From Streptosporangiaceae bacterium (GTDB taxonomy: Bacteria > Actinomycetota > Actinomycetes > Streptosporangiales > Streptosporangiaceae): a stretch of 42,653 bases of DNA. The notes beneath the pieces were generated by a model. It made no database searches. It worked only from the letters and a program-made list of their open reading frames with translations, and was not told the origin of the DNA. Made by a program: the position numbers and the translations under genes. The stretch is from positions 1 through 42,653 of the forward strand of contig JAICUO010000005.1 of assembly GCA_025935815.1 (NCBI GenBank), in the 5' to 3' direction. Position 1 is the stretch's first letter. Each line of letters begins with the position of its first letter. Shown here piece by piece: positions 1 to 42,653 of the stretch.

Positions 1-1
1 C

Positions 2-382
2 GACCCCGGCGTGCGCGAGCGGCTGGCCCGGGCCTGGATCGGCCTGGAGGTCATGCGGGCGTACGCGCTGGACACCCTCGGGGAGGCCGGCGGCAGCGGA
101 GCGCAGGCGTCGGTGCGCAAGACGTTGTGGTCGCGCGGGCACCAGGAGCTGGGGGAACTGGCGATGGACGTGCACGGGGCGGCGTCCATGACAGCGGGCA
201 CATGGCCAGCGGGCACATGGCCAGCGGACACTGGGCCAGGCGACAGCGCCGAGGAGCTGCGCGCGTGGCAGAAGCTGTACCTGTTCAGCCGGGCGGAGAC
301 GATCTACGGCGGGTCCGATGAGATCCAGCACAACATCATCGCCACCCACGCGCTCGGCCTGCCCCGGCCGCCCCGCCGGTGA
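2..382 (+). CDS. Acyl-CoA dehydrogenase, C-terminal fragment (5' end outside window)
   Basis: The frame is open from the first bases of the window, so the N-terminal FAD/acyl-binding part lies upstream. The visible 126 residues are the C-terminal helical domain of an acyl-CoA dehydrogenase, ending in the typical YGGSDEIQHNII...LGLPR signature that follows the FAD-contacting helix. ACADs make the 2-enoyl-CoA in beta-oxidation-like steps. An extra loop of three 5-residue repeats (AGTWP, AGTWP, ADTGP) precedes the last helix. The stop overlaps the GTG start of the IpdF-like SDR by 4 nt, so the two genes are co-translated. In M. tuberculosis the ACAD directly upstream of ipdF is FadE30 (HIP-CoA dehydrogenase). 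That identity is inferred from context, not proven by the fragment. Confidence 0.9.
   Translation, partial: DPGVRERLARAWIGLEVMRAYALDTLGEAGGSGAQASVRKTLWSRGHQELGELAMDVHGAASMTAGTWPAGTWPADTGPGDSAEELRAWQKLYLFSRAETIYGGSDEIQHNIIATHALGLPRPPRR
193..237 (+). repeat. 3 x 15-bp in-frame tandem repeat in ACAD gene
   Basis: Three head-to-tail 15-bp units occupy 193-207, 208-222 and 223-237. The first two are identical (agcgggcacatggcc) and the third is diverged (agcggacactgggcc). Each unit adds five codons to a surface loop of the acyl-CoA dehydrogenase without shifting the frame. Confidence 0.9.
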
Positions 383-1188
383 CCACGTCTCCCGCCGCCC
401 CGCCTGAGGTGCCGCTGCCCAAGCCGCCGGCCGGGCATGGCCTGCTGGAGGGCAAGGTCGTCGTGGTCACCGCGGCGGCCGGCACCGGCATCGGCTCCGC
501 CGCCGCCCGCCGCTGCCTGGCCGAAGGCGCCCAGGTGATGATCAGCGACCAGCACGCGCGGCGGCTGGCGGAGGCGGGTGAGGAGCTGGCGGCTGAGTAC
601 GGCGACCGGGTGGCGGCGGCCGGCTGCGATGTTACCGACGAGGCGGCGGTCTCCGGGTTGATGCAGAGCGCGGTCGCCCGGTTCGGGCGGATCGACGTGC
701 TCATCAACAACGCCGGCCTCGGCGGCACCGCCTCGGTCCTGGACATGACCGACGAGCAGTGGGGCAAGGTCCTCGACGTCACGCTGAACGGCACCTTCCG
801 CTGCACCCGGGCGGCGCTGCGCATCATGGTCGCGCAGCGGCACGGGGGAGCGATCGTCAACAACGCCTCCGTCCTGGGCTGGCGCGCGCAGCCGGGCCAG
901 GCGCACTACGCGGCGGCCAAGGCCGGGGTGATGGCCTTCACCCGCTGCGCGGCGCTGGACGTCGCCGCGCATGGCATCCGGGTCAACGCGGTCGCGCCGA
1001 GCCTGGCGATGCACCCGTTCCTGGCCAAGGTCACCAGCGAGGACTTGCTGGCCGAGTTGGTCGGGCGGGAGGCCTTCGGCCGCGCGGCGCAGCCGTGGGA
1101 GGTCGCCAACGTCATGGTCTTCCTGGCCAGCGACTACGCCTCCTACCTCACCGGCGAGGTCGTCTCGGTCAGCAGCCAGCACCCCTGA
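379..1188 (+). CDS. ipdF: IpdF-like short-chain dehydrogenase (steroid C/D-ring catabolism)
   Basis: A 269-residue classical SDR that oxidises a hydroxyl with NAD(P)+. The cofactor loop is the TAAAGTGIG variant (residues 31-39), NNAG is at 110-113, and the catalytic Ser164, Tyr177 and Lys181 lie in NNASVLGW and HYAAAKAG. The protein ends in YLTGEV...SxQHP. The unusual TAAAGTGIG and NNASVLGWRAQ segments match my recollection of mycobacterial IpdF (Rv3559c), a KstR2-regulon enzyme acting on hydroxylated HIP-CoA intermediates during steroid C/D-ring breakdown. The GTG start overlaps the TGA of the upstream ACAD (GTGA), matching the fadE30-ipdF order in mycobacteria. I saw no KstR2-type palindrome in the window; the operon promoter would lie upstream of it. 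A general fatty-acid SDR is the less likely alternative. Confidence 0.8.
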   Translation: MTTSPAAPPEVPLPKPPAGHGLLEGKVVVVTAAAGTGIGSAAARRCLAEGAQVMISDQHARRLAEAGEELAAEYGDRVAAAGCDVTDEAAVSGLMQSAVARFGRIDVLINNAGLGGTASVLDMTDEQWGKVLDVTLNGTFRCTRAALRIMVAQRHGGAIVNNASVLGWRAQPGQAHYAAAKAGVMAFTRCAALDVAAHGIRVNAVAPSLAMHPFLAKVTSEDLLAELVGREAFGRAAQPWEVANVMVFLASDYASYLTGEVVSVSSQHP

Positions 1189-1386
1189 GGCGGGCCGGGG
1201 GATGCCCGCCCCGAAGGGATGGCGCGGCCGTCAGGCCGACTCTGGTGGCATTCGCAGCAGCAGGCTGCCTGGCTGCGACATGACCGTGAGATGGCGGGTC
1301 AGCGTTGCTCGGGCCTGCCGTAAGGCTGGCCCCCTTATGGCGACGGCAGTGATTAGGGCAGCCTGCGGCGGGTAGAGCGGCTGGCT

Positions 1387-1590
1387 ATGTGGTTGTTCAT
1401 CACCAAGAAGTTCCGGACCTGGCTGCTGCTGACCGTCGGATTGCCGCTCACCCGCCTGGCCGTGCACCGGCTGGCCGTGGCCGCTGACCGCCGTGACGAG
1501 TCGGCCCGCATCGCCCGGGCGCTCCGCAAGGCGGACTCGGCGATGACCGCGGTATCCGGGCGCGCCTCCCGAAGGAAGGCCCGGCGCTAG
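1387..1590 (+). CDS. Small basic actinobacterial protein with one hydrophobic segment
   Basis: A 67-residue protein with an aromatic/hydrophobic N-terminus (MWLFITKKFR, then WLLLTVGLPL) followed by a very basic tail rich in Arg and Lys (ADRRDE, then GRASRRKARR). It looks like a short single-pass or membrane-anchored protein with a positively charged cytoplasmic tail. I recall similar small proteins across actinomycetes but know no function for them. The start ATG has no strong ribosome-binding site. It stands alone between the ipdF operon and the MoxR/VWA pair and is followed by a perfect hairpin at 1600-1617. Codon choice is like that of its neighbours, so it is probably a real gene. Confidence 0.6.
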   Translation: MWLFITKKFRTWLLLTVGLPLTRLAVHRLAVAADRRDESARIARALRKADSAMTAVSGRASRRKARR

Positions 1591-1599
1591 CGATCGGGG

Positions 1600-1617
1600 C
1601 CCGCAGCGTGCTGCGGG
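1600..1617 (+). terminator. Hairpin after the small gene
   Basis: CCCGCAGC and GCTGCGGG form a perfect 8-bp inverted repeat separated by 2 nt, 10 nt after the stop at 1590 and followed by G-rich sequence without a T tract. Actinomycete terminators often lack T tracts, so this may end transcription before the MoxR gene. That role is inferred from position. Confidence 0.4.
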
Positions 1618-1748
1618 GGGAGTGACCCCAGGGCTGCTGGTTGCCGGTGAATGCAATGGCGCCGGTCCCGGGCCTGCTTTGGCGGCGGGCCAGGAGCGTA
1701 GGGCGGGTTCGCTGGACGTCGCGGTGTCTGTTACCGCACAGTAGGAAA

Positions 1749-2687
1749 GTGAGCTACAGCCAGCCCGGGAGGGGCGCCCAGGCGGACGACGTGGCGGGTC
1801 CGTTCGCGGGCACAGCATCGGTTCGGGCAGGCCTCGCCGCCCACGGGTACCTCGCGGACGACAAGATCGCCGGCGTGGTGAGCCTGGCCGCCCGGCTCGG
1901 CAAGCCGCTGCTGGTCGAGGGGCCGGCCGGGACCGGGAAGACGCAGCTGGCCAAGTCGGTGGCGCAGCTGGCGGCCCGCCCGCTCATCCGGCTGCAGTGC
2001 TACGAGGGCATCGACGAGTCCAAGGCCTTGTACGAGTGGGACTACCGCAAGCAGCTGCTGTGGATCCAGGCGGCGCGCGGGGATGAGACGTTCTCGGCCG
2101 ACGCCGTCATCGAGGACGGGAAGGGGATATTCGACGAGCGGTTCCTGCTCACGCGCCCGATGCTGGAAGCGATCCGCAGCCCGGAGCCGGCGGTGCTGCT
2201 CGTGGACGAGGTCGACCGGGTCGACGCGGAGACCGAGGCGCTGTTCCTGGAAGTCCTCGCCGAGTACCAGGTGTCGGTGCCGGAGCTCGGCCGCCTGACC
2301 GCCCGCCACTTGCCGCTGGTATTCCTGACCTCGAACGGCACCCGGGACCTGTCCGAGGCCCTCAAGCGCCGCTGCCTGTTCCTCTACCTCGATTACCCGG
2401 ATCCGCAGCGCGAACGGGAGATCGTCGCCCAGGCGGTTCCCGGCCTGGAGCAGGCGCTCGTGGACCGGCTCGTCGCCCTGGTGGACACCCTGCGTCGCCT
2501 TAACCTGAAGAAGCCGCCGTCGGTATCGGAGACGATCGACCTGGCCAGGACGCTGCACCTGCTCGGCGCCACGGACCTGGATCTCACCGCTTCCTCGCTT
2601 ACGCTGAACGTGCTGCTCAAGTACCGGGACGACGTCCAGATCGCGGATGCCGCCCTCGCGCGACGCCCATGGCAACCACGACCATGA
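1749..2687 (+). CDS. MoxR-family AAA+ ATPase (CoxD-like)
   Basis: An AAA+ ATPase of the MoxR group: Walker A GPAGTGKT, Walker B AVLLVDEVDR, sensor-1 region FLTSNGT and a downstream Arg-rich segment (ALKRRC). MoxR ATPases work with VWA-domain partners as chaperones that remodel or load metal into target enzymes; CoxD in CO dehydrogenase maturation is the best-known example. Here the partner is the next gene, whose ATG lies inside this gene's 3' end (19-nt overlap). The open frame extends up to a TTG at 1641, but the extra N-terminus is Arg-rich and unlike the family. I chose GTG 1749; GTG 1791 is also possible. No molybdenum enzyme or other obvious client is in the window. Confidence 0.85.
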   Translation: MSYSQPGRGAQADDVAGPFAGTASVRAGLAAHGYLADDKIAGVVSLAARLGKPLLVEGPAGTGKTQLAKSVAQLAARPLIRLQCYEGIDESKALYEWDYRKQLLWIQAARGDETFSADAVIEDGKGIFDERFLLTRPMLEAIRSPEPAVLLVDEVDRVDAETEALFLEVLAEYQVSVPELGRLTARHLPLVFLTSNGTRDLSEALKRRCLFLYLDYPDPQREREIVAQAVPGLEQALVDRLVALVDTLRRLNLKKPPSVSETIDLARTLHLLGATDLDLTASSLTLNVLLKYRDDVQIADAALARRPWQPRP

Positions 2688-4081
2688 CCAGCAGCGGCAT
2701 CTCGCCGCTGGAGCGCATCCACCGCTTCATCGATGAGCTGCGCGCCCGAGGGGTTCCGGTCTCCATGGTCGAGCGGCTCGACGCGATGCGGGCCGCGAAG
2801 ATCGCCGAGCTCGATCAGGCCGACGGCCTGCGCACCGCGCTGCGCTGCACGCTGATCAAGTCGCCCGACCACCTCAGCGCCTTCGAGGAGGTGTACGGCC
2901 TCTACTTCAGCCCGGCGAGCCGCCGGCCGGCTACCCCGGCCGGGTACTCCGTCCAGCCGGACGCGGTCCGGCCTCCGCTGGACTTGGAGCGGGCGGTTAC
3001 CTCCGTGCTGCGCGACGGCTCAGCAGAGCTCGCCCGTCAGGTTGCCGAGCAGGCAGTCGGCGAGTTCGTGCAGTTCGAGGCGGGACGCCCAGTGGCCGGC
3101 GTGATGTATGAGCGATCGGCGCTAGCAGGCCTGCGGCTGGAGGAACTGGCAGCACGGCAGCTGGCGGAAGCCGCGGCGGGACTCGGCGGACCCGGCGCCC
3201 CCGGTCAGCGCCTGCGCCTGGAACTCCAGCGGACGGAGGTCACCGCCCGGGCCGAGTACCTGAGGGGCCAGGTACGCAAGGTCATCAGGGAACTGCTCGT
3301 CGCCGACCGCGGGGCGGACGCGGTCGCCAAGACGCTCCGCCAGCCGCTGCCCGCGGACCGCGACATCTCGACCGCAAGCCGGGAGCAGATGCGGGAGATC
3401 CACCGGGTCATGATCCCCATCGAGCGCAAGCTCGCGACCACCGTCATGCGCAGGCGCCGCCACCGCACCGGCCTCATCGACGTCCGGGCGACCCTGCGTG
3501 CCTCCATGGCCACCGGCGCCGTGCCCATGCGGATCGTGCACAGGAAACCCCGGCCAACCAAGCCCCAGCTGTACGTCCTGGCTGACATGTCAGGGTCGGT
3601 GGCCACGTTCGCGGCCTTCACCGTCACCCTCGTCTCCGCCATGTCGCAGCTGTTCTCCCGGCTGCGCTCCTTCGCCTTCATCACGGACGCGGCGGAGGTT
3701 ACCGACGTCTTCCGGCACGTCCGCGATCCCGAGCACGCCATGGCGACGATCCGCGACTTCGTCAATGCCAGCCAGCTCGGCGGCTACACCGACTATGGCC
3801 GCGCCTTGCGGCAGTTTCACGGCGCGGTCGGCGCTGAGCTGGAACGCCGCAGCACGGTCCTCATCTTCGGGGACGCGCGCGGCAACTACCTTCCGGCGGA
3901 GGAGGCGACGCTGGCCCGGATATCCCGCCGGGCGGGCTCGGTGTACTGGCTGAACCCTGAACCGCAGGCGCAGTGGAACACCGGAGACTCCACGATGCGC
4001 GCCTACGAGGGGTACTGCACCGCCGCCGTCACCTGCCGGAGCCTAAGCGACCTGCGCCGGTTCATCGAGCGGCTCGACTGA
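2669..4081 (+). CDS. VWA-domain protein (CoxE-like), MoxR partner
   Basis: A 470-residue protein with a long helical N-terminal region and a C-terminal von Willebrand A domain. The metal-ion-dependent adhesion site is intact: DMSGS, the Thr in GGYTDYG, and the Asp in FGDARGN. This is the layout of CoxE-type proteins that pair with MoxR/CoxD ATPases, and the 19-nt overlap with the ATPase gene supports co-translation and a joint complex. There is no signal peptide or membrane segment, so it should act in the cytoplasm. The CoxD/CoxE resemblance is family-level. With no cox structural genes here, the client is unknown. Confidence 0.85.
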   Translation: MATTTMTSSGISPLERIHRFIDELRARGVPVSMVERLDAMRAAKIAELDQADGLRTALRCTLIKSPDHLSAFEEVYGLYFSPASRRPATPAGYSVQPDAVRPPLDLERAVTSVLRDGSAELARQVAEQAVGEFVQFEAGRPVAGVMYERSALAGLRLEELAARQLAEAAAGLGGPGAPGQRLRLELQRTEVTARAEYLRGQVRKVIRELLVADRGADAVAKTLRQPLPADRDISTASREQMREIHRVMIPIERKLATTVMRRRRHRTGLIDVRATLRASMATGAVPMRIVHRKPRPTKPQLYVLADMSGSVATFAAFTVTLVSAMSQLFSRLRSFAFITDAAEVTDVFRHVRDPEHAMATIRDFVNASQLGGYTDYGRALRQFHGAVGAELERRSTVLIFGDARGNYLPAEEATLARISRRAGSVYWLNPEPQAQWNTGDSTMRAYEGYCTAAVTCRSLSDLRRFIERLD

Positions 4082-4215
4082 TCGCGGGCTTGCCCAGGAT
4101 GCGGCCAGGGTGACCTCGGCCGCGCCCCGCGCCGGCGCGCGGTGCCACATTCGGCGCACCCGGAATCGTCTTAACAGTGACGGTGAACCTCGAGGTACGG
4201 CCGGGAGGGTGTTCC

Positions 4216-4818
4216 ATGCGACGCGCGCTCGCAATCATGGCTGCCGCTATCATCGCGACCGCCCTGGCGCTGGGCACAGCGGGCTGCGGCGGCTCGGCGG
4301 CGCCCGGCGCCCCGCCCGCCGGGCACGCGCCCGCCCGCGCCAGGGCGGCCGTTGCCCCGCAGGCCAGGTCCATGGCGGCCGAAGTCTATGTCCAGGTCCT
4401 GCGGAGGTACCTCAGCACGCCAGCGGAGAGCTCCTTCAGCCAGGCCTTCAGGATGGTCTACGTAATCAACCGGGCTAACCCGGATGCCGCAGACCCTAGC
4501 GGGACGCATGGGCGAGGAGCGCCGATCGCGCCGCTGACTCAGCGCCAGGTGACGGCCGCGCTGGCGGGAATGGCTCACGTCAGCTTCATCGCCGACAGGG
4601 GATCGGTGATCGAGGCCAAGGGCGGCTGCGGGCAAGTCAGGCACGGCGGGATCTTGATCACTCTCGGCCCGCCGGTCAGCCACGGCAACGTAACGCGGGT
4701 CGCCATCAACGGCTGGGTCGCCTGCCTGGGGGCTACGTGGCTTACCTATGTCCTGCAGGATCAGCCTGGCGTCGGCTGGCGAGTGACGGGCACCACTGGG
4801 TCAATGGCGATCTCCTAG
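4216..4818 (+). CDS. Putative secreted lipoprotein, function unknown
   Basis: I place the start at ATG 4216, which has a GGGAGGG ribosome-binding site 6 nt upstream; the frame is open further upstream but without such a site. The 200-residue product begins with MRR, a hydrophobic stretch rich in Ala and Ile, then GTAGC, a plausible lipobox with the lipidated Cys at about residue 24. A low-complexity Ala/Pro/Gly linker (to about residue 50) follows, as is usual for surface lipoproteins. The remaining domain has two Cys residues and many beta-type segments. I do not recognise the family. It is convergent with the DUF899 gene. Confidence 0.7.
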   Translation: MRRALAIMAAAIIATALALGTAGCGGSAAPGAPPAGHAPARARAAVAPQARSMAAEVYVQVLRRYLSTPAESSFSQAFRMVYVINRANPDAADPSGTHGRGAPIAPLTQRQVTAALAGMAHVSFIADRGSVIEAKGGCGQVRHGGILITLGPPVSHGNVTRVAINGWVACLGATWLTYVLQDQPGVGWRVTGTTGSMAIS

Positions 4819-4847
4819 CGTCCGCGTGCAGTCGGCCGACAGGGGAT

Positions 4848-4862
4848 CCTGCGCGCGGCAGG
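4848..4862. terminator. Small hairpin between convergent genes
   Basis: CCTGC and GCAGG flank a 5-nt GCGCG loop in the 61-nt gap between the convergent lipoprotein and DUF899 genes. The short stem without a T tract is weak evidence; the position is what suggests a bidirectional terminator. Confidence 0.3.
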
Positions 4863-4879
4863 GGCCCGAGGCGGCGCGG

Positions 4880-5572
4880 TCACTTGGCCGCGTCGTGCGC
4901 GTCGTGGTAGTTCCACCACTGGTACGGCGGTGTTTGCGGGTAGCCCGCTGGCGAGTCCTCCCACGTCTCCTGGCGGCCGAGAGCGGTGATGTCGAGGTAG
5001 TTCCAGGTGTTGCCCATCTGCTCGTCGCCGCGATTGTTGATGAAGTAGGTCCGGAAGACCCGGTCGCCGTCGCGGATGAAGGCATTGGTGCCGTGCCACT
5101 CGTCGACGTCGAAGTCCTTGTCGAAGTCGTCGGTGATCGTGTACCAGGGGATGTGATTCCACCCGTGGCGATCCTGCAGACGCCGGATCTCGGCCTGGGG
5201 GGCGCGGGAGGCGAAGGCGAGCGTCGTGTCCCGCGCGTGCAGGTGCCCGGGGTGCGCCACCTGATCGGCCCCGAAGGAGCAGCCCACGCAGGCCCGCTCC
5301 GGGTACGAGCCGCCCTCGGCATACGTCGTCACCTCGGGCCCGTAGAAGGCGCGGTAGACGATCAGCTGGCGGCGCCCTTCGAACAGGCCAGCGAGGCTCA
5401 CCCGGCCGTCCGGGCCCTCGAACCAGTACTCCTTGTCGACCGCCAGCCAGGGCATTCGCCGACGTTCTGCCGCGAGCGCGTCGCGGGCGCGGGATACCTC
5501 TTTTTCCTTGACGAGGAGCTGCTCGCGCGCGGCGCGCCATTCCTGCGGCGAGACGATCGGTGGTGCCTTCAT
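4880..5572 (-). CDS. DUF899 thioredoxin-like family protein
   Basis: A 230-residue DUF899 protein, a thioredoxin-fold family related to AhpC/TSA proteins but of uncharacterised function. Recognisable parts are the N-terminal helix ending in EYWFEGPDG, the LIVYRAFYGPE strand, the Cys pair in ACVGCSFGADQ, and the aromatic C-terminus (TWNYLDIT, then PYQWWNYHD) typical of the family. The start is supported by GGAGGA a few bases upstream of the ATG at 5572. It is cytosolic, with no signal peptide. It stands alone, divergent from nothing obvious and upstream of treT on the same strand with an 80-nt gap. A redox or dehalogenase-like role would be a guess. Confidence 0.85.
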   Translation of the reverse strand: MKAPPIVSPQEWRAAREQLLVKEKEVSRARDALAAERRRMPWLAVDKEYWFEGPDGRVSLAGLFEGRRQLIVYRAFYGPEVTTYAEGGSYPERACVGCSFGADQVAHPGHLHARDTTLAFASRAPQAEIRRLQDRHGWNHIPWYTITDDFDKDFDVDEWHGTNAFIRDGDRVFRTYFINNRGDEQMGNTWNYLDITALGRQETWEDSPAGYPQTPPYQWWNYHDAHDAAK

Positions 5573-5651
5573 TCGGTCCTCCTCCTTCGTGGCCAGGACT
5601 TGGCCGCCATCACGAAATACAGACCCTAGGGCGGCGCCAGACTCACCGGCC

Positions 5652-7076
5652 TTAGCCTTGCGAGATCAGCGCGGTGAGCATCTCGTCGTAGCGGAGCAGG
5701 TGCAGGTCGCCGACGTAGTTGCCGCGGACGTGATCTTGGGCAGCGTGCCCCATCTGGCTGGCTTGCCCGGGGTTGTCAAGGAGCGTGCGGACCGCGGTGC
5801 CGAAGGCCGCGCCGTCCCGGGGGTCGGGCAGCAAGATGCCGGTGCCCGGGGCGATCTGGTCGACGATCCCGCCGACTGCGGACCCGACGACTGGCCGTGC
5901 TTTCCACATTCCTTCGGCCACGGTCAGCCCGAACCCCTCGGCAAGGCTCTTTTGGGTGATGACGGCGGCGTGCCTTTGCAGCGCGTTGACCATCGCGGCG
6001 TTCTCGTCGAGGTCTTCGAGCGGCAGGGTAACGAGCAGGACCCGCGCGCGGGCCGCGGCCGGCAGGTCACGCCAGGCCAGCAGGCACCCGGCGAACACGG
6101 CGGCGCCCTCGGGGTCGTCGGCTACCCCGGTGACCGCCGGGCCGGCCAGCACCAGGTACCCGTTGCCGCCCGGCGCCACGTGGCCAGCGAAGCCCGCCAT
6201 GACGCCGGGCATGTCCTTGAGCCGGTCCCACCGGGATACCTGAACCACCAGCGGGTCAGCGGGGCCGGGGCGGCCCTCGCCGGTGATCTCCGCGGGCCGG
6301 GCAACCGTGCCGGTGCCGCCGTCGCTGCGCACGAAGGCGGTCTGTCCGCCGGGAGCGTCGCCTTCCAGCACGCCCATCGTGGCCAGGATGGCCCGGACAG
6401 TGCCGCCGTCAAGGTCCTGGTTCTTCGGGGAGAAGGGGTCAATGGATGGCGGGATGATCCACGCCTTGTGGGCGGGGACCCACGCGGGCACGTACTGGCG
6501 GCGGGAGAAGACGTACCCGTCCGCCGCGTCCAGGTAGGGCCGCAGGAAGTCCCACGCCCCCTGGGTCGCGTCGTTCTCCCAGTCGACGCCGATATGGCTG
6601 CGCCACGCCACCCGCGCACCGCAAGCGGCCAGCGCCGGGGCCAGCCCGGCGGCCTGCGGGTCGTGCAGCAGCACCAGATCGTCCGGCCGCATCCTGGGCA
6701 GCAACTCGACCGCGTTGGCGGCGAGCACCCGCGCGTAATGGTCGGCCTCGTCGCCGTTGAGCGGCCCGCCGGCGGCCTGGCCGTGGATCTGGTTGTGCAG
6801 CCGCTTGGTGATCGCGAAGAACTGGGCGTCACCCGTGATGACCAGCCAGCGGACCGCGGCGCCGAGGTCTTCCGCGTACCCCACCAGCACCTGCAACATC
6901 TCCGCGACCCCGCCGCCGGCTGCGGTCGAGGAGACATTCCAGACGGTCCGCCCGCCCAGCCGCGCCCGGAACTCTCCCGCTGCCCGCACCAGCCGCGCCT
7001 GCCGCGCGCCTCCGATTACCTGCTCCAGCCGGGCAGCCGGATGCGCCGCCACCTGCACAGACTTAACTAGGCTCAC
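5652..7076 (-). CDS. treT: Trehalose synthase TreT-type GT4 glycosyltransferase
   Basis: A GT4 retaining glycosyltransferase of the TreT type, which joins nucleotide-diphospho-glucose and glucose into trehalose. Visible landmarks are the N-terminal VWNVSSTAAGGGVAEML loop, HDPQAAGL, the WRSHIGVDW segment, PPSIDPFSPKN, the Rossmann start VVQVSRWDRLKD and the donor-binding EGFGLTVAEGMWK followed by VGGIVDQI. The open frame extends to 7490, but the first 138 residues are Arg/Ser-rich and not family-like. GTG 7076 has GGGGG 6 nt upstream and gives 474 residues. Trehalose serves as a compatible solute and carbon reserve in actinomycetes. A related GH13 enzyme sits at 18848-20485 but is not linked to this gene. 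Confidence 0.85.
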   Translation of the reverse strand: MSLVKSVQVAAHPAARLEQVIGGARQARLVRAAGEFRARLGGRTVWNVSSTAAGGGVAEMLQVLVGYAEDLGAAVRWLVITGDAQFFAITKRLHNQIHGQAAGGPLNGDEADHYARVLAANAVELLPRMRPDDLVLLHDPQAAGLAPALAACGARVAWRSHIGVDWENDATQGAWDFLRPYLDAADGYVFSRRQYVPAWVPAHKAWIIPPSIDPFSPKNQDLDGGTVRAILATMGVLEGDAPGGQTAFVRSDGGTGTVARPAEITGEGRPGPADPLVVQVSRWDRLKDMPGVMAGFAGHVAPGGNGYLVLAGPAVTGVADDPEGAAVFAGCLLAWRDLPAAARARVLLVTLPLEDLDENAAMVNALQRHAAVITQKSLAEGFGLTVAEGMWKARPVVGSAVGGIVDQIAPGTGILLPDPRDGAAFGTAVRTLLDNPGQASQMGHAAQDHVRGNYVGDLHLLRYDEMLTALISQG

Positions 7077-7269
7077 CTGTAGCCCCCTCTGGAAACGGCC
7101 CGCACAGGCAGCGGGCCCTTCAGCCCGGACCCGCTGATCCTCCCGGGCTGCGGCGCCCCCAAGCGCACTGCATGACGACATACCCGGGGTGTCATCTGGA
7201 CACTCGCGCGCGGGGCCTCCTTGCCGCTCGCCTGAATGCTTACGATTAGGTGACCCCGACGGGAGAGTC

Positions 7270-8052
7270 GTGACTGAGAATGGCACCGTGAACAAGCGCG
7301 CGCTCGTCCGCCGCCCTGGCCCGCGCCTGGCTGAGGGCCTGCTCACCCATCTCACCCGGACCCCGGTCGACCTGGACCTGGCGCGGCGCCAGTGGCACGG
7401 GTACGTCGACGCCCTGCAGGCCGAAGGCTGGGAGACTGTCGAGGTCCCGCCAGCCGACGACTCCCCCGACGCGGTATTCGTGGAGGACACCGTTGTCGTC
7501 TACGGCGACCTCGCCGTCATCTCCCGCCCGGGCGCCGACGAGCGCAAGCCCGAGACCGCGGGAACCGAGGCAACGCTGGCCTCCCTGGGCTACCGGATCG
7601 CCCGGATCGAGCACCCTGGCACCCTCGATGGCGGCGATGTCCTCAAGCACGGGGGCATGGTGTGGGTCGGCCTTGGCGGACGGACCAACGCCTCCGGGAT
7701 TGAGCAGCTCTCGGCCCTCCTGCGGCCGCTGGGCGCGCAGGTCCGAGGCGTCCCGGTCACCCGCGCGCTGCACCTGAAGTCCACCGTCACCGCCTTGCCG
7801 GACGGCACCGTCGTCGGCTACGGGCCGCTCGTGGACGACCCGGCCACGTGGCGGTCGTTCCTCCCCGTCCCCGAGGAGGCCGGCGCCCACGTCGTCCTGC
7901 TCGACGGCTCCACCGTGCTGATGGCCACCCGCGCGCCCGTTACGCGAGCGCTGTTCGAATCCCGCGGGCTACGCGTGGTGGCCGTCGACATCTCCGAGTA
8001 CGAGAAACTCGAAGGCTGCGTCACCTGCCTGTCGGTGCGACTGCGCGGGTGA
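7270..8052 (+). CDS. ddaH: Dimethylarginine dimethylaminohydrolase-like amidinohydrolase
   Basis: A 260-residue member of the arginine deiminase/DDAH superfamily, which hydrolyses the guanidinium of methylated arginines (or arginine) through a Cys-His-Glu/Asp site. Visible are FVEDT (70-74), LDGGDVL (119-125), the HLKS His at about 168, and the C-terminal EGCVTCLS in which the second Cys (about 253) is the expected nucleophile. I chose GTG 7270 because GGGAGAG lies just upstream; the frame is open back to 7189 with no family-like sequence. GTG 7288 is an alternative. The gene is divergent from treT, with a 193-nt shared promoter region. Substrate preference cannot be read from sequence alone. 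Confidence 0.85.
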   Translation: MTENGTVNKRALVRRPGPRLAEGLLTHLTRTPVDLDLARRQWHGYVDALQAEGWETVEVPPADDSPDAVFVEDTVVVYGDLAVISRPGADERKPETAGTEATLASLGYRIARIEHPGTLDGGDVLKHGGMVWVGLGGRTNASGIEQLSALLRPLGAQVRGVPVTRALHLKSTVTALPDGTVVGYGPLVDDPATWRSFLPVPEEAGAHVVLLDGSTVLMATRAPVTRALFESRGLRVVAVDISEYEKLEGCVTCLSVRLRG

Positions 8053-8207
8053 GAACCGAAAAGCCGCGCCACGTTGCCCGCGGTTTTTGCGAGCGCCGAC
8101 ACTGTTGACCCGGATTTGCCGTGATCTAACGGTTGTCACCCCAGGCGCTGCTCTGTATCGTGTCTGAGTAGTCACCGGCGGCGATCGCGGGATGAATGGG
8201 GCGCGGG

Positions 8208-9182
8208 ATGAATAGCGATGTCGGAGCAAGCATTCCCGGGTATGGCCAATGGCTTTATATCGTGGCGGAAGACCATGCCGAGAGTGATCCCCGCCGGGAG
8301 GAGGAAAAGAGATTCCTCCGCTCAATAACCGGCAGCGCCAACTACTGGGAAGAGGACGAGCTCCCCGGCCTGGAAGCGGGCATTGCCGACAAAATGGAAG
8401 TTCGCGCCCTGCATAGCGCGGCCCTGCTCATCGCCTATTTCCAGGTCATGGCCGACGAGGCGAGCAAACTGCTCCAGGGTTGGCCCCCGCCAGCCTCGGC
8501 TCCGGTTCAGGCGCCGTCACGGGCGATCCTCCGCAAGGAACCCGTGGTTCAAGACCGGACAATAGCAGGGGAAGCGATGAAGCGGGCTAACCAGATGGAT
8601 GGGAACCAGGTGGCGTTCACCAGGTTCGTCCGCGACGACCTCGCGCAGGCCATGTGGTACTGGCGGTACCTCTCCCGTGTCTGGACGCAGACTGCGGACC
8701 CCGATGTGAACACGGTCGCGCAGGCGGCGTTCGATAATGTCGAGAGCGCCTTCAATCAGTTCTTCGACTCGCTCCGCAAGGCCACGGAGACGCTGGCCGG
8801 CAACAGCAGTGCCCGCGACGCCCGCGTTTCGCTGCTGAAGACCATCGTTGCCAAGGGCGGCCTGGATGGGGCGGATCCCGGAAACCCGCGAGCTGTAGCG
8901 GACCTCCTGCGCAAGAAGCGCTCTGATCTTATGGGTGCCACGGCGGCGAAGTCACGGCAGGCCGGCGCCTGGAAGATCGGCTATCTGCACGTCGCGGATA
9001 TCCTGAACGGCAATGCAGACATCAGGGCCAGCCTGCATATCGTCTCCAGGGTCAACTTCAACCAGCAATTCGAAGCCTGGCGAGCTCAAGGTGAAACGCT
9101 GGACGAAAGCCTAGCGAATGGACTGAGGACGGAGGCGTCCAAGAGGGCAGCGAAACTCTCGCGGAAGGTCGACTATACCTGA
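8208..9182 (+). CDS. Unrecognised helical protein of unusual composition
   Basis: A 324-residue soluble protein I do not recognise. It is mostly predicted helix, with many aromatic residues in amphipathic stretches (AMWYWRYLSRVW, then FNQFFDSLRK), no membrane segment, no signal peptide and no metal or nucleotide motif. A Pro-rich linker near residue 95 (PPPASAPVQAPS) separates an N-terminal acidic domain from the larger C-terminal one. The DNA is visibly less GC-biased at third positions than neighbouring genes, which suggests acquisition by transfer. The start may be ATG 8196 or 8208; both follow near-identical GGGATGAAT sequences. It is convergent with the hydrolase at 9253. TTGACC at 8105 is a possible -35 element. 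Confidence 0.75.
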   Translation: MNSDVGASIPGYGQWLYIVAEDHAESDPRREEEKRFLRSITGSANYWEEDELPGLEAGIADKMEVRALHSAALLIAYFQVMADEASKLLQGWPPPASAPVQAPSRAILRKEPVVQDRTIAGEAMKRANQMDGNQVAFTRFVRDDLAQAMWYWRYLSRVWTQTADPDVNTVAQAAFDNVESAFNQFFDSLRKATETLAGNSSARDARVSLLKTIVAKGGLDGADPGNPRAVADLLRKKRSDLMGATAAKSRQAGAWKIGYLHVADILNGNADIRASLHIVSRVNFNQQFEAWRAQGETLDESLANGLRTEASKRAAKLSRKVDYT

Positions 9183-9252
9183 GCACGGGGACGTAGCCGA
9201 CGTCGGACGGGGCCGGACGGGATTGCCGGGCATTCGGGCGCTGCGATCATGA

Positions 9253-10146
9253 TCACGATGTGCCGGCAGCTTGCGGGCTGGCTTCCCTGACCTGGGAGAC
9301 GAAGCGCCTGACAGCCGGGAAAGCGAGGTCTGGCCGGTCACGGAAGATGGTGTGGCGCGCGCGGGGAAGCCGCACCAGGCGGGTGGTTTCCGCCGGCAAC
9401 TGGCTGGCTAGTTCCTCGACAACGGGCAGCGGGCACACGGGGTCGTCCTCGCCGGCCAGGACCAGCACGGGGCACTTGACGGCGCCGATCACGCTCCAAG
9501 GGTCGAAGGCGTGGACCTCCTGAGTGGAGTAGTGCAAGGCGACGTCCATGTTCTTGATCATCCGGGCCTGGAACTGGCGGGATTCCTCGGCCCAGCCCGG
9601 CGTGCCGCTGTAAAGCGGGTAGCAGACGCGGAGGAACTCAGCCTGATTGTCTCCGGTCTCATCGGCATAGGTGCGCTGGGCGACGGCGGCCGCCTCCGGG
9701 CCGCCGAGGCGGCCGAATGCCTCGATGACCCGCTGCTGGTCTTGGTGGCCCCCGGTCGTGCTGGCCAGGATCACGCCGCCGGGATGATCGGGGAACAGCG
9801 CCGCGTAGCTGAGCGCCACGAAGCCGCCGAAGCTGCTGCCGAGGACCACCGGCTTGCGCAGCCCGAGCGCGTCGCACAGCCGCCGCAGGTCATCAGCCCA
9901 GGTCCGCATGTTCCAGAACTCGGCGCTGCTGTGATCGCTGCGGCCGTGGCCCCGCAGGTCGAAGTACAGGACCTGGAAGTCCTCAGCCAGCGGCCCCAGG
10001 GCGGACTTCACCGTGAGGTGATCCAAGCCGGGGCCGCCGTGGACGGCCACCAGGACCGGGCGCTCTATCGTCGTGTCCGCAAGCGGAATCACTGACGGCC
10101 CGGATACATCGAACCACAAGGACACATCACCAAGGCTGATGCGCAC
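9253..10146 (-). CDS. Alpha/beta hydrolase, proline iminopeptidase-like
   Basis: A 297-residue alpha/beta hydrolase. HGGPG forms the oxyanion loop, DLRGHGRSD follows it, GSSFGG is the nucleophile elbow with Ser, the Asp is in LAGEDDPV and the His in PRARHTIF. HGGPG plus this elbow is typical of the proline iminopeptidase (S33) branch, but many relatives are esterases or lactonases, so the substrate is open. The GTG start at 10146 has GGAGG 5 nt upstream. There is no signal peptide. It is divergent from the thioesterase gene; the 260-nt gap holds a strong hairpin at 10241-10260 and no gene I can support. Confidence 0.9.
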   Translation of the reverse strand: MRISLGDVSLWFDVSGPSVIPLADTTIERPVLVAVHGGPGLDHLTVKSALGPLAEDFQVLYFDLRGHGRSDHSSAEFWNMRTWADDLRRLCDALGLRKPVVLGSSFGGFVALSYAALFPDHPGGVILASTTGGHQDQQRVIEAFGRLGGPEAAAVAQRTYADETGDNQAEFLRVCYPLYSGTPGWAEESRQFQARMIKNMDVALHYSTQEVHAFDPWSVIGAVKCPVLVLAGEDDPVCPLPVVEELASQLPAETTRLVRLPRARHTIFRDRPDLAFPAVRRFVSQVREASPQAAGTS

Positions 10147-10240
10147 GCGACCTCCATGACGAATGCGAGCGGCCGGCCAGTCCTGGCCGGCTCACCGCCG
10201 GGCCAGGTCCGGAGGTCCACTGTAATCTCAATGGTGAGGC

Positions 10241-10260
10241 TGCGGGCCGTGCGGCCCGCA
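10241..10260. promoter_or_regulatory. Perfect 8-bp hairpin in a divergent promoter region
   Basis: TGCGGGCC and GGCCCGCA form a perfect inverted repeat around a GTGC loop. It lies 94 nt upstream of the hydrolase start and 146 nt upstream of the thioesterase start. Between divergent genes it cannot be a normal 3' terminator, so an operator or a 5'-leader hairpin is more likely. In such GC-rich DNA a chance occurrence cannot be excluded. Confidence 0.35.
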
Positions 10261-10406
10261 CAGGATGGACGTCGGGTGCTCCCGCCACGGCCGCGCCGCC
10301 GAGGCCGCCTGGCGCCATGCGCCCCTCGGCCAGGCAAGGCTGCAGGACTTGACACTGCCCGCGCTAAGGCAGGCCGGCGTGAAGAGGGCTTAGTTAGCAT
10401 TCAGGC

Positions 10407-11279
10407 ATGGGCAACCCTTTCGCCGTTGCGACGACATCAATGCCCTCGCCGTCCGGGCCTGGCCGATACGAGGGGGTGATAGACGAGTCGTGGACGCTGG
10501 TGCCCTATCCCCAGGGCGGGGTCGTCACGGCCGCCGCGGTGCGCGCGATGGCAGCGGAGCTGAGCGACGACGGCCAGAGCCTCCGGTCCCTCCATACGAC
10601 CTTCGTGGCGCCCGTCTCCCACGGCGCCGTGCACATCAGCGTCGAGGTCCTGCGCAGGGGCCGGTCCATGTCCCATCTCCAAGCGGAGGTCCGCAACCCG
10701 GCGGCCGCCCGAGGGCACCTGACCACCGCCGTGTTCGGCTCACCGCGCCGGGGCTTCGAGTTCACGGACCTGGCCCCGCCGGCCGGATTCGTCCCGCTGG
10801 AGCTGGCGCGGTCGTTCCGGGAAGCGCCGCCCCCGGGAACCGAGCTCTTCACCCCGGCGCCGTTCTGGGAGCGGCGCCTCGAAGGAAGAGGAGCCCTCGG
10901 CCACGCCCCCTGGGAGGATTACCGGCCGGGCCGGGCTGAGCATGGCACGTGGTACCGGATGGACGAGCCTCCCATCCTCGCGGACGGGACTCTCGACCCG
11001 CTGGCCCTGATCGTGATGGCCGACACCATGCCGGGGGCTGTTGGCGAGAAGCTAGGACCACAGCATCGCCACGGCTGGTTCGGTCCCAGTGTCGATCTCA
11101 CCTTCCACCTGCTCGGCTCGTGCCGCTCGGAGTGGGTCTTCGCCCACAACCTGGCCCGCCACGCAGGACAGGGGTACGCATCTGCGGATATGGCGCTGTG
11201 GGACTTCGGCCCAGACGGGCACGACGAGGGGCGCCTGGTCGCCTACGCCACCCAGGTGTGCTTCTTCAGCTTCACGTGA
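10407..11279 (+). CDS. Double-hotdog acyl-CoA thioesterase family protein
   Basis: A 290-residue TesB-like/acyl-CoA thioesterase family protein with two hotdog domains in tandem. The first ends in MSHLQAEV...HLTTAVFG and the second contains GPSVDLTFHLLG and the C-terminal LVAYATQVCFF strand. Enzymes of this type hydrolyse acyl-CoA to free acid and CoA, releasing CoA during fatty-acid or steroid breakdown. The ATG start at 10407 has only a weak AGG upstream, so a leaderless or alternative start is possible. No steroid-specific feature or KstR-like site is seen near it, so a link to the sterol genes is only positional. Confidence 0.8.
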   Translation: MGNPFAVATTSMPSPSGPGRYEGVIDESWTLVPYPQGGVVTAAAVRAMAAELSDDGQSLRSLHTTFVAPVSHGAVHISVEVLRRGRSMSHLQAEVRNPAAARGHLTTAVFGSPRRGFEFTDLAPPAGFVPLELARSFREAPPPGTELFTPAPFWERRLEGRGALGHAPWEDYRPGRAEHGTWYRMDEPPILADGTLDPLALIVMADTMPGAVGEKLGPQHRHGWFGPSVDLTFHLLGSCRSEWVFAHNLARHAGQGYASADMALWDFGPDGHDEGRLVAYATQVCFFSFT

Positions 11280-11372
11280 CCGGTTCCCATATCCGTCGCG
11301 CAGGTGCGAGCTGCCCGGCGGCTGCCTCATTGTGAGAAGCCTCAGCTGAGCTCTCCGGCGTAGCCTGCACCC

Positions 11373-12322
11373 GTGCCTCATCCGCTGCTTGATGCTGGGG
11401 TGGTGCGAGAAGTCGAGCAGGCGGCTTCGGCGCACCTGGGACGTCAGTGGCAGCACCTGGGCTTCGCTGACCTGAAGGACCGGGCCTCTCATCCGTGCGG
11501 CATCTTCTCGGGGGAGCCGTTCTCGGTGTTCGTGAAGCTCTATGCGGGCCCGAACGGGCTCGAGCAGGCCGCCGCGGAGGTGGCCGGGCTGCGGTTCATC
11601 CACCACGTGGCCGATGTCGCGACGCCGGTGCCCGTCTGCGACGGGGTGATCGCCACCAAGGCCGGGTCGATGCTGCTGTCGGAGGCGCTACCGGAACGGG
11701 GCTCTGGCCGGGGACTGCCCAGCGACTCCCGGACAGCCTGCGACTACGCGGACATCGGGCGGGCGCTGGCCCGGCTGCACCAGGTGCAGGGCGGCGTATC
11801 CGGAATGCCCGCGCTGGACGGCTTCTTCGGGCCGTTTCGGCTGGACAGCCGACCGGTGGTGACTGGTCGGTGGGCTGACTTCTACGCCGAGCGGCGGCTG
11901 CTCCCGCCCTGCGGCTAGCCCGGGATGCCGGTCAGGTAGCCCCGGAGCTGGCGGCCGCGGTCGAACGGGTCGCCGGGCGCCTGCCGCAGCTATGCGGCCC
12001 GGAGCCAATGCCGGCGCTGCTGCACGGCGACGCCCAGCAGAACAACTTCATCAACACCCCGGACGGGGCCTACCTGATCGACGCGTGCCCGTACTTCGGC
12101 CATCCGGAGATCGACCTCGCGCTGGCGGGCTTCTTCCACCCGGTGCCGGAGGACCTGTTCGCCGCCTACCGGGAGATCACCCCGATTGACGCCGGCTTCG
12201 CCGAGCGCCAGGAGCTATGGCGGATGCACGCCTACCTGGCGGTCGCCGCGGTCGCGGACGGCGCTCCTTCGGCCAGTCCGGTCCTGGACCGCCTGGCCGC
12301 CGCCACCCGCCAGTACTCCTGA
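11373..12322 (+). pseudogene. Frameshifted APH/fructosamine-kinase-like kinase
   Basis: Two open pieces together make one kinase of about 316 residues. The 5' piece starts at GTG 11373 and is open to a TAG at 11916-11918. The 3' piece continues one frame back and carries the catalytic loop LLHGDAQQNNF and the metal-binding LIDACPYFG...EIDLALAGF typical of fructosamine-3-kinase/aminoglycoside phosphotransferase proteins. Reading the second frame upstream gives LRLARDAG...PELAAAVERV, which joins smoothly onto AERRL in the first frame. A single missing base near 11895-11912 therefore explains the break. It could be a genuine pseudogene or a sequencing error in a C/G-rich run. If intact it would phosphorylate a small amine- or sugar-containing substrate. 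Confidence 0.8.
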
Positions 12323-12430
12323 CGCTCCCGGCGCCCAGACCGCTATCGCGTCACGGGAGCGCTGGCCCGCAAGCCGTGTCAGGTAGCCTTGCCCCTCCCT
12401 GCAACGGCACGTGAGGGGACACTGACTGCA

Positions 12431-12991
12431 ATGGCTGAAGCCCCGCCGGCGCTAGGACGCCGCGTCATCGTCACTGGGATGGCCGGGTCCGGGAAGAGCA
12501 CGTTCTCGCTCGCGCTCGCTGCCAGGACCGGCTTGCCGGTCATTCACCTTGACGTCCACTTCTGGAAGGCCGGCTGGGTTGCACCGCCGGAGACTGAGTG
12601 GCGCGAGAGGCAACGTCGCCTGCTCGCCGGCAACGCATGGATCGCCGACGGCAACTACCAGGAGACGCTTGATCTCCGGCTCGAACGCGCCGACACCGTA
12701 GTGTTTCTCGACCTGCCCTGGTGGGTTTGCGCTGGACGCGCGTTCCTGCGCGGCTTCCGAATGCCGGACGAGTTGCCTGAAGGGTGCGACTATTCGGCCT
12801 GGCCGCGGTTGCGCGATGAGTGGCGCTTGGCCGTCCAAATCTGGCGAAAACGCCGGTCAGAGCCAGGGCACGAACACCAAATCATTGCCCGGCACGGTCA
12901 GCATGTGGTCCTCCACGTGCTCAGGTCCAAGCGATCGGTCAGGGAATTCCTCGACGGTCTGGATGCGGGCCACGCAGAAGCCGACGGCTGA
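12431..12991 (+). CDS. P-loop kinase of the topology-modulation/FlaR type
   Basis: A 186-residue P-loop NTPase. GMAGSGKST is the Walker A motif near the N-terminus, HLDVHFWK follows in the position of the substrate-binding strand, WIADGNYQ is the family's characteristic segment, and VVFLDLPWW is the Walker B-like strand. This pattern is that of adenylate-kinase-like proteins annotated as topology modulation protein or FlaR, whose substrate is not established. ATG 12431 gives a normal family start, with GAGGGGAC about 12 nt upstream; the open frame reaches a TTG at 12389. It follows the broken kinase gene by 108 nt on the same strand. Confidence 0.8.
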   Translation: MAEAPPALGRRVIVTGMAGSGKSTFSLALAARTGLPVIHLDVHFWKAGWVAPPETEWRERQRRLLAGNAWIADGNYQETLDLRLERADTVVFLDLPWWVCAGRAFLRGFRMPDELPEGCDYSAWPRLRDEWRLAVQIWRKRRSEPGHEHQIIARHGQHVVLHVLRSKRSVREFLDGLDAGHAEADG

Positions 12992-13070
12992 TCGGACGCC
13001 GGGTGACTGGCCCCCTATCGCCCGGCTCGGAGTTACGCCAGCAACGAGGCAAACGTTGCCTGACGCAGCA

Positions 13071-13289
13071 CTAGCTCCCGCCCGCGCGGCGGGAACGGAC
13101 ACGCCGCACCACGGCCCTCTCTGCCGAGTAAGACAGCTTTCCCAGTGTGGCCGCCCCGATCGAGACGGCAATGACCGGAAGCGACAGCCACCTCCCAGGG
13201 AAAGCCAAGCTGAAAACTCCCATGATCAGGAGCGCGATTACCGCAGTCAGGAGCCACTCGCCGAACACCCGCAGGCCCGCATTCCGCAC
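13071..13289 (-). CDS. Possible small two-helix membrane protein
   Basis: Within the 348-nt stretch 12992-13339, which has no other gene, the minus strand encodes about 72 residues from GTG 13289. Two hydrophobic segments (WLLTAVIALLIMGVF, and LSLPVIAVSIGAATLG) are separated by a short FPGRW turn, with a basic C-terminal tail ending in RRVRSRRAGGS. That is a plausible small membrane protein. AGGGTGG lies a few bases upstream of the GTG. It follows fadA5 on the same strand after 50 nt. No homologue is recognised. The segment could be spurious, but the membrane pattern is unlikely by chance in this composition. Confidence 0.45.
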   Translation of the reverse strand: MRNAGLRVFGEWLLTAVIALLIMGVFSLAFPGRWLSLPVIAVSIGAATLGKLSYSAERAVVRRVRSRRAGGS

Positions 13290-13324
13290 GACGGACCACC
13301 CTAGCAGCGGACCATGTTGTGCTG

Positions 13325-13338
13325 CCTCCCCAGGGAGG
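13325..13338 (-). terminator. Short hairpin directly after fadA5
   Basis: CCTCCC and GGGAGG form an inverted repeat adjacent to the fadA5 stop codon, with a very tight loop and no T tract. The position suggests a terminator; the evidence is weak. Confidence 0.25.
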
Positions 13339-13339
13339 G

Positions 13340-14500
<1,161 letters not shown>

Positions 14501-14503
14501 TCA

Positions 14504-14517
14504 TAGAACGCGTTCAC
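14504..14517. promoter_or_regulatory. KstR-like operator, fadA5 side
   Basis: TAGAACGCGTTCAC contains the AACnnGTT core of the KstR palindrome (TAGAAC-N2-GTTCTA), with a perfect left half and four of six right-half positions. It ends 25 nt upstream of the fadA5 ATG, as expected for repression by the TetR-family regulator KstR, which is released by steroid CoA thioesters. No kstR gene is in the window. Confidence 0.7.
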
Positions 14518-14559
14518 TTGGCCGACGCTCTTGAACTCGTCGGCATGGCGTCATTCAAT

Positions 14560-14573
14560 TAGAACACGTTTCA
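14560..14573. promoter_or_regulatory. KstR-like operator, cyp125 side
   Basis: TAGAACACGTTTCA has a perfect left half and a degenerate right half around AACnnGTT. It lies 46 nt upstream of the cyp125 ATG and 42 nt from the first site, so each divergent gene has its own operator. Assignment to KstR rests on known motif similarity and on the adjacent genes. Confidence 0.7.
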
Positions 14574-14619
14574 GTTATGGGCAAGAGGCAGCGCAGGACT
14601 TCAGGCCTACGGAGGCAGC

Positions 14620-15846
14620 ATGGCCGTGCCGGACATCCCCGCAGGATTCGACTTCACCGATCCCGACCTGTACGTCAGCCGGGTCCCGTCCGAGGAGTTC
14701 GCCGAGCTGCGCCGGACGTCCCCGGTCTGGTGGAACGCCCAGCGCCGGGGCTCGGCCGGCTTCGACGACGAGGGCTACTGGGTGGTCACCAGGCACGCCG
14801 ACATCATGGAGATCTCCCGGCACAGCGACCTGTACTCCAGCTACGAGAACACCGCGCTCATCCGGCACAAGGAGGGCATTACGCGCGACGAGGTCGAGGT
14901 GCAGCGGGTCATCCTGCTCAACATGGACCCGCCGGAGCACACCGCGGTGCGGGCCATCATCTCCCGGGGCTTCACCCCCCGGTCCATCAACAACCTGCGC
15001 GATGGCCTGCGCGAGCGCGCCGCGCGGATCATGGCCACCGCGCTGGCCGAGGGGACCGGCGACTTCGTCGCCGACGTGGCGTGCGAGCTGCCGCTGCAGG
15101 CGATCGCCGACCTGATCGGCGTCCCCCAGGAGGACCGGCAGAAGATCTTCCAGTGGTCGAACCAGATGATCGGCTCCGATGACCCGGAGTTCGAGAACGC
15201 CGAGATGAACGCCGCGATGGAGATCTTGGCCTACGCCATGGAGATGGCCGAGGACCGCCGGGCCAACCCGCGCGACGACATCGTCACCAAGCTGGTCAAC
15301 GCCGAGATCGACGGCCAGCACCTGTCGGATGACCAGTTCGGGTATTTCGTGCTCATGCTGGCGGTGGCAGGCAACGAGACCACCCGGAACGCGATCTCGC
15401 ACGGCATGATGGGGTTCTTCGCCAACCCCGACCAGTGGGAGCTGTTCAAGGCCGAGCGCCCGGAGACGGCGGCCGATGAGATCATCCGGTGGGGCACCCC
15501 GGTGACGGTGTTCCAGCGCACCGCGCTGGCCGACACCGAGCTCGGCGGGCAGGCCGTCAAGGCGGGGGACCGGCTCGGCCTGTTCTACCGGTCGGCCAAC
15601 TTCGATGAGTCCGTCTTCGACCACCCCGAGCGGTTCGACATCCTCCGCTCGCCCAACCCGCACCTGGGCCTGGGCGGCACCGGCGCGCATTACTGCCTGG
15701 GCGCCAACCTCGCCAAGATGGAGATCGGGCTGATCTTTAACGCCATCGCCGACGCGATGCCCGGCATCCGGCTGGCCGGCGACGCCGAGCGGCTGCGCTC
15801 GGGCTGGCTCAACGGCATCAAGCACCTGCCGGTCAGTTACACCTAG
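14620..15846 (+). CDS. cyp125: Sterol C26/C27 monooxygenase CYP125
   Basis: A 408-residue cytochrome P450 of the CYP125 family, which oxidises the terminal methyl of the cholesterol/cholestenone side chain to start side-chain breakdown. Visible are PxGFDFTDPDLY at the N-terminus, the I-helix AVAGNETTRN, the ETAADEIIRW ExxR helix, and the heme loop GTGAHYCLG with Cys359 as thiolate ligand. The C-terminal LRSGWLNGIKHL is a CYP125 hallmark. At residue 351 the loop has Leu where mycobacterial CYP125 has Phe (GFGGTGAHYC). GGAGG sits 4 nt before ATG 14620. It needs ferredoxin and a reductase from elsewhere in the genome. Confidence 0.93.
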   Translation: MAVPDIPAGFDFTDPDLYVSRVPSEEFAELRRTSPVWWNAQRRGSAGFDDEGYWVVTRHADIMEISRHSDLYSSYENTALIRHKEGITRDEVEVQRVILLNMDPPEHTAVRAIISRGFTPRSINNLRDGLRERAARIMATALAEGTGDFVADVACELPLQAIADLIGVPQEDRQKIFQWSNQMIGSDDPEFENAEMNAAMEILAYAMEMAEDRRANPRDDIVTKLVNAEIDGQHLSDDQFGYFVLMLAVAGNETTRNAISHGMMGFFANPDQWELFKAERPETAADEIIRWGTPVTVFQRTALADTELGGQAVKAGDRLGLFYRSANFDESVFDHPERFDILRSPNPHLGLGGTGAHYCLGANLAKMEIGLIFNAIADAMPGIRLAGDAERLRSGWLNGIKHLPVSYT

Positions 15847-16000
15847 TCCCCGTTAGTCCCTTACTTAACGGCCGTCTCGGTTACCTGACGTGATCGTCGG
15901 GAAAGCGCCCGCCCTAGTCGCTGGTGTCATTGATCTGGCCGATCAGCGTGGCTATGGTCACAGCGAGTGCGGTGGCCGGCGGCCGGGGCGGGGATGAGCG

Positions 16001-17431
16001 ATGAGATCCAGCGGCGTCAAGGTGATGCTCGTCCTGGCGAGCGCGCTGGGCGTGGCCAGCGTCCTGGTGGCGGCGCCGGCCCGGGCGGCAGCGCCGGTTC
16101 CGGTGCTCTACGGCTTCGGGACCAACCAGCACGCGGTGCTGGGCAACGGGACCATCACGACGGACCGGAGCCTGTCGCCGACGCCCGCCAGCGGGCCACC
16201 GGGCACTATCAAGCAGCTCGCGACGGGCCTGCGCTCCAGTGGCGCGCTGCTCACCGACGGCAGCCTGTGGACGTGGGGTGACGACCAATACGGCCAGCTG
16301 GGTTACGCCGGCAACGGCGGCCTGGTCACCACGCCGACCCGGGTGCCCGGCCTCAGCGGGGTCATCCAGTTCTCCCTGGGCGATGAAGGCAACGGCTACG
16401 CGGTGGAATCCGACGGCAGCGTGTGGGCATGGGGCGACAATAGCCACGCCCAGCTGGGCAACGGGAGCACGAGCTCGACATCCTCGCCGATCCGGGTGCC
16501 CCTGCTGACCGGGGTCAGGGAGGTGGCGGCGGGCGGGTATTACGCGATGGCGCGCAAGTCGGATGGCACGGTGTGGGCCTGGGGCGACAACAGCGACGGG
16601 GAACTGGGCGACGGGACCACCTACAACGAGTCGCTGCCCGAGCAGGTATCTAGCCTGGACGGGATTGCCCAGATTGCCGGCGGCGGCGCGGAGAGCTTCG
16701 CCGTGCGCGCCGACGGGACCCTGTACAGCTGGGGCCGGAACAGCAGCGGCGAGCTGGGCAACGGGACGACCACGACCGTTCTCAGTCCGACCCCGGTGCC
16801 CGGCCTGAGCGGCGTCACCCAGGTGGCCAGCGACGGCTGGTCCACCCTGGCGGTGGCCGGCCCCCAGATGGGGGTCTGGGCCTGGGGCAGCAACTCCTGC
16901 GGGCAGATTGGCAACGGCACCCAGACCGACAGTCTCGTTCCGGTGTCGATCGGCCTCACCGGCGTCACCAAGATCGTCGGCGGAACCGCCGCCCTGCTCC
17001 AGGTCTCCAGCGCTGCGATCCGCGCGGACGGCTCGCTGTGGACGTGGGGCTGTGACGCCTTCGGCCAGCTCGGCCACAGCGGCGCCACCGGTTTCGTCCC
17101 CAGGCAGGTGACCGCGCTGGCCGGGGTGACCGCGTTCGCGTTCGGAGACGACACCTGCAGCCTGCTCCATCAAGGCGGTTACAGCCTGGCCGTGGGCTGG
17201 ATCCCGGCCACGGTGCCCAACCTGATCGGCGACACCGTGGCCCAGGCGGGCCAGGCCCTGAACGCCGCCGGGCTGCTGTTCGGCTCCGTCACCTATGCCG
17301 TTGACTACACCTGCACCAACATCGGCCTGGTGACGTGGCAGAGCCCGGGCGGGGGCGCGCGGGTCAGCGCCGGCTCCGGGGTCTCGACCAGGGTCGCGAC
17401 CGCTCCGCACCCGCCGTTCGAATGCCCGTGA
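16001..17431 (+). CDS. Secreted RCC1-type beta-propeller with C-terminal PASTA domain
   Basis: A 476-residue protein with a Sec-type signal peptide (hydrophobic MLVLASALGVASVLVA, likely cleavage after ARA near residue 29). Seven RCC1-like blades follow, each marked by a WxWGxNxxGQLGNG-type motif (GFGTNQHAVLGNG, WTWGDDQYGQLG, WAWGDNSHAQLGNG and so on), giving one complete propeller. The end (VPNLIGDTVAQAGQALNAAGL...) is a single PASTA domain, a module that in other proteins binds muropeptides or beta-lactams. It is therefore likely an extracellular, cell-wall-associated scaffold or binding protein. Blades share degenerate DNA repeats by amplification. It is a single gene with no obvious partner. 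Confidence 0.85.
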   Translation: MRSSGVKVMLVLASALGVASVLVAAPARAAAPVPVLYGFGTNQHAVLGNGTITTDRSLSPTPASGPPGTIKQLATGLRSSGALLTDGSLWTWGDDQYGQLGYAGNGGLVTTPTRVPGLSGVIQFSLGDEGNGYAVESDGSVWAWGDNSHAQLGNGSTSSTSSPIRVPLLTGVREVAAGGYYAMARKSDGTVWAWGDNSDGELGDGTTYNESLPEQVSSLDGIAQIAGGGAESFAVRADGTLYSWGRNSSGELGNGTTTTVLSPTPVPGLSGVTQVASDGWSTLAVAGPQMGVWAWGSNSCGQIGNGTQTDSLVPVSIGLTGVTKIVGGTAALLQVSSAAIRADGSLWTWGCDAFGQLGHSGATGFVPRQVTALAGVTAFAFGDDTCSLLHQGGYSLAVGWIPATVPNLIGDTVAQAGQALNAAGLLFGSVTYAVDYTCTNIGLVTWQSPGGGARVSAGSGVSTRVATAPHPPFECP

Positions 17432-17471
17432 CCCTCGTTCCCAGGGGGCCTGTTCCCTGTAAAGCCAGCTC

Positions 17472-18707
17472 CTAGCGACCGGCTCGGTAGGAGGCTTCCT
17501 GGGCGAGGACATCTTGAACCAGGTTGCCCAGGGCCAGGTTCACGTCGAAGCGGTGCAGGCCGAAGGTGGCTGGGTCGTTGTCGTCGAGGGCCGGGCGGCG
17601 GTCGGACGCGTCGGCCACGTCGGTCACCTGCAGCCAGGTGACGTTCCCGGCGGTCTGGCAGGCCGCCGTGTACAGACTCGGGTAGGTGACCCAGGTCGCG
17701 GTCGTGCCGGCCGCGTTCACGCCGGCGAAGTACGGCTGCAGCGGGGCGGTGCCGCCGCCGATGGCGGCCGGGTTGACGCAGGCGACCTGTTGCCCGGCCC
17801 CGCTGTACTGCCCGGACAGCCAGCTCACGCCCTGGCCCGCGATGCCGAAGTAGCTGTTCGGCGGCGGGGTGCGGCTGAAGGAGCTGTAGGCGATCACGCA
17901 GCCGGCCTGGCCGGGCGCGGTGCATAGTGGCAGGTGCGCGAAGGTGCCGCCGACCGGGCGCCCGGTCGGCACCTGGACGTTGCCGCCGAGCAGCACGGCG
18001 GACACGAGCAGGGAGCGGACCGCCGGGTCGCGGTCGACTTGCTGTTGCAGCAGCTTGATGAGGATCGACGCGCCCTGGGAGTGGCCGATGACGATGATGG
18101 GCTTGCCGCCGTCGCGGGCCAGGAACTCCCGCCAGGCGGCCACCACGTCGCCGTAGGCGATGGCGGCGACCGCGGAGCCCGGTGCCGCGCTGGCCAGCAG
18201 GCCGCGCAGGGTGGCCTGCCGGTAGACCGGCGCCCACACCTGGCAGGCCCGGGAGAACTGGCTGGCCTGCTCGATCGCGGTCCGCCTGATAACCGGCTGC
18301 GCTTTCAGCGGGGCGTTCACGGTGGTGCCGCCGACGACCGTCGGGTAGACGTAGAAGCAGTTGAAGGGGGAGTCCACGGCGTCGCGGGCCAGAGCCGGGG
18401 TGCGGCTGCCGGACGGGCCGACCGAGGTGCCGGCCGGGCTGACCGTGCACGGGTTGTCACCCATCCCTGGCCGGCAGAGCCAGATCACGCTGGCGTTGCC
18501 CGGCGCCGGCGGCGCGGCCGATGCTCCCTGAGCCGCCGATGTCCTCTGAGCGCTCGTCGGCCCTGAGGTGGCCGGCGTGGGCGGCGGGCCGGCCGAGCCC
18601 GTGCAGGCCGCCGTCCCGACGACGGCAGCGAACAGTGCCACCACGACGGCCGCGCGGCCCGTCGCCGGGGCTTTGACTACCCGGCATCTCACCGCGCCGC
18701 CGCTCAC
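17472..18707 (-). CDS. DUF3089 alpha/beta-hydrolase lipoprotein
   Basis: A 411-residue DUF3089-family protein. From GTG 18707 (GGAG 8 nt upstream) it starts with a basic, hydrophobic signal ending in GTAAC, a lipobox with Cys35, then a Pro/Thr/Ala linker. The catalytic domain has IWLCRPGMGDNPC near the start, FNCFYVYPTV, and the nucleophile elbow VIGHSQGA; the downstream Cys-rich segments probably form disulfides outside the cell. Family members are putative extracellular esterases/lipases. The open frame begins at 18770, but the extra residues lack a leader character. It is convergent with the RCC1 gene and divergent from the GH13 gene, with 140 nt between their starts. Confidence 0.85.
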   Translation of the reverse strand: MSGGAVRCRVVKAPATGRAAVVVALFAAVVGTAACTGSAGPPPTPATSGPTSAQRTSAAQGASAAPPAPGNASVIWLCRPGMGDNPCTVSPAGTSVGPSGSRTPALARDAVDSPFNCFYVYPTVVGGTTVNAPLKAQPVIRRTAIEQASQFSRACQVWAPVYRQATLRGLLASAAPGSAVAAIAYGDVVAAWREFLARDGGKPIIVIGHSQGASILIKLLQQQVDRDPAVRSLLVSAVLLGGNVQVPTGRPVGGTFAHLPLCTAPGQAGCVIAYSSFSRTPPPNSYFGIAGQGVSWLSGQYSGAGQQVACVNPAAIGGGTAPLQPYFAGVNAAGTTATWVTYPSLYTAACQTAGNVTWLQVTDVADASDRRPALDDNDPATFGLHRFDVNLALGNLVQDVLAQEASYRAGR

Positions 18708-18847
18708 TGGCCTAGCTCCATGAGCACAGGCTAACCATGCTTGGACTGCGCAACGGGACCAAGCACCCAATGGCTATTCTCAGACTTCCTGCGCCCGCGC
18801 GCCCCCGGGCGCGTTACGGTGCCGCGAACGCGGGAAGAGCGTGTCGC

Positions 18848-20485
18848 GTGACTGACAAGGCGACGAGCGACCTGTGGTGGAAGAACGCCGTCATCTACTG
18901 CGCCGACGTCGCGACGTGGGCCGATTCCGATGGCGACGGGACGGGGGATCTGGCCGGGCTGACCAGGCGGCTGGATTACCTGTCGGGCCTGGGCATCACC
19001 ACCTTGTGGCTGATGCCGTTCTACCCGTCCCCGCTCGGCGATGACGGCTACGACATCACCGACTACTACGCGGTCGACCCGCGCCTCGGGACGCTGGGGG
19101 ACTTCGTGGAGATGATCCGCACCGCGGACAACCTGGGCATCCGCGTGCTGGTCGACCTGGTGCTGAGCCACACCAGCAGCCAGCATCCCTGGTTCCAGCA
19201 GGCGCGCCGTGACCGTTACTCCCGGTACCGGGATTACTACCGATGGAGCGACACCAGGCAAGACCAGCCCAGCGAGGTGGCGTTCCCCGGCGAGCAGAAG
19301 GGCACGTGGACCTACGACGACGCCGCCGGGCAGTGGTACATGCACCGGTACTTCGACTTCATGCCCGACCTGAACATCACCGAGCCGAACGTCCTGGACG
19401 AGATGCACAAGGTCCTGGGATTCTGGCTGGAGCTCGGCATCTCCGGGTTCCGGGTCGACTCGCTGCAGTTCATGATCGAGACGCTCGGCACTTACGCCAA
19501 GGACCAGCCGGTCACCTACCTGCGGTCGCTGGTGGAGTTCCTCGAGCGGCGCCGCGGGAATGCCATCTTCCTCGGCGAGGCCAACGTCAGCTCCGCCGAG
19601 CAGCAGCGCTACTTCGCGGTCGACGGCGGCGACGGCGTGCAGATGCTGTTCGACTTCCGCGCCTGCGCCGCGCAGTGGCTCGCGCACGCTCGCGGCAGCG
19701 CCGCACCCATCATTGACGCGCTGAACAGCCGGCCCCGCCATCCCGAGCAGGCCCAGTTCGCCAATTTCTGCCGCCACCACGATGAGCTCAACCTCGGCAT
19801 GCTCAGCGACAGCGAGCGCGCGGAGGTCTTCGCGGCGTTCGCGCCCGAGGACCGGCACCGGCTCTACGGGCGCGGCATCCGCCGGCGGCTGGCCTCGATG
19901 CTGGGCCACGACCAGCAGCGGATCCGGCTCGCCCTCGCCCTGACGATGGCCCTGCCAGGTACGCCCATCTTGATGTACGGGGACGAGATCGGCATGGGCG
20001 AGGACCTGTCACTGCCCGGCCGTATCGCGGTCCGCAACCCGATGCAGTGGTCCCCCGAGCACGCGGGCGGCTTCTCCACCGCCAGTAAGCTGTACCGGCC
20101 GGCCCGCGCGGACGGCCCCGACGGGTACCGCGCGGTCAACGTGCTCGACCAGCGGCACGACCCGGGCTCGCTGTACTCCTGGGTCGCCCGCGCTATCCGG
20201 GCACGCCGCGAGTGCCCGGAGCTCGGCTGGGGCACGTGGCGCACGATGAAGGTCAGCGACCCGCGCGTCCTGGTCATCGAGGCGCGCTGGCGTGACGGCC
20301 GCATGGTCACGCTGCATAACTTGTCCGCCGAGCCCGTCACGATCGCCTTGCCGGATGGCCTCGCCGACCTGGCGTCAGCGAGCCAGGCGCACCAGGTCCT
20401 CGGCGACGCCGATCCTCCGTACCATCCCGGCCGGGACGTCGCGCTCGGCCGGTACGGGTTCCGCTGGCTGCGCCTGGCCGGCTGA
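18848..20485 (+). CDS. GH13 alpha-glucan enzyme related to trehalose synthase TreS
   Basis: A 545-residue glycoside hydrolase family 13 enzyme. The barrel motifs are present: DLVLSHTSSQHPWF, GFRVDSL with the nucleophile Asp204, LGEAN with the acid/base Glu244, and HHDEL with Asp312. The WWKNAVIY start and the HTSxQHPWF and HDEL segments are those of the TreS/oligo-glucosidase branch, which interconverts maltose and trehalose or hydrolyses alpha-glucosides. Canonical TreS has Asn in the first motif (LNHTSDQ); here it is Ser, so the exact activity is uncertain. GTG 18848 with GGAAGAG upstream begins the conserved domain; the open frame runs back to 18737. It is convergent with the LigD-like gene, only 26 nt apart. 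Confidence 0.85.
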   Translation: MTDKATSDLWWKNAVIYCADVATWADSDGDGTGDLAGLTRRLDYLSGLGITTLWLMPFYPSPLGDDGYDITDYYAVDPRLGTLGDFVEMIRTADNLGIRVLVDLVLSHTSSQHPWFQQARRDRYSRYRDYYRWSDTRQDQPSEVAFPGEQKGTWTYDDAAGQWYMHRYFDFMPDLNITEPNVLDEMHKVLGFWLELGISGFRVDSLQFMIETLGTYAKDQPVTYLRSLVEFLERRRGNAIFLGEANVSSAEQQRYFAVDGGDGVQMLFDFRACAAQWLAHARGSAAPIIDALNSRPRHPEQAQFANFCRHHDELNLGMLSDSERAEVFAAFAPEDRHRLYGRGIRRRLASMLGHDQQRIRLALALTMALPGTPILMYGDEIGMGEDLSLPGRIAVRNPMQWSPEHAGGFSTASKLYRPARADGPDGYRAVNVLDQRHDPGSLYSWVARAIRARRECPELGWGTWRTMKVSDPRVLVIEARWRDGRMVTLHNLSAEPVTIALPDGLADLASASQAHQVLGDADPPYHPGRDVALGRYGFRWLRLAG

Positions 20486-20486
20486 G

Positions 20487-20499
20487 GCCGCCGGGCGGC
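20487..20499. terminator. Compact GC hairpin between convergent genes
   Basis: GCCGC and GCGGC flank a 3-nt loop within the 26-nt gap between the convergent GH13 and LigD-like genes. It could terminate both transcripts. There is no T tract, and short GC hairpins are common in this DNA. Confidence 0.3.
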
Positions 20500-20511
20500 A
20501 CGCGGCCGGGG

Positions 20512-22179
20512 TCAGGTGATCGGGGGCAGCACCTGGCGGGCGGTCAGCACGGTCGCGAACGGGTCGCCTCGCTCGGCCAGCCGGGAGGGGAAGTCCCGGA
20601 TCGTGAAAGAGTCCGGACGCAGCGCGGGGTCGTCGAGCTCGTCCCAGTCGATCGGCGCGGATACCGGGGCGCCGGCCACGGCGCGGGGGCTGTACGGCGC
20701 GACCAGGGTCTTGTTGATGACGTTCTGGGTGTAGTCCAGCCGGGCCAGTCCGCCGCGGTCGCGAACGTTCCATTGCCAGCTGACCAGTTCGGGGACGGCG
20801 GCGCCGACGGCGCGGGACAGCTGCTTGGTCCAGTCGCGGGTGTCATCGAAGCTGGGGCCGCGGGCGATGGGGATCCAGATCTGAATCCCCCGCCGTCCGG
20901 TGAGCTTGGGCTGGCCCGCCACGCCGAGGTGCTCCAGCGCGACGCGGTGCAGCCGGGCGAGCGCGAGCACGTCGTCCCAGGAGGTCGCCGGGCCAGGGTC
21001 GATATCGATCAGGGCATAGCTGGGCAGGTGCGGCTGGTCGGTGCGGGAGGTCCAGGCGTGCCACTCCAGCGCGCCGAAGTTAGCCGCCCACACCAGCGTC
21101 GCGGGCTCGCTGACGACCAGGTAGGTGCTGGTCTCTCCCGGGCCAGCGTCAGGGTAGTCCCAGCGCGAGATCCAGTCCGGGGCGTGCCCGGGTAGCTGCT
21201 TGTGCCAGAACCCGGAGGTATCGGCGCCGCCGGGGAACCGGTGCATGTTCAGGGCGCGGCCGGCCAGGTAGGGCAGCACCACGGGGGCGATGCACGCGGC
21301 GTAGCGGACGAACTCGCGCTTGGTCACTGGCGGCTGCCCGTCAGCCGACGGGAAGAGCACCTTGTCCAGGTTGGTCAGCCGCAGCCGGCGACCGAAGACC
21401 TCCCAGGCACCGCCCGGCCCGAGGCGGTCGAGCGCGTCGAGCTGGTCAGCCGAGGGGCCAGCGGGCGCCGCGGTGCCATCGACTGCGGTGCCATCGACTG
21501 CGGTGCCATTGACCGGCACGCTGGCCTGCGCGGGGGGCAGGTCCGAGCGCCACATCCGCCGCGGGTCGGCCTTGACCTCCTCGTTGGTGCGCCCGCTGAG
21601 CACTGACTGGGGATAATCGGCCGGATCCCAGCCCTCCACTGCGTACTCGTCGCGTTTATGGAGCAGCAGCCACTGGTCCTTGCCGGACCGGTCGCGGCCG
21701 CGCCGGACCAGGACCAGGCGGCCGCGGAGCTTGTGGCCGTGCACGTCGGCGTGCAGCTCGCCGCCCGCGATGGCCGCGGCCGGGTCGTCGGTGCCGTGCG
21801 GCTCCCAGGTGCCGAAGTCCCAGACGATTACGTCGCCGCCGCCGTACTCCCCGGCCGGGATGACGCCCTCAAAGTCCAGGTACTCGATGGGGTGATCCTC
21901 GACGTGCACGGCAATGCGCTTCACGGAGGGATCAAGGGTCGGCCCCTTCGGCACCGCCCAGCTCGCCAGCACGCCGCCGATTTCGAACCGGACGTCATAG
22001 TGCAGCCGCCGCGCCCGGTGCAGCTGGACCACGAACCGGGCCGGGCCGGCGCCGGTCCGCTCGCCGGGTGATTCCGGGGCACCGGACGGCTCCGGCGTGC
22101 GAGTGAAGTCTCGCTTGCGATGGTAGGGCGCCAGCTTCCCGGCGCCGGGAGCCGCGTCCGGGCGCCTGCCCGCAGCCAT
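20512..22179 (-). CDS. LigD-like 3'-phosphoesterase plus primase-polymerase, no ligase domain
   Basis: A protein of about 555 residues with two DNA end-processing domains of non-homologous end joining. Residues about 48-190 are the 3'-phosphoesterase domain (QLHRARRLHYDVRFE, SWAVPKGPT, VEDHPIEY, GEYGGGDVIVWD). Residues about 255-550 are the LigD-type polymerase/primase domain (NLDKVLFP, the metal-binding LIDIDPG, TGRRGIQIW, LDYTQN with the third Asp). The ATP-dependent ligase domain of full LigD is missing, so a separate ligase and Ku must be encoded elsewhere. The linker holds three VxGTA repeats. I chose ATG 22179 (GAGG 10 nt upstream); GTG 22215 would add 12 residues. Confidence 0.88.
   Translation of the reverse strand: MAAGRRPDAAPGAGKLAPYHRKRDFTRTPEPSGAPESPGERTGAGPARFVVQLHRARRLHYDVRFEIGGVLASWAVPKGPTLDPSVKRIAVHVEDHPIEYLDFEGVIPAGEYGGGDVIVWDFGTWEPHGTDDPAAAIAGGELHADVHGHKLRGRLVLVRRGRDRSGKDQWLLLHKRDEYAVEGWDPADYPQSVLSGRTNEEVKADPRRMWRSDLPPAQASVPVNGTAVDGTAVDGTAAPAGPSADQLDALDRLGPGGAWEVFGRRLRLTNLDKVLFPSADGQPPVTKREFVRYAACIAPVVLPYLAGRALNMHRFPGGADTSGFWHKQLPGHAPDWISRWDYPDAGPGETSTYLVVSEPATLVWAANFGALEWHAWTSRTDQPHLPSYALIDIDPGPATSWDDVLALARLHRVALEHLGVAGQPKLTGRRGIQIWIPIARGPSFDDTRDWTKQLSRAVGAAVPELVSWQWNVRDRGGLARLDYTQNVINKTLVAPYSPRAVAGAPVSAPIDWDELDDPALRPDSFTIRDFPSRLAERGDPFATVLTARQVLPPIT
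21471..21515 (-). repeat. 3 x 15-bp in-frame tandem repeat in the LigD-like linker
   Basis: Units at 21471-21485 and 21486-21500 are identical (cggtgccatcgactg on the plus strand), and 21501-21515 differs at two positions. On the coding strand they give VNGTA-VDGTA-VDGTA in the linker between the phosphoesterase and polymerase domains. Confidence 0.9.
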
Positions 22180-22282
22180 GACCGGTCGGCCTCCCTTCCC
22201 TGTCGCTACAACCACAACAGGACCTCGCCCCGAGCACGGATCGTAAACATCTCAGGGGTCAGCGCCGGACGGCCGCCCCTAA

Positions 22283-22328
22283 CTTACGCTTCCGTAAGGT
22301 ACGATAGCGTAAGGTACGGTACCGTAGG
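22283..22328. promoter_or_regulatory. Repeat-rich operator region upstream of hemolysin III gene
   Basis: A perfect inverted repeat CTTACG-CTTC-CGTAAG (22283-22298) leads into direct repeats of 15 bp: CGTAAGGTACGATAG (22293-22307), CGTAAGGTACGGTAC (22308-22322) and a partial CGTAGG (22323-22328). The array ends 25 nt before the ATG of the hemolysin III gene and lies 104 nt upstream of the divergent LigD-like gene. Its AT content stands out locally. The layout looks like several adjoining binding sites for one regulator; the regulator is not identified. Confidence 0.55.
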
Positions 22329-22353
22329 TTTGGGTGGCAGGAAGGAGCATTCC

Positions 22354-23091
22354 ATGCGAGGCGTCATCGACGCGGCGGGTAAGGCGGGCGCTGCGGGCGC
22401 CGTCAGGGCCGGGGCTGGCCCGGCCGGGCCAGGCGGGGCGAGCGCCGCGCCGCCCCGGCTGCGGGGCCTGCTGCACGCCGGTGCCTTCCCGGCCGCCGCG
22501 GTGGCCGGGGCCATGCTCACCGCGCTCGGCCCGACCCAGCCGGCCCGGCTCGCGGCCGCCGTGTACAGCCTGGCCGGCATGGCCATGTTCGGCGCGTCGG
22601 CGGCATACCACCGGTCACCGCTGGGCAGCAGGCGCCGTCGCGTGCTGTCCCGGCTCGACCACGTGGGCATCCTGCTGGTGATCGCGGGCACCTACACGCC
22701 GCTGGCGGTGCTCGCGCTGCACGGCTGGACGCGGGTGAGCGTGCTGGCGGTCATCTGGACGGGGGCGGCCGGCGGCGCCGTGGCCCGGCTCATCTGGCGG
22801 CCCGCCTGGCGGCCGGCGCCCCGGTGGCTGGTCGCGTCGCTGTTCATCGCGCTTGGCTGGATCGCGGTCTTCGTGGTGCCGCAACTCCTGCGGGGGGCGG
22901 GGTCCTTGGTCGTGGCGCTGGTGCTGGCCGGGGGCATCCTGTACAGCCTGGGCGCCGCCGTCTACGCGCGAAAGTGGCCCGATCCGGCACCTCGGTGGTT
23001 CGGGTTCCACGAGGTGTTCCACGCGATGACCATCGCGGCCTACCTCACCCAGTACGCCGCCGTGTCGCTCGTCGTCTACGGGGCGGCCTGA
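22354..23091 (+). CDS. Hemolysin III/PAQR-family integral membrane protein
   Basis: A 245-residue membrane protein of the hemolysin III (YqfA/PAQR) family with about seven hydrophobic segments. The family's putative metal-site residues are present: the His in SAAYHRSP, LDHVGILLVIAGTYTP, and the C-terminal FGFHEVFHAMT. Ser and Asp companions of the first His are less clear. PAQR-like proteins are proposed to be zinc-dependent membrane hydrolases; the bacterial role is not settled. ATG 22354 is preceded by AAGGAG at ideal spacing. The first 35 residues are an Ala/Gly-rich extension ahead of the core. Its promoter carries an unusual repeat array (22283-22328), suggesting specific control. Confidence 0.88.
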   Translation: MRGVIDAAGKAGAAGAVRAGAGPAGPGGASAAPPRLRGLLHAGAFPAAAVAGAMLTALGPTQPARLAAAVYSLAGMAMFGASAAYHRSPLGSRRRRVLSRLDHVGILLVIAGTYTPLAVLALHGWTRVSVLAVIWTGAAGGAVARLIWRPAWRPAPRWLVASLFIALGWIAVFVVPQLLRGAGSLVVALVLAGGILYSLGAAVYARKWPDPAPRWFGFHEVFHAMTIAAYLTQYAAVSLVVYGAA

Positions 23092-23142
23092 TCCCGGCGC
23101 TCAAGCTGTCGCCGCTCACGGCGCGGATGGTTCAATGTGGCC

Positions 23143-23619
23143 ATGGCTGAACGCACGTGGCCCGGGGACTGGGCCGACCGCATGACCGGCAAGGACTGCC
23201 CGCTGTGCGGTGCTCTCGGCGCGGGCGACAACGACTACTCGGTCGCGGTCTTCGCCGGCGACGTCGCGGAGGTACGCCTGGAGCGCCGCAGCCGCCTGCC
23301 GGGCTACTGCATCGTGGTATGGAGGCTCGGGCACGTCGCCGAGCCAACCGACCTGGACCCCGGGCAGGCGAGCCGCTACTGGGCCGAGGTCATGGCCGCG
23401 GGGCGCGCGGTGCGGGCACGGTTCAGCCCGGTCAAGATGAACTACCTGACGCTGGGGAACACCGTCCCGCACCTGCACACCCACGTGCTCCCTCGTTACC
23501 GCGACGATCCGGCCCCCGGCGGGCCAATCGCGTGGGAGGACATCTTCGCGCCGGACCCGGTGCCCGATAGCGACTTGCGCCGCCAGGCGGCCGACCTGCG
23601 CGCGCTACTGGACGGCTAA
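23143..23619 (+). CDS. HIT-family nucleotide hydrolase/transferase
   Basis: A 158-residue histidine-triad protein. The active-site motif is HLHTHVLPR (HxHxH followed by hydrophobics), with the central His as nucleophile. CPLCG near the N-terminus suggests half of a zinc site seen in some HIT proteins. HIT enzymes hydrolyse nucleoside phosphoramidates or diadenosine polyphosphates; the substrate is not readable here. ATG 23143 is chosen over the in-frame GTG 23137; neither has a good ribosome-binding site. It follows the PAQR gene by 51 nt and is convergent with the methyltransferase gene, with a strong inverted repeat between them. Confidence 0.88.
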   Translation: MAERTWPGDWADRMTGKDCPLCGALGAGDNDYSVAVFAGDVAEVRLERRSRLPGYCIVVWRLGHVAEPTDLDPGQASRYWAEVMAAGRAVRARFSPVKMNYLTLGNTVPHLHTHVLPRYRDDPAPGGPIAWEDIFAPDPVPDSDLRRQAADLRALLDG

Positions 23620-23641
23620 CCGCGTCGATGCCCTCCGAAGC

Positions 23642-23690
23642 CGAGTGCCGTCTTTTTGGCCGGGATATGCGGCATAACTGACGGCACTCG
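23642..23690. terminator. Long inverted repeat between convergent genes
   Basis: CGAGTGCCGTC (23642-23652) and GACGGCACTCG (23680-23690) are perfect 11-bp arms around a 27-nt loop that begins with five T residues. It sits 22 nt after the HIT stop and about 100 nt from the methyltransferase stop. A bidirectional terminator is the simplest reading; a protein-binding palindrome is the alternative. Confidence 0.55.
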
Positions 23691-23792
23691 CCAATGATCA
23701 CGCCGTAGCCCGCGAGCTAGCGGGGCTGGCGAGGCAGCCTGGAACAACGAGGACAGTGGGACAAGACGGTGCCGAGCGGCATCGGGCCGGGA

Positions 23793-24569
23793 CTAGGACT
23801 TTGGGCGGCGGCGGGCGAGGTGCACGGTGATGTCGGCGGCTACCTCGACCGCCGGCGGCAGGACCCGCTGGATGCTGGCGTATGCCTGCTCGCGGGCCGG
23901 GGCCGGCAGTTGCAGGTAGGCCGAGATGGTGGACAGGTGGCCCACGTAGTCGCGGGCGCTCATCGTCAGGCGCCGGCCGATCACGTGCTGGCGGGCATCC
24001 GTGAACAATGGCGATCGCTGAAGCTCCGTGCCCGGCCACTGCATGTCATGCCCGGGCGGCGTCCCATCCGGGGACGGGATATCGTCGCTGTCCAGGAACG
24101 GCGCCCGGGCCGCGAGCACGGCGGCATCCACCGCGGGGTCAGCCAGCCGGAAGGGCCCGCCGCAGGAGGCGAACACGCCGCCCGGCTCCAGCAGCGCGGC
24201 CACGCGCGGCCACCGCCCCTCGGGGCTGGTCCAGTGCAGCGCCGCCGCCGCGTAAACCAGCCCGTAGACCGTGCCCGGCCGCAGGTCCTCGAAGCTGGCC
24301 CGCACGGCGGTGACGTTCGCGGGCACGTGCTTAACCAGCTCGGCGAGCATGGCCGGGTCGGGCTCGGTGGCGGTGACGGCGATGCCCCGCGCGGCGAACA
24401 GGCGGGTCGCCTTGCCGGTGCCGGCGCCAATCTCCAGCGCGGTCGCGACCGGCTGGCCCGCGTACGTCATCACCAGGTCGAACAGCTCTGGCGGATACCC
24501 CGGCCGGAAGCGCTCGTACGCCTGCGCCATCGCTCCGAAGCTCAGCGCGCGACTAGACACGCTGGGCAT
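23793..24569 (-). CDS. Class I SAM-dependent methyltransferase
   Basis: A 258-residue class I methyltransferase of the UbiE/type 11 kind. YERFRPGYPPELFDL opens the domain, ALEIGAGTGKATRLFA is motif I (SAM binding), TATEPDPAML is the acidic post-I strand, and FEDLRPG...AAALHW with LLEPGGVFASCGGP corresponds to the later core strands. The C-terminal half carries a cap-like insertion likely to bind the substrate, which cannot be guessed. It is cytosolic. It is a stand-alone gene whose start lies 49 nt from the end of the DUF397 gene on the same strand; no partner enzyme is adjacent. Confidence 0.88.
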   Translation of the reverse strand: MPSVSSRALSFGAMAQAYERFRPGYPPELFDLVMTYAGQPVATALEIGAGTGKATRLFAARGIAVTATEPDPAMLAELVKHVPANVTAVRASFEDLRPGTVYGLVYAAAALHWTSPEGRWPRVAALLEPGGVFASCGGPFRLADPAVDAAVLAARAPFLDSDDIPSPDGTPPGHDMQWPGTELQRSPLFTDARQHVIGRRLTMSARDYVGHLSTISAYLQLPAPAREQAYASIQRVLPPAVEVAADITVHLARRRPKS

Positions 24570-24617
24570 CCTGGCACGAACGGGGCCGTCAACGCACCGC
24601 CTTTTCCGCGCCGGGCG

Positions 24618-24875
24618 CTACTGAGCGCGCAGGCCAGCGGTGAACGAGCGCCACGTCCGCGCGGAAACGCGCAGCACCGGGCCGTGGCCGTTATCTGTGG
24701 TGTCGCGGATGAGGACCTGGCCGGGCAGGCTCCCGGCCTCGACGCAGTTCGCGCCGCCGCTGCTGACGCTGTAGCTGGACTTGCGCCACGGGACGGTTCC
24801 GACCTCCACGCAGTTCGCGCCGCCGCTGTTGACGCTGTGGCTGGACTTGCGCCAGCCGGGGGTTAGCTCTGCCAT
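24618..24875 (-). CDS. DUF397 protein with a duplicated WRKSS module
   Basis: An 85-residue DUF397 protein. These small proteins sit next to XRE regulators of the Scr1 type throughout sporulating actinomycetes and are proposed to form toxin-antitoxin-like or signalling pairs. The module WRKSSxSVxSGGANCVEVG appears twice in tandem, 22 residues apart, with the normal C-terminal LRVSARTWRSFTAGL following only the second copy. A normal DUF397 has one module, so this is an in-frame duplication. The ATG at 24875 overlaps the end of the XRE gene by 13 nt, so the two are co-translated. Confidence 0.9.
   Translation of the reverse strand: MAELTPGWRKSSHSVNSGGANCVEVGTVPWRKSSYSVSSGGANCVEAGSLPGQVLIRDTTDNGHGPVLRVSARTWRSFTAGLRAQ
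24742..24854 (-). repeat. 66-bp in-frame tandem duplication inside DUF397 gene
   Basis: Positions 24742-24788 and 24808-24854 match at 45 of 47 bases with a 66-nt offset (22 codons). The high identity implies a recent duplication of the Trp-Arg-Lys-Ser-Ser module. Confidence 0.9.
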
Positions 24876-25702
24876 CTGTCCATCGCCTTCGTGAGCCGAA
24901 CCCGGGACTCCCTCGCGGTGAGCGCGTCGGCCCGGACACGGTTAAAGGTAACCGACGCCCTGCGGACCAGCACCGGGTTATTCGCGACCTGGTCCTCAAC
25001 GAGTGCGTCGCTGACGAGCAGTTCGGGCGCGTCGTCGCTGGCCGCGAGGTTGATCGCGCCGCCGAGGCCCGCGTTCGCTCCCAGGCTACCGGGCACAACC
25101 TGGATCACAACAGCGCCGGGCAGCGCCAGCAGGTGCGCGAGTTGTTCTCCCATCGTCTCGGCGGTCCCGATCTGGTGGGTCAGCACCGGCTCCCACAGGA
25201 GAATCGTGGTGTCGGGTGGTTCGGGTCGGGCGAAAATCGCCTGGCGGCCGAGCCTGCGATCGACGAAAAGGGCGACCTGTGTCTCGTCGTAGCCGAGTGC
25301 ACGGAACAACTCGGCGGCGTAGGCCGCTGTCTGGGCGATCCCGGGCATGATGGTCGGTGCCCAGTAGCGGACAGTGTGCGCCTTCGCCTCGGTGTCATAG
25401 AAAGGTGCCACGCGGAGCTTGCCGGGGTCTTCCCGGGCACGGGCAACCCTGGCGAGCCGCTCGTAAACGCGGCGGAGCCGCCCGGTGACCCGGTAGGCGT
25501 CCAGTAGCGCGGTCAGGACCTCGGGAGTCGGGGGCTGGTCGCCGGTCTCGGCCTTGCCGATGACGCTGCGGTCGCTGCCGAGGATGGCCGCCACGTCGTC
25601 CTGGCTGCGGTAGCCCGCGAGCTTGCGCAACTCGCGGAGCTCATCGCCGAGGAGCGCGGCGGGGTCGTTCTCGGGACTGCGGGCCTGAGCTCGTGGAGTC
25701 AC
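24863..25702 (-). CDS. XRE/Scr1-type transcriptional regulator (DUF5753)
   Basis: A 279-residue regulator. An XRE helix-turn-helix occupies about residues 15-70 (LGDELRELRKLAGYRSQDDVAAILG...SVIGKAETG), followed by the DUF5753 ligand/partner domain with the typical YWAPTIMPGIAQTAAYAAEL and DxQVALFVDRRLGRQ segments and the C-terminal DALTARESRVRL. Such proteins pair with DUF397 proteins; in Streptomyces some influence development and antibiotic production. The GTG start faces the divergent anti-sigma-type ATPase gene, a neighbourhood common for these pairs. Inverted repeats at 25725-25742 are candidate operators for autoregulation. Confidence 0.9.
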   Translation of the reverse strand: MTPRAQARSPENDPAALLGDELRELRKLAGYRSQDDVAAILGSDRSVIGKAETGDQPPTPEVLTALLDAYRVTGRLRRVYERLARVARAREDPGKLRVAPFYDTEAKAHTVRYWAPTIMPGIAQTAAYAAELFRALGYDETQVALFVDRRLGRQAIFARPEPPDTTILLWEPVLTHQIGTAETMGEQLAHLLALPGAVVIQVVPGSLGANAGLGGAINLAASDDAPELLVSDALVEDQVANNPVLVRRASVTFNRVRADALTARESRVRLTKAMDRWQS

Positions 25703-25724
25703 GTGAGCTCATCTCCCTCGTGTG

Positions 25725-25742
25725 GGAAGTCGTGGTACTTCC
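25725..25742. promoter_or_regulatory. Candidate operator between divergent XRE and ATPase genes
   Basis: GGAAGT and ACTTCC are perfect 6-bp arms spaced by 6 nt. Related half-sites follow: GACTTCT at 25746-25752 and AGAAGTC at 25808-25814. The repeated GAAGT/ACTTC half-site in this 133-nt divergent promoter suggests cooperative binding, most simply by the adjacent XRE regulator. Confidence 0.5.
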
Positions 25743-25835
25743 GTGGACTTCTCGCCGGTACACGGGCGTGGTCGTCCGGTCTAATGCCATTGTAATTCCA
25801 TTGACCCAGAAGTCACCGCCGCAAGGGGAAAATCA

Positions 25836-26360
25836 GTGAACGCCAGCAACGCCGCCGCTCTCACTGTACATGTCATTCCGCCTCATCCGCTCGCGCCAGA
25901 CGATAGGTGGATGGCGTCGTTCCCGTTGCGCGCGTTCATGGAGTACGGCGCGTATCGGACCGCGCCCGGTTCCGCGCGCGGGCTGGTGCGGAATGCACTC
26001 GAGGAATGGCGGCTGGACGCATTCGAGGAAAAGGCGTCGCTGGTCGTAACGGAGCTGACGACCAATTCCGTCATCGCCACCGAGCAGGTCGCCTGGGAGG
26101 CTGGCCGGCCGCCGATCCGGCTGTGGCTGCTGGCCGGCCCGGACGGGGTGCTGGTGGCGGTGTGGGACGCGGTGACCACGTCCCCGCGGCAACGGGTTGC
26201 CGGTGACCTGGACGAAAATGGCCGGGGGCTAGGCATCGTGGACGCCTATTGCGCGCGCTGGGACTGCTACCGGCCGCCCGCCCCGTACGGCGGCAAGGTG
26301 ACCCGCGCCCTGATCAGCGACCCGCACACCGAAGGCAGCGAGCCCTACCGTGGGAGATGA
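25836..26360 (+). CDS. HATPase (anti-sigma/serine kinase-like) ATP-binding protein
   Basis: A 174-residue protein with the histidine-kinase-like ATPase fold seen in RsbW/SpoIIAB-type anti-sigma factors. The N box is VVTELTTNSV, the G1-like box is LLVAVWDA with surrounding residues, and the G2 box is ENGRGLGIVDAYCARWD. There is no sensor or phosphoacceptor domain. Actinomycetes carry dozens of these, often next to XRE/DUF397 pairs as here; most have no proven sigma partner. It starts at GTG 25836 with GGGGAAA upstream, divergent from the XRE gene. It overlaps or nearly touches the small Cys-rich gene downstream, suggesting an operon. Confidence 0.88.
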   Translation: MNASNAAALTVHVIPPHPLAPDDRWMASFPLRAFMEYGAYRTAPGSARGLVRNALEEWRLDAFEEKASLVVTELTTNSVIATEQVAWEAGRPPIRLWLLAGPDGVLVAVWDAVTTSPRQRVAGDLDENGRGLGIVDAYCARWDCYRPPAPYGGKVTRALISDPHTEGSEPYRGR

Positions 26361-26367
26361 GGACAAA

Positions 26368-26622
26368 ATGGCCAGCGCGTGCTGCACATGCGGCTTCAAC
26401 GAAGCCGGGGACGAGACGATCGATGATCACCTCGCTGAGGTATTCACGCCGGACGATGGGAAAGGACCCGACGGGACGGTGCATCTGGAATGGGATGTGG
26501 CACTTTCGTGCCAGTGCGGAGCTGGCGGGAGCGTCACCGAATTGGACGCCCATTTCCTCGCGGTGTTTACCCCGGCCGATCACGTGGGTCAGGACGGCGT
26601 AAGGCACGAGAGGGTCGGGTGA
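26368..26622 (+). CDS. Small cysteine-rich protein of unknown function
   Basis: An 84-residue protein starting at ATG 26368 (GAGGA 5 nt upstream); an in-frame GTG 26350 overlaps the ATPase gene. It has CCTCGF at the N-terminus and SCQCGAGG in the middle, which could make one zinc site. Around each Cys group the sequence is roughly repeated: DDHLAEVFTPDDGKGPDGTVH and DAHFLAVFTPADHVGQDGVRH, so the protein is an internal duplication of about 40 residues. I recognise no function. It lies 7 nt after the ATPase stop, so it is probably co-transcribed with it. Confidence 0.75.
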   Translation: MASACCTCGFNEAGDETIDDHLAEVFTPDDGKGPDGTVHLEWDVALSCQCGAGGSVTELDAHFLAVFTPADHVGQDGVRHERVG

Positions 26623-26651
26623 GATAAGTTCGGGAGGGGGCGGGGTGCGGC

Positions 26652-27824
26652 TTACGGCGTGCTCGACACTACCCACATGGAGAAGTACTGGGAGCCGCCG
26701 CCGTAGGCGTGGCCGAGGGCGGTGCGGGCGCCGGGCACCTGGTGGGCGCCGGCCTTGCCCATGACCTGCAGGGCCGCCTCGGCGAAGCGGAGCAGGCCGG
26801 AGGCGCCGATCGGGTTCGACGACAGGACCCCGCCCGACGGGTTGACCGGGATCCGGCCGCCGATCTCGGTCTCGCCCGCCTCGGTCAGCCGCCACCCCTC
26901 ACCGGGCGCGGCGAAGCCGAGGTTCTCCAGCCACATCGGCTCATACCAGGAGAACGGCACGTAGATCTCGGCCACGTCCACCTCATCGATGGGGGAGGTG
27001 ATCCCGGCCTTGCGCCACAGGTCGGCGGCGGCGGCCAGGCCGGCGGCGGGGTTCACCGGGTCCTTGCCCGCGAACATGGTCGGCTCGGTGCGCATCGCGG
27101 TGGCCCGGATCCAGGCGACCGGCCGTCCGCCGGCCTGCGATGCCTGCGCGGCGTCGGAGTCACCGATGATCACCGCGCACGCGCCGTCGGAGGACGGGCA
27201 GGTCTCGTCGTAGCGAACCGGGTCCCACAGCAGGGGAGAGGCGAGCACCTTCTCCAGCGTGATGTCGGCCTGCTGCAGGTGGGCAAAGGGATTGCGGGCG
27301 CCGTTGCGCCGGTCCTTGACGGCGACCATCGCCCCGATGTGCGACGGCGCGCCGCTGCGCCGGATGTAGGCGCGGATGTGCGGCGCGAAGTAGCCGCCGG
27401 CGCCCGCCACGACGGCGGTGCTGAACGGGTGCGCGATCGACAGCGCCCACATGGCGTTGGACTCCGACTGCTTCTCGAACGCCACCGCCAGCACCCGGCG
27501 GTGCACTCCCGCCTGCACCAGGTTAGCGGTGACGATCCCGGTCGCGCCGCCGACCGAGCCGGCGGTGTGCACCCGCAGCAGCGGCTTGCCGACCGCGCCG
27601 AGCGCGTCCGCCAGGTAGAGCTCGGGCATCATCACGCCCTCGAACAGGTCCGGGGCCTTGCCCACGACGACGGCGTCGATGTCGCTCATCGTGAGCCCGG
27701 CGTCCGCCAGCGCGCGGTCGACCGCCTCCCGGCACAGCCCGGCGATCGACACGTCGGTGCGCTTGGAGCGGTGCCGGGTCTGCCCGACGCCGAGAACCGC
27801 AGCTGCCACGGGTTGCCGGGTCAT
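26652..27824 (-). CDS. ltp3: Lipid-transfer protein/thiolase-like aldolase Ltp3
   Basis: A 390-residue thiolase-fold protein of the SCP2-thiolase/lipid-transfer type. Landmarks are GVGQTRHRSKR at the start, VHTAGSVGG, the Ser/Asp-rich CPSSDGACAV, AEIYVPFSWYE, and the end NPSGGVLSSNPIGASG...GHAYGGGSQYF. It lacks the classical catalytic Cys of degradative thiolases at the VHTAGS position. In mycobacteria and Rhodococcus, Ltp3 and Ltp4 cleave the C-24-branched sterol side chain by retro-aldol chemistry with DUF35 partners. Order (DUF35, ltp4, ltp3) matches Rv3521-Rv3523. The ATG overlaps the ltp4 stop (ATGA) and has its own GGAGG, so it could be made despite the stop in ltp4. Confidence 0.85.
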   Translation of the reverse strand: MTRQPVAAAVLGVGQTRHRSKRTDVSIAGLCREAVDRALADAGLTMSDIDAVVVGKAPDLFEGVMMPELYLADALGAVGKPLLRVHTAGSVGGATGIVTANLVQAGVHRRVLAVAFEKQSESNAMWALSIAHPFSTAVVAGAGGYFAPHIRAYIRRSGAPSHIGAMVAVKDRRNGARNPFAHLQQADITLEKVLASPLLWDPVRYDETCPSSDGACAVIIGDSDAAQASQAGGRPVAWIRATAMRTEPTMFAGKDPVNPAAGLAAAADLWRKAGITSPIDEVDVAEIYVPFSWYEPMWLENLGFAAPGEGWRLTEAGETEIGGRIPVNPSGGVLSSNPIGASGLLRFAEAALQVMGKAGAHQVPGARTALGHAYGGGSQYFSMWVVSSTP

Positions 27825-28861
27825 TGGGCCTCCATCGTGCACACCAGGTTCTGCTGCAGGAGCGGGCCGCTGGTCGCGTGCCCGAGCGCGCGGTCCGCGC
27901 GGCCGGTCATGATCGCCTGGGCCGCGCAGCCGAGGCGGGCCAGGCCGGCCGCGAACATCGGGTTGGCGACGAGGGCGCCGCCGGACGGGTTGACGTCGGT
28001 GGCGGCGCCGATTCCGAGCGCCTCCCGCAGGATGATCTCCTGGTGGGTGAAGGGCGCGTGCAGTTCGGCGACGTCGGGCATGGGCCCGTCTGGCGCTCCC
28101 AGGGGAGCGAGCGTCACCAGGTCGCGCGCGCCGAGCGCGGCCGACTCGGCCCGGTGCCCGAACCAGGTGATCCAGGCGGGCCGCTCGCACAGCTCGCGGG
28201 CGCGTTCAGCGCTGGCCAAGATCACGACGGCGGCGCCGTCGCCGACCGGGGCGCAGTCGTGCGCCCGCAGCGGGGCGGCGACCTAGGGGCGGGCGAGCAG
28301 GTCCTCGATCGCGACCTCGCCGGCGACCTGCGCGCTCGGGTTGGCCACGGCGGCCGCGCGGCTGCGCGCCGCGACCTGGGCCATGTCCTTCTCGGTCCAG
28401 CGGCCCGCCTCGATGCCGAGCCGGGCCTGCAGCGCCGCGACCGACACCGAGTCCGGCCACAGCGGCGCCAGGAGGTAGGGGTCAAGCTGCAGCGCGAGGA
28501 CCCTGCGGAGCTCAGCCCCCGAGGCCTTGCCGAACCCGTAGGCGAGCGCGATGTCGGCCTCGCCGGTGAGGATCTTCACCCACGCCTCGTACAGCGCCCA
28601 GGCGCCGTCCATCTCCACGTGGGACTCCATGATCGGGGGGACGGCGCCGATCGCGTCGACCGCCTGCACGAAGGAGAACGCCCGCCCGGCCAGGTAGTCC
28701 GAGGATCCCGAGCACCAGAAGCCGATGTCGGCGCGGGTCAGGCCGGTCTGCGCGTACACCTCGCCGAAGATGGGCACCAGCATCTCCACGCCGCTGGTCG
28801 TCGAGTCGTCGCGGACCATGACCTGGGACTGGGCGAAGGCGACGATGGCTACTTCTGTCAA
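27821..28861 (-). pseudogene. ltp4: Ltp4-like thiolase/aldolase interrupted by one in-frame TAG
   Basis: A full-length thiolase-fold Ltp of 346 codons would run from TTG 28861 (overlapping the DUF35 stop, TTGA) to 27821. A TAG at 28283-28285 (codon 193) interrupts it in the same frame: ...EDLLARP-stop-VAAPLRAHDCAP. No other disruption is seen, and the region after the stop keeps coding character (DGAAVVILA, AELHAPFTHQE, NPSGGALVANP). Tyr (TAC) is the expected residue from relatives (PYVA), so one C-to-G change explains it. Ltp4 works with Ltp3 on C-24-branched side chains. The frame may be a recent pseudogene or a base-call error; re-initiation at GTG 28225 could give only a C-terminal fragment. 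Confidence 0.82.
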
Positions 28862-29937
28862 AGGTGCCTCGCATAGGACTCGTAGGGGGCGTCCGGCTCG
28901 CCGGAGGGGGTGAAGTGGCTGATGGTGTCGGCATGCCGCGCCCACTCGGCGCGCGGGCGCCAGGCGGCCCGCACCCGCATGCCCATGTGCACGTCGGCGG
29001 GGTCGCAGCCGAGGATCAGGTGCTGGAACGCGATGTCGGCGCCGTCGAGCAGCACCGCCGCCGCCACGTACGGCGGCGTCACCTGCTGCCCGGGGTAGCC
29101 CACGTTCACCACGGAGAACGTGGTGATGGTCCCGGTGTCCGGGAGCTCGACCTCGGTGTCGGTGGGCACCCCGTCGGCCGGGCAGGTCCCTCGCGACGGG
29201 ATGTACACCTGCCCGCACGCCGGGCACCGCTGGCCCAGCAGGCGCCCCTCGGCCAGGCCGCGCAGGTAGGCGCTCTCGGCGGGCGAGGCGGTGTGCAGGT
29301 AGCGCAGCCGCACCGGGGTGATGGTCATCGTGACGGGGGCAGTGCCGTCCGCGACAGCGTCGGGCGCAGTGTCCACGACGGCTGGGTCCACGGCGGCTGG
29401 GTCCACGGCGGCCGGCGCGGGCGCGTCGGGAGCGAAGCAGGTGATGTCGCGGATGCTGCCGACGCGGTCCGGTGCCCAGCGCGGCCACACGCGCATCCCG
29501 GTCCGCAGCCCGGCCGGCCCGGCCGGGCCGGGGTCGACCGCGTGCAGCATCGCGGTGTCGGCGCCGTCCAGCCGGATGAGCGCCCACCCGAACGGCCGGT
29601 TAAGGGGCTGGCCGTCCAGCGGCTCGGGCAGCCACGTCCAGCTGACCACGGTCCCGGCCGGGCCGACCTCGAAGAGTTCGCCCGGCGGGCTGGCCGTCAC
29701 CGGGTCGTACTCGAACGGGGGCGCGTGCACCCGGCCATCGGCGGCGCGCGCCCCGAGGATGCGCTGATCGCGCAGCCCGGTCATGAACTGGCCGAGCACC
29801 GGGCCGAGCGACCGCGTGTAGTCGAACGCGATCTCCATCGACGCGCGCAGTGCTGATGCGCGCAGTGCTGATGCGCGCAGTGCGGGCGCGGGCAGTGCGG
29901 GCGCGGGCAGGGAGGGTGCGGGTGGCGTGTCACTCAC
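28858..29937 (-). CDS. Double DUF35 (OB-fold) partner of Ltp enzymes, Rv3521-like
   Basis: A 359-residue protein with two DUF35 OB-fold units. The first (about residues 40-170) lacks cysteines; the second (about 215-345) has a zinc ribbon CPAC...TCPAD, with Asp in place of the fourth Cys. Its AGTVVSWTW and GTITTFSVVN strands and the TAMLHAVDPG and DIAFQHLILG segments are typical. DUF35 proteins form complexes with thiolase-like Ltp proteins and supply hydratase or scaffold function in steroid side-chain cleavage. N-terminal residues 7-32 and the inter-domain linker are built from 5-residue repeats. GTG 29937 is just downstream of a KstR-like operator with no room for a ribosome-binding site; a Met at residue 34 is a later possible start. 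Confidence 0.85.
   Translation of the reverse strand: MSDTPPAPSLPAPALPAPALRASALRASALRASMEIAFDYTRSLGPVLGQFMTGLRDQRILGARAADGRVHAPPFEYDPVTASPPGELFEVGPAGTVVSWTWLPEPLDGQPLNRPFGWALIRLDGADTAMLHAVDPGPAGPAGLRTGMRVWPRWAPDRVGSIRDITCFAPDAPAPAAVDPAAVDPAVVDTAPDAVADGTAPVTMTITPVRLRYLHTASPAESAYLRGLAEGRLLGQRCPACGQVYIPSRGTCPADGVPTDTEVELPDTGTITTFSVVNVGYPGQQVTPPYVAAAVLLDGADIAFQHLILGCDPADVHMGMRVRAAWRPRAEWARHADTISHFTPSGEPDAPYESYARHL
29367..29411 (-). repeat. 3 x 15-bp in-frame repeat in DUF35 linker
   Basis: Units at 29367-29381, 29382-29396 and 29397-29411; the last two are identical (ctgggtccacggcgg on the plus strand). They encode PAAVD-PAAVD-PAVVD-like repeats between the two OB domains. Confidence 0.9.
29843..29917 (-). 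repeat. 5 x 15-bp in-frame repeat at the DUF35 N-terminus
   Basis: Five 15-bp units from 29843 to 29917. The first two are identical (gcgcgcagtgctgat on the plus strand) and the others diverge progressively. They encode ALRAS, ALRAS, ALRAS, ALPAP and LPAP-type pentapeptides ahead of the first OB domain. Confidence 0.9.
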
Positions 29938-29947
29938 CGGGCCATTG

Positions 29948-29961
29948 TAGAACGTGTTCTA
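29948..29961. promoter_or_regulatory. KstR-like operator for the DUF35-ltp4-ltp3 operon
   Basis: TAGAACGTGTTCTA has two perfect 6-bp arms (TAGAAC/GTTCTA) around a GT spacer, an ideal match to the known KstR consensus. It ends 10 nt from the GTG of the DUF35 gene, so the transcript is probably nearly leaderless and directly blocked by the repressor. Confidence 0.85.
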
Positions 29962-29983
29962 GTTCATGGATACTTGTCGCAGG

Positions 29984-29999
29984 CTAGAACGCGTTCTAG
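29984..29999. promoter_or_regulatory. KstR-like operator for the acyl-CoA synthetase gene
   Basis: CTAGAACGCGTTCTAG is a perfect 16-bp palindrome matching the KstR consensus. It ends 10 nt before GTG 30010. Because it would otherwise lie inside the coding region, it rules out the TTG at 29974 as a likely start. Confidence 0.88.
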
Positions 30000-30009
30000 A
30001 TTGGGCGTC

Positions 30010-31557
30010 GTGGCGGACAACGGGTTGTGGAAGATCGCGGCGGCCGACCCCGACCGCGTCGCGGTGATCGAGCCGGACGGCAGCCCGGTCAGCTACGCCG
30101 AGCTGGCCGCTCGCGCGGACCGGATCGGCCGGGGCCTGCAGGCGCTCGGACTGCGCCCGGGCGACGCCGTCGCCGGGATGCTGCCCAACGGCGGCGACGC
30201 CCTCGCGCTGTTCTTCGCCGCGCTGGAGACGGGCCTGTACGTGGTCCCGGTGAACTGGCACCTGGCCGCGGCCGAGGTCGCCTACATCCTCGGCGACAGC
30301 GCCAGCAAGGCGTTCATCGCCCACGAGCGGTTCGCTGACGTCGCGATGGCCGCCGCCGACCAGGCCAGCATCCGTTCCGGCGCCAGGTTCGCGAGGGGCG
30401 AGGTCCCCGGCTTCGTTGCGCTGGATGATCTGGGGGCGGACAGCACGGGCCGGCCGGGGGAGCGGCAAACTGGCGCCCCGATGGTGTACACCTCGGGCAC
30501 CACGGGCCGCCCCAAGGGCGTCCGCCGGGCGCTCACCGGCGACGACCCCGACGTCGTCCCGCTGGCCGGCGTGGGGTTCTTCGGCCTGTTCGGGCTGGTG
30601 CCATTCGATGATCACGTGCACCTGTGCTGCTCGCCGCTTTACCACACGGCGGTGCTGAACTTCGCGACCATCTCCATCCAGCTCGGCCATCCCGCGGTCT
30701 TGATGGACCGCTTCGACGCCGAGACCATGCTGGCGCTGATCGAACGGCACCGGGTCACCCACACCCACATGGTGCCGACGCACTTCCGGCGGCTGCTCAC
30801 GCTGCCGGAGGAGACCCGCGCCAAGTATGACGTGAGCTCGATGCGCAACGCGATCCACGGCGCGGCCCCGTGCCCGCAGGAGGTCAAGCGGCGGATGCTG
30901 GAGTGGTGGGGGCCGGTGGTGACCGAGTACTACGCGGCCTCCGAGGGCGGCGGGACCCTGATCACCGGGGCCGAGTGGCTGGCGCACCCCGGATCGGTCG
31001 GCCGGCCGTGGTCGTACTCGCAGGTGCTGGTGCTCGACGAGAACGGCGAAGACGTGCCGACGGGGGAACCGGGGCTGGTCTACATGCGGATGGGCGCCTC
31101 GACCTTCGACTACTACCAGGACCAGGAGAAGACCCTGGCCTCGCGCGCCCGGGGCATGTTCACCGTCGGGGACATCGGCTACCTCGACGCCGACGGCTAC
31201 CTCTACCTCTGCGACCGCAAGTCAGACATGATCATCACCGGCGGCGTCAACGTCTACCCGGCGGAGATCGAATCCGAGCTGGCCTGCCACCCGGCGGTCG
31301 GCGACGTGGCGGTCTTCGGCATCCCGCACCCCGACTGGGGCGAGGAGATCAAGGCCGTGGTGCAGCCCGCCGAGGGGATCACCGCGGGCCCGGAGCTGAC
31401 GGTCGAGCTGCTGGGCTTCCTGGCCGGGCGGATCGCCCGGTTCAAGATGCCGGCGAGCATCGACTACGCCGAGGAGCTGCCTCGGGAGTCCAACGGCAAG
31501 CTGTACAAGCGCCGGCTGCGCGACCCCTACTGGGCCGGGCACGACAAGGCGATCTGA
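30010..31557 (+). CDS. AMP-forming acyl-CoA synthetase, KstR-controlled
   Basis: A 515-residue ANL-superfamily acyl-CoA synthetase that activates a carboxylic acid to its CoA ester with ATP. The P-loop is YTSGTTGRPKG, the A5 region is EYYAASEGGG, the A8 hinge YLYLCDRKSDMI leads into GGVNVYPAEIE, and the catalytic Lys is in ESNGKLYKR. A perfect KstR-like palindrome directly upstream makes it part of the sterol regulon, so its substrate is probably a steroid side-chain or ring-derived acid. It is not the FadD19 orthologue, which is at 33355. I chose GTG 30010; the TTG at 29974 would put the operator inside the gene. Which numbered FadD it matches I cannot tell. Confidence 0.87.
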   Translation: MADNGLWKIAAADPDRVAVIEPDGSPVSYAELAARADRIGRGLQALGLRPGDAVAGMLPNGGDALALFFAALETGLYVVPVNWHLAAAEVAYILGDSASKAFIAHERFADVAMAAADQASIRSGARFARGEVPGFVALDDLGADSTGRPGERQTGAPMVYTSGTTGRPKGVRRALTGDDPDVVPLAGVGFFGLFGLVPFDDHVHLCCSPLYHTAVLNFATISIQLGHPAVLMDRFDAETMLALIERHRVTHTHMVPTHFRRLLTLPEETRAKYDVSSMRNAIHGAAPCPQEVKRRMLEWWGPVVTEYYAASEGGGTLITGAEWLAHPGSVGRPWSYSQVLVLDENGEDVPTGEPGLVYMRMGASTFDYYQDQEKTLASRARGMFTVGDIGYLDADGYLYLCDRKSDMIITGGVNVYPAEIESELACHPAVGDVAVFGIPHPDWGEEIKAVVQPAEGITAGPELTVELLGFLAGRIARFKMPASIDYAEELPRESNGKLYKRRLRDPYWAGHDKAI

Positions 31558-31625
31558 GCGCTAGCGATCAGGCGGTCCGGCGCGAGTCCGGCCCTGCGGG
31601 GCAGTGGCGCATAACCACCTGCCGC

Positions 31626-32423
31626 TTAGTGGTGACCGCCCGTCGCGCCGCCGTGCCCGGCGTCGGTGGCCGCGTGGACGGCCGCCTGGGTGGCGGCGTC
31701 GACGGCCGCGCTGACCGCCGCGTCGGTGGCGGCGCTGACCGCCGCGTCGGTGGCGGCGCGGGTGGCCGCGTCTACGGCAGCCCTGGTGGCGGCGTCGGTG
31801 GCGGCGTGCAGGGCGGCACCCGACGCGTCGGCGGCGGCCACGGCCCGCGTCACCTCAGCGGCGCCCCGCTCGCGCTTGGCGGCCTCCTGCAGCCGCTTGC
31901 GGGCCGCCGCGCCGGCCCGGCCGCGGAAGGCCACGCGAGCCGCGTCGATCGCGGTGGCCAGCCCGGCCAGTGCCGCCTGCTCATTGCTGACCGCGCCAGT
32001 GCTCGCGGCCACGGCCTCCAGCCGGGCACGCGCCTGCGCCGCTCGCGCGGTGTCCAGGACCGCCCACCGGGTCACCGGGAAGAGCCCGAGCGCCTTGCGG
32101 CGGTGCGCGCGGACGGTCCCGGTGGCCTCCATGCGGGCCAGGTAGCGCCCGACGAGCCCGGGGCGATGGCGCGCGACCCAGGCCTTCGCGGTCGGCCCCC
32201 GGCGGCCGCCGGTCATGCTGGCCAGGGCCTCGTCCAGCAGCGGGTCACCGGTCGGCGCGGTGTCAAGGACCACGATCCGGCCGCGCGCGATGTCGACCCG
32301 GCGGGCGGCGGCGAGCCGGACGAGCTCGGACCCGGCTATGCCGAACCGGAGCTTGGGGAGAATGGGCAGTGCCCCGTCGGGGCGCGCGGCCAGCAGGAGG
32401 AGATCCTCGCTAAGCTCGTCCAT
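31626..32423 (-). CDS. GPP34-domain protein with Ala-rich tetrapeptide tail
   Basis: A 265-residue protein of the GPP34 (GOLPH3-like) family: LSEDLLLLAARPDG at the start, LRFGIAGSELVRLAAARRV, GRIVVLDTAPTGDPLLDEAL and AKAWVARHRPGL are the typical family helices. Eukaryotic GOLPH3 binds phosphatidylinositol-4-phosphate; actinomycete homologues are common but uncharacterised. The C-terminus adds twelve tandem tetrapeptides xAA(T/V), such as DAAT, RAAV, SAAT, ending in a Gly/His tail. ATG 32423 starts the family domain; the frame is open a little further. It lies between two sterol genes on the minus strand without a KstR-like site of its own, 82 nt after echA19. Confidence 0.85.
   Translation of the reverse strand: MDELSEDLLLLAARPDGALPILPKLRFGIAGSELVRLAAARRVDIARGRIVVLDTAPTGDPLLDEALASMTGGRRGPTAKAWVARHRPGLVGRYLARMEATGTVRAHRRKALGLFPVTRWAVLDTARAAQARARLEAVAASTGAVSNEQAALAGLATAIDAARVAFRGRAGAAARKRLQEAAKRERGAAEVTRAVAAADASGAALHAATDAATRAAVDAATRAATDAAVSAATDAAVSAAVDAATQAAVHAATDAGHGGATGGHH
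31665..31808 (-). repeat. 12-bp tandem repeat array encoding twelve xAA(T/V) units
   Basis: Twelve consecutive 12-bp units encode, in order, HAAT DAAT RAAV DAAT RAAT DAAV SAAT DAAV SAAV DAAT QAAV HAAT. Every other unit mostly begins with Asp. The array forms the C-terminal tail of the GPP34 protein. Confidence 0.9.
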
Positions 32424-32505
32424 GGTCACGACGATATCCAATCCCGCGCCTCGCCTTGGCCCCAAAGTTTTCGGGGATCAAATCGGGCATTCGCGGGGGC
32501 GGGCG

Positions 32506-33291
32506 CTAGGCGTCGCGGAAATGGGGCGGGCGCTTCTCGGTGAACGCGCGGGGGCCTTCCTTGGCGTCGTCGCTGGCGAACACCATGGCGCCGATCTTGG
32601 CCTCGATCGCGAACGCGTCGTTTTCGGCCATGCCCTCGGTCTCCCGCATCGCGCGCAGGATGCCGCGCACCGCGACCGGGCCGTTGGCGGCGATCACCCC
32701 GGCGATCTCCAGCGCCTTGGCCAGGGCCTGCCCGTCCGGCACGACGTGGCCGATCAGCCCCATCGCGGCGGCCTCGGCGGCGCGGATGTGCCGCCCGGTC
32801 AGCAGCAGGTCGGCGGCCAGCGTGTAAGGAATCTGCCGGGGCAGGCGGACCGCCGAGCCGCCGAGCGGGAACAGGCCCCAGCGGGCCTCGGAGACGCCGA
32901 ACCGCGCGCTCTCGCCGGCCACCCGGATGTCGCAGGCCTGCAGGATCTCGGTGCCGCCGGCCACGGCCGGCCCCTCCACGGCGGCGATCAGCGGCTTGGT
33001 CAGGCGGCGCCCCTTCAGCAGCGGCTCGATGACCGACAGGTCGAGGTCATCCATCTTGGCGCCAGGGTGGTCGCTGGTCATGGCCTTCAGGTCGGCGCCC
33101 GCGCAGAACGCGCCGCCCGCGCCGGTCAGCACGCACACCCGGATGCCGGGGTCGGCGTCGACCTCGTCCCAGGCCCGGCGCAGCAGCGCCAGCATCTGGC
33201 CGCTGAGCGCGTTGCGGGCCTGCGGGCGGTTCATCGTGACGATCAGGACGTGCCCGCGCCGCTCGGTGAGCAGGTGTGGCTCCTCGGACAT
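32506..33291 (-). CDS. echA19: Steroid enoyl-CoA hydratase EchA19
   Basis: A 261-residue crotonase-fold hydratase that adds water to the 2-enoyl-CoA formed from the sterol side chain. Visible are [12 protein letters not shown], the oxyanion segment [11 protein letters not shown], the Glu-bearing [11 protein letters not shown], and [14 protein letters not shown] with the second candidate catalytic Glu. In M. tuberculosis EchA19 (Rv3516) is divergent from FadD19 (Rv3515c), exactly as here. The minus-strand frame is open far upstream through fadD19, but that is an antisense artefact: ATG 33291 begins the family domain and the shared operator lies just beyond it. The gene is probably repressed by KstR. 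Confidence 0.88.
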
Positions 33292-33330
33292 TTCCCGCCC
33301 TTCGGTTACGGATCGGCTCTTGCCGAAGAC

Positions 33331-33344
33331 AGTAACACGTTCTA
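33331..33344. promoter_or_regulatory. KstR-like operator between echA19 and fadD19
   Basis: AGTAACACGTTCTA keeps the AACnnGTT core and a perfect right half (GTTCTA), with a degenerate left half. It ends 10 nt before the fadD19 ATG, the same spacing as at 29999/30010, and lies 39 nt from the echA19 start. Confidence 0.7.
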
Positions 33345-33354
33345 GTTTCTTGCC

Positions 33355-34935
33355 ATGGCACTCAACATGGCCGACCTGTTCGAGCATGCCGTCGACGCCT
33401 TCCCGGAGCGGCTGGCGCTGATCTGCGGAGACCGGCGGGTTACCTACGCCGGGCTCGACGACGAGGCGAATCGCCTGGCGCACCACCTGGCGGCCCAGGG
33501 GGTTGCCCCCGGCGGCCATGTCGGCCTCTACGCCCGCAACTCGATCGCGGCGGTGGTGACGCTGCTGGCCACCATCAAGTTGCGCGCCGTGGCCATCAAC
33601 ATCAACTACCGGTACCTGGAGGGGGAGCTCGCCTACCACCTGCAGGACGCTGACCTGTCCGCGCTCGTCCACGACGCGAGCCTGCGGGCCATCGTGGACG
33701 CCGTGGTCCCGGCCGGGCTGCCCCGGGTGGTGATCGGCGGCGACTACGACGAGGCGCTGGCGGCCGCCTCCGGCGCGCGTGACTTCGGGCCGCGCAGCGC
33801 CGACGACATCTACATCATCTACACCGGCGGCACCACCGGGCAGCCCAAGGGCGTCATGTGGCGGCACGAGGACATCTGGCGCACCCTGGCCGGCGGCATC
33901 GACTTCGTCACCTTCGAGGCGCTGGAAGACGAGTGGGTGCAGTCCCGCAAGGGCGCCGAGGGCGACCCCATGGTCCGGATGGCGCCCGCGCCGCTCATCC
34001 ACGGCGCCGCGATGGTGGCCACGCTGGCCGCGCTGTTCAGCGGGGACACCTGCGTGATCTTGCCGAAGTTCGACCCGCACGCGCTGTGGGCGGCGGTGCA
34101 GGAGCATCATGTCAACGTGCTGTCGGTTATCGGCGACGCGATGGCCAGGCCGCTGCTGGAGGCGCTGGCGGCCGGGGACTACGACACGTCCTCGCTGGTC
34201 TCCTTCAACTCCACCGCCGCGCTGTTCTCCCCGGCGGTCAAGGAAGCGGTCGTGGCGGCGCTGCCCACCACGTTCATCAGCGAGGCGGTCGGCTCGACCG
34301 AGACCGGCTTCGCCGGCATCGCGTTCGTCGGCCCCGACGCGGAAAACCGGGGCGGCCCGACGGTCACGGCCGGCCCCGACGTCATCGTGATCGGCGAGGA
34401 TGGCCGGGTGTGCGGTCCCGGGCAGACCGGCAAGCTGGCCCGCGGCGGGCACATCCCGCTCGGGTACTACAAGGACCCGGCTAAGACCGCCGAGATGTTC
34501 GCGGTGGTGGACGGCAAGCGGCACGCGGTGCCCGGCGACTGGGCGCGGGCCGAGGGCGACGGCACGATCACGCTGCTCGGCCGGGGCAACACGTGCGTCA
34601 ACACCGGCGGCGAGAAGGTCTACCCCGAGGAGGTCGAGGGCGCGCTGAAGTCGCACCCCGACGTGTTCGACGCGCTGGTGATCGGCGTGCCGGATGACCG
34701 CCTCGGCCAGCGGGTCGCCGCGCTCGTCCAGCTGCGCCCGCAAGCCGCCAGCGGGGACGGCGAGGGTGCCGTCACCGCGCTGCAAGCGCACGTGCACGCC
34801 CGGCTGGCCGGCTACAAGGTGCCGCGGACCGTGTGGCTGGTGGACTCGGTCGGCCGCACGGTGTCCGGCAAGGCCGACTACGGCTGGGCCCGCCGCTACG
34901 TCGCCGAGCACGCCCCTACTCGGAAGGCCCCCTAA
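33355..34935 (+). CDS. fadD19: Steroid-24-oyl/side-chain acyl-CoA synthetase FadD19
   Basis: A 526-residue ANL acyl-CoA synthetase. The P-loop is [20 protein letters not shown], the A5 motif [11 protein letters not shown], the hinge [23 protein letters not shown], and the catalytic Lys lies in [11 protein letters not shown]. These stretches match my memory of mycobacterial FadD19 (Rv3515c), which in Rhodococcus and Mycobacterium is needed for side-chain breakdown of C-24-branched plant sterols as well as cholesterol. It starts at ATG 33355, 10 nt from a KstR-like operator and without a ribosome-binding site, so it may be translated from a leaderless mRNA. It is followed after 4 nt by the nitronate monooxygenase-like gene, so the rightward operon is fadD19-NMO-LLM. 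Confidence 0.9.
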
Positions 34936-34939
34936 CGAC

Positions 34940-36061
34940 ATGACCGTACGGACGCCCGTGTGCGACCTGCTGGGCATCGAGCATCCCATCGTCGGGTTCA
35001 GCCCGTCCGAGCACGTCGCCGCCGCGATCAGCCGGGCCGGAGGCATGGGCGTGCTGGGCTGCGTGCGGTTCAACGACCCCGCCGAGCTGGACGCCGTCCT
35101 GGACTGGATGGACGCCCACACCGGCGGGCGGCCGTACGGCGTGGACGTCGTCATGCCGGCCCGGGTGCCGGCCGAGGGGACCCCGGCCGACCTGGCGGCG
35201 ATGATCCCGCAGGCGCACCGCGGCTTCGTTGCGGACACGCTGCGACGGCTCGGGGTGCCCCCGTTGCCCGAGGACGCCGCCGGGGCAGACGGGGTGGTCG
35301 GCTGGCTGCACTCGATCGCGCGCAAGCACGTCGAGGTCGCGCTGGCCCACCCGGCCCGGCTGATCGCTAACGCGCTCGGCCCGCCGCCGCCCGACGTCAT
35401 CGCCGCCGCGCACGAGCGCGGCATGGTGGTGGCCGCGCTCGCGGGCAAGGCGGAGCACGCCCGCGCCCAGGTCGGCACCGGCGTGGACATCGTGGTCGCC
35501 CAGGGGCACGAGGCCGGCGGGCACACCGGCGAGATCGGCACCATGGTGCTCATCCCGGAGGTCGTCGACGCGGTCGGCGACCAGGTGCCGGTGCTCGCCG
35601 CCGGCGGGATCGGCTGCGGCCGCCAGGTCGCCGCCGCGCTCGCGCTCGGCGCGGCCGGCGCCTGGATGGGCTCGGCATGGCTGCTGACCAGCGAGTACGC
35701 GCAGCTTTCATCGTCGCCAGGGGTGCAGCAAGCCTTGCTGGCGGCCACCTCGTCAGACACCGTGCGGTCGCGGATCTACAGCGGCAAGCCCGCCCGGCTG
35801 CTGCGCAACCGGTGGACCGCCGCGTGGGAACAGCCAGGCGCCCCGGCTCCGTTGCCGATGCCATTGCAGAACATCCTGGTCGCCCAGGCGCACCAGCGGC
35901 TCATGGCCTCGGGGCAGCCGGACGTGGTGCCGATGCCGGCCGGGCAGGTCGTCGGCCGGATCACCGAGATCCGCGACGTCGCCGACGTGCTGGCCGACCT
36001 GGTCCGCGAGACCGGCGAGGCCCTGGACCGGCTGGGCCGGCTGCGCGGGGCTTCAGGGTGA
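34940..36061 (+). CDS. Nitronate monooxygenase-family FMN oxidoreductase
   Basis: A 373-residue TIM-barrel flavoprotein of the nitronate monooxygenase/2-nitropropane dioxygenase family. LGIEHPIV opens the barrel, [16 protein letters not shown] holds the conserved His region, and [22 protein letters not shown] is the phosphate-binding segment for FMN. Members near steroid genes include IpdC (Rv3553), but the N-terminus here differs from what I recall for IpdC, so I do not use that name. It could act as an FMN-dependent enoyl-reductase-like enzyme on a steroid CoA ester. ATG 34940 starts 4 nt after the fadD19 stop; the stop overlaps the next gene (GTGA). Confidence 0.85.
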
Positions 36062-37092
36062 AGACCGCGGTCACGGCCGGCTACTGGGGCGCCGGGCCCC
36101 CGCCCGGCCAGGGCGACCTGTTCGCGGCCGCCGAGCGGCTCGGCATCGACCAGGTGTGGACGGCGGAGGCGTGGGGCAGCGACGCGTGGACACCGCTGGC
36201 CTGGCACGGGTCACGGACAAAGCGGGTCGCGCTCGGGACCGCGGTCTCGCAGCTGTCGGCCCGCCCGCCGACGACGCTGGCGATGACGGCGATGACGATG
36301 GACCACCTCACCGGCGGGCGGGTCCTGCTCGGCATCGGCGCGAGCAACCCGCAGGTGGTGGAGGGCTGGTACGGCCAGCCGTACCCGCGCCCGCTGGAGC
36401 GCACGCGGGAGTACGTAGACATCCTGCGGGCCGTCATCGCCCGCGGCGGGCCGGTCACCTACGACGGCAGGCACTACCAGCTTCCGCTGCCGGGCGGGAC
36501 CGGCCTGGGCAAGCCGCTGCGCTCGATCCTGCACCCCTACCGCGCGCGGATCCCCATCTACCTCGGCGCGGAAGGGCCGAAGAACGTGGCGCTGGCGGCG
36601 GAGATCGCCGACGGGTGGCTGCCGATGTTCTTCTCGCCGACGATGAACGACTTCTACGCCGCCGCGCTGGCGGCCGGCTTCGCGCGGCCCGGCGCCCAGG
36701 CCACGCCGGAGACTTTCGACGTGGTCGGGGGACCGCTGGGCATCGTCCCCGACGACGACATCGAGCGGGCCGCGGACCGGTTGCGGCCCTCGCTGGCCCT
36801 CTACATCGGCGGCATGGGCGCCCGCGACGTCAACTTCCACAACGAGGTCTTCGCGCGCATGGGCTACGAGGCGGAGGCGAAGGTCATCCAGGACGCCTAC
36901 CTGGCCGGTGACAAGAAGGCCGCGATCGCGTCGGTGCCGACCCGCCTGGTCGAGGACGTCGCGCTCATCGGCCCGTGGGCGAAGATCGCCGGGGAGCTCC
37001 CGCGGTGGACGCGGACCGTGCTGACGACGCTGCTGATCAGCTGCGACCCGCGCCTGCTGGAGAAGGTGACGGACCTGGTCCGGTCCGGCTAG
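36058..37092 (+). CDS. F420-type LLM-class oxidoreductase, Rv3520c-like
   Basis: A 344-residue luciferase-like monooxygenase-fold oxidoreductase. The WGAGPPPG start, VWTAEAWGSDAW, LLGIGASNPQVVEGWYGQPYPRP, YLGAEGPKNVALAAEIADGW and ALYIGGMGARDVNFH segments match the Rv3520c group, predicted to use coenzyme F420. In M. tuberculosis Rv3520c adjoins Rv3521-Rv3523 and lies in the KstR regulon. Here it is the last gene of the fadD19 operon, overlapping the upstream stop (GTGA at 36058-36061), and it ends in the CTAG shared with the convergent lacI-type gene. Its step in sterol catabolism is not known. Confidence 0.88.
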   Translation: MKTAVTAGYWGAGPPPGQGDLFAAAERLGIDQVWTAEAWGSDAWTPLAWHGSRTKRVALGTAVSQLSARPPTTLAMTAMTMDHLTGGRVLLGIGASNPQVVEGWYGQPYPRPLERTREYVDILRAVIARGGPVTYDGRHYQLPLPGGTGLGKPLRSILHPYRARIPIYLGAEGPKNVALAAEIADGWLPMFFSPTMNDFYAAALAAGFARPGAQATPETFDVVGGPLGIVPDDDIERAADRLRPSLALYIGGMGARDVNFHNEVFARMGYEAEAKVIQDAYLAGDKKAAIASVPTRLVEDVALIGPWAKIAGELPRWTRTVLTTLLISCDPRLLEKVTDLVRSG

Positions 37093-38183
37093 TGCGGGGT
37101 TCTTCCGGCGCCGTGCGCAGGGCGAGATCGGCCGGCGGCCCGCGCCGGGGCCGTCGTTTCCCTGATGACCAGGCGCGCCTGGCAGAACTCCACTGAGCTG
37201 CCCGGTGCGTCTTCGGCGATCAAGCTGATGGCCAGCGATGCGGCCTTGTAGCCCATGTCGAACATCGGCTGGCGGATCGTGGTCAGCGGCGGGGCGAGGT
37301 ACCTGGCGAACGTGTCGTCGAAGCCGATGATGGACAACTGCTCAGGGACCCGGATTCCTTCCGCGTACAGCGCCTGCATGGCGCCCGCGGCTACCAGGTC
37401 CGACACGGCGAATACCGCCGTCAGGCCAGGCGCCTGCCTGAGCAGGCGCCGCATGTAGGCGGCGCCCGCCTCCAGCCCGCCCCAGCCGCCGCGCTCTCGC
37501 GGGTAGTGGCCGAGGACGATGTGCGAGTTGCCGACCACCTGGCCGCATTCCCTCAGCACGTCGCGGTAGGCCCGGAACCTTTCCTTCGGAATGTCGGTCG
37601 CGTCGTTATCACTGTCGTGCGGGAACGGCTCCCCCAGGAAGCCGATCTCGCGGTGCCCGAGGCTGACCAGGTGGCGCATCGCCTCCGTGGCCGCCGCGTG
37701 GTTGTCGACGACGACGGCGGAGGCGGCGGCGCAGAGCCGTCGCTCGATCTCCACCGCGCGGACGCCGGCGTCGAGGGCGAGGGAGACGTTCTTGCCGTGC
37801 ACCGCGGTGGTGAAGATGATGCCGTCGATACGCCGCTTGAGCAGCGTCTCGACGCATTCGCGTTCCTGGCCGGGGTTGCCGTGCGCGTTGAGGAACAGCA
37901 GGGTGAATCCGTGCTCAGCGGCGGCCTGCTCGGCTCCGATGACGATCTCGCCGACGAAGGGGTTGGAGAGATCGCCGTGCAGGATGAGGCCGATGGTGAT
38001 GGTCTTCTGGCGCCGCAGTTCCTGGGCGACCGCGTTGAGGCGGTAGCTGCTGTCGCGCAGGGCCGCTTCGACGCGCTCACGCGCCCGCGCCGATACATAG
38101 CCGTTGCCGTGCAGGACACGGGACACCGTCGCGGTGGAGACCCCGGCCAGTGCCGCGACATCCTTCAGGCGTGCCTCCCGCAT
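37089..38183 (-). CDS. LacI-family transcriptional regulator
   Basis: A 364-residue LacI/GalR regulator. The N-terminal helix-turn-helix is LKDVAALAGVSTATVSRVLHGNG, with the hinge AVAQELRR; the periplasmic-binding-like domain begins TIGLILHGDLSNPF and contains the conserved SIIGFDD near the end. It normally represses a neighbouring uptake or catabolic operon until a ligand is bound. Here it is the last gene of the leftward opp-hydrolase operon, so it probably regulates that unit and itself; the operator must lie upstream of the permease, outside the window. Its TAG stop is read from the same CTAG as the LLM gene stop, a 4-nt tail-to-tail overlap. Confidence 0.92.
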   Translation of the reverse strand: MREARLKDVAALAGVSTATVSRVLHGNGYVSARARERVEAALRDSSYRLNAVAQELRRQKTITIGLILHGDLSNPFVGEIVIGAEQAAAEHGFTLLFLNAHGNPGQERECVETLLKRRIDGIIFTTAVHGKNVSLALDAGVRAVEIERRLCAAASAVVVDNHAAATEAMRHLVSLGHREIGFLGEPFPHDSDNDATDIPKERFRAYRDVLRECGQVVGNSHIVLGHYPRERGGWGGLEAGAAYMRRLLRQAPGLTAVFAVSDLVAAGAMQALYAEGIRVPEQLSIIGFDDTFARYLAPPLTTIRQPMFDMGYKAASLAISLIAEDAPGSSVEFCQARLVIRETTAPARAAGRSRPAHGAGRTPH

Positions 38184-38190
38184 AACGAGA

Positions 38191-39189
38191 TCATAGGCGG
38201 TGCTGGTCAGCCGTCTCGATCGGCGCCGGACGGCCCGGGTCCGCGGGGCTCGTCAGCTGGGCCTGGCCCTGGCTGAACGCGTCCCGCATGGCTTCGGCGG
38301 ACCCGTCGACGGCCTCGCATGCCTCGGGGGCGGCAGCCAGGAGGTGGAAGAAGCCGTGACGGGCGCGCGGGTAGTCGCGAAGGCGCGCCGGCACGCCGGC
38401 ATCGGCGAGCCTGCGGGCGTACTGCTCGCTCTCGGCGCGCAGGATGTCGCGGCCGGCGGTGATGAGCAGGGCAGGGGCGAGGCCAGCCAGCGAGGGGGCA
38501 TGCATGGGCGAGGCGTCAGGCGCCAGCCGCTGGACCCGGCCGGGGACATATTCCTGCCAGATGTACCGCATGTCGTCACGCCAGCGGGCGCCGAGCGCGG
38601 CCGAGTCGGCCCGATCCTCGTCCGGCTGGGCGAAATCCTCGCGGTACGGGGCATCCAGATCCCCGTCCAGGACCGGGTAGACCAGTACCTGGAGCGCGAG
38701 GGCAAGCCCGTGATCGCGGGCGCGAAGCGCGACAGCGGCCGCGAGGTTGCCGCCGGCGCTGTCGCCGCCGACCGCGACCTGGCCGAAGTGGTCGGCCGCC
38801 CAGCGGGTCGCGTTCCACGCGTCGTCGGTTGCCGCGGGGTACCGATGTTCCGGCGCACGCCGATAATCGACGGAAAGCACCGCGCAGCCGGCCCGGTTGG
38901 CGACGGCGCGGGCCAGGGGATCATGACTTGCCGGACTGCCGAGCATCCACGCCCCGCCGTGCAGCCAGACGAGCACGCCTTCCCGGTACCGCGCGGGCCA
39001 GTACAGCCACGAGGGCACGCCCCGGGCGCCGATCTCGGTGACGGAGGAGACCGCCTCGGGCGCGCCCGCACCCGCCAGCGACGCGTCACGCTCCTCCCGG
39101 CGCAGTTCGGCGAGGTCGCGTTCCCGCATCGGCCGGTCCGGCGCCCGAGCGCCCGCGGCGGCAAACCCGGCCGGAGAGGCGGGGTTCAT
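38191..39189 (-). CDS. HSL-type (fold-3) alpha/beta hydrolase
   Basis: A 332-residue hormone-sensitive-lipase-type esterase. HGGAW gives the oxyanion hole, VDYRRAPEH follows, GDSAGGN is the nucleophile elbow, the Asp is in ITAGRDIL and the His in ARHGFFHL. These enzymes hydrolyse short- to medium-chain esters. The ATG overlaps the stop of the upstream serine hydrolase (ATGA at 39186-39189), and lacI begins 8 nt after its own stop. Two hydrolases in a row behind an oligopeptide-type ABC transporter suggest they process the imported compound. There is no signal peptide, so it is cytosolic. Confidence 0.9.
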   Translation of the reverse strand: MNPASPAGFAAAGARAPDRPMRERDLAELRREERDASLAGAGAPEAVSSVTEIGARGVPSWLYWPARYREGVLVWLHGGAWMLGSPASHDPLARAVANRAGCAVLSVDYRRAPEHRYPAATDDAWNATRWAADHFGQVAVGGDSAGGNLAAAVALRARDHGLALALQVLVYPVLDGDLDAPYREDFAQPDEDRADSAALGARWRDDMRYIWQEYVPGRVQRLAPDASPMHAPSLAGLAPALLITAGRDILRAESEQYARRLADAGVPARLRDYPRARHGFFHLLAAAPEACEAVDGSAEAMRDAFSQGQAQLTSPADPGRPAPIETADQHRL

Positions 39190-40316
39190 GCCGCTCCCGC
39201 CCGCTCAACGCAGTCGTAAAGGGCAGCGAGCAGGGCGGCGGCGCGCATGTCGCTGGGGTCGTCGCGCAGCAGGTTCATCGCGTAGGAGAAGCCGATCCGC
39301 TGCTGGGGCCAGCGGCCGTGAACCGATCCCCCCGCGCCGCCATGGCCGAACGCGTCCGGCGGCGGCCCGAGCGCGTGCGCGTCAGCCTGCAGCTGGAAAC
39401 CGACGCCGAACGAGGTCAGTCGCTCCAGCAGCGGATCGTGCCGCCTGCTGAGGACCGTGGTCCCCAGCCGGAGGGTGGCCGGAGAAAGCAGCTGGCCAAG
39501 GCTGGCGTAGAAGCGAGCGACCGACCGTGCCGTGCCGATGCCGTTAGAGCTCGGGACCTCGGCCGCGTGCCACTCGCGCTCGTTCCACGGGAAGCTCTGC
39601 GGCTGGTACCTGGACGGGTTCTCGACGGCCCGCCTGAGCGGGTCCAGGGCCAGCCGCTCGTCCGCGACGGAGGTCCACGCCGGGGCTAGCTCGACAGCCG
39701 ATACCCGCGGCTCGAATTCCGCCGGCAGGCCGATCCACAGCTCGAGGTCCAGGGGACGGGCGATCTCCTCGGCGAAGAACTGACCGATCCCACGTCCATC
39801 GACCCGGCGCACTAGCTCGCCGCAGAGCCAGCCGAAGGTGACGGCGTGGTAGGTGCGGGTGGCCCTGGGATCGGTGCTGCGCGGCTGGCTGGCGAGCAGC
39901 GCCGCCATCCGGCGCGCGTCGGTCGCCTCTTGCCAGGTGACCGGAACGTCAAGTCCGGGCAGGCCGGCGGAGTGCGAGACAAGGTCCCTGACCAGCACGC
40001 CCGACTTGCCCGCGGCCGCGAACTCAGGCCAGTAGCGTGCAACCGGCGATTCCAGCGCTAGCTGACCCCGCTCCATGAGCAGCAGGAGGCAGGCGGCCAC
40101 GAGCCCCTTGGTGCCGGAGAACAGGATCTGAAGCGTGTCCGCGGACCAGGGCCGCGCGCTCGCGCGATCGGCGATCCCGCCCCAGAGGTCAACCAGCGGC
40201 TCACCGTCGCGTACGACGGCGAACGAAGCGCCCAGTTCGCCGCGCACGGTGAAATTGCGGCCGAACTCCTCGGTCACCTGCCTGAACCCGGGTGCCGCGA
40301 ATCCGTTCAGTTCCAC
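39186..40316 (-). CDS. Beta-lactamase-like serine hydrolase (class C/EstB fold)
   Basis: A 376-residue penicillin-binding-protein-like hydrolase. The SxxK motif is SGTK (ILFSGTKGLVA), the Tyr motif is YHAV in TYHAVTFGW, and the C-terminal HGGAGG stands for the KTG-type box. Family members include EstB esterases, D-aminopeptidases and class C-like beta-lactamases, so the bond cut may be ester or amide. There is no signal peptide; it appears cytosolic, unlike secreted resistance beta-lactamases. GTG 40316 lies 3 nt after the ATPase stop and its own stop overlaps the next gene. It is a member of the same leftward operon. Confidence 0.9.
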   Translation of the reverse strand: MELNGFAAPGFRQVTEEFGRNFTVRGELGASFAVVRDGEPLVDLWGGIADRASARPWSADTLQILFSGTKGLVAACLLLLMERGQLALESPVARYWPEFAAAGKSGVLVRDLVSHSAGLPGLDVPVTWQEATDARRMAALLASQPRSTDPRATRTYHAVTFGWLCGELVRRVDGRGIGQFFAEEIARPLDLELWIGLPAEFEPRVSAVELAPAWTSVADERLALDPLRRAVENPSRYQPQSFPWNEREWHAAEVPSSNGIGTARSVARFYASLGQLLSPATLRLGTTVLSRRHDPLLERLTSFGVGFQLQADAHALGPPPDAFGHGGAGGSVHGRWPQQRIGFSYAMNLLRDDPSDMRAAALLAALYDCVERAGAA

Positions 40317-40319
40317 TGC

Positions 40320-41438
40320 CTACCTGTCCTCTCCGTGCAGCGCGCCCTCGATGCCGTCCCGGTGGCCAGGCTCCAAGACGACGGCTTCCAGGTCGGCTTC
40401 CAGGTCGGCTCGCGGGCTCGGGGGCGCCCAGGGGGGACCGGCGGCATCAGCCGCTAGCCGGATTTCATCCCGCCACTGCGGGAACCGGTGACAGGCGACC
40501 TCGCCCTGGCCCTCATCCGCCCGCCGCACTGGGCGTTCCGTCCAGCAGCGGCTGATCGCGAACGGGCACCGCGGCGCGTAATTGCACCGCTCGCCGCCAG
40601 CTTGATGCCGCGCGGGGTCCCGGAGCGGGGGCGCCGCCGTGGTCGCGTGCCGCCGGCGCTGGGAGCGCGGGTCGGGGCTCGGCGAGGCCTGGTGCAGCAT
40701 GTGAGTGTAGGGATGGGCGGACTGACCGGATACCTGGCCTGCCGGGCCGGTCTCCATGACCCGCCCGGCGTACATGACCACGACGCGGTCGCAGAGATAG
40801 CGGACGACCTCGAGGTCGTGGGAGATGAACAGGTAGCTCAGCCCGGCGATGGCCTGCAGCTCCCGCAGGAGATTGAGGACCTGCGCCTGGGCGGAAAGGT
40901 CAAGGGCACTGAGGGGCTCGTCGAGGATCACCAGCCGGGGTGACAGCATCAGCGCCCTGGCGATGGCGACCCGCTGCCGCTGGCCGCCCGACAGCTCCCT
41001 GGGATAACGGTCAGCCGTCCCGTCGGGGAGTTGCACTCGCTCCAGCATCTCGCGCACCCGTGTCCGCACCAGGCCGGCGTCCCGCTCACCGTAGGCACGG
41101 AGGGGCTCGGCGAGCGTGCGGCCGATCGTCCGGGAAGGGTTGAGGCTGCTGTACGGATCCTGGAAGACGAGCTGGGCCTGCCGGTAAAGACGGCGCCGCC
41201 CGGCGAAGTCGAGGCTGGTGACGTCGTGCCCGTCAAAGAGCACCTCACCGGATCGGATGGCGGTCAGCCCGAGAATGGCACGGGTGATGGTGGTCTTGCC
41301 CGACCCGGATTCGCCGACCACCCCGACCGCCTCGCCGGGCGACACGTCCAGGCTCACGTCGTCGACGGCGAGGCTGACGGTCCGCCGGCGGCGGTATTCC
41401 ACCGACAGTCCCCGGATCTCCAGCAGGGGTGATGTCAT
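40320..41438 (-). CDS. Oligopeptide-type ABC transporter ATPase (OppF/DppF-like)
   Basis: A 372-residue ATPase. Walker A is GESGSGKTT, the Q loop VFQDPYSSLNPS, the signature LSGGQRQR, Walker B LVILDEPLSALD and the switch His is in FISHDLEV. The oligopeptide/dipeptide C-terminal extension has the four-Cys iron-sulfur-like segment (CNYAPRCPF...CW...CH). A further 40-residue Pro/Asp-rich tail carries a 12-bp duplication (ADLEADLEA). The start overlaps the stop of the permease-ATPase gene (ATGA). It pairs with the upstream ATPase to energise uptake of a peptide-like or other small substrate. Confidence 0.93.
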   Translation of the reverse strand: MTSPLLEIRGLSVEYRRRRTVSLAVDDVSLDVSPGEAVGVVGESGSGKTTITRAILGLTAIRSGEVLFDGHDVTSLDFAGRRRLYRQAQLVFQDPYSSLNPSRTIGRTLAEPLRAYGERDAGLVRTRVREMLERVQLPDGTADRYPRELSGGQRQRVAIARALMLSPRLVILDEPLSALDLSAQAQVLNLLRELQAIAGLSYLFISHDLEVVRYLCDRVVVMYAGRVMETGPAGQVSGQSAHPYTHMLHQASPSPDPRSQRRRHATTAAPPLRDPARHQAGGERCNYAPRCPFAISRCWTERPVRRADEGQGEVACHRFPQWRDEIRLAADAAGPPWAPPSPRADLEADLEAVVLEPGHRDGIEGALHGEDR

Positions 41439-42652
41439 CGGGCGCTCACCTCATCGAGTACCACCTGGTCGGTGTGCAGGCAGCGTGCCTGGCGACTGGC
41501 GCTGTGCTCCGTCAGGAGCACCGGCCCCGCCCGGCACGCGTCATCGGCGAACCCGCAACGCGGAGCGAAGCGGCATCCGCTCGGCCACGCGCCCGGCGGC
41601 ACGACGCGGCCGGGCAGCGCATTGATCGGCTGCCCCGGGTGCGCCAGCGAGGGATGGGACCGCAGCAGGCCCAGGGTGTAGGGATGCAACGGGCGGTCGA
41701 AGAGGTCCTGGGCGCCGCCGCGCTCAACGACCTGGCCGGCGTACATCACGATGGTCCGGTCGCAGATGTCCGCGACCACGCCCCAGTCGTGAGTTATCAG
41801 CAAGATGGCCATGCCGGTCTCGCGCTGGAGCCGGCGCAGCAGGGCCAGCATCTCGGCCTGCACGGTGACGTCGAGGGCGGTGGTGGGCTCATCGGCGATG
41901 AGCAGCTCCGGCCGGCCGGCCAGGGCCAGCGCGAGGGCAACCCGCTGCGCCATCCCGCCGGACAGCTCATGCGGGTAGGCGCGCGCGGTCCGCGACGGAT
42001 CCGGCAGTTCGACCTGGCGCAGCAGGTCCGCGGCGCGGGCCCGCGCCGCCGGGCGCGGCACCTGATCGTGGCGGCGGATCACTTCGGCGAGCTGGCTGCC
42101 GACCGTGAAGGTCGGGTCCAGGCTGGACTGCGGCTCCTGGGAGACGTACGCGAGAGCAGATCCGCGCAGGCGGCCAAAGGCGCGGTCGGGCATCTGCAGC
42201 AGGTCGTGCCCTGCCCACTGAGCCTGCCCGCCAGCGACCGTGAGGCTTCCTGGCAGCAGGCGCAAGAGGGCGAGGGCGCTGACGGTCTTGCCGCAGCCCG
42301 ACTCGCCCACCAGGCCCAGGGTTTCGCCGGGGAACACATCGAAGCTGACGGAGTCGACGACCAGCGCCCGCGCTGCCTGCTCTTGACGCGTCACCGACAG
42401 CCCGCGCACCGAAAGCAGCGCGGCGTCGGCAACCGGGGTTGCCCCCGGCCCGGATGCCGGGCTGCCATGCCCGGCGGCGGTCCGCTGGAATGCCCGGCGC
42501 CGCACGGGTGGGGGGACGGTGTCCTCCATGGCGGCCGCGTCGCGCACCGCGTCCCCGAGGAGGCCGAAGGCCAAGATGGTGATGGCGATGAGCGCTCCCG
42601 ACGGGATCAGGAGCCATTCCTGCTGCTCGATGACGGTGGATGCCTCGGCGAC
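41435..42652 (-). CDS. ABC transporter permease-ATPase fusion (OppC-OppD type), 5' end outside window
   Basis: The frame is open to the window edge. The outermost residues (EQQEWLLIPSGALIAITILAFGLLGDAVRDA) are the last membrane segment and tail of a DppC/OppC permease, joined through a 35-residue Pro/Ala linker to an ATPase: GESGCGKT (Walker A), YVSQEPQSSLDP (Q loop), LSGGMAQR (signature), LLIADEPTTALD (Walker B), LITHDWGV (switch His), and a C-terminal Cys cluster. Permease-ATPase fusions of this kind are known in actinomycetes. Starting the gene at 42574 would cut off the permease tail, so the true start is beyond 42653. It heads, as far as visible, the operon with the second ATPase, two hydrolases and lacI. 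Confidence 0.9.
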   Translation of the reverse strand, partial: VAEASTVIEQQEWLLIPSGALIAITILAFGLLGDAVRDAAAMEDTVPPPVRRRAFQRTAAGHGSPASGPGATPVADAALLSVRGLSVTRQEQAARALVVDSVSFDVFPGETLGLVGESGCGKTVSALALLRLLPGSLTVAGGQAQWAGHDLLQMPDRAFGRLRGSALAYVSQEPQSSLDPTFTVGSQLAEVIRRHDQVPRPAARARAADLLRQVELPDPSRTARAYPHELSGGMAQRVALALALAGRPELLIADEPTTALDVTVQAEMLALLRRLQRETGMAILLITHDWGVVADICDRTIVMYAGQVVERGGAQDLFDRPLHPYTLGLLRSHPSLAHPGQPINALPGRVVPPGAWPSGCRFAPRCGFADDACRAGPVLLTEHSASRQARCLHTDQVVLDEVSAR

Positions 42653-42653
42653 C

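Follow-up and report, generated by a model that had tools for sequence, protein, structure and literature searches.

In Rhodococcus rhodochrous, ltp3 and ltp4 are reported to be required for sterol side chains that are branched at C24 (Wilbrink 2012, cited by PMC8708139). In Mycolicibacterium neoaurum WIII, 4-HBC is still formed from phytosterols after deletion of either ltp3 or ltp4 (PMC10398937). We analyzed a stretch of 42,653 nucleotides (hereafter, the window) that carries the equivalent gene pair and in which ltp4 contains an in-frame stop codon. The window is contig C234 of a draft genome from the genus Trebonia (G000). This assembly comprises 8.0 Mb in 1009 contigs and is 83% complete, with 3.5% contamination.

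A stop codon within ltp4

The features of the gene and its surroundings are as follows (coordinates are those of the window).

27821–28861, minus strand: ltp4 (PRK07937, lipid-transfer/thiolase-like), interrupted; TTG start at 28861–28859; 544 bits to NF005924
28283–28285, minus strand: in-frame TAG, codon 193; a sense codon in aligned relatives, with Tyr in 53 of 89
28286–28861, minus strand: N-terminal fragment of ltp4, 192 residues; 312 bits to PRK07937 positions 2–190
27821–28225, minus strand: downstream part of ltp4 from GTG codon 213, 134 residues; 180 bits to PRK07937 positions 212–352
28274–28276, minus strand: ltp4 codon 196, Ala where relatives mostly have Asp; the differing base is 28275
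26652–27824, minus strand: ltp3 (PRK08313), intact; 714 bits to NF006180 (cut-off 514)
28858–29937 (putative start), minus strand: DUF35/ChsH2-like partner (zf-ChsH2 and OB_ChsH2_C; Pfam PF01796 and PF12172)
30013–31557, plus strand: divergent neighbor, acyl-CoA synthetase (FadD type); matches NCBIfam acyl-CoA synthetase families below the named cut-offs
32506–33300, minus strand: EchA19-like enoyl-CoA hydratase of steroid side-chain degradation; 412.6 bits to NF051848 (cut-off 400)
36067–37092, within ORF 35677–37092, plus strand: LLM F420-dependent oxidoreductase, Rv3520c family; 440.7 bits to TIGR03559 (cut-off 335)
13340–14479, minus strand: steroid 3-ketoacyl-CoA thiolase; 640 bits to NF005889 (cut-off 515)

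The plus strand reads CTA at 28283–28285, which is TAG on the minus strand (28285–28283). This TAG is codon 193 of a 346-codon frame (28861 to 27824) that is otherwise open and is followed by the gene's natural terminator, TGA, at 27823–27821. An earlier note on this DNA had reported a single in-frame TAG at this codon, which we could read directly on the minus strand, and had described both sides of the stop as family-like and in the same frame. This description is accurate: codons 1–192 alone match the NCBIfam family PRK07937 (5e-93), and so, separately, do the residues from GTG 213 onward (6e-53). If the TAG is read as Tyr, then the gene matches the family at full length with 544 bits (the cut-off for NF005924 is 419), versus 543 bits for the intact copy in the nearest relative that we compared (G116, a metagenome-assembled Streptosporangiaceae genome from a sister species). 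Judging by these matches, the interrupted ltp4 is a member of the Ltp4 family by descent, although it does not form one uninterrupted frame. The start codon is TTG in G000 (28859–28861) versus ATG in both G116 and Trebonia kvetii (G120, which belongs to the same genus), and the first 15 codons hold several further changes in G000.

The DUF35 gene overlaps ltp4 by 4 nucleotides (TTGA, 28861–28858), ltp4 overlaps ltp3 by 4 nucleotides (ATGA, 27824–27821), and the ATG of ltp3 is preceded by GGAGG at a spacing of 4 nucleotides. The 4-nucleotide overlaps and the GGAGG of ltp3 had been proposed from the letters alone, as had the gene names and a DUF35-ltp4-ltp3 operon in a sterol neighborhood, and the family matches and the cluster genes support the latter. 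The three genes lie near echA19, the Rv3520c-like oxidoreductase, and the steroid thiolase, as is characteristic of a sterol side-chain cluster.

Two other parts of the window also differ from G116. A one-base frameshift near 11903 breaks the fructosamine-kinase gene (11373–12322) into two ORFs; in G116 this gene is a single open frame of 316 codons. Also, about 1 kb of the window (2193–3205) is missing at the corresponding place in G116, within a stretch that is matched by one 456-codon ORF of G116. The downstream ORF (2669–4081) has a VWA/CoxE-like domain.

Codon 193 in relatives

In an alignment of 89 ltp4 relatives (a few of which occur twice, via two collections), codon 193 encodes Tyr in 53 (44 TAC and 9 TAT). 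The other aligned relatives have F, M, L, V, I, or R, with one gap. Comparing this codon in close relatives was a check that the earlier note had suggested, and all 89 have a sense codon or a gap; none has a stop. The note had also expected Tyr, encoded by TAC, at this position. Tyr is indeed the commonest residue, but TAC is uncertain: ltp4 of G116, whose frame is open and whose protein is 96% identical to that of G000, has TAT, so TAC need not be the ancestral codon.

Of the 111 ltp4 matches in the loci that we fetched, none is interrupted except the copies of the G000 locus, and hence this is no chance stop in a spurious frame. The stop is private to G000 and the orthologue is intact in close relatives, as would be expected of a nonsense pseudogene.

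Ltp3 and Ltp4 across Trebonia

We compared the species by one genome each. In G116, ltp4 is intact, but codon 145 of ltp3 is TAG (locus L064, around position 8220; contig C11 of G116, minus strand). Of 85 relatives, 76 have Tyr at this codon, and the stop is unique among 107 ltp3 matches. Six of the 12 amino-acid changes in ltp3 of G116 fall within 30 codons around the stop (simulated p ~0.005), and this cluster looks like a patch of poor consensus.

When we paired about 23,000 residues between G000 and G116, only two interior nonsense codons were convincing, and both are in the ltp3-ltp4 pair. The other apparent breaks that we examined lay in antisense frames, at ORF ends, in intergenic stretches, or in ORFs whose 5' extension ran past the true start. 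A third Trebonia genome (G053, 93% complete) encodes Ltp2 (691 bits) and has no Ltp3 or Ltp4 above the cut-off. A TAG that appeared to lie inside a thiolase gene of G053 is that gene's normal terminator.

Two of these observations are new: the sister species has a stop in ltp3, the partner gene, and neither Ltp3 nor Ltp4 was detected in a third genome. Because of them, the Ltp3-Ltp4 step seems to be dispensable in Trebonia. A broader scenario is that the two sister species independently inactivated ltp4 and ltp3 and that the third lost both, so that the lineage is shedding the cleavage of C24-branched side chains while keeping the Ltp2 pathway. We put this forward tentatively and consider it rather doubtful.

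A recent null allele or a consensus error

The reading of the TAG that we favor, with about even confidence, is that it is a very recent nonsense (null) allele of ltp4. In this case, a Tyr codon became TAG and translation would stop after residue 192. In a structural prediction (mean pLDDT of 87.6), the read-through protein forms one compact thiolase-like fold; its best solved matches are thiolases, and the Sal-Shy(DUF35) aldolase is among the leading hits. The stop falls before a predicted strand (residues 206–217), so the truncated fragment is predicted to lack this strand and the entire C-terminal half of the fold, and therefore no working Ltp4 would be made. The aldolase step carried out by Ltp3-Ltp4(-DUF35) on C24-branched sterol side chains would probably be lost, and Ltp2 and the other side-chain genes that are seen in the window would stay. 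We infer, rather than observe directly, the reality of the base, the loss of the protein, and the metabolic outcome.

The loss of Ltp4, which the earlier note had raised, is plausible because Ltp2 is intact in G000 and because we found no second PRK07937 copy above the cut-off in the genome (in an assembly that is 83% complete). The rival explanation is that the TAG is an error in the consensus or assembly of a fragmented draft and that the organism has an intact ltp4; we consider this a substantial possibility, at somewhat less than even confidence. The number of contigs and the incompleteness of the assembly fit with an error, as does the one-base frameshift in the fructosamine-kinase gene of the same window. 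On the other hand, the gene is clean apart from the stop and matches its family, and no other locus among about 110 ltp4 matches shares this stop.

The ratio of amino-acid to silent changes (N/S) gives no clear sign of decay, which counts against a null allele. Between G000 and G116, N/S is 0.52 for ltp4 and 0.46 for ltp3, as compared to 0.51 for 26 clean paired genes (a background that includes ltp4 and ltp3). Pairs of ltp4 from isolates of similar divergence have lower values (0.13–0.34), but since the whole G000/G116 pair is raised, the high N/S is not specific to ltp4. Given that N/S is at the background level and that the family score is undamaged (it is as good as that of the intact sister copy), the stop either arose very recently or does not exist in the organism. 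Weakly in favor of a null allele, when we polarized the changes with T. kvetii, the broken gene of each lineage was richer in amino-acid changes: the ratio of amino-acid to silent changes was 17:18 for the broken gene versus 8:26 for the intact gene (Fisher p = 0.045, for a test that was chosen post hoc).

The changes near the stops could also reflect errors. In G000, a second lineage-specific change (28275) lies 8 bp from the ltp4 stop, and both are transversions. However, the presence of a further amino-acid change at most 3 codons from the ltp4 stop is not significant (p = 0.15), and we rejected an excess of transversions as a signature of error, as transversions are common throughout the G000/G116 pair. 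In G116, the ltp3 stop sits within the cluster of changes described above, which weakens the case for a null allele. Under a uniform substitution process, about 2.5% of changes create stops, and 69% of those are TAG; we therefore estimate that a combined error rate of about 0.1–0.2% for both drafts would suffice to account for the stops. The error rate cannot be high, because some G000/G116 gene pairs (98.8–99.3% protein identity) have only 4 amino-acid changes beside 20–39 silent differences. It also counts against errors that both of the convincing nonsense codons fall within the ltp3-ltp4 pair. Overall, the background level of constraint and the cluster in ltp3 of G116 reduce the choice to a very recent null allele or a consensus error.

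If the null allele is real, then this soil lineage may use cholesterol-type side chains and not the C24-branched ones of plant sterols, and it would provide a simple natural test of the role of the Ltp3-Ltp4 pair. If the TAG is an error, then it warns against concluding from one base of a fragmented draft that a gene has been lost.

Can the stop be passed?

Alternatively, Ltp4 might still be made, either in two pieces by re-initiation at the GTG at 28225 or at full length by readthrough of the TAG. Family-like sequence is kept on both sides of the stop and the downstream part has not decayed, but background constraint is expected equally of a recent mutation or an error. The GTG (codon 213) lies inside the predicted strand 206–217 of a single compact fold, and the sequence upstream of it, TCGGCGACGGCGCCGCCGTC, contains no ribosome-binding site; two working pieces are thus unlikely, and the suggestion of re-initiation in the earlier note is not supported. 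Furthermore, no relative has a split gene, no structured RNA or known RNA family was found at the stop, and RNA folding around it is ordinary (z = -0.43). We consider it improbable that Ltp4 is made in either of these ways.

The two stops, in ltp4 of G000 and ltp3 of G116, both replace Tyr codons (two random stops would do so with a chance of about 1%), as would be expected if TAG were recoded as Tyr, but we rejected recoding as very unlikely indeed because RF1 is intact in G000 (491 bits), none of the tRNAs that ARAGORN identified at 61 places in the genome (83% complete) has a CUA anticodon that would read UAG (the one tRNA-Tyr found has GUA), TAG terminates 8 of the 30 genes in the window, and the 26 sampled G000 genes, with 259 Tyr codons, showed no further interior TAG.

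While surveying these components of translation in G000, we noticed two other loci. Positions 70–2906 of locus L191 (contig C833) hold 22 tRNA genes of many isotypes, on one strand and within 2.9 kb, which resembles mobile tRNA arrays. Locus L259 (contig C217, 3544–4104) is a release-factor-like gene with an in-frame TGA that scores far below the RF1 cut-off; it is possibly an RF2-type frameshift or a pseudogene.

Comparison with known systems

With the null allele as the favored reading, the locus can be set beside three kinds of known cases. Like the actinobacterial ltp4/Rv3522-type system (PRK07937, with PRK08313 for ltp3, and DUF35), it has full-length family members in the order DUF35-ltp4-ltp3, with echA19 and an Rv3520c-like gene as neighbors. 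It differs in the in-frame TAG at codon 193 and in starting with TTG instead of ATG. Compared to Ltp3/Ltp4 of R. rhodochrous, the gene pair is equivalent by family and by order, but its function in G000 is putative and one partner is interrupted. Like ordinary nonsense pseudogenes or strain-level null alleles, ltp4 of G000 has a lone stop and little decay, and its relatives are intact; what sets it apart from them is that the partner gene of the sister species also has a stop. Rather than a new kind of gene, the interrupted ltp4 most likely represents a copy that broke recently, or else a sequencing error. We regard it as an event of an ordinary type, or as an artifact, and its one notable side is the stop in the sister's partner gene.
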